Below the pieces are notes generated by a model. The model saw only the letters and a list, made by a program, of their open reading frames with translations. It did not search any database and was not told where the DNA came from. From Halarchaeum nitratireducens (GTDB lineage Archaea; Halobacteriota; Halobacteria; Halobacteriales; Halobacteriaceae), in contig NZ_BMOQ01000001.1 of NCBI RefSeq assembly GCF_014647155.1, positions 186,001 through 250,000 on the forward strand: a stretch of DNA of 64,000 nt, in the 5' to 3' direction. This document shows, in pieces, positions 1 through 64,000 of the stretch. The translations under genes were made by a program, and so were the position numbers. Numbering within the stretch: the stretch's first letter is position 1; every line of letters begins with the position of its first letter.

Positions 1-83
1 CCCGCGATCCGTCGGAGCGACGCGCAACCACCCGTACGTGTCGCTTTGGGAACATCAAGCGGGAACGCCGTGGGGTGGTCCCG

Positions 84-629
84 ATGAGCGACGGGACCTC
101 GGATGGCGACGCCGACGAGCGACAGGCGCACACCGTTCGGCTCGAACTCGTCGACGAGCCCGGCGAGCTGCTGAAAGCCCTGCACCCGATCGCGGAGAAC
201 GGCGGGAACCTCCTGAGCGTCTTCCACGAGCGCGGGTCGCTCACCCCGCGCGGGCGCATTCCGGTCGAAGTCGATCTCGAGTGCACCGCCCGGCAGTTCC
301 GGACGGTCGTCGAATCGCTCCGCGACGCCGGCGTCAACGTCATCCAGGCGGGGACGGAGCACTACGGCGAGGAGGTAACGGTCCTCCTCTCGGGTCCGCT
401 CGTTAGCACCGACCTCTCGGATACGCTCTCGCAGATCGAGGCGTGCACGTCGGCTTCCGTCGTTGACTTCTCGATGACCGACGAACCGGGGGTAGACGAC
501 GTGGCGAGCGCGCGCCTGCGACTCGCCGCCACTGAGGGGTCGACCGACGCCGCACTCGACTGTGTGCGGGACGTCGCCGACGAGAAGGAGTTGCACGTCG
601 TCGAACCGCTCGTGGAGGGGAGCGCATGA
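84..629 (+). CDS. ACT-domain amino-acid-binding regulatory protein
   Basis: A 181-residue protein. Residues about 17-90 read as an ACT domain (beta-alpha-beta ligand-binding fold; the segment VDEPGELLKALHPIAENGG is typical), and the second half looks like a weaker ACT-like repeat. The ATG at 84 is preferred over an in-frame GTG at 75. Its stop overlaps the ATG of homoserine dehydrogenase by four bases, so the two are almost certainly co-translated. ACT domains bind amino acids, so a role as the feedback sensor of the downstream enzyme, which itself lacks an ACT domain, is a reasonable inference. No catalytic motif is seen. Confidence 0.85.
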   Translation: MSDGTSDGDADERQAHTVRLELVDEPGELLKALHPIAENGGNLLSVFHERGSLTPRGRIPVEVDLECTARQFRTVVESLRDAGVNVIQAGTEHYGEEVTVLLSGPLVSTDLSDTLSQIEACTSASVVDFSMTDEPGVDDVASARLRLAATEGSTDAALDCVRDVADEKELHVVEPLVEGSA

Positions 630-1576
630 GGCTGGCCGTGATGGGCGCTGGCGCGGTCGGTCGGAGCGTCGTCGAACTCGCCGGCGAATACGGGCACGAC
701 GTGACGGCGTTCGCGGACTCGACGGGCGCGATCGTCGACGCCAACGGGATCGACGCCGACGCGGCGTTCGCGCACAAGGAGCGCGTGGGCTCCGTCGGGG
801 AGGACGATCCGAGCGCGGCGCTCGGCGCCGAGTACGACTGCCTCGTGGAGGCGACGCCGACGACGCTCGGCGACGCCCACCCCGGCTTCGAGCACGTCGA
901 GGCGGCGCTCGAACGCGGCCGGCACGTCGTCCTCGCCAACAAGGGGCCGGTCGCGGAGCGCTACGACGACGTGATGGCGCTCGCGTCGTCGAGTGCGGGT
1001 GACGTGCGCTTCGAGGCGACGGTCGGGGGTGCGATTCCGGTCATCGCCACGATCGAGGGGATGGATCCCTCGCACGTCACGGCCGCCCGTGGCGTGCTGA
1101 ACGGAACGGCGAACTTCGTGCTCTCGCGGATGGCCGCCGAGGGGCTCGGCTACGAGCACGTCCTCGCGGAGGCCCAAGATCTCGGCGTCGCGGAGGCCGA
1201 CCCGACGTTCGACGTCGACGGCACGGACGCGGCGCTGAAGTGCGCGATCCTGGCGAACGTCCTCCACGGCGGCGGGTACTCGCTCGCGGACGTGGACGTG
1301 CAGGGAATCGCGGACGTCCCGTCGAGCGCGCTCGACCTCGCCGCCGAGGACGGCCGGACGGTCCGGCTCATCGGCGAAGTCACCGAGAGCGGCGACGTTC
1401 GCGTCGGTCCGCGACTGGTCACGGAACACGACACGCTCGCGGTCACGGGCACACAGAACATCGTCCAGCTGGAGACGACGAACGCGGGCCGACTGAACAT
1501 CAGCGGGCGCGGTGCCGGCGGCCCGGAGACCGCCTCCGCCGTGCTCGCTGACGTCGGGCGTCTTCCCGAGCGCTGA
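626..1576 (+). CDS. hom: Homoserine dehydrogenase
   Basis: NAD(P)-dependent oxidoreductase converting aspartate-4-semialdehyde to homoserine, the branch step to threonine and methionine. The 316 residues show the N-terminal nucleotide motif GAGAVG (7-12), the VVLANK segment ending in Lys106, NGTANF (159-164), and the GTDAALK catalytic-lysine segment near residue 205. The length matches short archaeal forms without a C-terminal ACT domain; that domain appears to be supplied by the overlapping upstream gene. Cytoplasmic. Confidence 0.95.
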   Translation: MRLAVMGAGAVGRSVVELAGEYGHDVTAFADSTGAIVDANGIDADAAFAHKERVGSVGEDDPSAALGAEYDCLVEATPTTLGDAHPGFEHVEAALERGRHVVLANKGPVAERYDDVMALASSSAGDVRFEATVGGAIPVIATIEGMDPSHVTAARGVLNGTANFVLSRMAAEGLGYEHVLAEAQDLGVAEADPTFDVDGTDAALKCAILANVLHGGGYSLADVDVQGIADVPSSALDLAAEDGRTVRLIGEVTESGDVRVGPRLVTEHDTLAVTGTQNIVQLETTNAGRLNISGRGAGGPETASAVLADVGRLPER

Positions 1577-1653
1577 CCGACTAGCCACTTCTTGTCACGG
1601 TACGAGGTGCCAGTATTCGGCCGCGTCACGGCGCGACAGGGGCGCTCGCCTTT

Positions 1654-1667
1654 CGAAACCGTTTTAC
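1654..1667 (+). promoter_or_regulatory. BRE/TATA promoter of EF-1 alpha
   Basis: CGAAACC followed by TTTTAC, a good haloarchaeal BRE plus TATA pair, lies about 55-65 bases before the EF-1 alpha ATG. With a start about 25 bases downstream, the mRNA would carry a leader of roughly 30-40 bases. This is the only AT-rich box in the 144-bp gap after hom. Confidence 0.6.
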
Positions 1668-1720
1668 ACGTAACTGGCGAATACGTTGCACAGAGCGCGC
1701 GTTCAGCGCGACCCCTGACC

Positions 1721-2986
1721 ATGAGCGACAAACCGCACCAGAACCTGGCCGTCATCGGCCACGTCGACCACGGAAAGAGTACGATGGTCGGGCGGCTCCT
1801 CTTCGAGACTGGGAGTGTGCCCGAGCACGTCATCGAGCAGCACCGCGAGGAAGCCGAAGAGAAGGGCAAGGGCGGCTTCGAGTTCGCCTACGTCATGGAC
1901 AACCTCGCCGAGGAGCGCGAGCGCGGCGTCACCATCGACATCGCCCACCAGGAGTTCGACACCGACGAGTACTACTTCACCATCGTCGACTGTCCGGGCC
2001 ACCGCGACTTCGTGAAGAACATGATCACGGGCGCGTCCCAGGCCGACAACGCCGTCCTCGTCGTCGCCGCCGACGACGGCGTCGCGCCCCAGACCCGTGA
2101 GCACGTCTTCCTGGCCCGCACGCTGGGTATCGACGAGCTCATCGTCGCCGTCAACAAGATGGACGTCGTCGACTACTCCGAGGACACCTACAAGCAGGTC
2201 GTCTCCGACGTCACGGACCTCCTCAAGCAGGTCCAGTTCGACACGGACGACGCCTCCTTCATCCCGACCTCGGCCTTCGAGGGCGACAACGTCTCCGAGC
2301 ACTCGGAGAACACGCCGTGGTACGACGGCGAGACGCTCCTCGAGTCCCTCAACAGCCTGCCGGAGCCGCAGCCGCCGACGGACGCGCCGCTGCGCCTCCC
2401 GATCCAGGACGTCTACACCATCTCCGGTATCGGTACCGTCCCCGTCGGACGTATCGAGACCGGGACGATGAACACGGGCGACAACGTTAGCTTCCAGCCC
2501 TCTGACGTCGGTGGCGAGGTCAAGACCATCGAGATGCACCACGAGGAAGTCCCGAGCGCCGAGCCCGGTGACAACGTCGGGTTCAACGTTCGCGGCATCG
2601 GCAAGGACGACATCCGTCGCGGTGACGTCTGTGGTCCCGCCGACGACCCGCCGAGCGTCGCCGAGACGTTCACGGCGCAGGTCGTCGTGATGCAGCACCC
2701 GTCCGTCATCACGGCGGGGTACACGCCGGTCTTCCACGCCCACACGGCGCAGGTCGCGTGTACGATCGAGTCCATCGACAAGAAGATGGACCCGTCCTCC
2801 GGCGAGGTCGCCGAGGAGAACCCGGACTTCATCCAGTCCGGCGACGCTGCCGTCGTCACCGTCCGCCCGCAGAAGCCCCTCAGCATCGAGCCGTCCTCCG
2901 AGATTCCGGAGCTCGGCTCCTTCGCGGTCCGCGACATGGGTCAGACCATCGCGGCCGGCAAGGTCCTCGACGTCAACGAGGCCTAA
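1721..2986 (+). CDS. tef1a: Translation elongation factor EF-1 alpha (aEF1A)
   Basis: GTPase that delivers aminoacyl-tRNA to the ribosome. It has 421 residues. The P-loop GHVDHGKST is at residues 13-21, followed by the DCPGH switch II motif and NKMD for guanine specificity, and then the two beta-barrel domains. The reading frame is open upstream to 1592, but the ATG at 1721 gives the canonical N terminus ([20 protein letters not shown]) and lies just downstream of the promoter. Three bases separate it from S10, a classic archaeal arrangement. No intein is present. Confidence 0.98.
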
Positions 2987-2989
2987 CGA

Positions 2990-3298
2990 ATGCAGCAGGC
3001 ACGTGTTCGGCTCGCGGGCGTTAGTCCGTCCGACCTCGACGACATCTGCGACGACGTCCGCGAGATCGCGGACAAGACGGGCGTCAGCCTGAGTGGGCCG
3101 GTCCCGCTGCCCACCAAGACCCTCGAGGTCCCGTCGCGCAAGTCTCCCGACGGTGAGGGGACGGCGACGTGGGAGCACTGGGAGATGCGCGTCCACAAAC
3201 GTCTGATCGACATCGACGCCGACGAACGCGCGCTTCGTCAGCTCATGCGGATCCAGGTCCCGAACGACGTCAGCATCGAGATCGTTCTCGAAGACTGA
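2990..3298 (+). CDS. rpsJ: 30S ribosomal protein S10
   Basis: A 102-residue small-subunit protein of the uS10 family, contacting the 16S 3' domain. The central [19 protein letters not shown] loop and the [12 protein letters not shown] strand are diagnostic. It begins three bases after the EF-1 alpha stop, so the two form one operon. A CCCCGTTTTT run about 25 bases after the stop (near 3322-3331) is a plausible T-rich termination site. Confidence 0.98.
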
Positions 3299-3643
3299 GC
3301 GGCTCTTCGACTCTCGATTCTCCCCGTTTTTCGCGCCGTCGAGCGCTAGCCTCGCCGATCAGCCGTCGTGCAAACCCACTCGAGTGGTGGGTTCCACGGA
3401 CAGACGCTCGAACTCGGCTTCGCCGACGTCGATCGTCTGACGGAGTTCGACGCGCCCGTGGGCCGGCCAGTGGATCGATGTCGACCAATACTTCTACCCA
3501 CAGACCGATGGCCGGGCCTCCCACGACCTCACCTATTCGACGCCCGGGTAGCGCTCACCTCTTCCCTCCGTCTCCCGCGTGTCCCTCTCGCCGCGAAGCA
3601 GAACCCTCAAATACGTCCCCCCGCTACGTATGGATGCGAACGA
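3299..3643. other. Gap between rpsJ and tRNA-Ala, possible coding remnant
   Basis: No intact gene is supported. The stretch holds the T-rich run after rpsJ, a hairpin with 7-bp arms at 3373-3379 and 3387-3393, and an AT-richer patch CCTCAAATACGTCC (about 3605-3618) at the distance expected for the tRNA-Ala promoter. Around 3400-3540, two adjacent frames give protein-like sequence: LELGFADVDRLTEFDAPVG, then in the next frame GQWIDVDQYFYPQTDG ending at a TAG near 3550. This suggests a frameshifted remnant of a gene I cannot identify. Confidence 0.4.
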
Positions 3644-3715
3644 GGGCTCGTAGATCAGTGGTAGATCGCTTCCTTCGCAAGGAAGAGGCCCTGGGTTCAA
3701 ATCCCAGCGAGTCCA
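3644..3715 (+). tRNA. tRNA-Ala(CGC)
   Basis: A 72-base cloverleaf with all arms. The acceptor GGGCTCG pairs with CGAGTCC through a G3:U70 wobble, the universal alanine identity element. The D arm is GATC/GATC. The anticodon stem CTTCC/GGAAG holds loop TTCGCAA with anticodon CGC at 3676-3678. The T arm CTGGG/CCCAG holds TTCAAAT. Discriminator A73 is at 3715. CCA is not encoded and no intron is present. Confidence 0.97.
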
Positions 3716-3809
3716 CTCGCGTTTCTCACCGGTTCCGTTCGATGCCCGTCGGGAATCCGGTGCTCTCTCCGACCCCGAAAGCTTTGACGGTGTAGTTCTA
3801 CGCTCCGGT

Positions 3810-4040
3810 ATGGACGACGCCGCGTACAACGAACTCGTCTCGTCGCTGACGCCGTACGAAGAAGCCGGCGGTGTGAAGACGTACACGAACACGGTCAGTC
3901 TCGCGTGTCCGGCGTGTGAGCAGCCGTTCGACGACCTCGTGGTCTGCCGTAACGACCTCAACAGCCTCGAACTCTCGAAGGTGCTCGACCTCTGCGTGAC
4001 GACGCACAACGACGACGTCCTCCTGTTCACGCACCAGTAA
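3810..4040 (+). CDS. Haloarchaeal conserved small protein (DUF7385-like)
   Basis: A 76-residue acidic protein with one CPAC motif at about 33-36 and a hydrophobic C terminus ending in LLFTHQ. The layout (a CPxC knuckle, then a strand ending in LLFTH) resembles the haloarchaeal family annotated as DUF7385 or flagella cluster protein. This is from memory of the family and not certain. It stands alone, 94 bases after tRNA-Ala and convergent with the RNB ribonuclease. No function is proposed. Confidence 0.75.
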   Translation: MDDAAYNELVSSLTPYEEAGGVKTYTNTVSLACPACEQPFDDLVVCRNDLNSLELSKVLDLCVTTHNDDVLLFTHQ

Positions 4041-4082
4041 GCCCGCGGCCGGTACACGGCCGCGCCGCGCGTCTTCGATTGC

Positions 4083-5378
4083 TCAGTACTGGACGTCGTT
4101 GAGGTCGTCGTCGACCTCGATACCGCGGTTCTTCACGGCGTCGGAGTCGAGACCGACCTCCTCTAAGAAGTCTGAATACTCGCGCTCGGCGTTCTCGCCG
4201 GCCTTCTGGCGGTCGCTCGCGTGGTCGCAGAGCTCCACGAGGTTCTCGGGGACGTCGTTCTGGTAGACGATCCAGTGGTTCACGAGGTCGCTCATCCGGC
4301 GGATCGGGCTCGTGAAGTGGCCGTAGATCTCGAAGTTGAGCGCGTGGTGGCCGCCGAAGGGGTCGTTCATGTACTTCGCGCGGGGCATCACCTTCATCAC
4401 AGCCCACTGGATCTTCCCGAGTTGGCGCCCCGGGGCCTCCTCCAGGGTGGCGTTAACGGCCTTCCGGGGATCGTCCCACGAGTCGCCGGGGATGGAGACG
4501 CCGTCGAGCTCCTGAATCTCGCGGAGCGCGTCGTCCCACTCGTCGGGGCTCGGCTGCGGGTGGACGCGATAGACGGCTTCGACGCCGCGCGACCACATAA
4601 GCTCGTGCGTGACGGCCTTGTTCGCCTTCAGCATGCACTCCTCGATGATGGTGTGCGCCCGATCGCGGCGGGGGTTGAGGACGAGACTGCCCTCCTCCTT
4701 GCGCTGCTCGTGCATGCGGTCGGCGACGTCGAAGACGAGGTTGCACTCCTCGTGGAGGGGCGCCTCCTCGTCGTCGAGACGCTCCTCGGCCTGCTTGTAG
4801 GTGAGACGCTCGTCGGACTCGATGACGGACTTGTAGATGTCGATGGTCTCGTAGCCCAGCGTCTCCTTATCCAGGTGCATCTCGACGGTGTGCGCGAGGC
4901 GATCCTCGTTGGGGACGAGCGAACAGACGGTCTCGGCGAGCACGGGCGGGAGCATGTGGACGGTGTAGCCCGGGAGATAGACGGTGTTCCCGCGCTCGAT
5001 GGCCTCCTCCCACATCGCCGATTCGGGGTGGACGTAGTGGGAGACGTCGGCGATGTGGACCCAGAGGACGTACTCCTCGTCGCGCTCCTCGATGCTGATC
5101 GCGTCGTCGAAGTCCTGGGCGTCCGCGGGGTCGGTCGTCCACGTCGTCAGATCGCGGAGGTCCTCCCGATCCGCGATTTCGGCCTCGATCTCGGCTTGGA
5201 CGTCGTCGACGCGCTCCTCGGCTTCCGCCATCACCTCGTCGGGGAACGCGTCGCGGATCTCGAACTTCTCGAAGAGGTCCTCGCGCTTGTTCTCCAACTG
5301 GCGCGCGAGGTCGGCGGGAACGCGGATCGGCCCCTCTGGTTCCCCGTCGGCGCTCGCCGCGTCTGCGGTGTTCGACAT
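4083..5378 (-). CDS. rnr: RNB-domain exoribonuclease (RNase R-like)
   Basis: A 431-residue 3'-5' exoribonuclease of the RNase II/R family. The catalytic block DPADAQDFDDAISIE supplies the metal-binding aspartates. It is followed by HIADVSHYV, GNTVYLPGYTVHMLPPVL and, near the C terminus, HFTSPIRRMSDLVNHW, all RNB hallmarks. It is far shorter than bacterial RNase R because it lacks cold-shock and S1 domains, as is usual in haloarchaea. The ATG at 5378 was chosen since the longer upstream frame is not family-like. It is divergent from the PUA gene across 93 bases. Confidence 0.92.
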   Translation of the reverse strand: MSNTADAASADGEPEGPIRVPADLARQLENKREDLFEKFEIRDAFPDEVMAEAEERVDDVQAEIEAEIADREDLRDLTTWTTDPADAQDFDDAISIEERDEEYVLWVHIADVSHYVHPESAMWEEAIERGNTVYLPGYTVHMLPPVLAETVCSLVPNEDRLAHTVEMHLDKETLGYETIDIYKSVIESDERLTYKQAEERLDDEEAPLHEECNLVFDVADRMHEQRKEEGSLVLNPRRDRAHTIIEECMLKANKAVTHELMWSRGVEAVYRVHPQPSPDEWDDALREIQELDGVSIPGDSWDDPRKAVNATLEEAPGRQLGKIQWAVMKVMPRAKYMNDPFGGHHALNFEIYGHFTSPIRRMSDLVNHWIVYQNDVPENLVELCDHASDRQKAGENAEREYSDFLEEVGLDSDAVKNRGIEVDDDLNDVQY

Positions 5379-5471
5379 GCTATCGGGTATGCGGGTCCGC
5401 CAGTTAGTCGTGTCGCCGTGGCCCGAGCGCCGAGCGGACGATTTAAGCGCCGAACGCCCCGTGATGGCACC

Positions 5472-5951
5472 ATGGAAGTCTCGTCCCGCCACCACCTCCG
5501 AAGCGACGACGTCAGCGAGCTGAACGACGCCCTCGAGGACCTGCTCGGCGTCACGCTCGACGCCGACAGCTACGAACTCGTCGAGTTCAAGGACGCCGAT
5601 CGGGACGTCGTCCTCGTCGACGGCGATCCGCTCGCCGCGTACTTCGACGACGACCCGTTTCTCACGGTCAAGGGTGCGAACGAGCACCCGCCAGAGCGCG
5701 GCGTCGTCACCGTCGACGCCGGCGCGATCTCGTTCGTCAGCGACGGCGCGGACGTGATGCGCCCGGGGATCACCGAGGCCGACGACTCCATCGACGCGGG
5801 CGACCTCGTCGTGATCGTCGAGGAGACCCACGGGAAGGCGCTCGCCATCGGGCGCGCGCTCGTCGACGGCGCGGAGATGGCGGGCGACTCCGGGAAGGTC
5901 GTCGACTCGCTGCACCACGTCGGCGACGAACTGTTCGAGTTCGTCGCCTGA
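5472..5951 (+). CDS. PUA-domain RNA-binding protein
   Basis: A 159-residue protein. Residues about 75-155 form a PUA domain: RGVVTVDAGAISFVSDGAD, then MRPGI, then GDLVVIVEETHGKALAIGRAL. The N-terminal half resembles the pre-PUA region of archaeal Tma20/MCT-1-like proteins. It probably binds structured RNA (tRNA, rRNA or initiation complexes). A long frame opens upstream inside the divergent ribonuclease gene, but the ATG at 5472 with GATTTAAG about 32 bases before it fits a leaderless start. Confidence 0.88.
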   Translation: MEVSSRHHLRSDDVSELNDALEDLLGVTLDADSYELVEFKDADRDVVLVDGDPLAAYFDDDPFLTVKGANEHPPERGVVTVDAGAISFVSDGADVMRPGITEADDSIDAGDLVVIVEETHGKALAIGRALVDGAEMAGDSGKVVDSLHHVGDELFEFVA

Positions 5952-6031
5952 TCCCCCGATCGTCCGCTCCACCACCGCTACCGCTACCCGCCGGCTCGCA
6001 GTGTCGTCGACGAGCGCGACCACGCCCACTC

Positions 6032-6712
6032 TCAGCGATCGCGTTCGTACGCCTCGGCCGCCCGCGCGAACTCCACCGTCGCGCTCCGATACGTCTCGCG
6101 GAGGTCGCGAACCGGCGAGTCGCTCGCGTCGACCCGGAGGTCGTTCCCGTACCCGCCGGCCTCTTCGCCCCCCGTGGTCACGACTTCCACCGCCGCCGAC
6201 TGGACCGTCAACAACTCCCGCTTGTCGCCGCCCTCGGCCTGTCCGGCCGCGAGCGCGTCGATCAGCCGCGGCGCGAGCGCTTCCTCGCGGTCGCTCGACT
6301 CGTAGGCGTCCGCGACGGCCTCGACCACCGACGCGCCCGTGAGCAGGTTCCCGGCGACCGTGTAGTTCTCGCCCTCGCGCGCGCCGTACCAGCCGTGACA
6401 CTCCGGCCCGGAGAACGCGAACGTCCCCTCGGCGTCGACCCCGTGGACCTGTCGCTCCGCTCTCCCGTCGTCCGCGTTCAACAGCGCCTCCAGCGCGTCG
6501 TCGACCGCGACGCCGTCCGCGACGTGATCGAGGCCGACCTCGCCGAGGCGTTCGTTGACCATGGACTGCGTCGCGATCGCGCCGTGTTCGGAGACGTGGG
6601 GACAGAGCGAGCCGACCGCCGGGAGTCGCGTCGTCACCGCCACGCCGAAGCGGTCCGCGGGCTCGCCCGCCGCGTCCGCGTCGGTCTCGTGGACGCAGAT
6701 ACTGAACGTCAT
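6032..6712 (-). CDS. DUF1028 family protein (Ntn-hydrolase-like)
   Basis: A 226-residue protein beginning MTFSICVHE. It shows the DUF1028 features FGVAVTTRLPAVGSLCPHV, ATQSMVNERLGEVGLDH and the internal YTVAGNLLTGASVVEAVADAY. DUF1028 proteins have an Ntn-hydrolase-like fold and are often annotated as putative peptidases, but substrates are unknown. The start at 6712 gives the usual N terminus; an upstream frame is open to 6754 without family sequence. Flanked by convergent PUA and divergent sepF. Confidence 0.88.
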   Translation of the reverse strand: MTFSICVHETDADAAGEPADRFGVAVTTRLPAVGSLCPHVSEHGAIATQSMVNERLGEVGLDHVADGVAVDDALEALLNADDGRAERQVHGVDAEGTFAFSGPECHGWYGAREGENYTVAGNLLTGASVVEAVADAYESSDREEALAPRLIDALAAGQAEGGDKRELLTVQSAAVEVVTTGGEEAGGYGNDLRVDASDSPVRDLRETYRSATVEFARAAEAYERDR

Positions 6713-6804
6713 CGTCACGCCCGAAGCGCCCAACCCCCCTAAACGTCGGGGCAACGCGTCCGTGGACGCAAGAACTATGCGGACGCCGGTGGCTCTATTT
6801 CCCC

Positions 6805-7158
6805 ATGGGATTCATGGAGAAGATCCTCGGCGGCTCCGGTAGTAGCACCGAGGACTACGTTGAGCTCGACCTCGGTGACGTCGACACCAGCGCCGGGGAC
6901 GCCCGCACGACCGTCCACATCGCGGAGATCGACAATCAAGAGGACGTCATCGCCATCAAGGACGCGGTCTACGACGGCGACATCGTCGTCGCGGACATCA
7001 CGCGACTCCGCACCGAGGACTCGATGACCGAGCACTTCACCGAGGAACTCCGCCAGGTCGCCCGCGAGGTCGACGGCGACATCATCCAGAAGGGCGACGA
7101 TCAACTCATCCTCACGCCCTCGGGCATCGCCATCAGCCGGCAGAAGCTCAACCGCTGA
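6805..7158 (+). CDS. sepF: Cell division protein SepF
   Basis: A 117-residue archaeal SepF, the membrane anchor that links FtsZ to the division site. The N terminus MGFMEKILGG is a short amphipathic membrane-binding helix. It is followed by a linker and the SepF core (about 37-112) with IAIKDAVYDGDIVVADI and DIIQKGDDQLILTPSGIAI. A monocistronic gene with an AT-rich box (CTATTTCCCC) just upstream of the ATG. Length and ends match haloarchaeal SepF closely. Confidence 0.95.
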   Translation: MGFMEKILGGSGSSTEDYVELDLGDVDTSAGDARTTVHIAEIDNQEDVIAIKDAVYDGDIVVADITRLRTEDSMTEHFTEELRQVAREVDGDIIQKGDDQLILTPSGIAISRQKLNR

Positions 7159-7341
7159 CCGGCGGTCCGCCCGCACCGCACGGCGTCCGCCGGAGGAGAA
7201 CGCGAACCTCCTCACCGTCGGCCCGCGTCGTGTCGACGGCGATCGCTCTCGGCCCCGATCGACCCGCGAAAAGCGCGCGTGGAGTACGTTCTTCCGAGAC
7301 GTCCCCCGTCGTGTTCGATCCTTTCCGGCGACGTCCGGCGG

Positions 7342-7737
7342 TTACGAGACCCCGTCCGGGGTCTCGTCTTTGTCCTCGACCTGCCGCTTGAGCGATTCTC
7401 GACGCGACTTCGCGTCCCGTCCCGTGGCTTCGAGGAGGAAGTCGTTCTTCGCGGAGACGGCGTCCTCGGCGGCGTCGGCGTGGCCGTCGGCGATGACCTC
7501 GGCCGCGGGGCGCTCCTCGAACTCGACGGCGAGTTTGTCCTTCTTGCCGGAGTAGGAGACCCCGCCGGCGACGATGCGCTCGAAGACCGGGTTGTCGGGG
7601 TCCTCGACGACGTAGAGGTCGCTCCCCTTGTACTCCTCGGTCCCCGAGATCGCGCCGAAGTACTCCTCGACCGTGGCCTCCATGTCCGGGATCCGCTCTT
7701 CGAGGTACTCCCCGCGACGCATCTTGTACTCCTTCAT
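7342..7737 (-). CDS. DUF5611-like haloarchaeal protein
   Basis: A 131-residue acidic soluble protein beginning MKEYKMRRGEYLEERIPDME. It has a central strand set (SDLYVVEDPDNPVFERIVAGGVSYSG) and a charged helical C terminus. It matches my recollection of DUF5611, a haloarchaeal family without known function. An unusual perfect hairpin lies in its last codons. Neighbours are convergent sepF and the co-directional double zinc-ribbon protein upstream. Confidence 0.8.
   Translation of the reverse strand: MKEYKMRRGEYLEERIPDMEATVEEYFGAISGTEEYKGSDLYVVEDPDNPVFERIVAGGVSYSGKKDKLAVEFEERPAAEVIADGHADAAEDAVSAKNDFLLEATGRDAKSRRESLKRQVEDKDETPDGVS
7345..7366 (-). other. Perfect 9-bp hairpin overlapping a gene end
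   Basis: CGAGACCCC (7345-7353), loop GTCC, and GGGGTCTCG (7358-7366) form a perfect stem directly before the TAA of the DUF5611-like gene. It may mark or protect the 3' end of that mRNA. A terminator role is not shown because no T run follows on the transcribed strand. Confidence 0.55.
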
Positions 7738-7776
7738 ACGCCACGGAAATGGGTGAACTCGTATAACCCCTTCGCG

Positions 7777-8760
7777 TCACGCGCTCTCGGGTGACTCCGC
7801 GAGGTAGCCGCGGTGACAGTCGGGACAGATGTCGCCGGCACGGAGCGACGACCCGGTCGCACCCGTGCGCTTCCCGCACTCCGGACAGACGAGCTCCCCG
7901 CGACCCTCGCGTTCGGAGGAGCCCTCGATCAGGCCGGCACTCGCGATGCCGGTACCGGTGCGAGGCGCCCGCTCCGAATCGTCGCTCCCGTCGTCCGCCG
8001 GCGCTCTCGCCTCCGCGCCTCGCTCGGTCTCTCGCGTGTCGTCGCTTGACGGCCACGCGCCGCGCTCGCGCTCGTGCTCCCGTTCGTCGTCGTCGGTGAG
8101 GATCACCGCATCGTCGGTCGGCGCCTCCTCGCCCGGAGCGGCGGCGTCGTCACCGTCGCCAGCGCGCCCGTCGTCGTCCGTGGTCGGCCACGCCGCGGCG
8201 TCCTCCGTCGCGTCGGTCTCCGCCGTTTCGGACGCTCCCGCTACGGTCGTCTCGTCCTCGGCCGCCGCCCCGGTGGGTGTCGTCGCCTCCGTCGGTTCGT
8301 CGGTGATGAACTCGGCGTCGTCGTCCGCCGGGACGTTCCCGGCGTCGGCCATCGCGGGATCGTCCGCGCCGCTCCCTGTGCTCTCGCCTTCGTCGGCCGC
8401 CGTCGACGTCCCCGCGACCGCGCTCGCCGCGGCGTCGACGAACTCCGCGGGCTCCGACACCTGCGCGGGCTCGCCGCTCGCCGCCCCCTCGCTCTCGACG
8501 CGCTCGAACGCGGCGGCGAGCCCCTCGCCCTCGTCTTCGTCTTCGCCCTCGTCTATCCCGCCGTCGTCGGCGACGGACGGGGGCGCTTGACGGACCGAGC
8601 GGACTTCGGTGCTCTCGCTCACGACGCGCTCGCGCCCGCAGCGATCGCAGTATTCGACCGTGCGGACGTACTCGACGACTTCGTCGCCGCGCTCCTCCCG
8701 CTCGCGTTCCGTCTCGGGCTCGCCGTACTCGTGTCCGAGCAGGGAGCACGTTAGACCCAT
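7777..8760 (-). CDS. Double zinc-ribbon protein with long acidic linker (DUF7093-like)
   Basis: A 327-residue protein. An N-terminal domain (MGLTCSLLGHEYGEPE, then YCDRCGRE near residue 38) and a C-terminal ribbon (LVCPECGKRTG, CPDCHRGYL) supply paired cysteines. Residues about 65-275 are low-complexity Asp/Glu/Ala/Ser/Thr sequence with no visible fold. The N terminus resembles DUF7093, which is haloarchaea-specific. Two metal knuckles joined by a disordered acidic tether suggest a nucleic-acid or protein adaptor, but the function is unknown. Confidence 0.85.
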   Translation of the reverse strand: MGLTCSLLGHEYGEPETEREREERGDEVVEYVRTVEYCDRCGRERVVSESTEVRSVRQAPPSVADDGGIDEGEDEDEGEGLAAAFERVESEGAASGEPAQVSEPAEFVDAAASAVAGTSTAADEGESTGSGADDPAMADAGNVPADDDAEFITDEPTEATTPTGAAAEDETTVAGASETAETDATEDAAAWPTTDDDGRAGDGDDAAAPGEEAPTDDAVILTDDDEREHERERGAWPSSDDTRETERGAEARAPADDGSDDSERAPRTGTGIASAGLIEGSSEREGRGELVCPECGKRTGATGSSLRAGDICPDCHRGYLAESPESA

Positions 8761-8841
8761 TGGACGCGTGATACCCCACCCACCGGGAAAAGCGTACCGC
8801 TCGGGGACATCGCTATACGCCAGCGGTCCGTACGCTCGCGC

Positions 8842-9144
8842 ATGCAGGCGAAGCGCGAGTTCCGCTCGCGGGACGACACCGAGGTCGCGGTGTTGGACGC
8901 GCTGGTCGACCGGCGCGAGGAAGGGATGACGGTCTTCGAGCTCCGCTCGCGCGTCGACACCGACATCGATGGGCTAGAGGAGGCCCTCGCGGACCTGAAG
9001 CGCGACGGGCTCATCGACGCCGAATCGCGCGAGGACCGCACGCTCATCAAGCCCGCGGACCGCGTCGTCCCCGACCCCGCGACCGCCGGCGACGAAGACG
9101 AGCAGTCCTTCGTCGCGTGGCTCCGCGAACGCGTCGGGCTCTAA
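8842..9144 (+). CDS. Winged-helix-like DUF6432 protein
   Basis: A 100-residue protein whose residues about 12-70 read as a small winged helix: TEVAVLDALVDRREEGMTVFELRSRVDTDIDGLEEALADLKRD is split here by function into helix, turn and recognition helix. It then has a wing and a short acidic tail. It resembles the haloarchaeal DUF6432 family, possibly a transcriptional regulator. It is divergent from the double zinc-ribbon gene and 45 bases upstream of the YgfZ-like gene, with which it may be co-transcribed. Confidence 0.82.
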   Translation: MQAKREFRSRDDTEVAVLDALVDRREEGMTVFELRSRVDTDIDGLEEALADLKRDGLIDAESREDRTLIKPADRVVPDPATAGDEDEQSFVAWLRERVGL

Positions 9145-9189
9145 GCCCGGGAGCGGACGCTTTAACCGCACGCCACACCGAGCACGGGT

Positions 9190-10293
9190 ATGACCGTCGT
9201 CAGGGACCTCCACGAGGACTACGGCGCCGTCTTCGAGGAACGCGGCGAGCGCGCGCTTCCGCGGCACTTCGGCCGACCCGCGCGTACCCAGCGCGCCGTC
9301 CGAAACGCCGTCGGCGTCACCGAACACGCGTACGGCGTCCTCGTCGTCACGGGCGAGGACCGCCACGACTTCGTCGACAACGTCGTTACGAACGCCGTCC
9401 CCGAGACGGACGGCCAGGGGGTCTACGCGCTCCTCCTCGAACCGGAGGGCGGGATCCGGACCGACATGTACGTCTACGCGGCCGGCGATCGCCTCCTCTG
9501 CTTCCTCCCGCTCGAAACCGCCGACGCGGTCGTCGCGGAGTGGCGCGACAGCATCTTCCTCGCGGACATCGAGATCGCGGAGGCGACCGACGACTTCGCC
9601 GTCTTCGGCGTCCACGGTCCCGAGGCCACCGAGAAGGTCGCGTCCGTCCTCCACGGCGCGGGCGCACCCGACGCTCGGCTCTCCTTCACCCGCGGCGAGA
9701 TCTACGAGCACGGCGTCACCGTCATCCGGACGGACGCCGCGGTCGGCGAGGAGGGGTACGAGATCGTCGTCGACGCCGACGGCGCGAGCGACGTCCTCGA
9801 GACCCTCATCACCCGCGGGCTGAACGCCCCGCCGTTCGGGACGCGGGTCTGGGAAGCGCTCACGCTCGAGGCCGGGACGCCGCTCTACCCGCACGACATG
9901 GCCGGTCGCGTCCCGAACGTCCTCGGATTGCGAAACGCCCTCGACTTCGAGAAGGGGTGTTACGTCGGTCAGGAGATCGTCTCCAAGGTGGAGAACCGCG
10001 GCCGTCCCTCCAAGCGCCTCGTCGGCCTCCGCTTCGACGGCGACGCCGACGACGTTCCCGCCGTCGCCGACCCGCTCGACGTCCGCGTCGACGGGCGGAC
10101 CGTCGGCGAGGCGACGCGCGCCGCGTGGAGCGACGCGCTCGACGCACCGATCGCCCTCGCACTCGTCCCGTACGACAGCGACGCCGAGACCGCGACGATC
10201 GCCACCGACGACGGCGAGCGCGACGCCGACGTCGTCGACCTCCCCTTCCTCGTCGGGAGCGATCGCTCCGCGCGCGCTCCCAGATACGAGTAG
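9190..10293 (+). CDS. ygfZ: YgfZ/CAF17-like folate-binding Fe-S maintenance protein (GcvT family)
   Basis: A 367-residue protein with a GcvT-type fold. The signature KGCYVGQE at about residues 255-262 is specific to the YgfZ/CAF17 branch, which uses folate to support assembly or repair of certain Fe-S enzymes, rather than to true glycine-cleavage T proteins. Upstream segments EPEGGIRTDMYVY and VGEEGYEIVV are standard for the family. Often annotated aminomethyltransferase in archaea. No glycine-cleavage genes are nearby, which supports the YgfZ reading. Confidence 0.88.
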   Translation: MTVVRDLHEDYGAVFEERGERALPRHFGRPARTQRAVRNAVGVTEHAYGVLVVTGEDRHDFVDNVVTNAVPETDGQGVYALLLEPEGGIRTDMYVYAAGDRLLCFLPLETADAVVAEWRDSIFLADIEIAEATDDFAVFGVHGPEATEKVASVLHGAGAPDARLSFTRGEIYEHGVTVIRTDAAVGEEGYEIVVDADGASDVLETLITRGLNAPPFGTRVWEALTLEAGTPLYPHDMAGRVPNVLGLRNALDFEKGCYVGQEIVSKVENRGRPSKRLVGLRFDGDADDVPAVADPLDVRVDGRTVGEATRAAWSDALDAPIALALVPYDSDAETATIATDDGERDADVVDLPFLVGSDRSARAPRYE

Positions 10294-10333
10294 CGACCCG
10301 AGCCGCCTCGCCTCGCCTCGCCGTCGACCTCCG

Positions 10334-11431
10334 TCAGCGACGGAAGAGCGCGCCCAGCTGCTCGCGCGAGAAGAGCGTGCTCGGTCGGTCCATGTGGACG
10401 CCGATCTCGCCCGAGAAGAATCGCATTCCGACCGTCTGGACGAGCTCCGGGGCGTCGTACCCCTTCCGCACGAGCTTGCCGAGCGCGATGTCGCGTCCGA
10501 GCTCGTCGCGCCACGCGTCCTCGAAGGCGGCGAGCGTCCCCGGATCGTCGGGATCGATCGCCTCGGCGGCGACGTCGGCCGCGGTCATCCCGTAGAGGAT
10601 CCCGCCCCCGGTGAACGGCTTCGTCATCCCGGCGGCGTCGCCGAGGAGGAATCCGCGCGTCGCCGTCACCGTCTCTGGGGGTCCGATCGGGATGAGCCCC
10701 GAGCAGCGGCGTTCGATCCGGCCGGCGACGCCGTAGTCGGCGACGAACTCGTCGAAGCGCGTCGCGACATCGCCTGACTCCGTCGGCGTGGCCGCGAGGC
10801 CGTACTCGACGCCCGCCTCGCCCCGGGGGATGCGCCACGCGAAGAAGCCCGGGACCGTGAGGTGGACGTCCACGTAGTCGTCGTGGTCGGGCTCGGGGTC
10901 GAAGGCGAGGACGCCGTGGAGGAACTCCTCGGGCTCCGGGAGGGCCAACTGATCGCGGACGCGCGAGCGCGGCCCGTCGCACCCCGCGACCATCCGCGCC
11001 GCGACCGTCTCGTCGCCGTCCGCGCTCCGCACGTCGAGTTCGACGCCGTCGCTGGTCTCGCGGACCCCGGTGACGGTGTGTCCATCGCGGACGTCCGCGC
11101 CGGCGTCCGCGGCCGCTCGGGCGAGCGTCTTGTCGAGCTCGACGCGATCGATCGCGTTCGACACCGGCCGGTCCGTGTAGTAGAACTCGTGGGCGTCGCT
11201 GCCGGGACCGCCCGTGTGGAAGCGCGCGCCGTAGACGTCGTTCTCGTGGAGGCGCTCGCGGGCCTCCTCCGGGACGTACGCCCAGACGTCGAGCGAGACG
11301 TGGCCGGAACACGCGAGCGGCCGGCCGATCTCGCCGCGTTCGAACGCGACGACGTCGTGGCCGCGCTCGGCCGCTCGGCGGGCGAAGCGCGCGCCCGGCG
11401 GCCCGACGCCGACGACCGCGAAGTCGTACAT
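10334..11431 (-). CDS. Geranylgeranyl reductase family FAD-dependent oxidoreductase
   Basis: A 365-residue flavoprotein. The N-terminal dinucleotide fold MYDFAVVGVGPPGARFARRA is followed by ACSGHVS, the CDGPRSRVR motif near residue 170, and GLIPIGPP...GFLLGDAAGMTKPFTGGGI near 270-310. This is the geranylgeranyl reductase pattern, the family that saturates archaeal isoprenoid lipid chains. Paralogues act on other prenyl substrates, so the exact substrate is open. The ATG at 11431 starts directly at the Rossmann motif. It is divergent from the small zinc-finger gene. Confidence 0.87.
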   Translation of the reverse strand: MYDFAVVGVGPPGARFARRAAERGHDVVAFERGEIGRPLACSGHVSLDVWAYVPEEARERLHENDVYGARFHTGGPGSDAHEFYYTDRPVSNAIDRVELDKTLARAAADAGADVRDGHTVTGVRETSDGVELDVRSADGDETVAARMVAGCDGPRSRVRDQLALPEPEEFLHGVLAFDPEPDHDDYVDVHLTVPGFFAWRIPRGEAGVEYGLAATPTESGDVATRFDEFVADYGVAGRIERRCSGLIPIGPPETVTATRGFLLGDAAGMTKPFTGGGILYGMTAADVAAEAIDPDDPGTLAAFEDAWRDELGRDIALGKLVRKGYDAPELVQTVGMRFFSGEIGVHMDRPSTLFSREQLGALFRR

Positions 11432-11519
11432 ACCCGCCCTATCGCACAGTCCGGTATAGGCTTCCCGGTCACTCGTCCCCGCCACGGCCTTTTTGCACCG
11501 TCGCGATCCATCCCACAGT

Positions 11520-11630
11520 GTGACGCGCTACGAGCAGTGCGCCGTCTGCGGGTGGACCGGCAGCCGAACCGACCTCGACGAACAGGGCGATGGCGGCTCC
11601 TGTCCAGCTTGCGGCGAACCGCTCACGTAG
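11520..11630 (+). CDS. 36-residue double CPxCG-type zinc-finger protein
   Basis: A GTG-initiated reading frame of 36 residues, below usual gene-calling limits: MTRYEQCAVCGWTG at the start and CPACGEPLT at the end, with two CxxCG knuckles 17-18 residues apart. That is enough to bind one zinc as a zinc ribbon. Such micro zinc-finger proteins are common in haloarchaea, where several affect growth or stress behaviour. The TTTTTGC stretch about 25-30 bases upstream fits a leaderless promoter. Coding potential is supported by the cysteine spacing and the GC-rich third positions. Confidence 0.78.
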   Translation: MTRYEQCAVCGWTGSRTDLDEQGDGGSCPACGEPLT

Positions 11631-11654
11631 TCGAGGCAACCACCGCCGCGTCGT

Positions 11655-12314
11655 TCAGTAGCCCAGCGTCTTCTCGACGAGGACGACCGTCGTGCGTCCC
11701 TCCGTCCCCTCCTGTCGGTAGACGAGCTCCTTCGACGGGTAGCTCTCGACGCCGTAAGCCTCCCGCGCGCGCTCGTTCTCGAAGGCGTAGGCGTACTCGT
11801 GGAGGCGCTCGCGGGCCGCGTCCTCGTCCGCGACGACCTTGTTGACGCCGGCGACGACGAGCAGGTGCTTCGCGGCGAACGGGTACGCGCCCATCCGGCT
11901 CCCGGAGAGGTCCGCGGCGACGAGCGTGCCGTCTCGCCCGATGGCGTTCGCGCTCCCGAGGAAGTAATCGGAGGCCTGGGCCTCGCGGCGCGCCGCCGCG
12001 CGCGCCTCGTCGTCGTCGATCGAGAAGACCTCGCCGTAGCGGTTCTCCCACTCGTGGTCCCCCTCGTTCAGGTGCGACATGAAGCCGATCTCCTCCAGCG
12101 TCGTCGAGTGGCCGCTCATGACGGACGCGCCCGACGGGATCGCGTCTACGACGTAGTCGAGGGCCGCCTCGGCGTCCGCGACGACCTCGACGTCGAAGCC
12201 GCTCTCTTCGAGGTTCTCCACGGCCTCCTCGAGTTCGGCGTCGCTCGGGTGTTCATCCCACGCGTCGTCGACGTCCACGTCGTCGATGTAGTCGGCCTTC
12301 TGCTGGTCGGACAT
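11655..12314 (-). CDS. LUD-domain protein (LutC/YkgG-like)
   Basis: A 219-residue protein of the LUD family. It has SGASVMSGHSTTLEEIGF, DYFLGSANAIGRDGTLVAAD and the C-terminal HLLVVAGVNKVVADEDAA block. LutC-type proteins belong to L-lactate oxidation complexes in bacteria, but here it stands alone without lutA/lutB, so the role is uncertain. The start at 12314 (MSDQQKADYID) is preferred; the longer frame is Arg/Pro-rich and not protein-like. It follows uvrA on the same strand after 106 bases. Confidence 0.88.
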   Translation of the reverse strand: MSDQQKADYIDDVDVDDAWDEHPSDAELEEAVENLEESGFDVEVVADAEAALDYVVDAIPSGASVMSGHSTTLEEIGFMSHLNEGDHEWENRYGEVFSIDDDEARAAARREAQASDYFLGSANAIGRDGTLVAADLSGSRMGAYPFAAKHLLVVAGVNKVVADEDAARERLHEYAYAFENERAREAYGVESYPSKELVYRQEGTEGRTTVVLVEKTLGY

Positions 12315-12420
12315 GCACGGTGAGAGACGCGCCCGCACAATGAACGTGGGGACAGCGGCGGCGCGTGCCCGTGCGGGTAACCCCTGTGTCACCGGCCGTC
12401 CGACGGCGCGCCCGCTCCCT

Positions 12421-15381
<2,961 letters not shown>

Positions 15382-15596
15382 CGCGCTCACCCGCCGTCTC
15401 GTCGCCGCGTTCCGCGTGGTGACTCGCCGTCATTCGTTGGGAGGACCCTAGCGCCGAACGCACTTAACCGGATCACTCCCCACGAGAAACGACCGGATCA
15501 GGCCATCTCGCGCCGGTCGACGCCTCGGCCCACCCCAGCGCGGCGTCCGATGATCGACCCGGGTCTTTTTTCAGCGCCGACCGCGCACGCGACGGC

Positions 15597-16172
15597 GTGA
15601 CCGACGACTACGACATCTCTACCGTCGAACTCGACGACGACCGCTACGAGGTCGTCCAGTCGCTCGTCCGGAACAAGTACGCGGTCCGCGACTCCGCGGG
15701 CGAGGTCGTCCTCCGCGGCAAGCAGAAGCTGTTCAAACTCAAAGAGCAGTTCCCGTTCGTGAACGGCGACGGCGAGGACGCCTTCACCGTGAAGGCCGGC
15801 GGGATCCTCGACGTCGCGGGCAACTACGCCATCGTCGACGACGCCACCGGGGCGGAGGTCGTCGTCCTCGACGAGGACTGGTCGTGGTTCGCCGAGAACT
15901 GGACCGTCCGCGACCCCGACACGGGCGCGGCGCTCGCCACCATCTCCTCGAAGAACAAACTCCTCGAAGTCCTGCGCCACTTCGTCGGCGCGGCCGGCCT
16001 CATCCCCCACAAGTACGAGATCGCGGACCCCGAGGGGAATCACGTCGGCGACATCTCGGGGCAGTTCTCCCTCCGCGATGCGTACACCGTCACGATCGGC
16101 GACGCGAGCGACGTTCCGAAGGAGGCCGTCGTCGCCGCCGCGTGCGTGCTCGACGCGCTGGAGGGGAGCTGA
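15597..16172 (+). CDS. LURP-one-related/Tubby-like barrel protein
   Basis: A 191-residue protein of the LOR family (DUF567): repeated beta strands YEVVQSLVRNKYAVRDSAGE, FKLKEQFPFVNG, WSWFAENWTVRDPDTGA and HKYEIADPEGNHVGDISGQF. The fold resembles Tubby and phospholipid-scramblase barrels. Start is GTG at 15597, with a TCTTTTTTC box about 28 bases upstream fitting a leaderless transcript. It abuts the convergent SDR gene with no gap. Biochemical role unknown. Confidence 0.85.
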   Translation: MTDDYDISTVELDDDRYEVVQSLVRNKYAVRDSAGEVVLRGKQKLFKLKEQFPFVNGDGEDAFTVKAGGILDVAGNYAIVDDATGAEVVVLDEDWSWFAENWTVRDPDTGAALATISSKNKLLEVLRHFVGAAGLIPHKYEIADPEGNHVGDISGQFSLRDAYTVTIGDASDVPKEAVVAAACVLDALEGS

Positions 16173-16913
16173 TTAGACGTCCTCGGGGAGCCAGCCGCCG
16201 TCCACCTCCACGTTCTCCCCGGAGACGTACCCGCTCTCCGCCGCGCAGAAAAAGCGGACGACGTGCGCGATGTCGTCGACCGTCGCCCAGCGACCCCGCG
16301 GGGCGTCCGCCGGGAACTCGTCGCTCGTCTCGACGACGTAGGGCGAGACGGCGTTCACCGTCACGCCGTCGTCCTGCGTCTCGGCGGCGAGCATCCGCGT
16401 GAACATCAAGACGCCGGCCTTCGCGGCGAAGTACGGGAAGTTCTTCGCGGCGACGAGCCCCCTGTCGGCCGAGGCGTAGCCGACGTTGACGATCCGGCCC
16501 CACTCCTGCTCGCGCATCCCGGGGAGCGCGCGGCGCGCGCAGAGCATCGTCCCGACGAGGTTCGTCTCGTGGACGCGCCGCCAGTCGTCGACCGACTGCT
16601 CGGCCCAGTGCGTCGGCTCGAAGTCCCCGACGTTGTTCACGAGGACGTCGACCGTCCCGAGGTCGGCCTCGACCGCCTCGACGGCCGCGTCGACGCTGTC
16701 GCGGTCGGTGACGTCCGCCCGCACGGCCGTCGCGTCGGGTGCGCCGCGCTCACGGGCCTCCGCGGCGGTCGCCGTCGCTTCCGCCTCGCTGCTGTGGTAG
16801 TGGACCGCGACGGCCGCGCCCGCCTCGGCGAGCGAGAGCGCGATCCCGCGGCCGACGCCTGTCGCGCTCCCCGTGACGAGCGCGGTCCGCCCGGTCAGGT
16901 CGAGTGCCGACAT
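16173..16913 (-). CDS. Short-chain dehydrogenase/reductase (FabG-like)
   Basis: A 246-residue SDR. It has TGSATGVGRG at residues 12-21 for NAD(P), NNVGD, and the catalytic YFAAK (Y-x3-K). It ends with the family tail YVSGENVEVDGGWLPED. Close to 3-oxoacyl-ACP reductases by sequence, but archaea lack the fatty-acid synthase of bacteria, so the substrate is unknown. The ATG at 16913 lies about 30 bases from a TATA box shared with the divergent UspA gene. Confidence 0.9.
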   Translation of the reverse strand: MSALDLTGRTALVTGSATGVGRGIALSLAEAGAAVAVHYHSSEAEATATAAEARERGAPDATAVRADVTDRDSVDAAVEAVEADLGTVDVLVNNVGDFEPTHWAEQSVDDWRRVHETNLVGTMLCARRALPGMREQEWGRIVNVGYASADRGLVAAKNFPYFAAKAGVLMFTRMLAAETQDDGVTVNAVSPYVVETSDEFPADAPRGRWATVDDIAHVVRFFCAAESGYVSGENVEVDGGWLPEDV

Positions 16914-16937
16914 ACGCCGTCGATCGCCTCCCGCGAG

Positions 16938-16950
16938 TATATATTTTAAG
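16938..16950. promoter_or_regulatory. Shared divergent TATA box (SDR / UspA)
   Basis: TATATATTTTAAG lies nearly midway between the SDR ATG (16913, minus strand) and the UspA ATG (16975, plus strand), about 30 bases from each. At that spacing both transcripts would be leaderless. The intergenic region is only 61 bp and holds no second AT-rich box. Confidence 0.65.
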
Positions 16951-16974
16951 GGCCCCCCGCGGCTTGTGACGGAC

Positions 16975-17424
16975 ATGGCTATCGAGAAGATCCTGCTCGC
17001 CGTCGGACCCGGCGACGCCGACCGCGCCGAGGCCCTCGCCGAAACGCTCATCGACATCGCCGTCCCGACCGACGCCGAGGTCGTGTTGGCGCACGTCTTC
17101 ACCGAGGAGGAGTACGAGTCGACGCTCGACAACCTCGGCGTCGAGGCCGGCGGTGACGTCTCCGTGGACGAGGTCTCGCGGCGCCACGCGACGATCCGAC
17201 AGCTCTCGGCGGCCCTCGACGAGGCCGAGGTCGACTACACCATCCGCGGCGAGATCGGGACTCACGGCGAACGCATCGTCGACCTCGCCGAGACCGAGGA
17301 CGCCGACCTCGTCATCGTCGGCGGCCGGAAGCGCTCGCCGACCGGGAAGGCGGTCTTCGGCTCGACGGCCCAGGAGGTCATGCTCTCCGCGCCCTGTCCC
17401 GTCACCTTCGTCCGCGGCGAGTAG
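16975..17424 (+). CDS. Universal stress protein UspA family
   Basis: A 149-residue single-domain USP. It starts MAIEKILLAVGPGDADRAEAL, has VVLAHVF, and ends with the ATP-binding loop VIVGGRKRSPTGKAVFGST, which fits G-x2-G-x9-G-S. That suggests the ATP-binding subclass. It is divergent from the SDR with a shared promoter, so the pair may respond together. Partner and signal are unknown. Confidence 0.92.
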   Translation: MAIEKILLAVGPGDADRAEALAETLIDIAVPTDAEVVLAHVFTEEEYESTLDNLGVEAGGDVSVDEVSRRHATIRQLSAALDEAEVDYTIRGEIGTHGERIVDLAETEDADLVIVGGRKRSPTGKAVFGSTAQEVMLSAPCPVTFVRGE

Positions 17425-17569
17425 CGGCGTCGCGTCGACCCGAACGGCGAGCGCGCCCGCCGACCTCCCTCCGTTTTTCCTTCGTTCCTTCCGCGATACG
17501 TCGGCCCCGCTCGTCACTCCGTAGTGAAATCTGTGCAGTTAAGTCGCCGGGGCGGCCACTACCGGGCAG

Positions 17570-18541
17570 ATGGCGTACTACGTGGGCGTCGATCTCGGCG
17601 CGACGAACCTCCGCGCCGCGGTCGCGGACGAGGAGGCAGTCGTGCTCGGCACCGACCGCCGCGGGACCCCGCGCGGCCCGTCCGGCATCGCCGTCACCGA
17701 GGCCGTCCTCGCCGCGATCCGGACCGCGTGCGCGAACGCCGGCGTCGATCCGACGCAGGTGGCCGCGGCCGGGATCGGGAGCATCGGCCCGCTCGACCTC
17801 GCCGACGGCGCGATAGACAACCCGGCGAACCTCCCCGAGGGGATCGGCCGTATCCCCCTCGTCGGCCCCGTCCGCGAGCTCGTCGACTCGGAGCGCGTCT
17901 ACCTCCACAACGACACCATCGCCGGCGTCATCGGCGAGCGCTTCCACAGCGACCGCAACCCCGACGACATGGTCTACCTCACCATCTCCTCGGGGATCGG
18001 CGCGGGCGTCGCCGTCGACGGCAACGTCCTCACCGGCTGGGACGGCAACGCCGGCGAGGTCGGCCACATGGCGGTCGACCCCGACGGACGCCGCACCTGT
18101 GGTTGCGGACGCGACGGCCACTGGGAGGCCTACTGCTCCGGGAACAACATCCCGCGCTACGCGAAACAACTCGCCGAGGAACGCGACGCCGACACCGCGC
18201 TGCCGGTCGAATCCGACTCGTTCTCCGCGAAGGACGTCTTCGAACACGCCGAGAGCGACGACTTCGCGAACGACGTCGTCGGTCGGATCGCGGACTGGAA
18301 CACGCTGGGCATCACGAACCTCGCGCAGGCGTACGCGCCGCTCGTCGTCTACGTCGGCGGCGCCGTCGCGCTCAACAACCCCGGCCTCGTCCTCGAACCC
18401 GTCCGCGAGCGTCTCGACGAGACGGTGTTCAACAACGTTCCCGACCTCCGCCTCACGAACCTCGGTGACGACGTCGTCCTCGACGGCGCGATCGCCTCCG
18501 CAATCACCGGCGGTACCGGCGATCGCTCGCAGATCCACTAA
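17570..18541 (+). CDS. glk: ROK-family glucokinase
   Basis: A 323-residue ATP-dependent sugar kinase. It has the phosphate motif GVDLGATNLRAA (6-17), the catalytic HNDTIAGV segment near 123, SSGIGAGV, GNAGEVGHMAVD, and the ROK zinc motif CGCGRDGHWEAYCSG near residues 178-192. Haloarchaeal members of this group are annotated glucokinase. Isolated gene; its stop lies six bases before the left inverted repeat of the orc-containing segment. Confidence 0.9.
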   Translation: MAYYVGVDLGATNLRAAVADEEAVVLGTDRRGTPRGPSGIAVTEAVLAAIRTACANAGVDPTQVAAAGIGSIGPLDLADGAIDNPANLPEGIGRIPLVGPVRELVDSERVYLHNDTIAGVIGERFHSDRNPDDMVYLTISSGIGAGVAVDGNVLTGWDGNAGEVGHMAVDPDGRRTCGCGRDGHWEAYCSGNNIPRYAKQLAEERDADTALPVESDSFSAKDVFEHAESDDFANDVVGRIADWNTLGITNLAQAYAPLVVYVGGAVALNNPGLVLEPVRERLDETVFNNVPDLRLTNLGDDVVLDGAIASAITGGTGDRSQIH

Positions 18542-18699
18542 TCCCCACACACCTCGCGTCGCCTGTTCTCGGCGCTTCGAAAGCCCGAGGTCACCCGTGC
18601 GCGATACCCAACGGGTCGGCCGACGCGTCTCGGAACCCCACGAGATGGGCGAGACGACGCGGTCCGTCCGGTGTGGATCACCCGATGCGGACCGTGCGG

Positions 18700-18907
18700 C
18701 GTGAGACACACCCTCCGTCGTCTGTTCGACGGTGTCGTGGCCGTGCCACCGTCGTCGACGCGGTTTGCCGTCGTCGCTACTCTTCGACGGCTGACCGGGG
18801 CACCCACACACGGGGCGTCGTAAGCTCTCAGTCGAGATGTCACGACGCCGCCCACCGTGTGCTGTTCGCCCACCACCGACAACTAACGACTTTTGGTGTG
18901 TCTCACG
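18700..18907. repeat. 13-bp inverted repeat upstream of orc remnant
   Basis: CGTGAGACACACC at 18700-18712 is matched exactly by its reverse complement GGTGTGTCTCACG at 18895-18907, enclosing about 180 bp. The right arm overlaps the probable start of the orc remnant. Intact haloarchaeal orc genes are often preceded by inverted origin-recognition boxes, so this may be a relic of such a pair. The enclosed DNA is not AT-rich and no known ORB consensus is seen. Confidence 0.5.
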
Positions 18908-19421
18908 ACACAGACTATCTTCCGGAATCGGGACGTCCTGAAGGAGGATTACGAACCCGACGAGATCCTCGAACGGGACGACGAGATCCAAGCGTACGCG
19001 CGCGCTCAACCCCACCCGCCACGGTGCACACCCGGACGACGTCTTCATCTACGGGAAGACCGGCGTCGGGAAGACCGCCGTCACGAAATACCTCCTCGAA
19101 GTCCTCGAAACCGAAGTCGACGAGGATCCGAGCGTCGACTCGGAGGTCACGACGCTCCTCGTCAACCGCCAGTACTCGACGACGTCGTACCAAGCGCTCA
19201 TCGCGCTGTTGAACGCGCTTCGTGGCCCGCACGATCAGGTATCCGCGACCGGACACGCGCCACAGGACCTTTACAACATGCGCTGGCGCGAGCTCGACCA
19301 GCTCGGTGGGACCGTCCTCATTGCGCTCGACGAAATCGACGCCATCGGGGGCGACGACGGTCTCCTCGTCCGACGCGGGTCTCGATCTCCCGGCGTCGAT
19401 GCCGCGCTGAGCCGCACGTGA
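18893..19421 (+). pseudogene. Degenerate orc1/cdc6 replication-initiator gene
   Basis: The first part reads [20 protein letters not shown] in the frame of 18893, the typical N terminus of haloarchaeal Orc1/Cdc6. At about 19000-19005 the frame breaks inside a CGCGCG run: two bases fewer than needed for YARALNP. In the next frame the AAA+ core continues with [14 protein letters not shown] (Walker A) and [13 protein letters not shown] (Walker B), then loses similarity and stops at 19421. The sensor motifs and C-terminal winged helix are absent. It is therefore frameshifted and truncated to about 40 percent of the usual length. Confidence 0.88.
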
Positions 19422-19537
19422 CTGCGCGAACTCATCTCGCCGTCGCCGAGAACAGACGACGCGAGGTGTGGGTGGGTACGACGCGGCGCGCGCACCGGAA
19501 CCCGAACGCTTTCACGCGTGCGGACGTAACTCATACT

Positions 19538-19918
19538 ATGAGCGAGGCCAGCGAAACGGACGGCGAGGGCTTTCACGGGCGCGTCGAGCGGTGGCTCGCG
19601 GCCCAGATGCCGATCATCCAGATGCACGGCGGCGAGTCCGCCGTCCGGAAGGCCGATCGGGAGTCCGGCGAAGTCGTCATCGAACTCGGGGGCGCGTGCT
19701 CCGGGTGCGGTATCAGCCCCCGGACCGCCCACCGGATCAAGACCGACCTCGCCGCCGACTTCGAGGCCGTCACCGACGTCACCGTCCGTTTCTCCGACGA
19801 CTCCGGTTCGGACTGGACGACCGGTCAGGCCGAGAGCTACATGGGCGTCGACCGGAACGAGGGCGGACGCGGCGGCCGCGGTGAAGGAAGCCCGAACTCC
19901 GACGGCATGCACTTCTAG
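19538..19918 (+). CDS. NifU C-terminal-domain Fe-S scaffold protein
   Basis: A 126-residue protein. Residues about 15-90 match the NifU C-terminal domain: [11 protein letters not shown], then [21 protein letters not shown] with the cluster-binding CSGC motif. Such Nfu-type proteins carry and hand over Fe-S clusters. The last 30 residues are Gly/Arg/Asp-rich and probably unstructured. The ATG at 19538 is chosen; the same frame runs back into the orc remnant. It follows the right inverted repeat by 67 bases. Confidence 0.92.
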
Positions 19919-20012
19919 ATCCGGACGGCGTTCCCGGGTGCGCGGAACGCGCCCGCGGCAAAAAGTCGCGGGTCGCAGGGTACTTACCGATACGTTCCCC
20001 TAGTACCGCGTA

Positions 20013-21269
20013 ATGAGCGAGCAGCAGGGCGAGCAAGCGTCCGAGGACCGCCGGAAGTACGAGTTCCGGAAGGTCATCGAGAAGCTCCAGGACTACTCCG
20101 GGAGCGGGACGCAACTCGTCTCCATCTACGTCCCCGAGGACAAGCAGGTCTCGGACGTGGTCGCCCACGTCACCCAAGAGCACTCGGAGGCGTCGAACAT
20201 CAAGTCGAAGCAGACGCGTACGGCGGTGCAGGACGCCCTGACCTCCATCAAGGACCGCCTGCGCTACTACGATACGTTCCCCCCGGAGAACGGGATGGTG
20301 CTCTTCTCGGGGTCGATCGACGTCGGGGGCGGCCAGACGGACATGGTGACCGAAGTCCTCGAGTCGCCGCCGGAGCCCGTCCAGTCCTTCCGCTACCACT
20401 GCGACAGCGCCTTTCTGACGGAGCCCCTCAAGAACATGTTCGCGGACAAGGGCCTCTACGGGCTCATCGTCCTCGATCGCCGCGAGGCGAACGTCGGGTG
20501 GCTGAAGGGGAAACGGGTCGAGCCCGTGAAGTCCGCCTCCTCGCTCGTCCCCGGTAAGCAGCGCAAAGGGGGGCAGTCCGCCCAGCGTTTCGCCCGCCTC
20601 CGCCTCGAGGCCATCGACAACTTCTATCAGGAGGTCGCCGAGATGGCGAACGACCTCTTCGTCGACCGGCGCCACGAACTCGACGGCGTCCTCGTCGGCG
20701 GCCCCTCCCCGACGAAGGACGAGTTCCTCGACGGCGACTACCTCCATCACGAGATTCAGGACAAGGTCCTCGGGAAGTTCGACGTCTCGTACACCGACGA
20801 GTCCGGCCTCTACGACCTCGTCGACGCGGGCTCGGCCGCGCTCGCCGAGGCGGCGCTCATGGAGGACAAGAACGCGATGGAATCGTTCTTCAAGGAACTC
20901 CACGACGGCGATCTCGCCACCTACGGCTTCGAGGCGACCCGTCGCAACCTCGTGATGGGGTCCGTCGACGAACTCCTCCTGAGCGAGGACCTCCGGCAGG
21001 ACGTCGTCACCTACGAGTGTGAGAACGGCCACGAGGAACGCGAGGTCATCGATCGCCGAACGGAGGAGATCCCCGTCCACGACTGTTCCGAGTGCGGTGT
21101 GACGGTGGAAGACGGCGAGCGCGAGGACATCATCGATCACCTGATGAACATCGCCGACCAGCGCGGTACCGAGACGACGTTCATCAGCACGGACTTCGAG
21201 AAGGGTGATCAGCTCCTCAACGCTTTCGGCGGGATCGCCGGCCTGCTGCGCTACTCCACCGGCGTGTAA
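20013..21269 (+). CDS. prf1: Peptide chain release factor aRF1
   Basis: Archaeal class I release factor recognising all three stop codons and triggering peptide release. It has 418 residues. The NIKS stop-decoding motif is at 62-65 and the GGQ catalytic motif at about 186-188, within GKQRKGGQSAQRF. The C domain holds a zinc-like CxxC segment (HDCSECGV) and binds the GTPase partner. Full length and intact. It is followed immediately by the first hairpin-array element. Confidence 0.97.
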   Translation: MSEQQGEQASEDRRKYEFRKVIEKLQDYSGSGTQLVSIYVPEDKQVSDVVAHVTQEHSEASNIKSKQTRTAVQDALTSIKDRLRYYDTFPPENGMVLFSGSIDVGGGQTDMVTEVLESPPEPVQSFRYHCDSAFLTEPLKNMFADKGLYGLIVLDRREANVGWLKGKRVEPVKSASSLVPGKQRKGGQSAQRFARLRLEAIDNFYQEVAEMANDLFVDRRHELDGVLVGGPSPTKDEFLDGDYLHHEIQDKVLGKFDVSYTDESGLYDLVDAGSAALAEAALMEDKNAMESFFKELHDGDLATYGFEATRRNLVMGSVDELLLSEDLRQDVVTYECENGHEEREVIDRRTEEIPVHDCSECGVTVEDGEREDIIDHLMNIADQRGTETTFISTDFEKGDQLLNAFGGIAGLLRYSTGV

Positions 21270-21745
21270 AACGACCTTTTGCTGCGCGTCGGCGAAGCCG
21301 ACGCTGGCAAAAGCTCGGCCAAAAGCCATCGTCACCCCCTTTGGGGGTACCTCGGCCTCGCGCCTGTCGGCGCGAGTGAACCGGCGACCGACCGGGTTCT
21401 GGGCGAGACCAAAGGTCCCGCTTGCCCGCACTTACTTCGTTCGCGCGGACTTCGAGCCGTCACCAGAAATCGAGGATTTCTGGTTGGCGAACGAGACGAC
21501 GGAGTCGTCTCGTTAACGCTCGGTCGCCGGACGCTAGCCCTGGCGTTCCGTTCGACGGCTGTCGGCGTCGAACATCTGTTAGGTGCGTGTGCGTACTGAA
21601 CGCCAGTATTCGCGCGAACGAGCGGTCCGAAGGACCCGGTAGTGAGCGTGATTCGCCGCGAGCCGGAGGCTCGCGGGCTTTTTCACCCATGTTTTTGCCA
21701 TGAGCAGTTCGCGCCTCGCGCGAACTCGAGCGGGAAAAAGATGGT
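21270..21745. repeat. Intergenic hairpin-array element, copy A
   Basis: No gene is present between convergent aRF1 and argS. The stretch is a chain of perfect hairpins, mostly with three-base loops. Stems: 21276-21282/21307-21313 enclosing 21286-21293/21297-21304; 21334-21339/21343-21348; 21357-21364/21369-21376; 21462-21471/21475-21484 (10 bp); 21490-21500/21504-21514 (11 bp); 21550-21557/21566-21573; 21656-21664/21668-21676; 21707-21714/21718-21725. Anchors shared with copies B or C include CCAAAAGCC, CCGGGTTCT, CGGACGCTAGCCC (21528-21540), CGAACGAGCG and TTTTTCAC. Function unknown. Confidence 0.8.
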
Positions 21746-23497
21746 CTACATGGAGCGCGGTGCCTCGATCCCGAGGACGTCGAGCGCGTTGGCGAGCGTG
21801 TTGCGGGCGCTCGCCACGAGCGCGAGGCGCGCCCTCCGAACGGCGGGATCGACGTCGTCGGCGAGCACGGGGCACTCGCGGTAGAAGGTGTTGAACGCGT
21901 CGGCGTACTCGCGGGCGAAGGTGGCGATCTGGTGGGGCTCCAAGTCCGTGGCGGCGGCGTCGACGACGCCGGGGAAGCGCGCGGTCTCGCGGAGCAGTTC
22001 GATCTCGGCGTCGGCTTCGAGGAGGCTCGCGTCCGCCTCGTCGGGCGTCTCGGTGTCGTCGAGGATCCCGCAACTACGTGCGTGCGCGTACTGGATATAG
22101 GGCGCGCTCTGCGCTTCGAAGTCGAGCGCCTCGTCCCACTCGAACGTGATGGCCTTCTGGGGTTGTTTGGAGACGATGTCGTACCGGACGGCGCCGACGC
22201 CCACCTGCTCGGCGATCCGCTCGACGTCGTCGGCGTCGATGTCGTCCTCCCGGATGCGGTCGTCGAGGCGTTTCTCGACCTCCTCCCGAGCGCGCTGGAT
22301 GGCCTCGTCGAGCAGGTCGTCGAGGTCGATCCCGGTGCCGCGACGGGTGCTCATCTTCCCCTCGGGGAGGTTGACGTAGGAGTAGATGACGTTCTCCAGC
22401 TGGTCGGTGTCGTTCCCGAGGAGCTCGAGAGCGGCCTGCAGCTGGCCGGCCTGGAGCTTGTGGTCCTCGCCGAGGACGGTGACCGAGCGGTCGTACGCGT
22501 CGAACTTCCACTCGTGGTGGGCGAGGTCGCGCGTCGTGTAGAGGCTCGTCCCGTCCGAACGGAGGAAGACGAGCTTCTTCTCGTATCCCCACTCGGAGAG
22601 GTCGAGCTGCCACGCGCCGTCCTCGATGACGGCCTCGTCGGTCTCCTGCAGGCGCTCGGCGAGTTCTTTCGTACCGCCGTCGCGCATGAACGACGTCTCC
22701 TTTACGAACTCGTCGAACTCGGCGGGGAGCCGGAGCAGACACTCTCGCATCCCGCCGAGGACCTGATCGACGACGCGCTGGACGCGCTCGTAGGTCTCCT
22801 CGTCGCCCTCTTCGAGCCCTTGGAGGATCGATTGGATCTCGTCCTCGGCCGCCTCGACGGCGTCGGGGTGGGCCTCTTCGAGGTAGGCGTTGCCCTTCCG
22901 GTAGTATCGCACGAGGTCGTACTCGACGCGTCCGCGCTCCGGTTCCGAGTCGAGGTCGTCCTCGTCGAACGTCTCGTAGGCCCACGTGAAGACCGCCATC
23001 TGGCGCCCGGCGTCGTTCACGTAGTACTCGGTGGTGACGTCGTGGCCGGCGTAGTCGAGGAGGCGCGCGACGGCGTCGCCGACGATGGGATTTCGCGCCC
23101 GCCCGACGTGGACCGGCCCGGTCGGGTTCGCGGAGGTGTGTTCGACGAGGACGTCCTCCCCCGTCGCGGGGAGCTCGCCGTAGTCGTCGTCGCGCCCGGC
23201 GTCGAGGGTGTCCGCGTAGTATGACGGCGTCGGAAGGACGTTCACGTAGGGGCCCTGCGCGCGGACTTCACGGACGTACTCGTACTCGTCGGCGTCGACG
23301 GCGTCGGCGATCCGAGCGGCGACTTCCGCCGGGGGCGCGCCCAGCTCGCCCGCGAGTCGGAACGCGACGCTGGAGGCGACGACGGCGTCCACGCCTTCCG
23401 GGGGTTCTTCGATACCGAGGTCGTCCGTCGGCAGGTCGAGGGTCTCGAGCGCCCCGGTGAGGGCGGACTCGACCTCCGCACGGAGTGCGAGGAACAT
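21746..23497 (-). CDS. argS: Arginyl-tRNA synthetase
   Basis: Class I aminoacyl-tRNA synthetase charging tRNA-Arg, 583 residues. [15 protein letters not shown] carries the HIGH-type motif. The catalytic core runs through [23 protein letters not shown] split over two strands, and [14 protein letters not shown] carries the KMSKS-type motif. The all-alpha anticodon domain ends the protein. The ATG at 23497 ([10 protein letters not shown]) is preferred to the frame opening at 23524. Its 3' end faces hairpin-array copy A. Confidence 0.96.
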
Positions 23498-23555
23498 GCT
23501 ACGGCCTGCGGCGCGCGCGCTCAAAGGCGTTCTGAAACGCCGTGCGTCCCCGTGC

Positions 23556-24269
23556 TCAGATCGAGACGGTTTCGCCGTCGTCGGGGATCACGGCCTCCGG
23601 GACCGCCTCGCGGAGGTCGTCGCGTTCGAGCAGGCAGTGGTTGATCGCCCCCATGTGGACGGCGACGACGGGGCAGTCGGCGCGCTCGACTACCCGCCGG
23701 ACGCCCGCCGCGTCCATCGTGATGGGTTCGCTGTCGACGAACTGCGCGGCGCCGGCGTTCACGACGACCGCGTCCAGATCGCGCGCTTCGAGGACCTCGG
23801 CGACCGGATCGTACCAGACGGTGTCGCCCGTGAGGTAGAGCGACTCCGACCCGTCGAGAACGAACCCGCAGACGGGGGCCATCGCTCGCGCCACCTCCCC
23901 GTGGCCGTGGCGCGCGGGCGTTCGCTCGATCGAGACGCCCGCGAACTCTTGTGCGTCCTCGACCGGCCGGACGTCGGTGAGCCCGTCCGCCCGGAAGGCC
24001 TCGGTCTCGGCTGGGTTGCAAAAGAGCGGCGTGTCGGGGTCGACGGCCGTCGTCCACGCGTCCCAGTGGTCCTGGTGGCGGTGCGTGACGAGCACCGCGT
24101 CGTGGTCGAGATCGACGTCCGGGAGGTCGACGAGGGGATTGCGCCGCTGGCGTGGGGTGTTCTCGACCGGCGGGTTCGCGCCGGCCTCGGAGAGCATCGG
24201 ATCGACGAGGAAGCGCGTTCCGTCGAGGTCGACGACGAGCGTCGCGTGGCGCGCGAGGGTCACGTCCAT
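23556..24269 (-). CDS. MBL-fold metallohydrolase
   Basis: A 237-residue metallo-beta-lactamase-fold protein similar to UlaG/YfhI-type hydrolases. It has the metal motif THRHQDHWD (HxHxDH), a later [16 protein letters not shown] with its metal aspartate, and a C-terminal [11 protein letters not shown]. Substrate unknown; relatives act on phosphate or lactone esters. The ATG at 24269 is the family start, although the frame is open to 24734. It is divergent from Taw1 across 108 bases. Confidence 0.87.
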
Positions 24270-24377
24270 GCCCCGTGCGACGGACGCGAGCGGGTTGAAG
24301 GTACGCGAGGCGGTGACGGTCGCCGGCACGGTGCGCGTTCCGCCGCGCTTTTGCCCGCGCGCGACCCGCTTGTGGGT

Positions 24378-25319
24378 ATGCCCGAGCAGGTGGATTCGCC
24401 GAGCTACCACCACGAGAACCACACGGCCGCCCAGACCTGCGGGTGGACGGCGAACGCCCTCCGCGGCGAGGGCACCTGCTACAAGCACGCGTGGTACGGC
24501 ATCCGCTCCCATCGCTGTATCCAGATGACGCCCGTCGTACGCTGTAACGAGCGGTGCGTCTTCTGCTGGCGCGACCACAACGGCCACGCGTACGAACTCG
24601 ACGGCGTCGAGTGGGACGACCCGGAGGCGGTCGTCGACGCCTCTATCGACCTCCAGAAGCGCCTCCTCTCGGGTTTCGGCGGGAACGAGAACGTCCCCCG
24701 CGAGCGCTTCGAGGAGGCCCTCGACCCCAAGCACGTCGCCATCAGCCTCGACGGCGAACCCACCCTGTATCCGTACCTCCCCGAACTCTTAGAGGCGTTT
24801 CACGACCGGGGGCTCACGACGTTCCTCGTCTCCAACGGGACGCGCCCCGAGGTCCTGCGCGAGTGCGACCCCACGCAACTGTACGTCTCGGTCGACGCCC
24901 CCGAGCGCGCGACGTTCGACGACGTCGTGGGCGCGACGGAGGACGACGCGTGGGAGTCGCTGATCGACACGCTCGACGTGCTCGCCGAGAAGGAGGCGAC
25001 GCGAACCGTCCTGCGGACGACGCTCGTGAACGGGGAGAACATGACGAACCCGGATTGGTACGCGGGGCTCTACCGGCGCGCGGACCCCGACTTCGTCGAG
25101 CTGAAGGCGTACATGCACGTCGGACACTCGCGCGGCCGCCTCGACCGGGACTCGATGCCGTCCCCCGAGACGGTCGAGTCCTTCGCGCGGCGGGTCGGAG
25201 AGCACATGCCCGAGCACCCGGTCGTCAAAGTCCAGGAGGCCTCGTCGGTCGCGCTGCTCGCACGCGACGAGGAGACGTGGGTGCCCGCGCTCGCCCCGGG
25301 CGGTGGCTTCTACGATTAA
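24378..25319 (+). CDS. taw1: tRNA 4-demethylwyosine synthase (Taw1/TYW1)
   Basis: Radical SAM enzyme that builds the tricyclic base of wyosine derivatives at G37 of tRNA-Phe, using pyruvate. It has 313 residues. The radical SAM cluster CNERCVFC uses C56, C60 and C63. Three further cysteines at 21, 34 and 47, each 13 apart, match the second Fe-S cluster of archaeal TYW1. The flavodoxin domain of eukaryotic TYW1 is absent, as expected. The ATG at 24378 starts well inside a longer open frame. Confidence 0.95.
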   Translation: MPEQVDSPSYHHENHTAAQTCGWTANALRGEGTCYKHAWYGIRSHRCIQMTPVVRCNERCVFCWRDHNGHAYELDGVEWDDPEAVVDASIDLQKRLLSGFGGNENVPRERFEEALDPKHVAISLDGEPTLYPYLPELLEAFHDRGLTTFLVSNGTRPEVLRECDPTQLYVSVDAPERATFDDVVGATEDDAWESLIDTLDVLAEKEATRTVLRTTLVNGENMTNPDWYAGLYRRADPDFVELKAYMHVGHSRGRLDRDSMPSPETVESFARRVGEHMPEHPVVKVQEASSVALLARDEETWVPALAPGGGFYD

Positions 25320-25376
25320 CTCAGTTCTGAGACGCGTCCCACAACCATTATGCTCCGGCCGCCCGTAGTTCGGGTC

Positions 25377-26072
25377 ATGTCACGGGCAACGCTCGCGGTC
25401 GGGTACGACGAGCTCGCCGCGCTGAAGCTCCTCGCGCTCGACGGCGCGCGCCACGGCGAGGTGAAGGCCTCCTGTGGCGACCTCGCCGATCGGCTCGACG
25501 CCTCGACGCAGACCGCCTCCCGACGCCTCCAAGCGCTGGAGGAGGCCGGCTACGTCGATCGAGACGTCGTCAGCGACGGTCAGTGGGTCGCCATCACCGA
25601 CGACGGCGAGCGGGTCCTCCAGCGCGAGTACGAGGATTACCGACGGGTCTTCGAGGACCCCGCCGAGCTCGCGCTCAGCGGGCGCGTTACGAGCGGGATG
25701 GGCGAGGGCCGCCACTACATCTCGCTCCCCGGCTACAACCGACAGTTCGAGGAACGCCTCGGATACGAGCCGTTCGCGGGAACGCTCAACGTCGAACTCG
25801 ACGAACCCTCACGGCGCGCTCGCTCCGCCATGGAGTCGCTCGGCGGGATCGATATCGACGCGTGGGAGGACGACGAGCGGACGTACGGCTCCGCGACGTG
25901 CTACCCGGCCACCCTCGAAGCCGACGGGGCCTCCTACGACCCCGTCCACGTCATCGTCCCCGACCGAACCCACCACGACGAGACGAAGGTCGAACTCATC
26001 GCCGCGGACAAACTCCGCGACGAACTCGGCCTCGACGACGGTGACGAGGTGATCGTCCGTGTCGCACAGTGA
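25377..26072 (+). CDS. rbkR: RbkR: winged-helix regulator fused to CTP-dependent riboflavin kinase
   Basis: A 231-residue two-domain protein. Residues about 1-85 are a MarR-like winged helix ([20 protein letters not shown] recognition region). Residues about 95-231 are the archaeal CTP-dependent riboflavin kinase, marked by [15 protein letters not shown] and [13 protein letters not shown]. Such fusions (RbkR) make FMN and repress riboflavin genes in response to CTP and FMN. The 14-base overlap with ribB supports that regulon. The ATG at 25377 is used rather than 25350 because it starts at [13 protein letters not shown]. Confidence 0.95.
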
Positions 26073-26802
26073 CGGCGTGAGCGATCCGGAGACGGGTGCC
26101 GAAAGCCGATCGGCGGACGCCCGGACCGGCGACGCCTCGAACGCGGTCGGCGCGTCGGACGCCGTCGATGCCGCCGTCGACGCGCTCGCACGCGGTGAGC
26201 CGGTGCTCGTCCACGACGCCGCCGACCGCGAAGGGGAAGTCGATCTGATCTATCACGCCGCCGACGTCGCGTCCGAGGCGGTCGCCCGCATGCGCACCGA
26301 CGCCGGTGGGCTGATCTGCACCGCCCTCTCGCACGACGTCTGTGAGGCCTTCGAGCTGCCGTTCCTCGCGGACGCGCTCGACCATCCCGCGGTGACCGAC
26401 GAGGACCTGGCGTACGACGAGCGCGCGTCGTTCAGCCTCACCGTCAATCACCGCGACACCTACACCGGGATCACCGACGACGATCGCTCGCTGACGATCA
26501 CGGCGCTCGCCGAGGCCGCCGCGAACCCCGACGACACGGACTTCCCCGGGACCTTCCGCGCGCCCGGGCACGTCCACCTCCTCCGCGGTGCGCCCGACGG
26601 GCTCGCCGACCGCGAGGGTCACACCGAACTCGGCCTCGCGCTCGCGGCCGCCGCCGAGCGCCCGCCCGCCGTCGTCGTCTGCGAGATGCTCGACGCGGAG
26701 ACCGGCGGCGCGCGGACGCCCGCGGACGCCCGCGACTACGCCGAGGAGCACGGGTTCGTCTACGTCGAGGGGCGCGACGTCCTCGACGCGCTTCGTCGCT
26801 AA
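26059..26802 (+). CDS. ribB: 3,4-dihydroxy-2-butanone 4-phosphate synthase
   Basis: Converts ribulose 5-phosphate to the four-carbon riboflavin precursor. It has 247 residues with [17 protein letters not shown] near the metal-binding acidic loop, [27 protein letters not shown], and [13 protein letters not shown] at 26059 overlaps rbkR by 14 bases; a second GTG at 26077 would start just after the rbkR stop. The first 35 residues are low-complexity. Co-regulated with rbkR by position. Confidence 0.94.
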
Positions 26803-26841
26803 CGAGGAACGTTCATTACGTCGGCCGAACATCGTTTCGCC

Positions 26842-27786
26842 ATGCCTGGCTTCGAACAGATGCGCGCCGAGCGCGACTCTCTCGACACCATCTGGATGAA
26901 CGGCGAGTTTACCGACTGGGAGGACGCGACGACGCACGTCCTCACGCACGGCCTCCACTACGGCACCGGCGTCTTCGAGGGCGCGCGGTGTTACGACACC
27001 GAGAACGGCCCCGCGATCTTCCGCTGGGACGCGCACGTCGAACGGCTCTTCGACTCCGCGAAGCCCTACGACATGGAGATCCCCTTCTCCAAGGACGAAC
27101 TCACCGAGGCCACCCTCGAAGTCATCCGCCGCAACGACCTCGAATCCTGTTACATCCGCCCCGTCGCCTACTACGGCTACCACCAACTCGGCGTCTCCCC
27201 GGGTGACTGTCCGACCGACGTCGCCATCGCCGCCTGGCCGTGGGGCGCCTATCTCGGCGAGGAGGCCCTCCGGAACGGCATCGACGTCATGATCTCCTCG
27301 TGGCGCAAACACGCCTCCAGTCAGATCCCGACGAACGCCAAGACGAACGGCCTCTACGTCAACAGCCTCCTCGCCGGCGAGGAGGCCCGCCGGAACGGCT
27401 ACGAGGAGGCCATCGTCCTCAACAAGGAGGGGAACGTCGCCGAGGGTCCCGGCGAGAACGTCTTCATGGTCCGCGACGGCGAACTGTACACCCCCTCGCT
27501 CTCCGAGAGCATCCTCGACGGGATCACCCGCGACACCGTCATCACCCTCGCCGAGGAGCGCGGAATCCCGGTCCACGAGACCGCGATCTCGCGCGGCGAA
27601 CTCAACACCGCGGACGAACTCTTCTTCACCGGCAGCGCCGCCGAAGTCACCCCCATCCGCAAGGTCGACAACGTCGTCATCGGCGAGGGCACGCGGGGTC
27701 CCGTCACCGAGGAGCTCCAGTCCGCGTTCTTCGACCTCGTCGACCGCAAAACCGACGAGCACGACGACTGGTTCACCTACATCTGA
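26842..27786 (+). CDS. ilvE: Branched-chain amino acid aminotransferase
   Basis: PLP fold-type IV aminotransferase for Leu, Ile and Val. It has 314 residues. GLHYGTGVFEGARCY is near residue 35, the PLP lysine is about K167 in TNAKTNGLYVNS, and EGPGENVFMV and FFTGSAAEVTPI follow. Length and motifs are typical. Its TGA lies at the base of the first stem of hairpin-array copy B. Confidence 0.95.
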   Translation: MPGFEQMRAERDSLDTIWMNGEFTDWEDATTHVLTHGLHYGTGVFEGARCYDTENGPAIFRWDAHVERLFDSAKPYDMEIPFSKDELTEATLEVIRRNDLESCYIRPVAYYGYHQLGVSPGDCPTDVAIAAWPWGAYLGEEALRNGIDVMISSWRKHASSQIPTNAKTNGLYVNSLLAGEEARRNGYEEAIVLNKEGNVAEGPGENVFMVRDGELYTPSLSESILDGITRDTVITLAEERGIPVHETAISRGELNTADELFFTGSAAEVTPIRKVDNVVIGEGTRGPVTEELQSAFFDLVDRKTDEHDDWFTYI

Positions 27787-28213
27787 AGCTTTTGCAAGCG
27801 CGCTTCTCGCGCGCTGCAAAAGCTTCACCAAAAGCCTTCCTCGCTCCTGTCGCTCACTACGTTCGCGTTAGTCGCTCGTCGGCCCGAACGCTGCGCGTTC
27901 GGGGAGCTGCGAACCTACCGGGTTCTTCGAACCACTCGGTTCGCGGACGCTAGCCCCGTAGTTCGTTCAGCTACCGCTGTGCGAACGTTCAAACCGGAAG
28001 CCGACACCACGTCGTCCCGTGATCTGACGACTACTACGGGACGCCCAGCGAAATCGGCGACGCGCCGTTCCGTGGACGCGGCGACGACTAGCGGGAGTCG
28101 CCGAACGAGCGAGCGGTGAAGCCGCGAGCGCGCCAGCGCGTCGCCTGTTCGCCTTTTCACTCCGAGTCTCGCGGCTCTCGCCGCCTCGACGGACCCGGCT
28201 ACCCGAGGGACGC
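27787..28213. repeat. Intergenic hairpin-array element, copy B
   Basis: Between convergent ilvE and lysS, with no gene supported. It opens with a long stem GAAGCTTTTGC (27785-27795, starting inside the ilvE stop) paired with GCAAAAGCTTC (27816-27826) and extended inward by AGCGCGC/GCGCGCT with one bulged A. Further stems are 27883-27891/27895-27903 (9 bp) and 27928-27933/27938-27943. Anchors shared with copy A: CCAAAAGCC, CCGGGTTCT, CGGACGCTAGCCC (27944-27956), CGAACGAGCG, CCGCGAGC and TTTTCAC. The right third diverges. Confidence 0.72.
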
Positions 28214-29866
28214 CTACTTCTCGCGGCGCAGGCGCGTCACGACGAACTCCCGGTCAAGGTCAGCGAGGAACTGCCCGAGCTTCGGGCCCTGCTCCTCGTC
28301 GAAGAAGAGCCGGTAGCCCGTCGCGAAGAAGTCGCCGATGTCGATGTCGTGGCGCTTCGCGGTCTCGTAGACCTCTCCCTGAAGGGTCTCGCCGTCGGGT
28401 TCTTCGTCCTCGATGAAGGCCGCGAGGTCGTCGAGCGCCGCCGCCGTCTCCTCGTCCACGTCGACCGCCGGCATCGTCCGGCGTTCGATGCGGTAGTTGT
28501 ACTGGTTGTCCGTGCGCTCGGCCCACTCGCGGGCGCGTTCGACGCGTTCGAGGGCCGCCGCGACCGCCTCCTCGCTCGCACCCTCGGGGATGTGGCCCTC
28601 GCGGCGCGCGATCTCCTCGCGGAGCGCGGGGTCCTCGGTCATCCCGAGGACGGCCGCGAACGTGTACGGGAGGCGGATCGGCCGCTCGTCGGGCACGTCC
28701 CCGACGACGAACGGGTAGATCCGCTCGGCGCGCTCGATCTCCCGCTCGCTCGCGTCCTCGACGTCGCCGTAGTAGAGCCGCTCGAAGCGGTCGAACTCGT
28801 CGACGAGGAGGTCGATACGTTCGATGGAGAAGTCCCGCGCGCGCTTCGGGTCCTTCGTGAAGAAGTAGCGCAGGACGTCCCGCTCGACGAGCTCGAGGAC
28901 GTCGGAGACGAGGACGACGTTCCCGGCCGAGGAACTGAAGGGGTCGCCATCGAGCGTGAACCACTCGTAGACCATCGGCGTCGGGGGCTCGATCCCGAGG
29001 AGGGTCGCGGCGATGTCGGAGCCGGAGGGCCACGACCCCTCGGCGTGGTCCTTCCCGAACGGCTCGAAGTCGACGCCGAGCACCTGCCACTGCGCCGGCC
29101 ACTCGAAGCGCCACGGGAGCTTGCCCTCGCGGAGGGTCGCGGTTCCCGCGTGCCCACAGCCCTCGATGGTCTGGTCGCCCGCGTCCATGTCCGTGCACTC
29201 GTAGTCGACGGTGCCCGCCTCGGCGTCGATGGCGGTGACGGTCTCCGTCACCTTCCCGCAGTTCTCACAGATGGGGTTGAACGGGACGTACGACTCGTCG
29301 ACCTTGTCCTGATACTTCCCGAGGACGTCCCGTGCTTCGTCGGCGCTCGCGAGGAGATCGCGTGTGACGGCCTCGAACTCCCCACTCTCGTAGAGTTCGG
29401 TGTTCGAGACGGTCTCGACGTCGACGCCGAGGCGATCGGCGGAGCGCTCGATGAGGTTCGAGAAGTGCGCGCCGTAAGAGTCACAGCAGCCGAAGGGGTC
29501 CGGGATGTCGGTGTACGGATGCCCGAGGTTCCGTCCGAGCGCGCCCGCGTTCACGTCACCGAGGTCGACGATTTTGCCGTCGAGGTCGGCGAGCTTCCGG
29601 GGGAGTCCGCGGAGCGGGTCACGGTCGTCGGCGGTGAAGAGCTGGCGGACCTCGTGGCCACGCTCGCGGAGGACCTCGGCGACGTAGTATCCCCGCATGA
29701 TCTCGTTCATGTTCCCGAGGTGCGGGACGCCCGAGGGCGATATCCCGCCCTTGACGACGAGCGGGTCGTCTCCACCCCGCGCCTCGACGGCGTCGGCGGC
29801 CTCGTCGGCCCAGAAGACGGCGTCGCCGGTGAGCGTCGCGTGCGGGTCGTACTCGTCGTCGCTCAT
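28214..29866 (-). CDS. lysS: Lysyl-tRNA synthetase, class I
   Basis: The archaeal class I LysRS, unrelated to class II enzymes. It has 550 residues. SGVPHLGNMNE gives the HIGH-type motif and PFSSSAGNVV the KMSKS-type motif. A zinc site is formed by CENCGKV and a later cysteine pair (YECTDMD...EGCGHAG). Its ATG overlaps the stop of pyrH by three bases on the same strand, so the two are co-transcribed. Confidence 0.96.
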   Translation of the reverse strand: MSDDEYDPHATLTGDAVFWADEAADAVEARGGDDPLVVKGGISPSGVPHLGNMNEIMRGYYVAEVLRERGHEVRQLFTADDRDPLRGLPRKLADLDGKIVDLGDVNAGALGRNLGHPYTDIPDPFGCCDSYGAHFSNLIERSADRLGVDVETVSNTELYESGEFEAVTRDLLASADEARDVLGKYQDKVDESYVPFNPICENCGKVTETVTAIDAEAGTVDYECTDMDAGDQTIEGCGHAGTATLREGKLPWRFEWPAQWQVLGVDFEPFGKDHAEGSWPSGSDIAATLLGIEPPTPMVYEWFTLDGDPFSSSAGNVVLVSDVLELVERDVLRYFFTKDPKRARDFSIERIDLLVDEFDRFERLYYGDVEDASEREIERAERIYPFVVGDVPDERPIRLPYTFAAVLGMTEDPALREEIARREGHIPEGASEEAVAAALERVERAREWAERTDNQYNYRIERRTMPAVDVDEETAAALDDLAAFIEDEEPDGETLQGEVYETAKRHDIDIGDFFATGYRLFFDEEQGPKLGQFLADLDREFVVTRLRREK

Positions 29867-30585
29867 TCGCCCTCGGCCCAGTAGTCCATTCCCGCCTCGC
29901 TCCCGTCGGGGACGATGTCGGTGCCGTCGTGTTCACCGCGGAGGACGGCGTCGAGGACGGCCGTCGGCTCCGTGCCGTCGAGAACGATCGCGCGGACGCG
30001 CGAGCGCTCGATGAGCTTCGCGGCGAGCAGGTCGACCGGCGCGGAGCTCCCCGCGCTCATCTCGATGTCGGCGATGGCGTCGACGAGCTCGCCCGGCGTG
30101 ATGCGATCGTAACGCTCCGCCGAGTCGTCGGTCTTCGGGTCGGCGCTGAAGACGCCGGGGACGCTCGTCGCGTAGACGAGCAGGTCGGCGTTCGTGTACT
30201 CGGCGAGCGCGGCGCTCACGGCATCGGTCGTTTGTCCGGCCGTGACGCCGCCCATGATGGCGACGTCGCCGCGCCGAATCGCCTCGCCGGCCTCCTCGTA
30301 GCTCTCCGCCGGGCTGGGCGCGGCGTCGTCGCCGAGCGCGGCGATGAGGAGCTGCGCGTTCAGCCGCGTCACCGAGATCCCGATGTCGTCGAGCTCGATC
30401 TCGTTCGCCCCGAGGTCGCGCGCGGTCTTGATGTAGTCGCGCGCGACGCCGCCGCCACCGACGACGACGCCGACCGAACACCCCGCATCGACCAACTGGT
30501 CGATGACGTCGGCGTACTGCTCGACCCGTTCGTGCGCCAAGTCGGGCGCGAGCACGCTCCCGCCGACGGAAACGACGACTCTCAT
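29863..30585 (-). CDS. pyrH: UMP kinase
   Basis: ATP-dependent UMP phosphorylation in pyrimidine synthesis; amino-acid-kinase fold. It has 240 residues starting MRVVVSVGGSVLAP, with VVGGGGVARDYI and MGGVTAGQTTDAVSAALA. The C-terminal MSAGSSAPVDLLAAKLIERS is typical. The archaeal form is hexameric. The ATG at 30585 is the family start. Upstream gene of the pyrH-lysS pair and divergent from moaE across 99 bases. Confidence 0.95.
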   Translation of the reverse strand: MRVVVSVGGSVLAPDLAHERVEQYADVIDQLVDAGCSVGVVVGGGGVARDYIKTARDLGANEIELDDIGISVTRLNAQLLIAALGDDAAPSPAESYEEAGEAIRRGDVAIMGGVTAGQTTDAVSAALAEYTNADLLVYATSVPGVFSADPKTDDSAERYDRITPGELVDAIADIEMSAGSSAPVDLLAAKLIERSRVRAIVLDGTEPTAVLDAVLRGEHDGTDIVPDGSEAGMDYWAEGE

Positions 30586-30684
30586 ACTATCGCCGGATAA
30601 CCCTGTCGCGGCCTTAAGGGTTGCCAAGCGGCGATCGGGCGGGGCGTCGAAACGGACAAACCGCGTGCAACCCTCCCGTGTCGT

Positions 30685-31479
30685 ATGTACGTTCTCGACG
30701 TCGCGGCACCGTCCGGCGGCGATCCGGCGGCCGTCGTCGACGCGCTCCGCGATCGGTTCGCCGACGAGGGCGCCGTCGCCGTCGTCCGTCGCGATCCGAC
30801 GCTCGGCGATGCCGACGGCGCCCACACGACCGTCCGCCTCGGCGGGGGGCGCCGCCGCACCACCGCTGACTCCCGCGCGTCGCTCACGGCGGTCCTCGAC
30901 GACCTCGCCCGCGATCACGACTTCGCGCTCACGGTCGGCTTCGCCGACGCCGCGCTCCCCCGACTCGCCGTCGGCGACGCGTCCGTCGCCGACCCGCTCG
31001 CTCGCGTCACCGAGGCCGCGACTCTCGATCCCGACTCGGTGCTGGCCGCCCTCCGCGAAACCGAACCCCACGAGTCTCTGTCGTCACTCGTCGCGGCCGC
31101 GAAGCGTAGCGCCGACGAACGGTTCGCCGGCGCGATCGCGACGTTCACGGGTCGCGTCCGCGCGCAGGAGAACGCCGACGACGCCCCGACGGAGGCCCTG
31201 TCGTTCGAGACGTACGCCGAGGTCGCCGCCGCCCGACTCGACGACATCCGCGCGGCCCTCGAAGCCCGCGAGGGCGTCCACGACGTGCTGCTTCATCACC
31301 GGACGGGCCGGATCGAGGCCAGCGAGGACATCGTCTTCGTCGTCGTGCTCGCCGGCCACCGCCGAGAGGCCTTCCGCGCCGTCGAGGACGGCATCGACCG
31401 CCTCAAGGACGAAGTGCCGATCTTCAAGAAGGAGGTCACGATCGACGAGGAGTTCTGGCGACACGAGCGCGACGCCTGA
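30685..31479 (+). CDS. moaE: Molybdopterin synthase large subunit MoaE with degenerate MobB-like N-terminal domain
   Basis: A 264-residue protein. The C-terminal 130 residues are MoaE, which with MoaD inserts the dithiolene sulfurs into molybdopterin. They include FAGAIATFTGRVRAQ, LLHHRTGRIEASEDIVFVVV and the catalytic-lysine segment VPIFKKEVTIDEEFW. The first 130 residues follow the shape of a MobB P-loop domain (MYVLDVAAPSGGDPAAVVDALRD), but the GxxxxGK[ST] loop is lost. Fusion of MobB with MoaE is, from memory, a haloarchaeal trait; here the MobB part looks decayed. Confidence 0.88.
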   Translation: MYVLDVAAPSGGDPAAVVDALRDRFADEGAVAVVRRDPTLGDADGAHTTVRLGGGRRRTTADSRASLTAVLDDLARDHDFALTVGFADAALPRLAVGDASVADPLARVTEAATLDPDSVLAALRETEPHESLSSLVAAAKRSADERFAGAIATFTGRVRAQENADDAPTEALSFETYAEVAAARLDDIRAALEAREGVHDVLLHHRTGRIEASEDIVFVVVLAGHRREAFRAVEDGIDRLKDEVPIFKKEVTIDEEFWRHERDA

Positions 31480-31598
31480 CGCGCGTCGGCCGCACCGGGT
31501 GCACGACCGCCGAACGATCCCCCGAAGCGGTCGCGGGGTGAGTGATCGGGGATATAATTTCTGAGATGAAATAAGCAGTACAAAAATTCTAAGCGCTT

Positions 31599-31648
31599 CG
31601 TGAAACGTCTCGAACTATCTCAGCGATCCGTGAACGGTACGTGAAACG
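31599..31648 (+). promoter_or_regulatory. Repeated CGTGAA boxes upstream of DUF7123 gene
   Basis: CGTGAAACG occurs at 31599-31607 and again at 31640-31648, with a related CCGTGAACGG at 31628-31637 between them. The region 31550-31720 is AT-rich for this genome and carries TTATAC at 31707-31712, about 33 bases before the downstream ATG. The repeats sit 60-110 bases upstream of that TATA box, a position suited to an activator or a nucleoid protein. Confidence 0.45.
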
Positions 31649-31741
31649 ACGTCGGCACCGATTTTGCCCCCGGAAAGAGCGCGAAACCACACTAACGTTC
31701 CCCCCCTTATACCGTCGTCCGGTCCCAAGGGTGGGATAGCC

Positions 31742-31993
31742 ATGAGCGCAACCGCGCAGTCCCCGACCGAGTCGGACGACAAGCAAACTCGACTCCTCTC
31801 GTACCTGCGCGAGAAGGCGGCAGACGGCGAGCTCTACTTCAAGAGCAAGTTCATCGCCGACGACGTCGAGCTCTCGACGAAGGAGATCGGCGCCCTGATG
31901 GCGAAGCTGAGCGACTCGACCGAGGACATCGACCTCGACATCGAGAAGTGGTCGTACACCTCCGCGACCACGTGGCGCGTCCAGCGCGCGTAG
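31742..31993 (+). CDS. Small haloarchaeal winged-helix-like protein (DUF7123-like)
   Basis: An 83-residue protein: RLLSYLREKAADGELYFKS, then DDVELSTKEIGALMAKL, then a C-terminal wing IEKWSYTSATTWRVQRA. The helix-turn-helix-wing order suggests a compact winged helix. It resembles the haloarchaeal DUF7123 family. A TTATAC box about 33 bases upstream fits a leaderless or short-leader transcript. Single gene, preceded by repeated CGTGAA boxes; possibly DNA-binding, not proven. Confidence 0.82.
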   Translation: MSATAQSPTESDDKQTRLLSYLREKAADGELYFKSKFIADDVELSTKEIGALMAKLSDSTEDIDLDIEKWSYTSATTWRVQRA

Positions 31994-32331
31994 ACCCGCG
32001 CCCGTACCCGCCGCCGCGCACCGCCGCCGCCCGATCGCCCTCCACGACGGCCGCTCCGGTCGTCGATTCGAAGTTCCCTTCTTCGCGTTCGCTACACGTC
32101 GAGTCGCGTCGCTCGTCCCGGTATTGACGTCCGCGTGCGCGGAGTCGACCGCACCGTATCCGGGGCGTTCGTCCTCGGCTCGACGTTCCCGACCGCCGGC
32201 GACCACGACGTCTCGATCGCGTGCTTCGCGTTCAGCCCCATCCGACGGAGCGCCGCCGACTTCGCCGCGCTGATCTGGGCACTCCGCGGGGGCTTCTCTG
32301 GATTTAAACCGCCGCGTCCCGTTCGCCCGAT
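31994..32331. other. 338-bp gap before site-2 protease
   Basis: No gene is convincingly supported. A minus-strand frame ending at 32092 gives about 49 residues from an internal ATG, but it is Arg/Thr/Pro-rich and shows no motif. GGATTTAAAC at about 32302-32311 is a good TATA box for the protease gene, 25-30 bases before its ATG. Confidence 0.5.
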
Positions 32332-33444
32332 ATGCTCGCCGACCCGCCCGACGACGCGCCTCCCTCCGGCGCGCTCTCGTCGGTGTTCTCCGTCTACGAG
32401 GTCGCGCGCGACGGCGAGACGGTCGTCTACTACGGTGAGCCGCTCGTCGACCGCCGCACCCTCCAGCGCACCGCCCTCCCTATCTTCCGCGACTACGGCT
32501 ACGACGTCCGAATCGAGGAGCGTCCGGGCGAAGTCACTCTCGCGGCGACGCCCGCGAGCGACGACGCCGGTTCGGGCGCGGGATTCCCGTGGACGAACGT
32601 CGTCCTCGCGGGGCTCACGATGCTCACGACGCTCTACGCGGGCGCGCAGTGGTACTACGTCGACGACTTCCTCTCCCTCGACGTCCTCCGCGCGGTCCCG
32701 TTCGTCCTCGCCGTGATGGGCGTGCTCGGCGTCCACGAACTCGGCCACTACGCCATGACGCGGTACCACGGCGTCGACGCCACCCTCCCCTACTTCATCC
32801 CCATCCCGTTCTCGCCGATCGGCACGCTCGGCGCGGTCATCCGGATGCGGGGTATCATGCCGGACCGCGACGCGCTCTTCGACATCGGGGTCGCCGGCCC
32901 GCTCGCCGGCCTCGTCGCCACGGTCGTCGTGACCGCGGTCGGCCTGCTCCTCCCGCCGATCAGCGTTCCCGCGGCCCAGACGGGCGGCGTCGCCATCGGA
33001 TTCGGCGACCCGCCGCTCCTTCGCCTCATCGCGTGGGCGCTCGGCCAGCCGCTCTCGTACGGCGCGGGGCTCGCCGTGAACCCCGTCGTCTTCGGCGGGT
33101 GGGTCGGGATGTTCGTCACCTTCCTCAACCTCCTCCCGGCCGGTCAGCTCGACGGCGGCCACGTGATGCGCGCCGTCTTCGGCCCCGCCTACGAGCGCGC
33201 CGCCCCACTCGTCCCCGCCGCGCTCTTCGGCCTCGCCGCGTACGTCTACGTCGTCCGCGACGCCACCAACGCCGCCGTCGTCTGGGTGATGTGGGGGCTC
33301 ATCACGTCCTTCCTCGCCTTCCAGGGAGCTGCCCGCCCGCTGGAGGAGAACGCCCTCGACACGCGGCGTCTCGCCGTCGCCGCGATCACCCTCCTCGCGG
33401 GACTGCTCTGCTTCATGCCGGTCCCGATCCGTCTCGTCGGCTGA
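32332..33444 (+). CDS. Site-2 protease family intramembrane zinc metalloprotease (M50)
   Basis: A 370-residue polytopic membrane protein with at least six predicted transmembrane segments after a soluble N-terminal domain of about 85 residues. The zinc motif HELGH is at 135-139 within GVLGVHELGHYAMTRYHG. The second motif NLLPAGQLDGGH supplies metal ligand D274. Site-2 proteases cleave membrane-bound regulators. The client is unknown. Preceded by a clear TATA box and convergent with thiL. Confidence 0.93.
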   Translation: MLADPPDDAPPSGALSSVFSVYEVARDGETVVYYGEPLVDRRTLQRTALPIFRDYGYDVRIEERPGEVTLAATPASDDAGSGAGFPWTNVVLAGLTMLTTLYAGAQWYYVDDFLSLDVLRAVPFVLAVMGVLGVHELGHYAMTRYHGVDATLPYFIPIPFSPIGTLGAVIRMRGIMPDRDALFDIGVAGPLAGLVATVVVTAVGLLLPPISVPAAQTGGVAIGFGDPPLLRLIAWALGQPLSYGAGLAVNPVVFGGWVGMFVTFLNLLPAGQLDGGHVMRAVFGPAYERAAPLVPAALFGLAAYVYVVRDATNAAVVWVMWGLITSFLAFQGAARPLEENALDTRRLAVAAITLLAGLLCFMPVPIRLVG

Positions 33445-33483
33445 GTCGGGCACGCCTCACTCGCGGCGAAGGCAGAGCGGTCG

Positions 33484-34344
33484 TCACTCGCCGTGCGTGT
33501 AGCCCCGATCCGCGAGCGCCTCGCCGTCCATCGTCACGCCCGCTTCGGTGACGTCGCCGACGACGGTCAGCGGCACGTCGAGCGCCGCCCGCGCGGGCGC
33601 GACCCCCTCCGACGGGAGCGTACACACCAACTCGAAGTCCTCGCCGAACGTGGTCGCCCGCGCCAGCCGATCCTCCCCGCGGAGCGCGTCGTGAATCGGG
33701 ATCGCCGCGCCCTCGACGTCGAATCCGACGCCCGACGTCTCCGAGAGCTGGTGGAGCGAGCGCGCCAGTCCGTCGCTCGAATCCATCATCGCGCTCGCGC
33801 GTCCGTTCAGCGCGACGCCCGCCCCGACGCGCGGCGTGAATCGGAAGAGCTCGTTCGCCCGCTCGGTGTCGCCCGCCTCGAAGGCGTCGAGCGCGGCCGC
33901 GCTCCGCCCGAGCGCGCCCGTCACCGCGACGACCTCGCCCCCGCTCGCACCGTCGCGCGACACCGGCGTGGGCGTCTCGCCGAGCGCCGCCGTCGCCACC
34001 GTGAACTCGTCGTGGCCGTCGAGGTCCCCGCCGACGTACTCCGCGCTGACGCGCTCGCAGACGTCGAGCGCCCCGCGCACGAACGCCTCGACGTCGTCCG
34101 TGTCGAACGACGGCGCACCGTAGACGCCGACCGCGCCCGTCGCGCTCGCGCCCATCGCCGCGACGTCCGACAGCGACGCCCCGACCGCGCGCCATCCGGC
34201 CGTGTAGCGGGTCGTCCCCGCGGGGAAGTCCGTCGTCTCGTGGAGCATGTCGATCGTCACGACCGTCTCCCCGAGCACCGCCGCGTCGTCGCCCGCCGCG
34301 TCCACGAGGTCGTCGACGAGGCCGAGCGCGACCCGTTCGTCCAT
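33484..34344 (-). CDS. thiL: Thiamine-monophosphate kinase
   Basis: Phosphorylates thiamine monophosphate to the active diphosphate, AIR-synthase fold. It has 286 residues: GDDAAVLG and VVTIDMLHETTDF near the N terminus, SLSDVAAMGASA, GGDLDG, SAMMDSSDGLARSLHQL, and GEDFELVCTL. All are standard ThiL motifs for ATP, magnesium and substrate binding. Slightly short but intact. Divergent from the flippase-like gene across 96 bases. Confidence 0.94.
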   Translation of the reverse strand: MDERVALGLVDDLVDAAGDDAAVLGETVVTIDMLHETTDFPAGTTRYTAGWRAVGASLSDVAAMGASATGAVGVYGAPSFDTDDVEAFVRGALDVCERVSAEYVGGDLDGHDEFTVATAALGETPTPVSRDGASGGEVVAVTGALGRSAAALDAFEAGDTERANELFRFTPRVGAGVALNGRASAMMDSSDGLARSLHQLSETSGVGFDVEGAAIPIHDALRGEDRLARATTFGEDFELVCTLPSEGVAPARAALDVPLTVVGDVTEAGVTMDGEALADRGYTHGE

Positions 34345-34440
34345 ACCGACACCGCGGCGGCCGCCGGCAAAACGTCACCGCTTCGCACGCCGCCGAGCGG
34401 TCGGTGCCTTTAGGCGCACGCCCGCTGTCGGGTCGCGTGA

Positions 34441-35466
34441 ATGGAGTTCGACTCTCGCGCGATCGGCGTCGGGTTCGCCGCCGTCGTCGCCGTCCTCGCC
34501 CTGCTCGTCTGGGTCGTCGGCGTCGACGACATCGCCCGCACCCTCTCGCTCCTCGAACCCCGGACGTTCGCCGTCATCCTCGCCGTCGGCCTCGCGTGGC
34601 TCGTCGCGTGGGCGCTCGCCCTCCGTCGCGTCCTCGACGCGCTCGGGGTCGCCGCGAGCGCGTGGGACGCCGTCCTCCTCTACGCCGCCGCGGCCTTCGC
34701 CAACAACATCACGCCCTTCGGACAGGCCGGCGGCGAACCCTTCAGCGCCCTCCTCATCTCGCGCGCAACCGACAGCGAGTACGAGACCGGGCTCGCCGCC
34801 ATCGCCAGCGTCGACACCCTCAACTTCGTCCCCTCGATCGTCCTCGCGCTCGTCGGCCTCACCTACTACGTCGCTCGCTACGCCGCCGGCGACAGCGTCC
34901 GGTTCGTCTTCGGCGTCGTCGTCGCCCTCGCCATCACTGTCCCGGCCGTCGCCGCGCTGGCGTGGCGCTATCGGGCGGCGACGAAACGCCGCCTCGTCGG
35001 CGTCGTTCACCCCGTCTGGGCGCGCCTCGGCCGCCACCTCCCGCGCGTCTCCGCGCCCGGGCGCGACGCGATCCGCGCGCGCGTCGACGGCTTCGTGCGC
35101 TCCATCGAGCGCGTCGCCACCAGTCGCCGCGACCTCGCCATCGCCGTCACGTGGTCCGCGCTCGGCTGGTGCTGTCTCTGTCTCGCGCTCTACCTCTCGC
35201 TGTGGACGCTCACGCCCGCGACCGACATCAACGCCGCCATCGTCTTCATCGCCGTCCCCGTCGCTACTATCGCGAGCGTCACCCCGCTCCCCGGCGGCGC
35301 CGGCGGCGTCGAGGCCGCGCTCGTCCTCCTGCTCGTCCCCACGACCGGCGTCACGGCCGCTACCGCCACGTCCGCCGCGATCGTCTTCCGCGCCGCCGTC
35401 TACTGGGCGCCCACCGTTGCGGGCGGCGGCGCGGCCGCGTGGCTCGAACTCCGCGCGAGGCGCTAA
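34441..35466 (+). CDS. Flippase-like membrane protein (UPF0104/LPG synthase TM family)
   Basis: A 341-residue integral membrane protein with about eight hydrophobic segments. Family marks are FANNITPFGQAGGEPFSALLI near residue 82 and TPLPGGAGGVEAALVLLLVP near residue 280. Haloarchaeal relatives include AglD-type and other proteins linked to glycolipid or dolichol transfer; this copy has no fused glycosyltransferase. Function inferred only at family level. It is 38 bases upstream of rps19e. Confidence 0.85.
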   Translation: MEFDSRAIGVGFAAVVAVLALLVWVVGVDDIARTLSLLEPRTFAVILAVGLAWLVAWALALRRVLDALGVAASAWDAVLLYAAAAFANNITPFGQAGGEPFSALLISRATDSEYETGLAAIASVDTLNFVPSIVLALVGLTYYVARYAAGDSVRFVFGVVVALAITVPAVAALAWRYRAATKRRLVGVVHPVWARLGRHLPRVSAPGRDAIRARVDGFVRSIERVATSRRDLAIAVTWSALGWCCLCLALYLSLWTLTPATDINAAIVFIAVPVATIASVTPLPGGAGGVEAALVLLLVPTTGVTAATATSAAIVFRAAVYWAPTVAGGGAAAWLELRARR

Positions 35467-35504
35467 CGATGGCTTTAACCCTCGCCGCCGACCAAAACAG
35501 CGTA

Positions 35505-35960
35505 ATGGCAACCCTCTACGATGCCCCGACGGACGAGCTCATCGACGCGCTGACCGAGGAACTCGACAACGTCGTCGAGGCCCCCGAGTGGGCCGCGTTC
35601 GCCAAGACCGGCCACGACCGCGAGATGCCCCCGCAACAGGACGACTTCTGGGCGCGCCGCGCCGCCAGCATCCTGCGAAAGGTCGCCGTCGACGGTCCCG
35701 TCGGCGTCGAGCGACTCAGCACCGAGTACGGCTCGCTCACGAAGGGCTCGACGCGCTATCGCGTCGCCCCCCGACAGAAGACCGACGGCTCCAAGAACAT
35801 CATCCGGACCATCCTCCAGCAGCTCGAGGACGCCGACCTCGTACAGCAGCAGGGATCCGAGGGCCGGATCGTCACCGGCGAGGGTCGCAGTCTCCTCGAC
35901 GACACCGCCGGTGACGTCCTCGAAGACCTCGACCGCCCCGAACTCGAACGCTACGCATAA
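35505..35960 (+). CDS. rps19e: 30S ribosomal protein S19e
   Basis: A 151-residue archaeal/eukaryotic-type small-subunit protein, winged-helix fold. It has MATLYDAPTDELIDALTEEL, PPQQDDFWARRAASILRKV, GPVGVERLSTEYG, and a GSKNIIRTILQQLEDADLV helix. The ATG at 35505 gives the standard N terminus; a start at 35469 would add 12 residues. From memory it is usually followed directly by the PDCD5 gene in archaea, but here a 512-bp hairpin-array element lies between. Confidence 0.96.
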   Translation: MATLYDAPTDELIDALTEELDNVVEAPEWAAFAKTGHDREMPPQQDDFWARRAASILRKVAVDGPVGVERLSTEYGSLTKGSTRYRVAPRQKTDGSKNIIRTILQQLEDADLVQQQGSEGRIVTGEGRSLLDDTAGDVLEDLDRPELERYA

Positions 35961-36472
35961 CGAGCCTTTGCCGCGCTCGGCCAAAAGCCCGTCAGACCCC
36001 CTTCGGGGGTTGGTTCGAGAGACGGCCTGGCGCTGACGCGCGAGTGAACCCGACCCCACTGGGTCCTAACGGACCGCTCGGGTCGCGGACGATTGGCCCG
36101 CGTGGTTCGCCGGTTCGAGCCGTGATCGCCCCCTGACCGCTCCCGACGCGAGGCCTCGTCAGCCCGCGTGCGTCGGACCGCGACACGACGCGTGTCGCGG
36201 CACCCCGCTCGTAGAGGGAGTTTCCGTTTTCGTCTCACCGTTCTGCGTTCCGCGAGCCGCCGGCTCGCGGATTTTTCCGTGCAGAGTTTTGCCAGGAGTG
36301 GTCGCGGCGGCGGTTCTCGGGCCGCGGCGGTTGTCCTTCTCTCGTCCGCGAGCGCTCCACGCTCGCGCATTTTTGGTCCAGCTTTTTCGAGGAGCGGGTC
36401 GCGGAGCGACCCCGACGAGGGAAAAGGTGGGGGTCCTAAGCCTTTTTCCCGCTCGAACGCCTACGGTGACGT
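35961..36472. repeat. Intergenic hairpin-array element, copy C
   Basis: No gene is present. Starting just after the rps19e stop it repeats the order of copy A: GGCCAAAAGCC, ACCCCC-TTC-GGGGGT, GCGCGAGTGAACC, CGGACG, a stem 36178-36187/36191-36200 (10 bp, loop ACG), CCGCGAGCC/GGCTCGCGG (36250-36258/36262-36270), GTTTTGCCA, a stem 36396-36402/36406-36412 with loop GGA, then GGGAAAAGGTGG. The last 40 bases carry TAAGCCTTTTTCC, a possible pdcd5 promoter. The arms differ from copy A in many stems but still pair. Confidence 0.78.
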
Positions 36473-36838
36473 ATGAGCGAGAACCCCGACGACGACCGAT
36501 TGGAGGAGCTTCGCCAGCAGAAACGAGAGCAGTTGAAACAACAACAGCAGGGCGGTGGCGGCAGCGCGGCCGCGAACGCGGAGTCTCAGCAGCAGGCCCA
36601 ACAGCAGGCCGAGGAGCAAAAGCAGGCGATCCTCCGTCAGTACCTCTCGGACGGCGCGCGCCGTCGGCTGAACTCGGTGAAGATGAGTAAGCCCGACCTC
36701 GCGGAGCGCGTTGAACAGCAGGTCGTCGCCCTCGGTCGCTCCGGACGCCTGCAGGATCAACTCGACGAGGAGCAGATGAAGGAGCTGCTGCGCGAGCTGA
36801 AGCCGGATTCGAAGTCCTTCGACATCTCGCGTCGATAG
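36473..36838 (+). CDS. PDCD5-family DNA-binding protein
   Basis: A 121-residue member of the archaeal PDCD5/TFAR19 family. The N-terminal 55 residues are a Gln/Glu-rich charged helix ([18 protein letters not shown]). The core three-helix bundle is [37 protein letters not shown] and [15 protein letters not shown]. Archaeal members bind DNA weakly and are often co-transcribed with rps19e. Here the pair is separated, so this gene probably needs its own promoter. Confidence 0.94.
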
Positions 36839-36878
36839 GAGGCGGAACGTTTTCCGCGCTCGGCGGGGTCGGGCCAGT

Positions 36879-37751
36879 ATGGTCCCCGGTCTCCTTCCCG
36901 CCGTCGCGGCCGCGCTCCTGTGGGGCGGCTATCTCTACTCGCTGAAACGCTATTTCTCGGGTTACTCGGGCGCGGTCATCGCCGTCGTGGTCAACACGGC
37001 CGCGACCGCGTGGTACCTCCCGGGCGCGTACGCCTACCTCGGCGGGTTCCCGATCGTGCCGTCGCTCCCCCCGATCGGGATCGCGGTCGTCCTCGTCACG
37101 GTCGGGTTCGCGGCGCTCGGGTTCCTGACGGTGACGCGCGCGCTCGCGGCGGGCGACGTGACGCTCGTCGCCCCGGTGGCGAAGATCGTTCCCGCGTTCG
37201 TCCTCCCGCTCGAAGTCCTCCTCCTCCCGGTGGCGCTCGGACCGCTCCAAGTGGTGGGGATCGGCGTCGTGACGGCGGCGGTCTACCTCGCCAACTACGA
37301 GGGCGGTCGGTTGTTCGACCCGCTCCGGCGGCTCACGGACTCGCGCGCGGTGCAACTCGCGTTGCTCTCGGCGGCGTGTTACGGAGTGAGTGACGTGGCG
37401 AAACGCGTCGCGCTCCAGGACGTCGGCGTCCCGGCGGCGTCTTGGGTGGTCGTGAGCCTGCTCGGACCGGCCCTGTTCCTCGCGCCGATCGCGGTCCGTG
37501 ACTGGCCGGAGACGGGGATCCGAACGGACCTCCCGACGTTCGTCGGGATCGCGGCCGTCGTCGCGCTTGCCCGCGTGGCGACGACGCTGTCGTTCTCGGT
37601 GGCGTCGGCGAGCGTGGCGGCGACGGTGATCAACGCCCAGTCGATCGTCGCGGTCGTTCTCGGCGGCGTCCTCCTCGCCGAGGAGGGGTTCCGGACGCGC
37701 CTGGCGGCCTCGGCGCTCGCCGTCGGCGGGATCGCGCTGCTCGCGCAGTGA
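36879..37751 (+). CDS. EamA-family (DMT) transporter
   Basis: A 290-residue membrane protein with two EamA repeats, about ten transmembrane helices. The N-terminal repeat starts LLPAVAAALLWGGYLYSLKR; the second has ACYGVSDVAKRVAL and ends with VVLGGVLLAEEGFRTRLAA and a last helix. DMT carriers move metabolites such as amino acids or drugs; the substrate cannot be told. It lies 40 bases after pdcd5 and may share its transcript. Confidence 0.9.
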   Translation: MVPGLLPAVAAALLWGGYLYSLKRYFSGYSGAVIAVVVNTAATAWYLPGAYAYLGGFPIVPSLPPIGIAVVLVTVGFAALGFLTVTRALAAGDVTLVAPVAKIVPAFVLPLEVLLLPVALGPLQVVGIGVVTAAVYLANYEGGRLFDPLRRLTDSRAVQLALLSAACYGVSDVAKRVALQDVGVPAASWVVVSLLGPALFLAPIAVRDWPETGIRTDLPTFVGIAAVVALARVATTLSFSVASASVAATVINAQSIVAVVLGGVLLAEEGFRTRLAASALAVGGIALLAQ

Positions 37752-37799
37752 CGGCGTCGAAGGACAGGCTTCAAGCGCGCCCCGGGCCAACTCGGGCGT

Positions 37800-39098
37800 A
37801 TGTACGACCGACTCAAGGGCTTCCGGGACTTCTACCCCGGCGAGATGCGCGCTCGGCGGCAGGCGATGGACGCCGTCGAGGACGCGGCCCGTCGCTACGG
37901 CTTCCGCGAGATCGGGACGCCGGCGCTCGAACGCGCGGAGATGTGGACGGACAAGTCGGGCGGCGACATCGTCACCGAACTCTACGACTTCGAGGACCAG
38001 GGCGGTCGACACGTCACGCTGACGCCCGAGCTGACGCCGACGGTGGCGCGGATGGTGGTGGCGAAACAGCAGGCGCTCAGTAAGCCGATCAAGTGGTACT
38101 CGACGCGCGACTTCTGGCGCTACGAGGAGCCCCAATCGGGTCGGAACCGGGAGTTCTACCAGACGAACGTCGACCTCTTCGGGTCCTCGGAGCCGGAGGC
38201 GGACGCTGAGGTGTTGGCGACGGCGGCGGACGCGCTCACCGCCCTCGGGCTGACGGGCGACGACTTTGAGTTCCGCGTGAGCCACCGCGACGTCCTCGGC
38301 GGCGTGCTGAACAGCTTCGACGCGGACGTTCAGACCCGAGACGCGATCCGGGTCGTGGACAAGCGCGCGAAGCTCGACTACGACGACTACGTCGATCGGC
38401 TCGCGGGCACGGGTCTCTCCGTCTCGCAGGCGGAGGCCTTCGACGACGTGATCGCGTCGAACGACCTCGACGAGCTGGTGGCCTTCGCGGACACGGAGCG
38501 CGTGACGGCAGCCGTCGAGAACCTCCGCGCGGTGCTCGCCGCGACCGAGGACTACGGGGTCCGCGACTACGTCGACGTCTCGCTGACGACGGCGCGCGGC
38601 CTCGATTACTACACGGGCGTCGTCTTCGAGTGCTTCGACGCCACGGGCGCGGTCGGTCGCTCCGTCTTCGGCGGCGGGCGCTACGACGACCTCATCGAGT
38701 CCTTCGGCGGCCAACCCACGCCCGCCGTCGGGTTCGCGACGGGCTACTCCACGCTCCCGCTGCTCTTGGAGCGCGCGGGCGTCTGGCCCGCCGAGGAGGT
38801 CCGCACGGACTACTACGTCCTGCAGGTCGGCGACGTCCGCGCGGAGGCCTCGCGCGTCGCCCGCGACCTCCGCGCGCGCGGCCACGTCGTCGAGACCGAC
38901 GTCTCGGGGCGCTCTTTCGGCTCGCAGATGAACTACGCGGACTCGATCAACGCCGAGACGGTCGTCATCGTCGGCGAGCGCGACCTCGCCGAGGGCAACG
39001 TCACGGTGAAAGACATGGCCTCGGGCGACCAGACCCAGGTCCCCATCGAGGAGTTCCCCGGCGAGCGCGACGAACCGCGGTACGACGACGTCGCGTAG
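37800..39098 (+). CDS. hisS: Histidyl-tRNA synthetase
   Basis: Class II synthetase, 432 residues. Motif 1 region KGFRDFYPGEMRARR, motif 2 STRDFWRYEEPQSGRNREFYQ, the histidine-specific loop ARGLDYYTGVVFE, and motif 3 GGGRYDDLIESFGG...VGFATGYS are all present. The C-terminal anticodon domain ends near EFPGERDEPRYDD. truA starts two bases after the stop, so the two RNA-acting enzymes are co-transcribed. Confidence 0.96.
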   Translation: MYDRLKGFRDFYPGEMRARRQAMDAVEDAARRYGFREIGTPALERAEMWTDKSGGDIVTELYDFEDQGGRHVTLTPELTPTVARMVVAKQQALSKPIKWYSTRDFWRYEEPQSGRNREFYQTNVDLFGSSEPEADAEVLATAADALTALGLTGDDFEFRVSHRDVLGGVLNSFDADVQTRDAIRVVDKRAKLDYDDYVDRLAGTGLSVSQAEAFDDVIASNDLDELVAFADTERVTAAVENLRAVLAATEDYGVRDYVDVSLTTARGLDYYTGVVFECFDATGAVGRSVFGGGRYDDLIESFGGQPTPAVGFATGYSTLPLLLERAGVWPAEEVRTDYYVLQVGDVRAEASRVARDLRARGHVVETDVSGRSFGSQMNYADSINAETVVIVGERDLAEGNVTVKDMASGDQTQVPIEEFPGERDEPRYDDVA

Positions 39099-39100
39099 GG

Positions 39101-39913
39101 ATGCGCCGCGCGTTCCGACTCGCCTACGACGGCCGGCCCTTCCACGGCTTCCAGCGCCAACCGGACGTCCCGACGGTGGCGGACGCGCTCTTGGACGCTC
39201 TCCGAGCGCACGGTGTCCTCGACGCGACCGCGGCCACGCCCCCCGGTTACGCGGCCGCGGGGCGGACGGACGCGGGCGTCTCCGCGCTCGCACAGACGGT
39301 CGCGTTCGACTGTCCGGCGTGGCTGACGCCGCGCGCGCTGAACGCCGAACTCCACGACGCCGTGTGGGCGTGGGCGCACGCCGACGTCCCCGACGGCTTC
39401 CACGCGACGCACGACGCCGTCGCGCGCGAGTACGTCTATCACCTCCACGCGCCGGACGCCGCGCTCGAACGCGCCCGTGACGCCGCCCGACGACTCTCCG
39501 GCGCGCACGACTTCCACAACCTGACGAGCGACGACACCGGAACGGAGCGCGACCTCACGCTGTCGGTCGCCCCCGACGGGGACTTCGTGGTCCTGCGGGC
39601 GCGCGCCGGCGGCTTCCCTCGGGGGTTCGTCCGCCGCGTCGCGTCGCTCGTCAGGGGCGTGGCGACGGGCGCGGCCTCGCCATCGAAAGTCGAGCGCGTC
39701 CTCGCCGCCGCCCCCCTCCCGGGCCCGGAGGGCGTCCCCGAAGCGCCGCCCGAGCCCCTCGTCCTCGCGGGCGTCGACTACGACGGACCGAGCTTCGAGC
39801 GCGACGAGCGCGCGGCCCGCGACACGCGCGCGTTCTTCGCCGACGAGCGCGCCACACGCCGCGCGCTCGCCCGCGTCGCGGGTACCGTCGTCGACGGCGT
39901 CGCGGGGCGGTGA
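39101..39913 (+). CDS. truA: tRNA pseudouridine synthase TruA
   Basis: Makes pseudouridine at tRNA positions 38-40. It has 270 residues with the catalytic aspartate D57 in AAGRTDAGVSA, RLAYDGRPFHGFQRQPD at the N terminus, and GFPRGFVRRVASLVRGV in the second domain. The reading frame is open upstream inside hisS, but the ATG at 39101 gives the family start two bases after the hisS stop. Confidence 0.95.
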   Translation: MRRAFRLAYDGRPFHGFQRQPDVPTVADALLDALRAHGVLDATAATPPGYAAAGRTDAGVSALAQTVAFDCPAWLTPRALNAELHDAVWAWAHADVPDGFHATHDAVAREYVYHLHAPDAALERARDAARRLSGAHDFHNLTSDDTGTERDLTLSVAPDGDFVVLRARAGGFPRGFVRRVASLVRGVATGAASPSKVERVLAAAPLPGPEGVPEAPPEPLVLAGVDYDGPSFERDERAARDTRAFFADERATRRALARVAGTVVDGVAGR

Positions 39914-39950
39914 GGAACGCTTAACAGCGCCGCGGTACCTGTGTTCGTCA

Positions 39951-41744
39951 ATGAGTACCGTCCCTGAGCGCGAGGAGATCGACGCGGCGGACAAGTGGGA
40001 TCTGGAGAGCGTCTACGACTCGGTCGAGGCGTGGGAGGACGACTTCGAGGCGGCGAAGGCGGGCATCGAGGAGCTACGCGAGTACGAGGGGCGCGTCGCC
40101 GGGGACGGCGAGACGCTCCTCGAGTTCCTGGAGGCCTACGAGGACGTCGCGCGGACCGTCTCGACGCTCTCGGCGTACGCCCGGATGCGCGCCGACGAGG
40201 ACACGCGCGATCAGGAGGCCCAAGCGCTGAAGTCCCGCGGCTCCGCGCTCGCTTCGAAACTCTCCTCGGCCACGTCCTTTCTCGAACCCGAACTGCAGTC
40301 GCTCGATCGGGACGAACTCGACCGGATGGTCGACGCGACCGACGGCCTCGAACTCTACGAGCACTACCTCGACGACGTCTTCCGGATGAAGGCGCACACG
40401 CGCTCGGCGGAGGTCGAGGCGGTCATCTCGGAGTTCGGCGAGGTGCTCGGCGCGCCCGGCGAAGTGTACGGGATGCTCACGAACGCCGACTTGGAGTTCC
40501 CGACGGTCGAAGGGCCCGACGGCGAGGACGTGACGATCACGCAGGCGAACCTCACGACGCTCCTCCAGGAACGCGATCGGGCGTTCAGGCGAACGGTCCA
40601 CGAGTCGTTCTACGACCGGATCTCGGAGGTGCGCAACACGATCGGTTCCTCGCTGCAGTACTCGACGAAGGCGGACGTCAAACGCGCGCAGGTGCGCGGG
40701 TACGACACGGCCCGCGAGGCGGCGCTCGACGGCCCGAACATCCCCGTCGAGGTGTACGACAACCTCGTGGAGACGGTGCGGGAGAACCGCGACGCGCTCC
40801 ACCGCCACGCGGAGTTGAAACGCCGGGCGCTCGACGTCGACGAACTGGAGATGTGGGACCTCTACATGCCGCTGACGGACGCCGAGGAGCCCGAAATCGA
40901 CTACGAGACGGCCTGCGACTACGTCGTCGACGCCGTCGCGCCGCTCGGCGAGGACTACCAGGAGCGCGTCGCCGACGGCCTCGACTCGGGGTGGGTGGAC
41001 GTCTACGAGAACAAGGGGAAGCGCTCGGGGGCGTACTCCGGCGGGACGTACGACACCCAGCCGTTCATCCTCATGAACTACCAGGGCGATCTCGACTCCG
41101 TGTACACGCTCGCGCACGAACTCGGCCACTCGCTCCACAGCCAGCTGTCGAGCGAGCACCAGCCGTACGTCTACAACGACTACGAGATCTTCGTCGCCGA
41201 GGTCGCCTCCACCGTCAACGAGAGCCTGCTGACGCACTACCTGCTGGAACACACCGACGATCCGGCGCTGCGCGCGCACGTGCTCGATCAGTACCTCGAA
41301 CGCTTCCGCTCGACGCTGTTCCGACAGACGCTGTTCGCGGACTTCGAGCACACCATCCACGCGATGGAGGAGCGCGGCGAGCCGCTGACGCCGGACGCCC
41401 TCGACGAGGCCTACGGCGACCTGAAACGCGAGTTCTACGAGCCGGCGCACGTTGACGACCGCATCGCCCGCGAGTGGATGCGCATCCCCCACTTCTACTA
41501 CAGCTACTACGTCTACCAGTACAGCACGGGGATCAGCGCCGCGGTCGCGCTCACGCGGGACATCCTCGCGGACGACGGGGACGCCGCGGAGGCGTACGTC
41601 GACTTCCTCACCCGCGGCTCGACGGCGTATCCGCTCGAACTGCTGCAGGACGCCGGCGTCGACATGTCCTCGCCGGCCCCCATCGAGTCCGCCATCGACG
41701 TCTACCGCGACTATCTCGACCGCGCGGAGGACCTCCTGCTCTGA
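39951..41744 (+). CDS. pepF: Oligoendopeptidase F (M3 family)
   Basis: Zinc endopeptidase degrading cytoplasmic oligopeptides. It has 597 residues. The catalytic HELGHS starts at about H389 within TLAHELGHSLHSQLS, and the downstream third ligand glutamate lies in YEIFVAEVASTVNESLL. The last 80 residues (HFYYSYYVYQYSTGISAAVAL) are typical. Starts 37 bases after truA; could belong to the hisS-truA transcript. Confidence 0.95.
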   Translation: MSTVPEREEIDAADKWDLESVYDSVEAWEDDFEAAKAGIEELREYEGRVAGDGETLLEFLEAYEDVARTVSTLSAYARMRADEDTRDQEAQALKSRGSALASKLSSATSFLEPELQSLDRDELDRMVDATDGLELYEHYLDDVFRMKAHTRSAEVEAVISEFGEVLGAPGEVYGMLTNADLEFPTVEGPDGEDVTITQANLTTLLQERDRAFRRTVHESFYDRISEVRNTIGSSLQYSTKADVKRAQVRGYDTAREAALDGPNIPVEVYDNLVETVRENRDALHRHAELKRRALDVDELEMWDLYMPLTDAEEPEIDYETACDYVVDAVAPLGEDYQERVADGLDSGWVDVYENKGKRSGAYSGGTYDTQPFILMNYQGDLDSVYTLAHELGHSLHSQLSSEHQPYVYNDYEIFVAEVASTVNESLLTHYLLEHTDDPALRAHVLDQYLERFRSTLFRQTLFADFEHTIHAMEERGEPLTPDALDEAYGDLKREFYEPAHVDDRIAREWMRIPHFYYSYYVYQYSTGISAAVALTRDILADDGDAAEAYVDFLTRGSTAYPLELLQDAGVDMSSPAPIESAIDVYRDYLDRAEDLLL

Positions 41745-41816
41745 GGGACAGGGACGCCGCGGGTGTGCCCGTGACCCAAAGGGACTTCTTTATGCGGTGC
41801 TTATCGCGGCCAACGG

Positions 41817-43043
41817 ATGTCTCGTAGCCCTACTCTCCCCGACCGGCCGACGCTCGAGCTCGATCCCGAATCGAGCCCGGAAGAGCGGTTGGCGGCGCTC
41901 AGAGACCACCTCCGCCAGCTGGTCGACGTCAACGACCAGCTCGAAGAGCAGCTGTCTGCGGTCCGAGACCACCGCGCCGACCTCCGCGAGGAGGTCGACG
42001 ACCTCCAGCGCGAGAACGAGACGCTGAAGACGGCGTCGCTCTACCTCGCCACCGTCGAGGACCTCTCCGAGGACGGCGCCGTGGTGAAACAGCACGGGAA
42101 CAACCAGGAGGTCCTGACGGACGTCTCCGATCGGACCCGCGAGCGCGTCGAGGTCGGCGACCGCGTCACGATCAACGACTCGTTCAGCATTCAGGACGTC
42201 CTCGACGACGAGACGGACGCCCGCGCGCAGGCGATGGAGGTCGATCAGTCGCCCTCCGTCGAGTACGCGGACATCGGGGGTCTCGACGAGGAGCTCCGCG
42301 AAGTACGCGAAGCCGTCGAGGACCCGCTCGTCAACCCCGAGCAGTTCGACGTCGTCGGCGTCGAGCCGCCAAGCGGCGTCCTCCTCCACGGCCCGCCGGG
42401 TACGGGGAAGACGATGATGGCGAAGGCCGTCGCCAACGAGACGGACGCGACGTTCATCAAGATGGCCGGCAGCGAGCTCGTCCAGAAGTTCATCGGCGAG
42501 GGCTCTCGGCTGGTCCGCGACCTCTTCGACCTCGCGGAGCAGGAGGAGCCCGCGATCCTCTTCATCGACGAGATCGACGCCGTCGCCGCCGAGCGCACGG
42601 ACTCGAAGACCTCCGGGGACGCAGAGGTCCAGCGGACGATGATGCAGCTCCTCAACGAGATGGACGGCTTCGACGAACGCGGCGACGTCCGCATCATCGC
42701 CGCCACCAACCGCTTCGACATGCTCGACTCGGCCATCCTCCGCCCGGGCCGCTTCGATCGCCTCATCGAGGTGCCCGAGCCCGACCTCGCGGCCCGCGAA
42801 CGCATCCTCGACATCCACACCCGCGGGATGAACCTCGCGGAGGCCGTCGACTACGCGGCGCTCGCGCGCGACACCGAGGGCTTCAGCGGCGCGGAGCTCG
42901 AATCCCTCACCACCGAGGCCGGCATGTTCGCCATCCGCGACGGCCGCGAGACCGTCACGATGGCGGACTTCGAGGACGCCCTGGCGAAGATCCAGCGCGA
43001 GGAGGAGAACGGGACGCCGGGGTACGCCGCGTACGTCCAGTAA
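41817..43043 (+). CDS. pan: Proteasome-activating nucleotidase PAN
   Basis: Hexameric AAA+ unfoldase that feeds the archaeal 20S proteasome. It has 408 residues: N-terminal coiled coil (about 20-75), OB domain, and AAA+ core with GPPGTGKT at about 192-199, FIDEIDA Walker B, and the RPGRFDR arginine-finger segment. The C terminus is AAYVQ, so the tyrosine is third from last, not penultimate as in the classic HbYX docking motif. Haloarchaea commonly have two PAN paralogues. Confidence 0.96.
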   Translation: MSRSPTLPDRPTLELDPESSPEERLAALRDHLRQLVDVNDQLEEQLSAVRDHRADLREEVDDLQRENETLKTASLYLATVEDLSEDGAVVKQHGNNQEVLTDVSDRTRERVEVGDRVTINDSFSIQDVLDDETDARAQAMEVDQSPSVEYADIGGLDEELREVREAVEDPLVNPEQFDVVGVEPPSGVLLHGPPGTGKTMMAKAVANETDATFIKMAGSELVQKFIGEGSRLVRDLFDLAEQEEPAILFIDEIDAVAAERTDSKTSGDAEVQRTMMQLLNEMDGFDERGDVRIIAATNRFDMLDSAILRPGRFDRLIEVPEPDLAARERILDIHTRGMNLAEAVDYAALARDTEGFSGAELESLTTEAGMFAIRDGRETVTMADFEDALAKIQREEENGTPGYAAYVQ

Positions 43044-43093
43044 CGCGCCCTCGGATCGACACTTCTTCACCCGCCTCGCTCGGTAGATACCTC

Positions 43094-43570
43094 ATGGCTA
43101 CGATACGCGTCGTCTGGGGGACGGGCACGGCTCCCACGGCGATGGCCGCCTACGACGCGGCGCTCGCCGACGCGAACGTCCACAACTACAACCTCGTCGC
43201 CGTCTCTTCCGTGATTCCGGCCACCGCGACCGTGGCGGCCGTCGGTACCGCGCCCGACCTCGGGCCGCCGGGCGAACGCCTGACGGTCGTGGAGGCGCAC
43301 GCGAACGCCGCGGGCCCGCGTCACGTCTCCGCGGGGCTCGGGTGGTCGCGCGAACCGGGCGGTCCGGGGCTTTTCTACGAAGTCGCGGACGAGACCGACC
43401 CCGACGACGTCGCGACGCGGGTGCGCGCCGGCCTCGAGGCGGGGCGCGAACTGCGCGACTGGGAGTTCGAGGGCGAGCACGTCGAGACGGCGACGGTCAG
43501 GGCCGACGCGGGCGAGTACGCCGCGGCGGTCGTCGTCGCCTGCTACGGCGCGAGCGACCCCATCCTCTGA
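43094..43570 (+). CDS. pdaD: Pyruvoyl-dependent arginine decarboxylase
   Basis: Makes agmatine from arginine, used for polyamines and for agmatidine in tRNA-Ile. It has 158 residues. The self-cleavage site lies in NLVAVSSVIPA, with the serine pair S38-S39; the second serine becomes the pyruvoyl group. GTGTAPT near the N terminus and LFYEVADE are also conserved. It follows pan after 50 bases with its own weak box, and DUF5811 comes next on the same strand. Confidence 0.93.
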   Translation: MATIRVVWGTGTAPTAMAAYDAALADANVHNYNLVAVSSVIPATATVAAVGTAPDLGPPGERLTVVEAHANAAGPRHVSAGLGWSREPGGPGLFYEVADETDPDDVATRVRAGLEAGRELRDWEFEGEHVETATVRADAGEYAAAVVVACYGASDPIL

Positions 43571-43611
43571 GGGGCGAAGGCCTTTCAACCGCGTAGCCCC
43601 TGGTCGTGGGT

Positions 43612-43992
43612 ATGAACGGCAACACGCCGTACGCCGGACCGGGCGGGAACCCGACGGACGACGACGAGGCGGCGTTGACGCCGGAGCAGCGCCGGGCGCT
43701 CCGCGACAGCCTCGCGCGGATCGCCGCCGAGACCCGGCAGTACCTCCCCGACGAGTACGTCGTCGGAGCGGAGATCGGGCAGAGCCAACAGGGCACGCGC
43801 GCGACGGTCGCCGTCCGGCCGCCCGCCGGGAACCCCGTCAGCGCCGGGTTCACGCCCGAGTTCGGCGACGGCGACTCCGACCTCGTGCCCGCGGAGGAAC
43901 GCGCGGAGGTCGCACGGGGCCTCGCCGCGTCCGCCGCGCTCCAGGTGAAACAGGCGTTCCGCAAGCGCTCGGACGATCCGATCGCGAAGTAA
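43612..43992 (+). CDS. DUF5811-like haloarchaeal protein
   Basis: A 126-residue protein beginning MNGNTPYAGPGGNPTDDDE, followed by LTPEQRRALRDSLARIAAET, LPDEYVVGAEIG, ATVAVRPPAGNPVSAGF and a C-terminal helix ALQVKQAFRKR. It matches my recollection of DUF5811. Function unknown. The ATG at 43612 is preferred to the GTG two codons upstream. Its stop directly abuts the convergent small membrane-protein gene. Confidence 0.82.
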   Translation: MNGNTPYAGPGGNPTDDDEAALTPEQRRALRDSLARIAAETRQYLPDEYVVGAEIGQSQQGTRATVAVRPPAGNPVSAGFTPEFGDGDSDLVPAEERAEVARGLAASAALQVKQAFRKRSDDPIAK

Positions 43993-44235
43993 TCAGCTCG
44001 GCCGCCCACCGCCCCCGCGCTCGATCGGGGGATCGCCGAAGATCGCGTAGCCGAGCGCACAGAGCGCGCCGACGCTCCCGGCCGTCACGCCGGTCGAGGC
44101 GTCGATCCCGGTCGCCAACGCGGCGACCGATCCCGCGAGGAATGCGAGCGGGATCGCGGCCAGAACGAGATCGTAGCGCGTCGCCATCGGTTCGCTCGCG
44201 GTGCGCTCGATGGGGCGTGGTTCGTCGCTCGGCAT
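43993..44235 (-). CDS. Small two-helix membrane protein
   Basis: An 80-residue protein with a polar N terminus of about 20 residues, then two hydrophobic stretches (LVLAAIPLAFLAGSVAALAT and VTAGSVGALCALGYAIF) joined by a short loop, and a Gly/Arg-rich tail. Probably an inner-membrane protein of two helices. I do not recognise a named family. It overlaps nothing and abuts the end of the convergent DUF5811-like gene. Codon use is like its neighbours. Confidence 0.75.
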   Translation of the reverse strand: MPSDEPRPIERTASEPMATRYDLVLAAIPLAFLAGSVAALATGIDASTGVTAGSVGALCALGYAIFGDPPIERGGGGRPS

Positions 44236-44296
44236 ACCTATCCGGAGAACCGTACGGCCGCCGCGTTCGAAAACGTTACGGCGGCTGTCCGGTCAC

Positions 44297-46093
44297 TTAC
44301 TTCCCCCAGAAGGGGTCGCGTTTGCGCTGCGTTTCGAGGTACTGGTGGAGCGCTTCGCGTTCGTCCGCCGGAATCTCCTCTAAGAGCTCCTGTTCGAGGA
44401 CCTTCGCGTGCTTCTCGGGGAGGTCGACCCAGAGCTCGTCGCCCTCGTCGATGCCGCGGCCGACGGTGGGGCCGTCGATGCTGACGGCGACCTCGTTGCC
44501 GGCGCGGACCTCGTCGACGTCCTCGCCCTGGTCTTGGATGCCCTTCACGACGCCGACGCGCTCGATCTCGTTGCCGTCGAAGTAGCCCACGGGCGTGTTG
44601 CGCTTGAGGGTGCCCGAGAGGACTTCGACGCCGACGACGGCTGGGTCGGACTGACGAAAGACGTGATCCGAGAGAATACGGAAGCGCGCGGGGCGCATCA
44701 CGTTCTCGAAGACGGCCTCCTTCTGCCGGCGTTCGATGTCCTCGACGAACGCCTCGTACTCCTCGACGAGCTGGTAGATGACGTCGCTGCGGAACACCTC
44801 GACGTCGTCCTGTTCGGCGCGGTCGGCGGCGTCGCCGAGCGTGTCGACGTTGAAGCCGAGGATGGCGCGGTACTCCTCCTCCTCGACGGTGGTCGCCATC
44901 GCCACGTCGCGCGGGGCGATGTCGCCGACCTCGGCGCGCATGATCGGGATCTCGGCCTCCTCCAGGGCGTTCGCCATCGCCTCTAAGCTCCCGAGGGTGT
45001 CGGCCTTCACGACGACGCCCTCCTCGCCGGTGTCGACGGCGACTTCGGCGAGCTCCGCTTGGACCTCCGCGATGACGTCGTCGAGGTCGCGCCCGCGGAC
45101 GGCGCGGATCGGCGCGCCCGCGATGGCGTCGTCGAGGTCCGGGGCGGCGATCTTCACGCCGGCGGCGGCCGCGATCTCGTCCACCTTCTCGAAGCGGCTC
45201 TCCGTGCGGATCTCCGCGAGCGGCCGGGGTTTGAGGAGCGCCCGGACGTCCGTGACGATGGGTCCGTTGACCCCGCCGACGACGACCGTGTCGTCAGCCC
45301 GAACGGTGCCGTCGTAGAGGATGACGTCGAGCGTCGTCCCGAAGCCCTGTTCGTCCTTGACTTCGAGGACGGTCCCGGCGCCCGGCCCCCGCACGTCGAT
45401 CTCCATGTCCTCTTTCATGTAGCGCTGAGCGAGGCCCATGAGGACGGTGAGCAGGTCCGGGATGCCCTCGCCGGTCATCGCCGAGACGGGCACGACGCCG
45501 ACGTTCGAGCGGAAGTCCTGGACGCGCCAGTAGAAGTCGGAGGTGAACCCGGCGTCGGAGAGCTCGCCGATGATCTCGTAGAGCTTCTCGTTGAACTGCT
45601 GTTCGACGCGGTCGCTCTGGGCGTCGAGGGTCTGTTGGATCGGGGCGTCCTCGTGGACCTGCCAGCCCGGGATCGTGTCGACCTTGTTCGCGGCGACGAC
45701 GAACGGCGTCTGCGAGTCCGCGAGGATCTTGATCGCTTCTTCCGTTTGGGGTTGGAACCCGTCGTTCACGTCGACGACGAGGATGGCGATGTCCGCGAGC
45801 GCGCCGCCGCGCGAGCGCAGCGTGGTGAACGAGTGGTGGCCCGGCGTGTCGATGAAGAGCAGTCCGGGGAGGTCGAACTCCGTGGGGTCGACCAGGCTGC
45901 CCGCGACCTCGCTCACGACGTCGAGCGGGACGGCGGTCGCGCCGATGTGCTGCGTGATGGCGCCCGCCTCCCCCTCGATGACGGTGGACCCTCGAATCTT
46001 GTCCAGCAGGCTGGTCTTCCCGTGATCGACGTGCCCGAGAACGGCGACGATGGGGGTTCTGAGTCCCCCGTGCTGTTGTGTATCTCCCGACAT
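44297..46093 (-). CDS. infB: Translation initiation factor aIF5B (IF-2)
   Basis: Ribosome-dependent GTPase promoting subunit joining and initiator tRNA binding. It has 598 residues. P-loop GHVDHGKTS is near residue 20, followed by DTPGHHSFTTLRSRGGALADIA, NKVD, and the long linker to domains II-IV (LSGTLKRNTPVGYF in domain IV). No intein interrupts the P-loop or switch regions. Single gene; TATA-like boxes lie in the 72-bp gap with the EamA gene upstream. Confidence 0.96.
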   Translation of the reverse strand: MSGDTQQHGGLRTPIVAVLGHVDHGKTSLLDKIRGSTVIEGEAGAITQHIGATAVPLDVVSEVAGSLVDPTEFDLPGLLFIDTPGHHSFTTLRSRGGALADIAILVVDVNDGFQPQTEEAIKILADSQTPFVVAANKVDTIPGWQVHEDAPIQQTLDAQSDRVEQQFNEKLYEIIGELSDAGFTSDFYWRVQDFRSNVGVVPVSAMTGEGIPDLLTVLMGLAQRYMKEDMEIDVRGPGAGTVLEVKDEQGFGTTLDVILYDGTVRADDTVVVGGVNGPIVTDVRALLKPRPLAEIRTESRFEKVDEIAAAAGVKIAAPDLDDAIAGAPIRAVRGRDLDDVIAEVQAELAEVAVDTGEEGVVVKADTLGSLEAMANALEEAEIPIMRAEVGDIAPRDVAMATTVEEEEYRAILGFNVDTLGDAADRAEQDDVEVFRSDVIYQLVEEYEAFVEDIERRQKEAVFENVMRPARFRILSDHVFRQSDPAVVGVEVLSGTLKRNTPVGYFDGNEIERVGVVKGIQDQGEDVDEVRAGNEVAVSIDGPTVGRGIDEGDELWVDLPEKHAKVLEQELLEEIPADEREALHQYLETQRKRDPFWGK

Positions 46094-46165
46094 TGAAACC
46101 CACGCCAGAACGGCTGTTATCCGAAATCAGCAGATAGGGACAGGTAAATCCCCCGATCGGTCCCG

Positions 46166-47056
46166 TCACCCGCGCACGACGAGTGCGGCCCCGGCGACGA
46201 CGAGGACCGCCGCGACGCCGAGTCGCGGCGTCACGCGCTCCTCGCGCTGGAGGAAGAGCGCCGCGCCCGCGACGACGAACAGCGTGCTGACGCCGAGCAG
46301 GGGCGTGACGACGGCGACGGGCGCCCGATCGAGCGCCGCGTAGTACGCCCCGAGGTACCCGGTGTTGGCGACGCTCGCCGCGAGAAGCCACCGGTTCGCG
46401 CGCGGTCGCCACGCGGCTCCATCGCGCCACCGCCGCCACGCGACGTACGACACGTAGCCGAGCGACGCGGCGACGACGCGCACGGTGAGGCCGACGAGCG
46501 GCGTCGTCCCGGTCGCCAGCCCCAGTTTGGTGAAGATCGGATCGACGCCGAGGAAGAGCGCGGCAGCGAGCGGATAGGCGAGAGCCGCCCGGAGTCGGCG
46601 GCCGGACGCGGTCGTCGCCGTCGCCCGCGAGTCGACGGCGACGACCGCGCCGCCGAGGACGAGGAGCGCGACGCCCGCGGCGAGCGTGAGCGTGAGCGAC
46701 TCGCCGAGCGCGACCACCGCGACGCCGGCGGCGAAGACCGGAAAGAGCGCCTTCAGCGGTTCGGCGCGGCTGGCGCCGAGGCGTGCGATCCCGGTGAAGT
46801 AACAGAAGCGCGCGACGAGCGAGCCGAGGAGGCCGGCGACGGCGAACGCCGCGACGGCGCCCGGGGTGAGTCGGTAGTCCGGGTACGCGACGACGCCCGC
46901 GACGGGGACGAGGACGAGGAGGTTGACGCCGAACATCGCCGCGACGACGTCCGTGACGCGGTGCGTCTTCGTGCCGAGCCGGACCGCGAGGCTCTGGACG
47001 GCGAGGCAGAGCGCGCCCAGCACCGCGAACGCGGCGCCGATGAGGGTGTCGGACAT
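46166..47056 (-). CDS. EamA-family (DMT) transporter
   Basis: A 296-residue ten-helix membrane protein with duplicated EamA domains. The first starts LIGAAFAVLGALCLAVQSLAVRLG split by a charged turn; the junction lies around DSRATATTASGRRLRAAL; the second has PLVGLTVRVVAASLGYV and ends VTPRLGVAAVLVVAGAALVV. Substrate unknown. It is distinct from the EamA protein at 36879, with low visible similarity between the two. Confidence 0.88.
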   Translation of the reverse strand: MSDTLIGAAFAVLGALCLAVQSLAVRLGTKTHRVTDVVAAMFGVNLLVLVPVAGVVAYPDYRLTPGAVAAFAVAGLLGSLVARFCYFTGIARLGASRAEPLKALFPVFAAGVAVVALGESLTLTLAAGVALLVLGGAVVAVDSRATATTASGRRLRAALAYPLAAALFLGVDPIFTKLGLATGTTPLVGLTVRVVAASLGYVSYVAWRRWRDGAAWRPRANRWLLAASVANTGYLGAYYAALDRAPVAVVTPLLGVSTLFVVAGAALFLQREERVTPRLGVAAVLVVAGAALVVRG

Positions 47057-47231
47057 CCGGGCGGACGTCCGTAGTGGCGGTGCTTAACGCTCGTGGACGA
47101 GGACGCCCGCGCGGTAGTCGGCGTCGTCCCGGCGTCGATGCGAGACGCCGCGCGCCGGTCCGGTGTCCCCGGCACGCGACGGACGCGCCGGTGTGGAGGT
47201 TTTAAGACGAACCCCGGCGACAGACACGGGT

Positions 47232-47477
47232 ATGGCCGACATCCTCGCTGAGAACCTCTCCGGGAAGGCAGTCATGGGATCGGACGGGACCGAACTCGGG
47301 ATGCTGTACAACATCACGATGAACCTCAAGAGCGGGGCGCTCGCGGACCTGCTCGTCGAGCAGACGGAGGAGACGAACCAGATCGACCTCGACTTCCCGA
47401 CGGACGACCACGGGCGCTATCGAATCCCCGTCGGACGCGTGCAGGCGGTCAAGGACTACATCGTCATCGATCGCTAG
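47232..47477 (+). CDS. PRC-barrel domain protein
   Basis: An 81-residue single PRC-barrel: NLSGKAVMGSDGTELGMLYNI, then GALADLLVEQ, then RIPVGRVQAVKDYIVID. The domain also occurs in the ribosome-maturation factor RimM. The stop shares its last base with the GTG start of nob1, so it is translationally coupled to an rRNA-processing nuclease. A role in ribosome assembly is a fair inference. The ATG at 47232 is used. Confidence 0.92.
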   Translation: MADILAENLSGKAVMGSDGTELGMLYNITMNLKSGALADLLVEQTEETNQIDLDFPTDDHGRYRIPVGRVQAVKDYIVIDR

Positions 47478-47935
47478 TGCACGTCCTCGATTCGTCGGCG
47501 TTCATCGACGAGTACGACGTCGACGGCCCGGCGGCGACCGTGCCGGGCGTCCGCGAGGAACTGAAGGACGCCGCGAGCTACCGGCTCACCGCCCTCGAAG
47601 GGTCGGGCATGCGCGTGCACGTCCCCGACGCGGCCGCCGTCCGGCGCGTCGAGGACGCCGCGACGCGCACCGGCGACGCGGACGTCCTCTCCGAGACGGA
47701 CGTCCGCGTCCTCGCCGCGGCCCTCGAACTCGACGCCGTCCTCGTCACGGACGACTACGCGATGCAGAACGTCGCCGGCGCGTTGGACCTCACCGTCGAG
47801 GGCGTCTCCAAGGACGGGATCACCGAACGCCGCGACTGGAACTTCCAGTGTCAGGGCTGCGGCCGCGAGTTCGACGAGGATCGCGAGCGCTGTCCCGTCT
47901 GTGGCTCCGACCTCGCTCGGAAGAACCCGAACTGA
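47477..47935 (+). CDS. nob1: Nob1-type rRNA maturation endonuclease (PIN plus zinc ribbon)
   Basis: A 152-residue endonuclease expected to trim the 3' end of 16S rRNA. The PIN domain starts MHVLDSSAFIDEY with catalytic D5, and carries SETDVRVLAAALELDAVLVTDDYAMQN with further acidic residues. A C-terminal zinc ribbon follows: CQGCGREF and CPVCGSD. GTG start, overlapping the PRC-barrel gene by one base. Confidence 0.94.
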   Translation: MHVLDSSAFIDEYDVDGPAATVPGVREELKDAASYRLTALEGSGMRVHVPDAAAVRRVEDAATRTGDADVLSETDVRVLAAALELDAVLVTDDYAMQNVAGALDLTVEGVSKDGITERRDWNFQCQGCGREFDEDRERCPVCGSDLARKNPN

Positions 47936-48112
47936 CCTCTCCACTGTTGACGCGCCCGTTCTCCCGCGCTCGTCTCGACGGCGCTCACCGTTACCGCGGA
48001 CCCCCGTCCGCGTCGTCACGCTCCCCCTCACACCGCATTGCGCCGTCGCGCGACCGGTGCCGCGACACGTCGCGGGCGAACACTTATCACGGTAGGATAA
48101 CCCAAATAGTTC

Positions 48113-49984
48113 ATGACAGATAGGCTGTCGATGGATCGTCGACGGTTCCTCCAGTTCCTCGGCGTCGGTGCCGGAGCGGCCGCGGTCGGTGGGACGGCGT
48201 TCGGCAACGTGTTGACCGGCGGTGCGGCGGCCGCGTCCGACCGCCCCGAGCCGCGCGAGAGCGTCATGGTCGAGATGCGCGATGGCGTCCGGCTGGCGAC
48301 CGACGTCTATCGGCCGAGCGGCGACGGCTCGTATCCGACACTCGTTTACCGGACCCCCTACGGGAAGGACGCCTCGGCCCCGGTCACCGGCATCCAGCCC
48401 GCCGTCGAACGTGGCTTCGCGGTCGTCGTACAGGACGTTCGGGGCCGTTTCGCCTCCGAGGGGGGCGCGGACTGGGAACCCGTTTTCGAGGAGGGACCGG
48501 ATGGCTACGACACGATCGAGTGGGCGGCCGCCCAACCGTGGAGTACGGGCTCCGTCGGGATGCTCGGACTCTCCTACATGGGGATGACGACGTGGCTCGC
48601 GGCCGTCGAAGACCCGCCGTCGCTGGAGGCAATCCTCCCCCAGATCCCCTCGTGGTACGACTACGACCAACTCGGCTACCAGTCCGGCGGCCTCCTCGAA
48701 ATGGGGAACCTCCTCTCGTGGCTGGCGACGAACTCCGCGGACACCGTGGCTCGACTCGACGTCTCCGCCGCGGAGAAGGAGTCCCTCCGGAACGGCCTCG
48801 ACGACCTCGTGGCAAACGTCCATGAGGAGGGGTACGAACAGCTACCGCTCACTGACATCCCCCAGATAAACGACGTCGTCCCGTTCTGGAAGCGCTACCT
48901 CCACCACTACACGAAGGACGAGTACTGGAACCGCGTGAGCATCCCCCAGCAGATCGGCTCCGTTTCCGTCCCGATCCTGCACGTCGGCGGCTGGTACGAC
49001 GCGTTCAAGGGCGGGATGAGCGATGTCTACGACGCCATCGAGTCCGAGGCGGACGAGGATGTCCGCGAGAACCACCACATGATCATGGGGCCGTGGACGC
49101 ACCTCACGTACGGGACGGACACGACGGCCATCGGCGGACACGAGTTCGGCGAGGGGAGTTCCTCGCAGGCGGCCGTCGCCGGCCTCGCGCTCGACTGGTT
49201 CGACCACTGGCTCACCGACTCGACGAGCGAGCGCGTCGCGTCGCTCCCGAAGGTGCGCTACTTCCAGATGGGCGAGAACGAGTGGCACGAGGCCGACGAG
49301 TGGCCCCCGTCGCCCACCCGCACCGACCTCTACCTCAACAGCGGGGGCGACGCGGGCGCGAGCGCCGACGACGGGACGCTCGAACGGGACATGCCCCTCG
49401 AACGCCAGCCTGCCGACGCGTACACCTACGACCCCCGCGATCCCGTGCCGACGAAGGGCGGGACTGCCGTCCTCCTGCAGGCGGACTCGCCGGGGATCAG
49501 CGACCAGTCCGAGGTCGAGGGGCGCTCGGACGTCCTCGTCTACAGCACGCCGGCCCTCGACGGCCCGGTCTCCGTCGCCGGCCGGAGCGAGTTGACGCTG
49601 TTCGTCTCCAGCTCCGCGCCCGACACGGACTTCACGGCGAAACTCGTTGACGTCCATCCGGACGGCACGGCACTAAACGTCGCCGAGGGCGGCGTACGGA
49701 CGCGCTTTCGCGACTCGCTCGCCGAGCCCGAACTCATGGAGCCCGGGTCGGTGCAGGAGCTCTCGATCCGCATCCGCCACACGGCCCACACCTTCGACGC
49801 GGGCCACCGTATCCGGCTGGACGTCACGAGCAGTAACTTCCCGCGCTTCGACCGGAACCCGAACACGGGCGTGGTGCCGGCGACGGCGAACGAGAGCGAC
49901 CTCACGACGGCGGACCAGCGTGTCTACCACGACGAGGATCGCCCCTCGCGGATCGCGCTCCCGGTGACCGAGGGGACACTCTGA
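48113..49984 (+). CDS. Tat-exported CocE/NonD-family alpha/beta-hydrolase
   Basis: A 623-residue secreted hydrolase of the X-Pro dipeptidyl-peptidase S15/CocE group. A twin-arginine signal MDRRRFLQFLGVGAG is followed by a hydrophobic stretch to about residue 42. The nucleophile is about S154 in GLSYMGM. The core has VMVEMRDGVRLATDVYRP and VVVQDVRGRF; residues after about 390 form the jelly-roll domain common to CocE enzymes. Substrate (an ester or acyl amide) is not predictable. A start at 48131 would begin directly at the Tat motif. Confidence 0.92.
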   Translation: MTDRLSMDRRRFLQFLGVGAGAAAVGGTAFGNVLTGGAAAASDRPEPRESVMVEMRDGVRLATDVYRPSGDGSYPTLVYRTPYGKDASAPVTGIQPAVERGFAVVVQDVRGRFASEGGADWEPVFEEGPDGYDTIEWAAAQPWSTGSVGMLGLSYMGMTTWLAAVEDPPSLEAILPQIPSWYDYDQLGYQSGGLLEMGNLLSWLATNSADTVARLDVSAAEKESLRNGLDDLVANVHEEGYEQLPLTDIPQINDVVPFWKRYLHHYTKDEYWNRVSIPQQIGSVSVPILHVGGWYDAFKGGMSDVYDAIESEADEDVRENHHMIMGPWTHLTYGTDTTAIGGHEFGEGSSSQAAVAGLALDWFDHWLTDSTSERVASLPKVRYFQMGENEWHEADEWPPSPTRTDLYLNSGGDAGASADDGTLERDMPLERQPADAYTYDPRDPVPTKGGTAVLLQADSPGISDQSEVEGRSDVLVYSTPALDGPVSVAGRSELTLFVSSSAPDTDFTAKLVDVHPDGTALNVAEGGVRTRFRDSLAEPELMEPGSVQELSIRIRHTAHTFDAGHRIRLDVTSSNFPRFDRNPNTGVVPATANESDLTTADQRVYHDEDRPSRIALPVTEGTL

Positions 49985-49985
49985 G

Positions 49986-50717
49986 TCAGAGCGCGGTGAC
50001 GAACAGCGCGCCGAACTGGATCGCGTCGTAGCCGCTGTGGGCGAGCGCGGCCGCGACGACGCTGTCGGTGCGCTCGTAGACGACGCCCAACACGAGCGCG
50101 ACGCAGCAGAGCCGAGCCAGCGTGACACAGAGCGCGAGCGCACTCGCCCCGGGCGTCGCGTACGCGGGGAGGTGGACGAGCGTGAAGACGACGCTGGCGA
50201 GGACGATCGCGCCGCGCCGCGAGAAGGCCCCGTAGAGGCGCTTCTGGACGACGTTTCGCATCAACAGCTCCTCGCCCGGTCCGACGAACAGCAGCGAGAC
50301 GGGGACGAGGAGGAGTCCGAGCCACGGCGTCTCGCGGATCGCGGTGACCGTTCCGTGCGTCGCGTTCTCGATCCCGAGCGCGCCCGCGAGGACGCCGGTC
50401 GCGGCGAGGACGGCGAACATGGCGAGGAGGCCGCCGCCGGCCCAGAGCGCGTCGCGCCGGTCGAAGCGGACGTCGAAGTACGTCAGGGGCCGACGCGTGA
50501 CGACGACGTAGCCGAGCGCGGTGAACGCGAGCGCGAGCGCGAACCCGGACTGCGCGACGGCGAGTCTGAGTGCCGTCGGCGGGGAGAACGCGCCCAGTAT
50601 CGACGTCACGACGAGTTGGACGAGCGTCCCCGCGAGCAGTCCCGTCACGGCGAGGGCGACGACGACGCAGAGCGCGCCGAAGCGCGCGCGCCGCGCGTCC
50701 GAGGCGGTGGCGCTCAC
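49986..50717 (-). CDS. CPBP-family intramembrane metalloprotease (CAAX/Abi)
   Basis: A 243-residue membrane protein with about seven to eight helices. The family catalytic set is present: GPGEELLMRNVV (EExxxR), FTLVHLPAY (FxxxH), and AHSGYDAIQF. Archaeal relatives may trim prenylated proteins or act in stress; the client is unknown. Start is GTG at 50717, overlapping the pgi stop by four bases (GTGA), so the two are translationally coupled, an unexpected pairing. Confidence 0.88.
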   Translation of the reverse strand: MSATASDARRARFGALCVVVALAVTGLLAGTLVQLVVTSILGAFSPPTALRLAVAQSGFALALAFTALGYVVVTRRPLTYFDVRFDRRDALWAGGGLLAMFAVLAATGVLAGALGIENATHGTVTAIRETPWLGLLLVPVSLLFVGPGEELLMRNVVQKRLYGAFSRRGAIVLASVVFTLVHLPAYATPGASALALCVTLARLCCVALVLGVVYERTDSVVAAALAHSGYDAIQFGALFVTAL

Positions 50718-51997
50718 TCGCGGGTGACGCGGAGGCTCGTCGTCTCGTCGAGCGGGTCCCCGCCGCGCAGCAGGTCGCGGGCGACCTCCTTGCCCCACTC
50801 GACCGCCGGCTGGGTGAACGTCTCGACGCCGTAGAGCTCACCGGCGAGGACGGTCGCGGCCTCCATCCCGTAGAGGAGTCCGCCGATAGCGGCGGCGTCG
50901 ACGCGCTCGATCTCCACGCGGACGTTCGGGAGGCCGACGTCGGCGAGGCTGGCCTCCGTCGCCTCGAACTCAGCGTCGCGGAGCTCGCCGAGCGACGCGC
51001 CGTCGAGGTAGTCGAGGCCCTCCAGCTCCGCGTCCGGAATATCGACGTCGGGGCCGTCGCGCGCGTGAACGAACGTGACCAGCTTGTCGTTCGGGCCGGC
51101 GCGATAGAGTTGGAGCTGGCTGTGCTGGTCGGTCGCGCCGAGCGCTCTCACCGGCGTCTGCCCGAGTCCGGCCTTCCCGAGGCTCTCGGCGCTCAGTTGA
51201 GCGTACCACTCGGCGTACGTTTCGAGGGACTCGTGGTAGGGCATCACGACGTTCGCGCTCGCGCCGCGCGCGTTTAGGGCGTACGTGATCGCGCCGTAGG
51301 CGTACGCGGGCGTCTCGTAGAGCGACCCGCTGAGGGACTCGCGCTCGGCGCGTGCGCCGGTGACGACGGACTCGACGTCGACGCCGAGGATCGCGGCGGA
51401 CGCGAGGCCGACCGTGGAGAGCGCGGAGAAGCGCCCGGGGACCCCGTCCGGGACGGGGAGTACGGGGAGGTCGTGCTCGTCGGCGAGGTCGCGGAGGTTT
51501 CCGGACTCGCCGGTCGTGACGAGGGTGTGCTCGGTCCAGTCGACTCCCCGGTCCTCGTAGACCTCGCGGACGACGAGGAAGTTCGCCAGCGTCTCCGCCG
51601 TCGTGCCGGAGCGCGAGACGACGTTCAGCGCGGTCGATTCGAGATCGAGGTCGGCGAGGAGCGCCGACGTCTGCGCCGGATCCACGTTGTCGAGGTAGTA
51701 CGCGTCGCCGTCCGTTTCGAGGGCGTCGGTGAGCGTCGCCGCGCCGAGCGCGCTCCCTCCGATACCGATCGTGAGCACGGTCTCGGCGTCGGTGAGCGGC
51801 GCGACGGCATCGCGGATCGCGGCCGTGTCGACTCGTTCCGGGAGGTTCAGGGCGGCGTACCCGAACTCGTCATCGGCCATGCCGCGGTCGATCCGCTCGT
51901 GCGCCTCGGCGACGCGTCCGTCCAGTCGGTCGAGGGAGTCCCGGGGGACCCCGGGCCCGGCGACCGCGTCGAGCGCGTTGCCGATGTCGATGTCCAT
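50714..51997 (-). CDS. pgi: Glucose-6-phosphate isomerase
   Basis: Interconverts glucose 6-phosphate and fructose 6-phosphate. It has 427 residues, of the PGI superfamily and not the cupin type. It has VLTIGIGGSALGAATL, VVSRSGTTAETLANF (phosphate-binding loop), GRFSALSTVGLASAAI, GATDQHSQLQLYRAG, and the C-terminal NVRVEIERVDAAAIGG. The ATG at 51997 starts MDIDIGNALD. First gene of a pair with the CPBP protease. Confidence 0.95.
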   Translation of the reverse strand: MDIDIGNALDAVAGPGVPRDSLDRLDGRVAEAHERIDRGMADDEFGYAALNLPERVDTAAIRDAVAPLTDAETVLTIGIGGSALGAATLTDALETDGDAYYLDNVDPAQTSALLADLDLESTALNVVSRSGTTAETLANFLVVREVYEDRGVDWTEHTLVTTGESGNLRDLADEHDLPVLPVPDGVPGRFSALSTVGLASAAILGVDVESVVTGARAERESLSGSLYETPAYAYGAITYALNARGASANVVMPYHESLETYAEWYAQLSAESLGKAGLGQTPVRALGATDQHSQLQLYRAGPNDKLVTFVHARDGPDVDIPDAELEGLDYLDGASLGELRDAEFEATEASLADVGLPNVRVEIERVDAAAIGGLLYGMEAATVLAGELYGVETFTQPAVEWGKEVARDLLRGGDPLDETTSLRVTRE

Positions 51998-52098
51998 ACG
52001 CGCACACGGCGCGCCGCCGCCAAGAGGGTTGTCCATCGGTGGCGTGCGCCGCTGTCGCGCGGCGAAACCCGGAAAAGGCCGAGTACGCTAACGGCCGT

Positions 52099-52569
52099 AT
52101 GAGCGAACAGGAGAAGTCGAGCACGTACCTCGTGACGCACGCCGAGGACGCGTCGGCGATGCTCACCGACGTCCACGGCGGGCAGGTCCACACCCTCTCG
52201 GACAACCCCGGCGTCGAAGCCGGCGAGGTCGTGGAGGCGACCGTCTCGCCCGATCCGCCGATGGAGGTGACGTACTCGCTCGTCGAGGTGGCCGAGCGCT
52301 ACACCGTCGAGGTCTTCGCCAGCGAGGAAGCGCCCACCCAGCAGGCCCGCGACATGGCCGAGGGGCTCCCCGAGGGCGACCTCGCCACCACGGAGCGCGC
52401 GGGCGACGGGGAGATCCACGTCCTCGCCGTCCCCGAGGCGGACACCGAGGACGCCGTCGCGGACGTCGTCGACGATCAGTCCACCGTCGAACGCGCGGCC
52501 CGCGTCGGCGCGAGACGCGTCGAGGTCCGCTCCGAACCCGGTCTGATCAACGTCCGTTACCTCCCCTGA
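52099..52569 (+). CDS. DUF5812-like haloarchaeal protein
   Basis: A 156-residue acidic protein with YLVTHAEDASAMLTDVHGGQVHTLS, EVVEATVSPDPPMEVTYSLVEV, and a C-terminal ERAARVGARRVEVRSEPGL. It resembles DUF5812. The order (a small OB-like region, then an alpha/beta domain) suggests a nucleic-acid-linked role, but there is no direct evidence. It is divergent from pgi and followed by the membrane hydrolase gene. Confidence 0.82.
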   Translation: MSEQEKSSTYLVTHAEDASAMLTDVHGGQVHTLSDNPGVEAGEVVEATVSPDPPMEVTYSLVEVAERYTVEVFASEEAPTQQARDMAEGLPEGDLATTERAGDGEIHVLAVPEADTEDAVADVVDDQSTVERAARVGARRVEVRSEPGLINVRYLP

Positions 52570-52613
52570 ACGGCGACGCGCTTTTGTTCTGACCTCCCGT
52601 AAGCGACACCGTC

Positions 52614-53225
52614 ATGATGGCGACGACGCACGCGCTCGCGGGGCTCCTCGTCGGAGCGACCGCCAGCGCGCTCACGGGCGACGCCGCGCCGCTCGTCCTC
52701 GCCGCCGGCGCGTTCGGCGGGCTCTTCCCCGATCTCGACCTCTACGCCGGCCACCGGAAGACGCTTCACTTCCCGGTTTACGGGTCGCTCGCGGCGCTAC
52801 TCGGGGTCGGCGCGTACGCCCTCCTCGGGACCACGCTCGCGCTCGCCGCCGCGGTCTTCCTGCTCGCGGCGGCGCTCCACGCCGCCAGCGACGCCCTCGG
52901 CGGTGGCCTCGAACTCCGGCCGTGGGAGGGGACGAGCGAGCGGGCGGTGTACGATCACTACCGGGGGCGCTGGTGGCGCCCGCGGCGGCTGATCCGCTAC
53001 GACGGCGCGCCCGAAGACGCCCTAGTCGGCCTCGTTCTCGCGGTGCCGGGCTACCTCGTCACGGCGGGGACGTTCCGCTCGCTCGTCGTCGCCGCTGCCG
53101 TCGTCTCCGTCGGGTACGCGGCGGCCCGCAAGCCGATGGTGGCGCTCGCGGAACGGCTCGTCGCGGCGACCCCCGACGAGATCATCGAGCACGTCCCCGA
53201 TCGCTTCGTCGGCGACATGCGGTGA
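52614..53225 (+). CDS. Membrane-bound metal-dependent hydrolase (DUF457/YdjM-like)
   Basis: A 203-residue polytopic membrane protein. It has THALAGLLVGA with an early histidine, GGLFPDLDLYAGHRKTLHFPVYG carrying the conserved Asp and His residues, and AAALHAASDALGGG. This is the DUF457 pattern of membrane hydrolases. Bacterial relatives are LexA-regulated, but no such box is seen. The tandem ATG (52614 or 52617) leaves the exact start open. Confidence 0.88.
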   Translation: MMATTHALAGLLVGATASALTGDAAPLVLAAGAFGGLFPDLDLYAGHRKTLHFPVYGSLAALLGVGAYALLGTTLALAAAVFLLAAALHAASDALGGGLELRPWEGTSERAVYDHYRGRWWRPRRLIRYDGAPEDALVGLVLAVPGYLVTAGTFRSLVVAAAVVSVGYAAARKPMVALAERLVAATPDEIIEHVPDRFVGDMR

Positions 53226-53301
53226 TCCTTGGGGAGAACCGGGGCGCGGCCGACGGCATAAGCGAAGCCTTATCCCAAACGCCGCCGCTACTCGAACGCA
53301 T

Positions 53302-54177
53302 ATGCCCTCGTTCGACGTTCCGGAGGTGGACTTCACCCGGTACTCGAACCGGCAGCTCGCGGGCGTGCCGCTCGCCGTGCTCGCCCTCGCGTTGCTGGTG
53401 CTCGCCGCGTGGTACGTCCTCAACGGTACGCCGGTCTCGCTCGGCCTCGAGTTCACGGGCGGGACGGAACTCACGATCCACGCCACGTCCGCACAGGCGG
53501 CCTCGCAGGACGCGGTCCGTCAGGCGTTCTCGACGCCGGCCTCCGCGGTTCGGTCGATCCCCTCGCGCCCCGACACCTACGTCGCGACGTTCAGCTCCGG
53601 GGCCGACGCGAGCGCGCTCCAGAGCCAGGCGCGCTCGGCGGGCTACGAGGTCGTCTCCACGACCAGCACGTCCGCGACCTTCGGCGCGCAGTCCCAGCGC
53701 TTCGCCCTCCTCGGCCTGCTCGGCTCCTTCGTCGGAATGGCGATCATCGTCTTCGTCCTCTTCCGGACGGCCGTCCCGAGCGGCGCCGTCGTCCTCTCCG
53801 CCTTCGGCGACATCGCCATCCCCGTCGCGCTGATGAACGTCTTCGGAATCGAGCTCTCGCTCGGCACCGTCGCCGCGCTCCTGATGCTCATCGGGTATTC
53901 GGTCGACTCCGACATCCTCCTCACTAACCACGTCCTCAGGCGTTCGGGGAGCTTCTACGAGAGCGTCGATCGGGCGATGAAGACCGGTGTGACGATGACC
54001 GTCACCTCGCTCGTGGCGATGGCCGTCATGGCCGTCGTCGCCTACGCCTTCGGAATCGAGCTCCTCACGAGCATCGGGCTCGTGCTCGTCTTCGGTCTCG
54101 CCACCGACCTCATGAACACGTACATGCTCAACCTCAGCCTGCTTCGATGGTACAAGTTCGAGGGGGTGAGCCGGTAG
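53302..54177 (+). CDS. secF: Protein translocase subunit SecF
   Basis: A 291-residue six-helix membrane protein of the RND-like SecDF complex that aids Sec export. It has LGLEFTGGTELTIHATSAQ in the periplasmic-side domain and the core LSLGTVAALLMLIGYSVDSDI and FGLATDLMNTYMLN. The secF-secD order is the archaeal one. secD begins on the base after the secF stop. Confidence 0.96.
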   Translation: MPSFDVPEVDFTRYSNRQLAGVPLAVLALALLVLAAWYVLNGTPVSLGLEFTGGTELTIHATSAQAASQDAVRQAFSTPASAVRSIPSRPDTYVATFSSGADASALQSQARSAGYEVVSTTSTSATFGAQSQRFALLGLLGSFVGMAIIVFVLFRTAVPSGAVVLSAFGDIAIPVALMNVFGIELSLGTVAALLMLIGYSVDSDILLTNHVLRRSGSFYESVDRAMKTGVTMTVTSLVAMAVMAVVAYAFGIELLTSIGLVLVFGLATDLMNTYMLNLSLLRWYKFEGVSR

Positions 54178-55767
54178 ATGGTCGACATCCGCTCGAACTG
54201 GCGAGTCGTCCTCCTCGTCGTCCTCGTCGTCGGGAGCCTCGGCGCGCTCTTCGTCCCCGGCGCCGGCCCCGTCGTCGGGAGCGCTCCCGCGGACAACGCG
54301 ACCGCGGGCGGCGGCCCGACGAACCTCCAGTACGGCCTCCAGCTCTCCGGTGGGACGCGCGTCCGCGCGCCCGTCGTCGGTCTCACCGCCGAGAACGTCA
54401 CGCTCCCGAGCGACGCGAGCGAGCGCTCGACGATCGCCACGACGATCGCCGACGACCTCGATAACGTCTCGTCGGCCGACGTCCGTCTCCGCCTCGCCGA
54501 CAGCAACACCAGCGCGGACACCGTCGAGGTGTTCGCCAACGTCACGCCCACGCAGTTCCGCGGCGCGCTCGACGCCGCCGGCCTCGATGCCGACTCCGCC
54601 ACGGTCCGTCAGGGCGTCACCGCCGCCACGCGCGACGAGATCGTCGAGACGCTCTCCAACAAGGTGAACTCCCTCGGCTTCTCCGGGGCCCAGGTCTCCG
54701 TGCAGTCCACCGTCGGCGGCGACGCCCACTACGTCGTCGTCGAGGTACCGAACGCCGACCTCTCCGAGGTCCGCGACCTCGTGAACAGCCGCGGGCAGGT
54801 CGCCGTCCTCGCCTACCACCCGGTGAACGCGAGCGCGCAGACGAACGACACCGTCCTCACGAACGACGACATCCGGCGCGTCAGCGACGCGCGGATGCAA
54901 GAGGGCACCTTCGGCTCGGTGCCGGTCGTCCCGATCACCCTCACCGAGGAGGGCGGGGCGTCGTTCGCCGAGGCGATGCAGCGCTACGGCTACACCAGCA
55001 GCGCCGGCATCAGTAACTGCCAGTATCCGAACGGCACGCCCGGCGACGAGTACTGCCTGATCACGACCCGCGACAGCGAGGTCGTCGGGACGTACGGGAT
55101 GGGCGAGACGCTCGCCAGCTCCATCGAGCGCGGCGACTTCCAGACGACGAACTCCTTCGTCCTCCAGACGAACTCGATGAGCGAAGCCCGTCAGATCGCC
55201 ATCGACCTCCGCGCCGGCGCGCTCCCCGCGTCGCTCGATATCGAGAGCGGTGACGTCTACCAGATCGACGCGTCGCTCGCCGAGCGCTTCAAGCCCCTCA
55301 GCTTCCTCACGGGGCTCATCGCCGCGCTCGCCGTCAGCCTCGTCGTCTACCTCCGCTACGGGCGCGCGAAGATCGCCGTCCCGATGCTCGTCACGGCGCT
55401 GAGCGAGGTCGTCATCCTCCTCGGCTTCAGTTCGCTCGCCGGCCTCTCGTTGAACCTCTCGCACATCGCGGGGTTCATCGCGGTGATCGGGACGGGGGTG
55501 GACGACCTCGTCATCATCGCTGACGAGGTCACGACGGAGGCCGTCTCCTCCGATCGCGTCTTCCAGAGCCGCTTCCGCAAGGCCTTCTGGATCATCGGCG
55601 GCGCGGCCGCGACGACCATCGTCGCCATGAGCCCGCTCGCCGTCCTCTCGCTCGGTGACCTCCGCGGGTTCGCCATCGTCACCATCCTCGGCGTCCTCGT
55701 GGGCGTGCTGCTCACGCGGCCCGCCTACGGCGACATCCTGCGCTACCTGCTCACCGACGACAACTGA
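54178..55767 (+). CDS. secD: Protein translocase subunit SecD
   Basis: A 529-residue partner of SecF. It starts MVDIRSNWRVVLLVVLVV as the first helix, carries GLQLSGGTRVRAP and a long extracytoplasmic domain (about 60-390), then five helices with IAGFIAVIGTGVDDLVIIADEV. The ATG follows the secF TAG directly, with no gap, which implies coupled translation and a fixed stoichiometry. Confidence 0.96.
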   Translation: MVDIRSNWRVVLLVVLVVGSLGALFVPGAGPVVGSAPADNATAGGGPTNLQYGLQLSGGTRVRAPVVGLTAENVTLPSDASERSTIATTIADDLDNVSSADVRLRLADSNTSADTVEVFANVTPTQFRGALDAAGLDADSATVRQGVTAATRDEIVETLSNKVNSLGFSGAQVSVQSTVGGDAHYVVVEVPNADLSEVRDLVNSRGQVAVLAYHPVNASAQTNDTVLTNDDIRRVSDARMQEGTFGSVPVVPITLTEEGGASFAEAMQRYGYTSSAGISNCQYPNGTPGDEYCLITTRDSEVVGTYGMGETLASSIERGDFQTTNSFVLQTNSMSEARQIAIDLRAGALPASLDIESGDVYQIDASLAERFKPLSFLTGLIAALAVSLVVYLRYGRAKIAVPMLVTALSEVVILLGFSSLAGLSLNLSHIAGFIAVIGTGVDDLVIIADEVTTEAVSSDRVFQSRFRKAFWIIGGAAATTIVAMSPLAVLSLGDLRGFAIVTILGVLVGVLLTRPAYGDILRYLLTDDN

Positions 55768-55867
55768 CGAACCGACCCGCGCCGAGCCACCCGCGTCGAA
55801 CCGACTCGCACGCCATTCTCGCTTTCCGTTCTCGACTTTCGCTCTCTCTTCCCTTCTCGCCGCCCCG

Positions 55868-56647
55868 CTACTCGAAGTCCGCGAGCGACGCGTTCGCTCC
55901 CTCGGCCTCCGTCTCGAAGTCGGGGAACGCGACGAACTCCAAGCCGGCGTCGCGGCACGCGCGCTTCACGCGTTCGGACGCCGAGGGCGCGACGAGCAGT
56001 CCGCGGACCGAGCGCGCCGTCCCGTCGACGCCGTCCTCGTCGCCCGCGAAGACGTTCACGTACCGCTTGAGCTGATCGAAGTGCGTCAGCGTCGCCTGCA
56101 CGCGCTTCACCTCGACGACGACGGGCGTCCCCTCGGCGTCCTTCGCGTAGAAGTCGAGGAAGCCGTACTTCGTCTCCCGCTCGTGCTCGACGATCCGCAG
56201 TCCCGCCTCCAGCTCCTCGGGGTTCGCCGCGATGTACTCGTGCATCTCCGCTTCGGTGCCCGACTCCTCGTAGGCGACCCCGTCCTCCGCGTCGAAGCGC
56301 GTCAGCCCGTAGGTCTCGCGGACGCGCACCTCGACGCGCTCGCGGGGGTCCGTCCGCCGCGCGACGATCACCGGGTCGCCCGAGGCCTCCCCGACCGACG
56401 CCGTGACGGTGCCACCGCTCGGCATCCAGTTTACGGGCTTGTGGTTCGTTGGCTTGTGGACGAGGAAGGTGCCGTCGGGCTTGGCGACGAGCAGGCGATC
56501 GCCCGGCCCGAGGTAGCCGCTCGTCCGGCCGTCGTACTCGACCTCACAGCGCACCTCGGCGGTGACGATCGCGCCCTCGTGGAGCGCCTCGCCGACGACG
56601 CTCGCCACCGTCTCGGCTTCCGGCGACGGATACCGTTCGGCTGTCAT
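55868..56647 (-). CDS. nucS: Mismatch-specific endonuclease NucS (EndoMS)
   Basis: Homodimeric nuclease that cuts both strands at mismatches, the archaeal and actinobacterial alternative to MutSL. It has 259 residues. The PD-(D/E)xK active site reads D165, E179, K181 in GFLDFYAKD and VVVEVKR, matching the published Thermococcus numbering as I recall it. The N-terminal beta sandwich binds DNA. The tail SLADFE resembles a weak PCNA-binding end. Upstream on the same strand is rnhB. Confidence 0.96.
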   Translation of the reverse strand: MTAERYPSPEAETVASVVGEALHEGAIVTAEVRCEVEYDGRTSGYLGPGDRLLVAKPDGTFLVHKPTNHKPVNWMPSGGTVTASVGEASGDPVIVARRTDPRERVEVRVRETYGLTRFDAEDGVAYEESGTEAEMHEYIAANPEELEAGLRIVEHERETKYGFLDFYAKDAEGTPVVVEVKRVQATLTHFDQLKRYVNVFAGDEDGVDGTARSVRGLLVAPSASERVKRACRDAGLEFVAFPDFETEAEGANASLADFE

Positions 56648-56681
56648 TCACCGCGAGGGACGCGGTCCACGCGTAAAACCG

Positions 56682-57320
56682 TTAAAAGTCGTCGAGCGCG
56701 GACTGCGACGCGGCCGCGAGCACGTCGTCGCACGTGCGCCACGACTCGCGCGCGGGATCGGGCAGCGTTCCGTGCTCGCTGACGTGCTCGCGGAGGAACG
56801 CCATAGTGCGCTCGTCGCCCGGATAGCCGCTCCCGACGTCGCCGTACTCCTCGGCGAGCGCGGCGACGTGGTCGTCACGTGCGACCTTTGCGACGACGCT
56901 CGCCGCGCCGACGATCTCGTGGGCGTCGTCCGCCCCGTGCTCCGCGACGACGTCGACGTCACCGTCGAGACGCGACGCCACGCGTCGTCCGAAGCGCGCG
57001 GCGTCCACGTCACCGCCGTCTACGACGCCCGCGAGTCCGTCGTAGTCGACGGCCGCGAGCGCTCGCGCGTGTGCCGCCACGGTGAGCGTGTTCATGTCCG
57101 TCTCGGGGGCGTCGATCTCCTCGACCGTGACCTCGGCGACCCCGACGTCGGCGACGTCGCGGATCGCGGCGTCGAGCTCGTCGCGGCGCGCGGGCGAGAG
57201 GCGCTTCGAGTCCCGTACCCCCGCGGGGAGGTCGGCGGGGTCGCAGACGACCGCCGCCGCGAACATCGAGCCGAGGACGGGGCCCTTGCCGGCCTCGTCG
57301 ACGCCGAAACGCCGCGTCAT
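56682..57320 (-). CDS. rnhB: Ribonuclease HII
   Basis: Removes ribonucleotides and RNA from RNA-DNA hybrids. It has 212 residues starting MTRRFGVDEAGKGPVLG with catalytic D8 and E9, then RDSKRLSPARRDEL and ASVVAKVARDDHV, and a C-terminal GSGYPGDERTMAFL. The start overlaps the pus10 stop by four bases, and nucS follows 34 bases after its end, giving a co-directional pus10-rnhB-nucS set. Confidence 0.95.
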   Translation of the reverse strand: MTRRFGVDEAGKGPVLGSMFAAAVVCDPADLPAGVRDSKRLSPARRDELDAAIRDVADVGVAEVTVEEIDAPETDMNTLTVAAHARALAAVDYDGLAGVVDGGDVDAARFGRRVASRLDGDVDVVAEHGADDAHEIVGAASVVAKVARDDHVAALAEEYGDVGSGYPGDERTMAFLREHVSEHGTLPDPARESWRTCDDVLAAASQSALDDF

Positions 57321-58624
57321 CGCTCCGCGGGCGCCTCCCGGAAGTAGTCCGGGTCCTCGAAGGACTCCGCCTCGCCCTCGACGGCGAGCACGTCGAGCTC
57401 CGTCACGTGACACGGGGTCCCGAGCAGGCCGGCGAGCGATGGCGTCGTCCAGCCCTCGTCGCTGGAGACGAGCTCCTTGATGTAGAGCCCGCCCTCGCCG
57501 TGGATCTCGACCGTCGCGTGGGTCTCGTCCTCAAGCTCGCCCGAGACCGCGTACGCTTCGCGGACGCGGGTCTTCGCCGCGCGCCGGTGCGAGACGCGCT
57601 TGGGCGTGTCCTGCTCGATCGTCGCGCCGTCGAGTTCCGCGAGCGCCGCCTCGAACTCCGTTTCGTCGACCGGTTCGTCGAACGCGACGCGCGCACGGTA
57701 CGTCTTCGAGGCGTCGAGTTCCTTCACGCGCTCGACCATGTCGTACGCCGCGAGGCGCAACCCCTCGACTTCGACTTTCTCCGTGGACTCGTTGATCTCG
57801 GCTTCCAGCGCGTCGACGTCCGGGAAGCGATCGCGGGGGTGTTTCACCTCGACGACGAACGGCCGGCCCGTCCCGAGCATCTTCGCGTCGATGTCCTCGC
57901 GCCCCGCGCCGTGGAACGACGAGTCGTCGCCCTCCATCGCGCGCAGGATCGGCGGCGAGACGAGCTGTTCGACCGACTCCTCGTACATGTACCCCGTGCC
58001 GTCGCAGTGGATGCAGGGCTCGCCGCCGCGTCGCCCCGTCCCGTTGCACTCCCGACACGGCCACTCGGTCTGCGGGATCTCCCGCGAGCGCTTCCGGTAG
58101 CGCCCGTAGACGAACGCCGGGTTCACCTGCGCGTCCACGGACTCGTCGTCGATGTCCAGGACGAAGAGGACGTCCGGTCGTTCGAAGTCGACGTCCGTTC
58201 CGGTCAGCTCGCCGACGCGCTTGCCGACCTCGCGGTTGAACTCGGACTTGAACGGCTCGCCGCCCTCCGTGAGGCCGGCGCTCTCGCGCAACAGCGCCTC
58301 GTTCTCCTCGACGAGCGGCGGGGCGCGCGTTCCCACCTGGTAGGTGGCGAAATCGACGTCGCTCTCCCCGTCACCGCTGAGGGCCGCGACGGCGCGTTCC
58401 GCCCACTCGTCGAACGTCGCGCAGAGGCCCTCGCAGACCCAGCAGTCGTCGGTCGCGACGTCCTCGTGTGGTTCGTCGTCGTCGAGCTCGACGCTCACCC
58501 GCAGGGCCGCGCCCCGCTCGGCGTTCGTCAGCCCGAAACTCCGATCGGCGAACTGCCGGCCGAGACAGGCGTCGCAGACCGGGCCGTTCTCGACGACGGC
58601 CCGCGCGTCCTCAAGGAGGCTCAT
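57317..58624 (-). CDS. pus10: tRNA pseudouridine synthase Pus10
   Basis: Makes pseudouridine 54 and 55 in archaeal tRNAs. It has 435 residues. The N-terminal zinc/THUMP-like part carries CDACLGRQF and CWVCEGLC. The catalytic aspartate lies in HGAGREDIDAKMLGTGRP. A second cysteine block, CRECNGTG and CIHCDGTG, has the CxxCxGxG form of DnaJ zinc fingers. The ATG at 58624 is chosen; the frame opens much further upstream through shadow sequence. trmY, which acts on the same tRNA base, lies 1.1 kb away on the other strand. Confidence 0.95.
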   Translation of the reverse strand: MSLLEDARAVVENGPVCDACLGRQFADRSFGLTNAERGAALRVSVELDDDEPHEDVATDDCWVCEGLCATFDEWAERAVAALSGDGESDVDFATYQVGTRAPPLVEENEALLRESAGLTEGGEPFKSEFNREVGKRVGELTGTDVDFERPDVLFVLDIDDESVDAQVNPAFVYGRYRKRSREIPQTEWPCRECNGTGRRGGEPCIHCDGTGYMYEESVEQLVSPPILRAMEGDDSSFHGAGREDIDAKMLGTGRPFVVEVKHPRDRFPDVDALEAEINESTEKVEVEGLRLAAYDMVERVKELDASKTYRARVAFDEPVDETEFEAALAELDGATIEQDTPKRVSHRRAAKTRVREAYAVSGELEDETHATVEIHGEGGLYIKELVSSDEGWTTPSLAGLLGTPCHVTELDVLAVEGEAESFEDPDYFREAPAER

Positions 58625-58720
58625 ACCGCCGTCTCGTCGCGCGCAGGGACGAAGCCTTCGGTTTCGCCGGACGCGCGACGCAGAACAACAGCTAACTCCC
58701 CCGCCGCCGACTAGCCGGAT

Positions 58721-59695
58721 GTGTCCCTCCACGCAGTCGACGACATCGACGACGCGATCTCCGTCACGATCGCCTTCTGCCGCGGCCTCGCGCCGCGGGA
58801 GTGGCTGAAACTCGCCCTGATCGCCCTGCTCTCCGGCGGCACCGCCGGGGCGTCCTCGTTCACCGGCTCGTTCGACTTCGGCGGGTCCGGACCGACCGGC
58901 GGGCCCGAGCCCGGGATGATGCCGGGCGGCCTCCCCGCGGTCGACGCCGCCACGATCGTCGCAGCGGTCGCCGGCCTCGTCGTCCTCGCGCTCCTCCTCG
59001 GCGCCGTCTCCGCGACGTTCCAGTTCGTCTTCGTCGACGCGCTCGTCGAACGCGACGTCAGCGTCCGCCGACCGTTCGGCGCCCACTGGCGTGACGGCGT
59101 CCGCGTCCTCGCCTTCGAAGTCGCGATCGGCCTCGTCGTCCTCCTCGCGTTCGCGCTCGCCCTCGGTCCGCTGCTCGTCGGTCTCCCCGTCGGCGCCCTC
59201 TTCCTCCTCCTGCTCCCCGTCGCCGGCCTCGTCGCGCTCCTCGCGTCCGTCGTCACGGGCTTCACCCGCGCGTTCGTCGTCCCGATCATGTACCACGGCG
59301 ACGTCGGCGTCCTCGCCGCGTGGCGCCGCCTCCTCGGCGTCGTCCGCGCGAGCCTGAGCGAGTACGGCGTCTTCGTCGTCCTGAACTTCGTCCTCTCGCT
59401 CGCCGGCGGGATGCTCGTCGGCATCGGCGTGGCCATCGCCGCGGTCGTCGTCGCGATCCCGTTCGGCCTCGCCTTCGGTCTCCCGTTGGCCCTCGCCGGC
59501 GCGAGCGGTGCGCTCGCGTGGACGTGGCTCGCCGTCGGGCTCCTGCTCGGCGGCCTCACGTTCCTCCTCGCCGTCGGTCTCGTCACCGCCCCCGTACAGG
59601 CCGCGCTGCGCTACTACGCCCTCCTCCTGCTCGGCGATACCGCCCCCGAGCTGGCGCTCGTCGCCGACCAGCGCCGCGCCGCGCGCGAGGACTGA
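58721..59695 (+). CDS. Polytopic haloarchaeal membrane protein (DUF7544-like)
   Basis: A 324-residue membrane protein of about six helices, GTG start. It begins SLHAVDDIDDAISVTIAFCR, has an extracytoplasmic Gly/Pro-rich loop (about 40-75), and then ALVERDVSVRRPFGAHWRDG, MYHGDVGVLAAWRRLLG, and ALRYYALLLLGD near the end. It resembles the family DUF7544. It lies between divergent pus10 and co-directional trmY. No function assigned. Confidence 0.83.
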   Translation: MSLHAVDDIDDAISVTIAFCRGLAPREWLKLALIALLSGGTAGASSFTGSFDFGGSGPTGGPEPGMMPGGLPAVDAATIVAAVAGLVVLALLLGAVSATFQFVFVDALVERDVSVRRPFGAHWRDGVRVLAFEVAIGLVVLLAFALALGPLLVGLPVGALFLLLLPVAGLVALLASVVTGFTRAFVVPIMYHGDVGVLAAWRRLLGVVRASLSEYGVFVVLNFVLSLAGGMLVGIGVAIAAVVVAIPFGLAFGLPLALAGASGALAWTWLAVGLLLGGLTFLLAVGLVTAPVQAALRYYALLLLGDTAPELALVADQRRAARED

Positions 59696-59740
59696 CCCGC
59701 ACTCCGCGGGATTCAAGCCCACAGCGCCGCCAGACTCCAC

Positions 59741-60337
59741 ATGCGCCACTTCGTCGTCCACGGTCACGACGCCCCCACGACGGCCGACTTCGACCTCTCC
59801 GATCTCGCCGGCGGCGCGGGCCGCCTCGACGTCCTCTGCCGCTGCGTCGGCGCGGGGCTCTTCCTCTCGCACGGCGTCCGCGAGGACGTCCGCGTCAGCC
59901 TCGTCCTCGCCGACGAACTCACCGTCCGCTTCGAGGGGAGCGAGATCCGCTATCTCAACCCTGACGAGCGCAACATCGCGGGCATGGTTCGCAAGGCGAT
60001 CGGAGCGACGGACCGAGCCATCGGCCACCGCGAGGCCGAACCGTCGCCGGGCGTCTACGTCTCGAAGCGCGGGTTCGCGCCGACCGTCGAAGCCGCCGCC
60101 CGCGGCGGCACCGTCGTCCAACTCCACGAGGACGGCCGCCCGCTCGCCGACGTCGAACCCCCGGAGACCCCCGTGTTCGTCCTCTCCGATCACCGCGATT
60201 TCACCGACGCGGAGGCGTCGCTCCTCGCCGACGCGAGTGACGAACGCGTCCGCGTCGGTCCCGCGGTCCTCCACGCCGACCACACCATCGCGGTCGCGCA
60301 CAACTACCTCGACACCCGGGGCTACACGCGTTACTGA
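59741..60337 (+). CDS. trmY: tRNA pseudouridine-54 N1-methyltransferase TrmY
   Basis: SPOUT-family methyltransferase converting pseudouridine 54 to 1-methylpseudouridine. It has 198 residues: [59 protein letters not shown], and the SAM-binding knot [14 protein letters not shown]...LGP-type region near the C terminus. It acts after Pus10, encoded nearby. tRNA-Pro follows 50 bases downstream. Confidence 0.96.
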
Positions 60338-60387
60338 CCCCGCCCTTTCGGAAGCGTTAAAGGCGACGCACGCTTTCGAGGAACTGC

Positions 60388-60460
60388 GGGCCGGTGGGGT
60401 AGCTTGGTATCCTTCGGCCTTCGGGTGGCCGTAACCGCGATTCGAATTCGCGCCGGCCCA
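60388..60460 (+). tRNA. tRNA-Pro(CGG), attachment site of the R-M island
   Basis: A 73-base cloverleaf. Acceptor GGGCCGG/CCGGCCC; D loop with G18G19 and A21; anticodon stem CGGCC/GGCCG with loop TTCGGGT, anticodon CGG at 60422-60424; T arm CGCGA/TCGCG with TTCGAAT; discriminator A at 60460. CCA is not encoded. The 3' half is repeated at 63181-63205. A GCGTTAAAGG box lies about 30 bases upstream. Confidence 0.96.
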
Positions 60461-60462
60461 CT
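60436..60462 (+). repeat. attL: 27-bp direct repeat in tRNA-Pro 3' end
   Basis: Covers the T arm, the 3' acceptor strand, A73 and the next two bases. The same 27 bases recur at 63181-63207 with one mismatch (A60446 versus G63191). This is the standard signature of integration into a tRNA gene that leaves the tRNA intact. Confidence 0.88.
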
Positions 60463-60810
60463 TCTCCCGCAACCGCTCGGTTTCGTAGTTAATTGCGAGA
60501 TACATCCGGTTTCGGAACTTCTCAGCTGTATCTGCGACGTTGATTCGAATTCAAGTAACAACCACATTCCGCCTTCCAGTGGTTCGTGAATCCAACGCGT
60601 GCAGAAGCGTCATCGCTCCCCTCCGAGCGACCACCCTCCCCTCCTTTTGTAGCTGTCGCGTCTGGGACGGAATCCTTCAACGGGTACTTCCCGACCGGTC
60701 TCACGGACAGTACGGACTACACGACCAAGACGAGTTCGTAGAGCGATCGGAGAGTGGGGAAGCGAGTAGGGTATAGATGAGACCGAGCTGAAATCCTATC
60801 CCTCGTATCG
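60463..60810. other. Left noncoding arm of the island
   Basis: About 350 bp with no convincing gene; short frames of 60-78 codons on both strands are stop-poor by chance and lack motifs. The DNA is AT-richer than its surroundings and includes an EcoRI-like palindromic patch TTCGAATTC near 60545-60553 that resembles the T-arm part of the att site. It may contain remains of an integrase promoter or excision sites. Confidence 0.45.
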
Positions 60811-60825
60811 CTCGAGTATTATATA
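60811..60825 (+). promoter_or_regulatory. CTCGAG site abutting the methylase TATA box
   Basis: CTCGAG at 60811-60816 is followed at once by TATTATATATG, a strong TATA box centred about 42 bases before the chosen ATG at 60864. CTCGAG is the target of PaeR7I/XhoI-type enzymes. If this system has that specificity, methylation of the site next to the TATA/BRE could feed back on methylase expression. Confidence 0.55.
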
Positions 60826-60863
60826 TGTTTAAGTATTATTGGCGGGTCAGTCTGGGTCAAGAG

Positions 60864-62234
60864 ATGAAAGGTCACGTCCCGACCCCGCCGGAACTCGCTG
60901 ACGAGATGGTCGCCGAACTGTTCGCCGAGCATCCGCCCGCCGATGGTGACCGAATCCTCTTCCCAGGCACGGGGAAGGGCCGGTTCGTTGCCGCGGTGGA
61001 GCGGTACTGCGCGGAGAATGACTACCCCTTCCCGGAGGGCGCGGCCGTCGACCTCGATCCAGGGTTGCTCGCCGAGGCCAGGGAGCAGAACGGAGACACG
61101 GCCGTCGAGTTCCGCGAGGAGGACTTCCTCGCAGCCGACTGCGACTACGGCCAGTTCGACTACGTGGTCGGGAATCCGCCCTACGTCCCCATCGAAGGTC
61201 TCAGCGAGGAGGAGAAGACGCGGTACAAGCACGAGTTCCGTACCGCCGAGCAGCGGTTCGACCTCTATATGCTGTTCTTCGAGCGCTCGCTCGACCTGCT
61301 CGCCGACGGTGGTCGGCTCGTGTTCATCACCCCCGAGAAGTTCGAGTACACCCACACGACCGAGGAACTGCGGCGGTTGATGACGCAGTACCACGTCGAG
61401 CGCATCGAACACGTCCCGGAGGACTCGTTCGCCGGGCACGTCACCTACCCGACGATCACGACCATCCACGACCGCGACGGCGAGGAGACGCGCGTCGTCC
61501 GCCGAGACGGAACCGTGGACACGGTGGAGTTGCCGCGGGACGGGTCGAGTTGGGCGAGTACGGTTCGCGCCGGCGACACCGACGCCTACGACTACGACAC
61601 CGGCGTCACGCTCGGCGACGTGACGAAGCGGATCTCGTGCGGACTGGCGACCGGACGCGACTCCCTCTACGTGCAGTCCGAGGAGGAAGTGCCGGAGCAA
61701 CTCGTCGAGGAGGGGTGGACGTACCATACGACCTCGGGCAAGCAGCTCTCCGTGAACGACGGGCCGGACTCCGGGGACGTCATCATCTGCCCGTACGACG
61801 GACACGGGAACCTCGTCGCCGAGGACGAGCTTGGGGCGTTCGGCGACTGGGCGGAGCTGCACCGTGAGGAGTTGGAGAGCCGGTCGTGCGTTGAGAAGGG
61901 GAAGGTGTGGTACTCGTGGCACGAAAATCCGCCGATGGCGGACATCTACGGGGTGGAGAAGATCCTCGCCAAGGACGTGTGCGATCCACCCGAATTCTAC
62001 GCCGAGCGCGACGGGAACGTCATCCCGCGTCACTCGGTCTACTACATCATCCCCGAGAACCCCGACGACCTCGATGCGCTCCTCGAGTACCTGAACAGCC
62101 CCAAGGCGCGTGCGTGGCTGGAGGCGAACGCGCAGAAGGCGCACAACGACTACTACCGGATGCAGTCGAAGCTCCTGAAGAAGCTGCCCGTCCCGGAGGA
62201 GATCGGCGAGACGAAGCAGACGACGCTCGTCTGA
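60864..62234 (+). CDS. Type II adenine-specific DNA methyltransferase (Eco57I/PaeR7I-type)
   Basis: A 456-residue N6-adenine methylase. Motif I is FPGTGKGR at 33-40 (SAM binding), and the catalytic motif IV NPPY is at 104-107. The C-terminal half is the target-recognition region and ends in LLKKLPVPEEIGET, as in other type II gamma-like enzymes. The frame opens at 60825, but that start lies in the TATA box, so the ATG at 60864 is used. It presumably protects the sites cut by the adjacent endonuclease. Confidence 0.9.
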   Translation: MKGHVPTPPELADEMVAELFAEHPPADGDRILFPGTGKGRFVAAVERYCAENDYPFPEGAAVDLDPGLLAEAREQNGDTAVEFREEDFLAADCDYGQFDYVVGNPPYVPIEGLSEEEKTRYKHEFRTAEQRFDLYMLFFERSLDLLADGGRLVFITPEKFEYTHTTEELRRLMTQYHVERIEHVPEDSFAGHVTYPTITTIHDRDGEETRVVRRDGTVDTVELPRDGSSWASTVRAGDTDAYDYDTGVTLGDVTKRISCGLATGRDSLYVQSEEEVPEQLVEEGWTYHTTSGKQLSVNDGPDSGDVIICPYDGHGNLVAEDELGAFGDWAELHREELESRSCVEKGKVWYSWHENPPMADIYGVEKILAKDVCDPPEFYAERDGNVIPRHSVYYIIPENPDDLDALLEYLNSPKARAWLEANAQKAHNDYYRMQSKLLKKLPVPEEIGETKQTTLV

Positions 62235-62235
62235 A

Positions 62236-62979
62236 TCAGTCGTCGACGTCGAGCTTAGTCTGCTTGTTGTCGATCTGCGTCTCGACGTGGGCGACGAGAT
62301 CGTCGAGGAACCGCTGGAACGAGAGGTCGGGGTTCGGTTCATCGTAGCCGCCGTCGAGTCCTTCGCCCTCGCCCGATGTGAGGAAGGCCGTCGAGTCCAC
62401 GACGCCCTGCCGCACCAGCCGCTCGCAGAGCAGCCTAGCGCGGTCGATGTAGGACGCGTCCCGGTACTCGTCGTCGATGTCGAGGTTCGGCTCGCGCACC
62501 CTGACGGAGCTGCTGGAGTCCTCGTTGTCCGCCATAAGGATCAGGTAGCCTACCCACGGCGGTTTCGGCTGCTCGATGACGCCGTTCTCGTACGCCTCGT
62601 GAATGTCGATGTTGTTGCCGACGGCTTCCTCGACGCGGTTGTTGAGGTTGTTGCCGAACGAGCTGGCGATGGACTTGAGTTCGATCGCAGCGAGTACCTC
62701 ACCCTCGTGGACGACGGCGATGTCCCACCGCTTCGTCGCGCGGAAGTACCCCGGTAGGGTGGCGTCGTGGTCGTGGAGGACGTCGTCTCGCGGGAGACCG
62801 GCCTCAACAAGTGCGTCCTCGATGAGGCCGGCGAACCCGTCCATCTGTGCGCCACCGAGTACCTGTGCCCGGCGACCACGTGCCGTGTTGTCCGAGTCGC
62901 GCTGATCGTCTGCTTGGTCAGAGAGGGTCTCCCAGTACCATTCGACGGCGTCGGAGACCTCATTCCCAATATCTGCCAT
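62236..62979 (-). CDS. PaeR7I/XhoI-like type II restriction endonuclease
   Basis: A 247-residue PD-(D/E)xK nuclease. The active site is D86-x13-E100-x-K102 in RWDIAVV and AAIELKS, followed by IASSFGNNLNNRVEEAVG, which is characteristic of the PaeR7I family (target CTCGAG). The ATG at 62979 gives MADIGNEVSDAVEWYW, as in relatives. Convergent with the methylase with one base between stops. Specificity is inferred by family, not proven. Confidence 0.92.
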   Translation of the reverse strand: MADIGNEVSDAVEWYWETLSDQADDQRDSDNTARGRRAQVLGGAQMDGFAGLIEDALVEAGLPRDDVLHDHDATLPGYFRATKRWDIAVVHEGEVLAAIELKSIASSFGNNLNNRVEEAVGNNIDIHEAYENGVIEQPKPPWVGYLILMADNEDSSSSVRVREPNLDIDDEYRDASYIDRARLLCERLVRQGVVDSTAFLTSGEGEGLDGGYDEPNPDLSFQRFLDDLVAHVETQIDNKQTKLDVDD

Positions 62980-63347
62980 ATTACCACCCACCAGTCAGGC
63001 TGCCTAAAACCATTGGTGGAAGCCGTTCCTCGTCGGGGACATCACCAACTCGTCGTGGAAGCGCGCCCGCCCGGCAAGCCGGGCGGGCACGACCCGCGAA
63101 AGGGCCGTAACCCCGTCGCCGCGGGCGAAGAGAGCGGCGGAAGGCGCGGGTTCCCGGAACTTTGTTCCGGGGTTCCTCGACGCGATTCGAGTTCGCGCCG
63201 GCCCACTACCCTCGTAACCCTCTTCGGGTCTCTCTGACGCGTAGCCGTCGCTCTACGCGGTAGTCGGAACGACGGCGCTCGTACGATGTCGCCCGGTCAC
63301 TCCGAGAGAGCGGGGGACGTATCCCCGTCCGCCTCTTTCCGTCGCTT
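62980..63347. other. Right noncoding arm: two strong hairpins and attR
   Basis: No gene. A 10-bp perfect stem GCCCGCCCGG/CCGGGCGGGC lies at 63065-63074/63079-63088 with loop CAAG. A second perfect stem CCCGGAAC/GTTCCGGG lies at 63153-63160/63164-63171 with loop TTT. The attR repeat (63181-63207) follows ten bases later. The space between the hairpins is GC-rich. A structured RNA or a recombination site are both possible. Chromosomal DNA resumes after attR with a promoter region for the last gene. Confidence 0.6.
63181..63207 (+). repeat. attR: 27-bp copy of tRNA-Pro 3' end
   Basis: Matches 60436-60462 in 26 of 27 positions. The upstream tRNA halves are missing here, so it is not a second tRNA gene. 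It sets the right border of the island. Confidence 0.88.
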
Positions 63348-64000
63348 ATGACGGACACTGCGCCTACGACGGACACTGAGGGCGTCACGGTTCCGGTCCC
63401 GACGGCCGACGCCACCGTGGCGGAGCGCGATCGCGTCGTCGCGCGCGTCCGTGAGCACGCCGGTCGTCTCGCGCGCGAACTCGCCCGCCTCCAGGGGGGC
63501 GACTACGGTCGCCGGACCTTCCGCGTCGACGGCGGCGAGTGGACCCTGAAGTACGAGGCGGGCGACCTCGATTTCCTGCGCTTCGAGGGCCGCTCCGGCC
63601 TCGACGTCTACGTCGTCTCGCAGAAGACCGACCCGGACGCCGCCGACCTCGCGACGGCGATGGACCACTACGAGGCGTTCGCCGAGGCGTTCGACGCGCA
63701 CGTCGACTCGCTGCGCGGCGTCCTCGACGGCGTCCCCGAGACGTTCCCCGACGTCGCCACGACGGGCGAAGTGGCGGCCGAGCGCGATCGGATCGTCTCG
63801 CGGATGCGCGACGCCGCCGACCGGATGGCGGCCGAACTCCACCGCGTCGAATCGACCGAATACGGGACGTTCGGCACCACGGTCGCGGGGACGCGCTGGG
63901 AGCTCAAACGCGAAGCCGATCGGGCCAGTTACGTCCGTGCGGGCGGCGAGGGCGGCGTCTACCTCGTCTCGCAGTACGCACCGCCGTCGCCGGGTGACGT
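63348..64000 (+). CDS. Internally duplicated haloarchaeal protein, cut by window end
   Basis: The visible 217 codons form two tandem units. Unit 1 (about residues 24-115) reads VAERDRVVARVREHAGRLAREL, GDYGRRTFRVDGGEWTLKYE, GLDVYVVSQ. Unit 2 (about 145-217) reads VAAERDRIVSRMRDAADRMAAEL, TEYGTFGTTVAGTRWELKRE, GGVYLVSQ. Each pairs a helix with a beta-rich segment ending in VYxVSQ. I do not recognise the family. No stop before 64000. The ATG at 63348 follows the attR by 140 bases. Confidence 0.82.
   Translation, partial: MTDTAPTTDTEGVTVPVPTADATVAERDRVVARVREHAGRLARELARLQGGDYGRRTFRVDGGEWTLKYEAGDLDFLRFEGRSGLDVYVVSQKTDPDAADLATAMDHYEAFAEAFDAHVDSLRGVLDGVPETFPDVATTGEVAAERDRIVSRMRDAADRMAAELHRVESTEYGTFGTTVAGTRWELKREADRASYVRAGGEGGVYLVSQYAPPSPGD

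Follow-up and report, generated by a model that had tools for sequence, protein, structure and literature searches.

The genes aRF1 (20013-21269, forward strand) and argS (21746-23497, reverse strand) of Halarchaeum nitratireducens, both identified by Pfam, are separated by a gap of 476 bp (21270-21745), which is referred to here as element A and lies in a window of 64,000 nucleotides, the whole stretch of DNA that was analysed. The gap contains seven perfect hairpins whose arms measure 8 bp or more, compared with a mean of 0.09 and a maximum of two in dinucleotide shuffles, and eight if arms down to 6 bp are counted (shuffle mean 1.16, maximum five). The observation made in the preliminary description was confirmed. 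The two hairpins which that description named are exact: one has 10-bp arms and the loop GAG (21462-21484), and the other has 11-bp arms and the loop GGA (21490-21514). The statement that the gap is almost entirely composed of perfect hairpins was too strong, as these cover 168 of the 476 bases (35%), with more of the gap in imperfect or bipartite stems.

Element A, which had been taken as a single unit, is composed of two independent modules arranged tail to tail, one for each gene end (aRF1 and argS), an anatomy that comes from the side-by-side reading of many copies. The left module (21270-21541, forward strand) is of type T1, starts directly after the stop codon of aRF1 in sense orientation, and has copies elsewhere in the genome by BLAST and a covariance model. 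Its first stem, H1 (21272-21317), has the form CGA-C-CTTTTGC ... GCAAAAG-C-TCG with an inner hairpin (21286-21304, loop GAA), and its T-tract begins approximately 6 nt past the stop codon. The anchor GCAAAAGCTCGGCCAAAAG (21307-21325) has the pattern AAAA-N8-AAAA, which reads as a double T-tract on the opposite strand, and is followed by H2 (ACCCCC-TTT-GGGGGT, 21334-21348) and by H3 (CTCGCGCC-TGTC-GGCGCGAG, 21357-21376), all seven pairs of which covary, with the anchor TGAACC next. H4 (21381-21530) has an outer stem CCGGCGACC/GGTCGCCGG, formed by 21381-21394 paired with 21517-21530, and a conserved internal loop, and is split by two nested inserts; the two hairpins named above belong to nested DNA at 21462-21514 and are therefore inside H4 of the left module and outside its conserved core. 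The covariance model gives a weak match in this module (21356-21461; L051:1259-1364), and the module ends with the tail anchor ACGCTAG (GGACGCTAGCC) at 21531-21537. A comparable nested insert with stems different from those of element A is present in the aRF1 module of H. rubridurum, and the aRF1 module of Halolamina salifodinae carries a ACCAGAAAT hairpin close to the nested-insert hairpin of element A.

An inter-tail spacer of 56 bp (21542-21597) separates the left module from the right one (21598-21745, reverse strand), which is of type T2, stands in sense behind the stop codon of argS, is matched by the model at 21598-21676, and shares 84% identity with another T2 module of the genome by BLAST. 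Its parts are H4 (TCGCGCG...CGGTCC-GAA-GGACC..., 21610-21651), H3 with 9-bp arms (21656-21676), and an AAAAA-N8-AAAAA anchor together with H1 (21677-21745), a TTTTT/AAAAA stem with an inner hairpin at 21706-21726, the T-tract of which lies 5 nt past the argS stop codon. In other species, gaps of the corresponding kind are AT-rich, contain orphan genes, and reach approximately 1.4 kb.

The general order of a module is H1 (the T-tract/A-tract stem), AAAA, H2, H3, H4, and ACGCT. H1 encloses a variable inner hairpin and reads CGA-C-CTTTTGC...GCAAAAG-C-TCG in type T1 and CCAT-C-TTTTT...AAAAA-C-ATGG in type T2, in which H2 is missing. A second, unpaired AAAA lies eight bases beyond H1 and ahead of H2, H3 is followed by TGAAYC and then by H4, the conserved internal loop of H4 has TACCG or TCGCTCGGG on one side and RCTCG on the other, and GGACGCTAGCC forms the tail. 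In H. rubridurum (L070, L074, L075, and L077), H1 is often CGACCGTTTGC instead of CGACCTTTTGC, sometimes together with a matching GCAAACG on the other arm.

The anchors recur in the same order in two further gaps between genes of the window, as the preliminary description had observed. The first (27787-28213, IlvE/lysS) holds element B, a T1 module behind an IlvE-like gene (27787-27970, forward strand; model match 27883-27958), together with a degenerate partner on the lysS side; modules also occupy this site in another genus and in two further species of Halarchaeum. The second (35961-36472, rpS19e/PDCD5-like) holds element C, a T1 module with a shortened H1 behind rpS19e (35961-36110, forward strand; model match 36026-36100), with more T2-like hairpins at 36249-36298 and 36347-36450; the corresponding site of H. 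rubridurum has a module as well.

The window shows only a sample of the copies: a BLAST search with element A against its own whole genome gave 63 matches. The covariance search that had been proposed for finding further copies, made with a model spanning H3, H4, and the tail, found 27 copies in the H. nitratireducens genome; of the 24 family genomes, 22 were positive, with 1-33 copies each; outside the family, it found one or a few copies in scattered genomes and approximately 10 in one genus (family f4). The H1 anchor GCAAAAGCTCGRCCAAAAGC, with at most one mismatch, was present in 39 of 117 haloarchaeal genomes, compared with two matches in total for a reversed control pattern. The loci fetched from other families comprise H1 together with H2/H3 arrays of a simpler kind, and most of them follow a stop codon or lie in a gap between convergent genes. 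In two other families, T1 modules lie between direct repeats of 58 nt (93% identical; L153:2603-2930) and 26 nt (92% identical; L152:2767-3036), and the repeats around such modules (L151-L156) contain GTAGTGTTCCGGGCGTACA. An IS605/TnpB host for these repeat-flanked modules was rejected: the neighbour genes tested match FAD-dependent oxidoreductases, not TnpB, and Rfam gave no match. Plasmid and phage collections searched by blastn with one 221-bp module query likewise returned no match, and a plasmid or phage origin was set aside on that result. An Rfam scan (cmscan, E up to 5) gave chance matches inside the aRF1 gene only. No description of the module family was met in Rfam or in the open-access literature searched, which is not proof of there being none elsewhere; the family was previously unnamed, in agreement with the earlier remark that no haloarchaeal family of this type is known.

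The earlier claim that the stems differ between copies yet stay paired was borne out. In the aligned stems, 96.6% of the cells are paired, with 372 double-change cells against 111.5 in shuffles; the alignment made before the model fit had 87.9% of the cells paired, with 58 double changes against 18.6. The proposed selection for structure, if taken in the sense of RNA, does not fit the kind of mismatch observed: G.T occurs 19 times and A.C 18 times among 1,628 cells (G.U approximately 1.2%), and 1,030 bp of hairpin stem contain five mismatches in total, with one G.T and one A.C among them. A tRNA control (seven tRNAs; three G.T and no A.C) is too small a sample to matter. Frequent G.T pairing in bacterial REPs has been used as an argument for RNA function (PMC3733652), and the modules show the opposite pattern.

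The loops are restricted. Of 187 hairpins, 153 have a loop of three bases, and the form C(GNA)G or C(TNC)G accounts for 113 of the 153 triloops, compared with 11 of 178 in shuffles and two of 44 in coding DNA. C-G closes the loop in 152 of 155. The C(GNA)G loop corresponds to d(GCGNAGC), a mini-hairpin motif of very high stability in DNA. On the sense strand, 88 TNC loops were counted against 25 GNA loops, the GNA form being mostly on the template strand, and this skew may come from common descent or from a strand preference. Among 10 comparable orthologous stems, one orthologous pair shows inverted loops: the same stem carries TAC in the first species but GTA in its counterpart, and another stem has GGA and TCC. 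Complete stem replacement between orthologs was considered and found too strong, as the stem identity is 76% for orthologous modules and 63% for paralogs. The equality of G.T and A.C, together with the inverted loops, leads us to conclude that the pairing is kept as a DNA palindrome, whether by template-switch repair, inter-copy exchange, or DNA-level selection; RNA-level selection was rejected as its cause on the 19:18 balance.

The position of the modules was counted for 80 modules from four genomes. A sense gene lies upstream of 68 of them, as had been predicted for copies downstream of stop codons, and the T-run starts 2-10 nt past the stop codon in 43 of the 46 modules with a placeable T-run. 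A TTTT no more than 18 nt from the stop codon was found in 52 of 67 modules, compared with three of the 55 other gene ends that the window provided as controls, and AAAA-N7-9-AAAA in 49 of 67 modules and in none of the 55. A convergent neighbour was found for 45 of the 68 sense-gene modules, the corresponding figure for gene ends of the window being 22 of 60. The sites are also persistent. All 11 sampled loci of H. rubridurum, whose aRF1 is 96% identical to that of H. nitratireducens, have a module at the matching place in the H. nitratireducens genome, and in another genus (genome G008), five of approximately 20 loci are behind the same genes (aRF1, IlvE, thermosome, CDC48, and methionine adenosyltransferase), where about 0.2 would be expected by chance, an estimate based on 27 modules and some 3,200 genes. 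These five sites and that of a KaiC-domain protein are kept across other genera or families; the thermosome and CDC48 sites occur in other families as well (L160/L161 and L163), and modules behind aRF1 were also found in two Halobacterium species and Halolamina. At three loci of the H. nitratireducens genome (L020, L022, and L026), modules lie directly behind tRNA genes, recognised by eye as tRNA-like sequences. The argS gene converges on aRF1 here (20013-23497), and in the other haloarchaea in which it was found, argS is upstream of aRF1 on the same strand; a local inversion with its breakpoint at the module-bearing gene ends would explain the convergent arrangement.

The DNA between paired tails behaves differently from the modules that flank it. 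When orthologous gaps are compared between three or four Halarchaeum species, the modules on either side are retained, but the inter-tail DNA is unrelated in almost all comparisons. In cargo-bearing pairs with a measured span, its GC content is 0.42-0.64, compared with approximately 0.69 in the window, and it often contains one small orphan gene, typically for a lipoprotein or membrane protein; the exception is the GC-rich (0.74) inter-tail DNA of locus S2 in H. rubridurum. At the same locus, the cargo of H. nitratireducens has 90% DNA identity to that of genome G002 and is not shared with the closer H. rubridurum. Behind aRF1 of H. acidiphilum (L101:1587-2661), two inverted modules flank approximately 1.07 kb of 48% GC with a 166-aa orphan ORF. 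A Pfam search of ten cargo genes gave nothing for eight and otherwise only DUF7522 and a sub-threshold DUF7537, and the idea that the cargo consists of known mobile or defence genes was dropped on this result.

Several known systems resemble the modules in part. REP/BIME elements are likewise dispersed extragenic palindromes, often in pairs of opposite orientation, that favour gene 3' ends and convergent genes, but they are 20-40 bp long, whereas the modules measure approximately 130-180 bp, contain three or four hairpins, and have freely variable stems without G.T enrichment at positions conserved across families. The REP tag GTAG (or CGTC) was not found at the foot of the palindromes; the only form in which GTAG appears in the alignments is CTACC, within the H4 internal loop of some modules. 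The RAYT/Y1 transposase (PF01797) is absent from H. nitratireducens (27 modules), from G008 (33 modules), and from several other family genomes, and RAYT-driven REPs were discarded because Y1_Tnp is lacking in both the own genome and the most copy-rich one. The modules would work like REP/BIME elements and T-stretch terminators, and they are not REP members since neither the tag nor the transposase was found. With regard to MITEs, inverted pairs are present, no empty site was found, and the 11 sampled H. rubridurum loci match module sites. Integron attC sites are also hairpins of variable sequence that bracket exchangeable genes, and they are defined by the core sites GTTRRRY/RYYYAAC and an integron integrase; the modules differ from them in being inverted pairs at scattered loci with no cassette array.

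Among haloarchaeal elements, the PATEs and SMR-A of Haloquadratum are similarly transposase-free and palindrome-rich, with nested insertions into palindromes (PMC3119063). The near-terminal palindromes of PATEs are related to IS605-type ends, from which PATEs derive with strain-specific insertions (PMC3119063), whereas the modules adjoin stop codons and are retained at the same genes. The mobile hairpins of organelles (double-hairpin elements, GC clusters, and sponge RHEs) are also small GC-rich intergenic hairpin units, but sponge RHEs conserve their stems and vary their loops (PMC2800124), while the modules vary their stems, restrict their loops, and conserve their position. The archaeal T-stretch terminator has a T-tract close behind the stop codon (PMC7237163), as do the 52 of 67 modules counted above against three of 55 control gene ends; in the modules, however, this tract is the 5' arm of a multi-hairpin structure, to which a second, opposing double T-tract is added. 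Structured RNAs tolerate G.U in preference to A.C, a preference that the modules lack.

Element A is best explained as a tail-to-tail pair from a haloarchaea-wide family of gene-end palindromes. The combination of a T-tract for the sense transcript with a double T-tract for the oncoming one favours bidirectional modules at gene ends, and it is about an even bet, judged from sequence, that they are terminator/insulator elements acting mainly between converging genes. Each module starts 0-10 bp behind a stop codon, and the T4-T5 tract in its first stem would stop the sense transcript. TTTT-N8-TTTT on the opposite strand would halt the transcript arriving from the other side, with the GC-rich palindromes that follow the double T-tract reinforcing the barrier. 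In Haloferax volcanii, a T stretch is an experimentally confirmed intergenic terminator, with T5C giving 95% termination in a reporter, and hairpins are able to contribute to termination (PMC7237163). The stems would be renewed by hairpin template switching and exchange between copies, and the space between two tails would be a harmless insulated slot in which small foreign genes could be gained, lost, and exchanged. Against the terminator role, the T-tract has decayed to GTTT in several Halarchaeum modules with the module persisting, 12 of the 80 modules have no abutting sense gene, and 23 of the 68 are not at convergent ends. Since most genes have no module, the module is not a general terminator, and termination alone is no explanation of three or four hairpins and the H4 internal loop.

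The main rival to bidirectional gene-end modules, considered somewhat unlikely, is that the modules are the ends of mobile elements (MITE- or PATE-like, or a cassette system), in which an inverted pair would serve as long terminal inverted repeats and the AT-rich gene as cargo, moved or exchanged by a putative recombinase acting on the hairpins. Dozens of dispersed copies, many of them inverted pairs, agree with it, as do orthologous pairs between which the AT-rich DNA is unrelated and the orphan genes differ from one species to the next, and the S2 cargo common to the more distant pair of species and not to the nearer one; hairpins of this kind are single-stranded DNA substrates in known systems. 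The positions are old, however, with 11 of 11 sampled H. rubridurum loci matched and several common to other genera and families. Neither an empty site nor a target duplication was observed, a large number of modules stand alone and belong to a single gene end, T1 and T2 occur together in the same pair, and neither H. nitratireducens nor G008, which has the most copies, contains a Y1 transposase. A related proposal, judged unlikely, is that tail-to-tail modules are recombination sockets, DNA hairpins of conserved structure and variable sequence behind core genes, with small foreign genes inserted and swapped between them by a putative single-strand recombination system; if true, a genome would carry dozens of safe, insulated cassette slots.

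The other readings concern what the hairpins do once in place. Structured 3' UTRs acting as RNA in mRNA stability or regulation, with covariation arising from selection on the transcript, would suit the sense orientation directly behind stop codons and the strong covariation, but are quite unlikely, as such selection tolerates G.U and not A.C, which are here equal and rare, with only the five mismatches in 1030 bp of hairpin stem, as the loops are inverted between orthologs, and as REPs show the reverse, frequent G.T pairing (PMC3733652). The palindromes might instead act as DNA on the presumed model of bacterial BIMEs, absorbing supercoils between convergent genes through cruciform extrusion or the binding of a protein such as topoisomerase; the enrichment at convergent ends, the DNA-level palindromes, the loops of the very stable mini-hairpin type, and the conserved H4 internal loop accord with this role, which is nevertheless highly doubtful, there being no known binding protein and the T-tracts being left unexplained. 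It is very improbable indeed that the modules are non-functional relics, with stems paired only through palindrome-restoring template switching during replication: perfect stems without G.U bias and loop inversion would follow from such a process, but conservation of the unpaired anchors extends across genera and families, and modules have stayed behind the same genes.

Archaeal gene ends are poorly understood, and the module, which several haloarchaeal families keep immediately past the stop codon of core genes (aRF1, thermosome, CDC48, and tRNA synthetases), offers a concrete and testable candidate for a gene-end element. Its stems are also a clean natural case of covariation without RNA structure, given the equal G.T and A.C and the inverted loops, and they warn that covariation is not proof of a functional RNA. 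Furthermore, small orphan genes may be able to enter haloarchaeal chromosomes harmlessly through the slots that paired modules leave between them.
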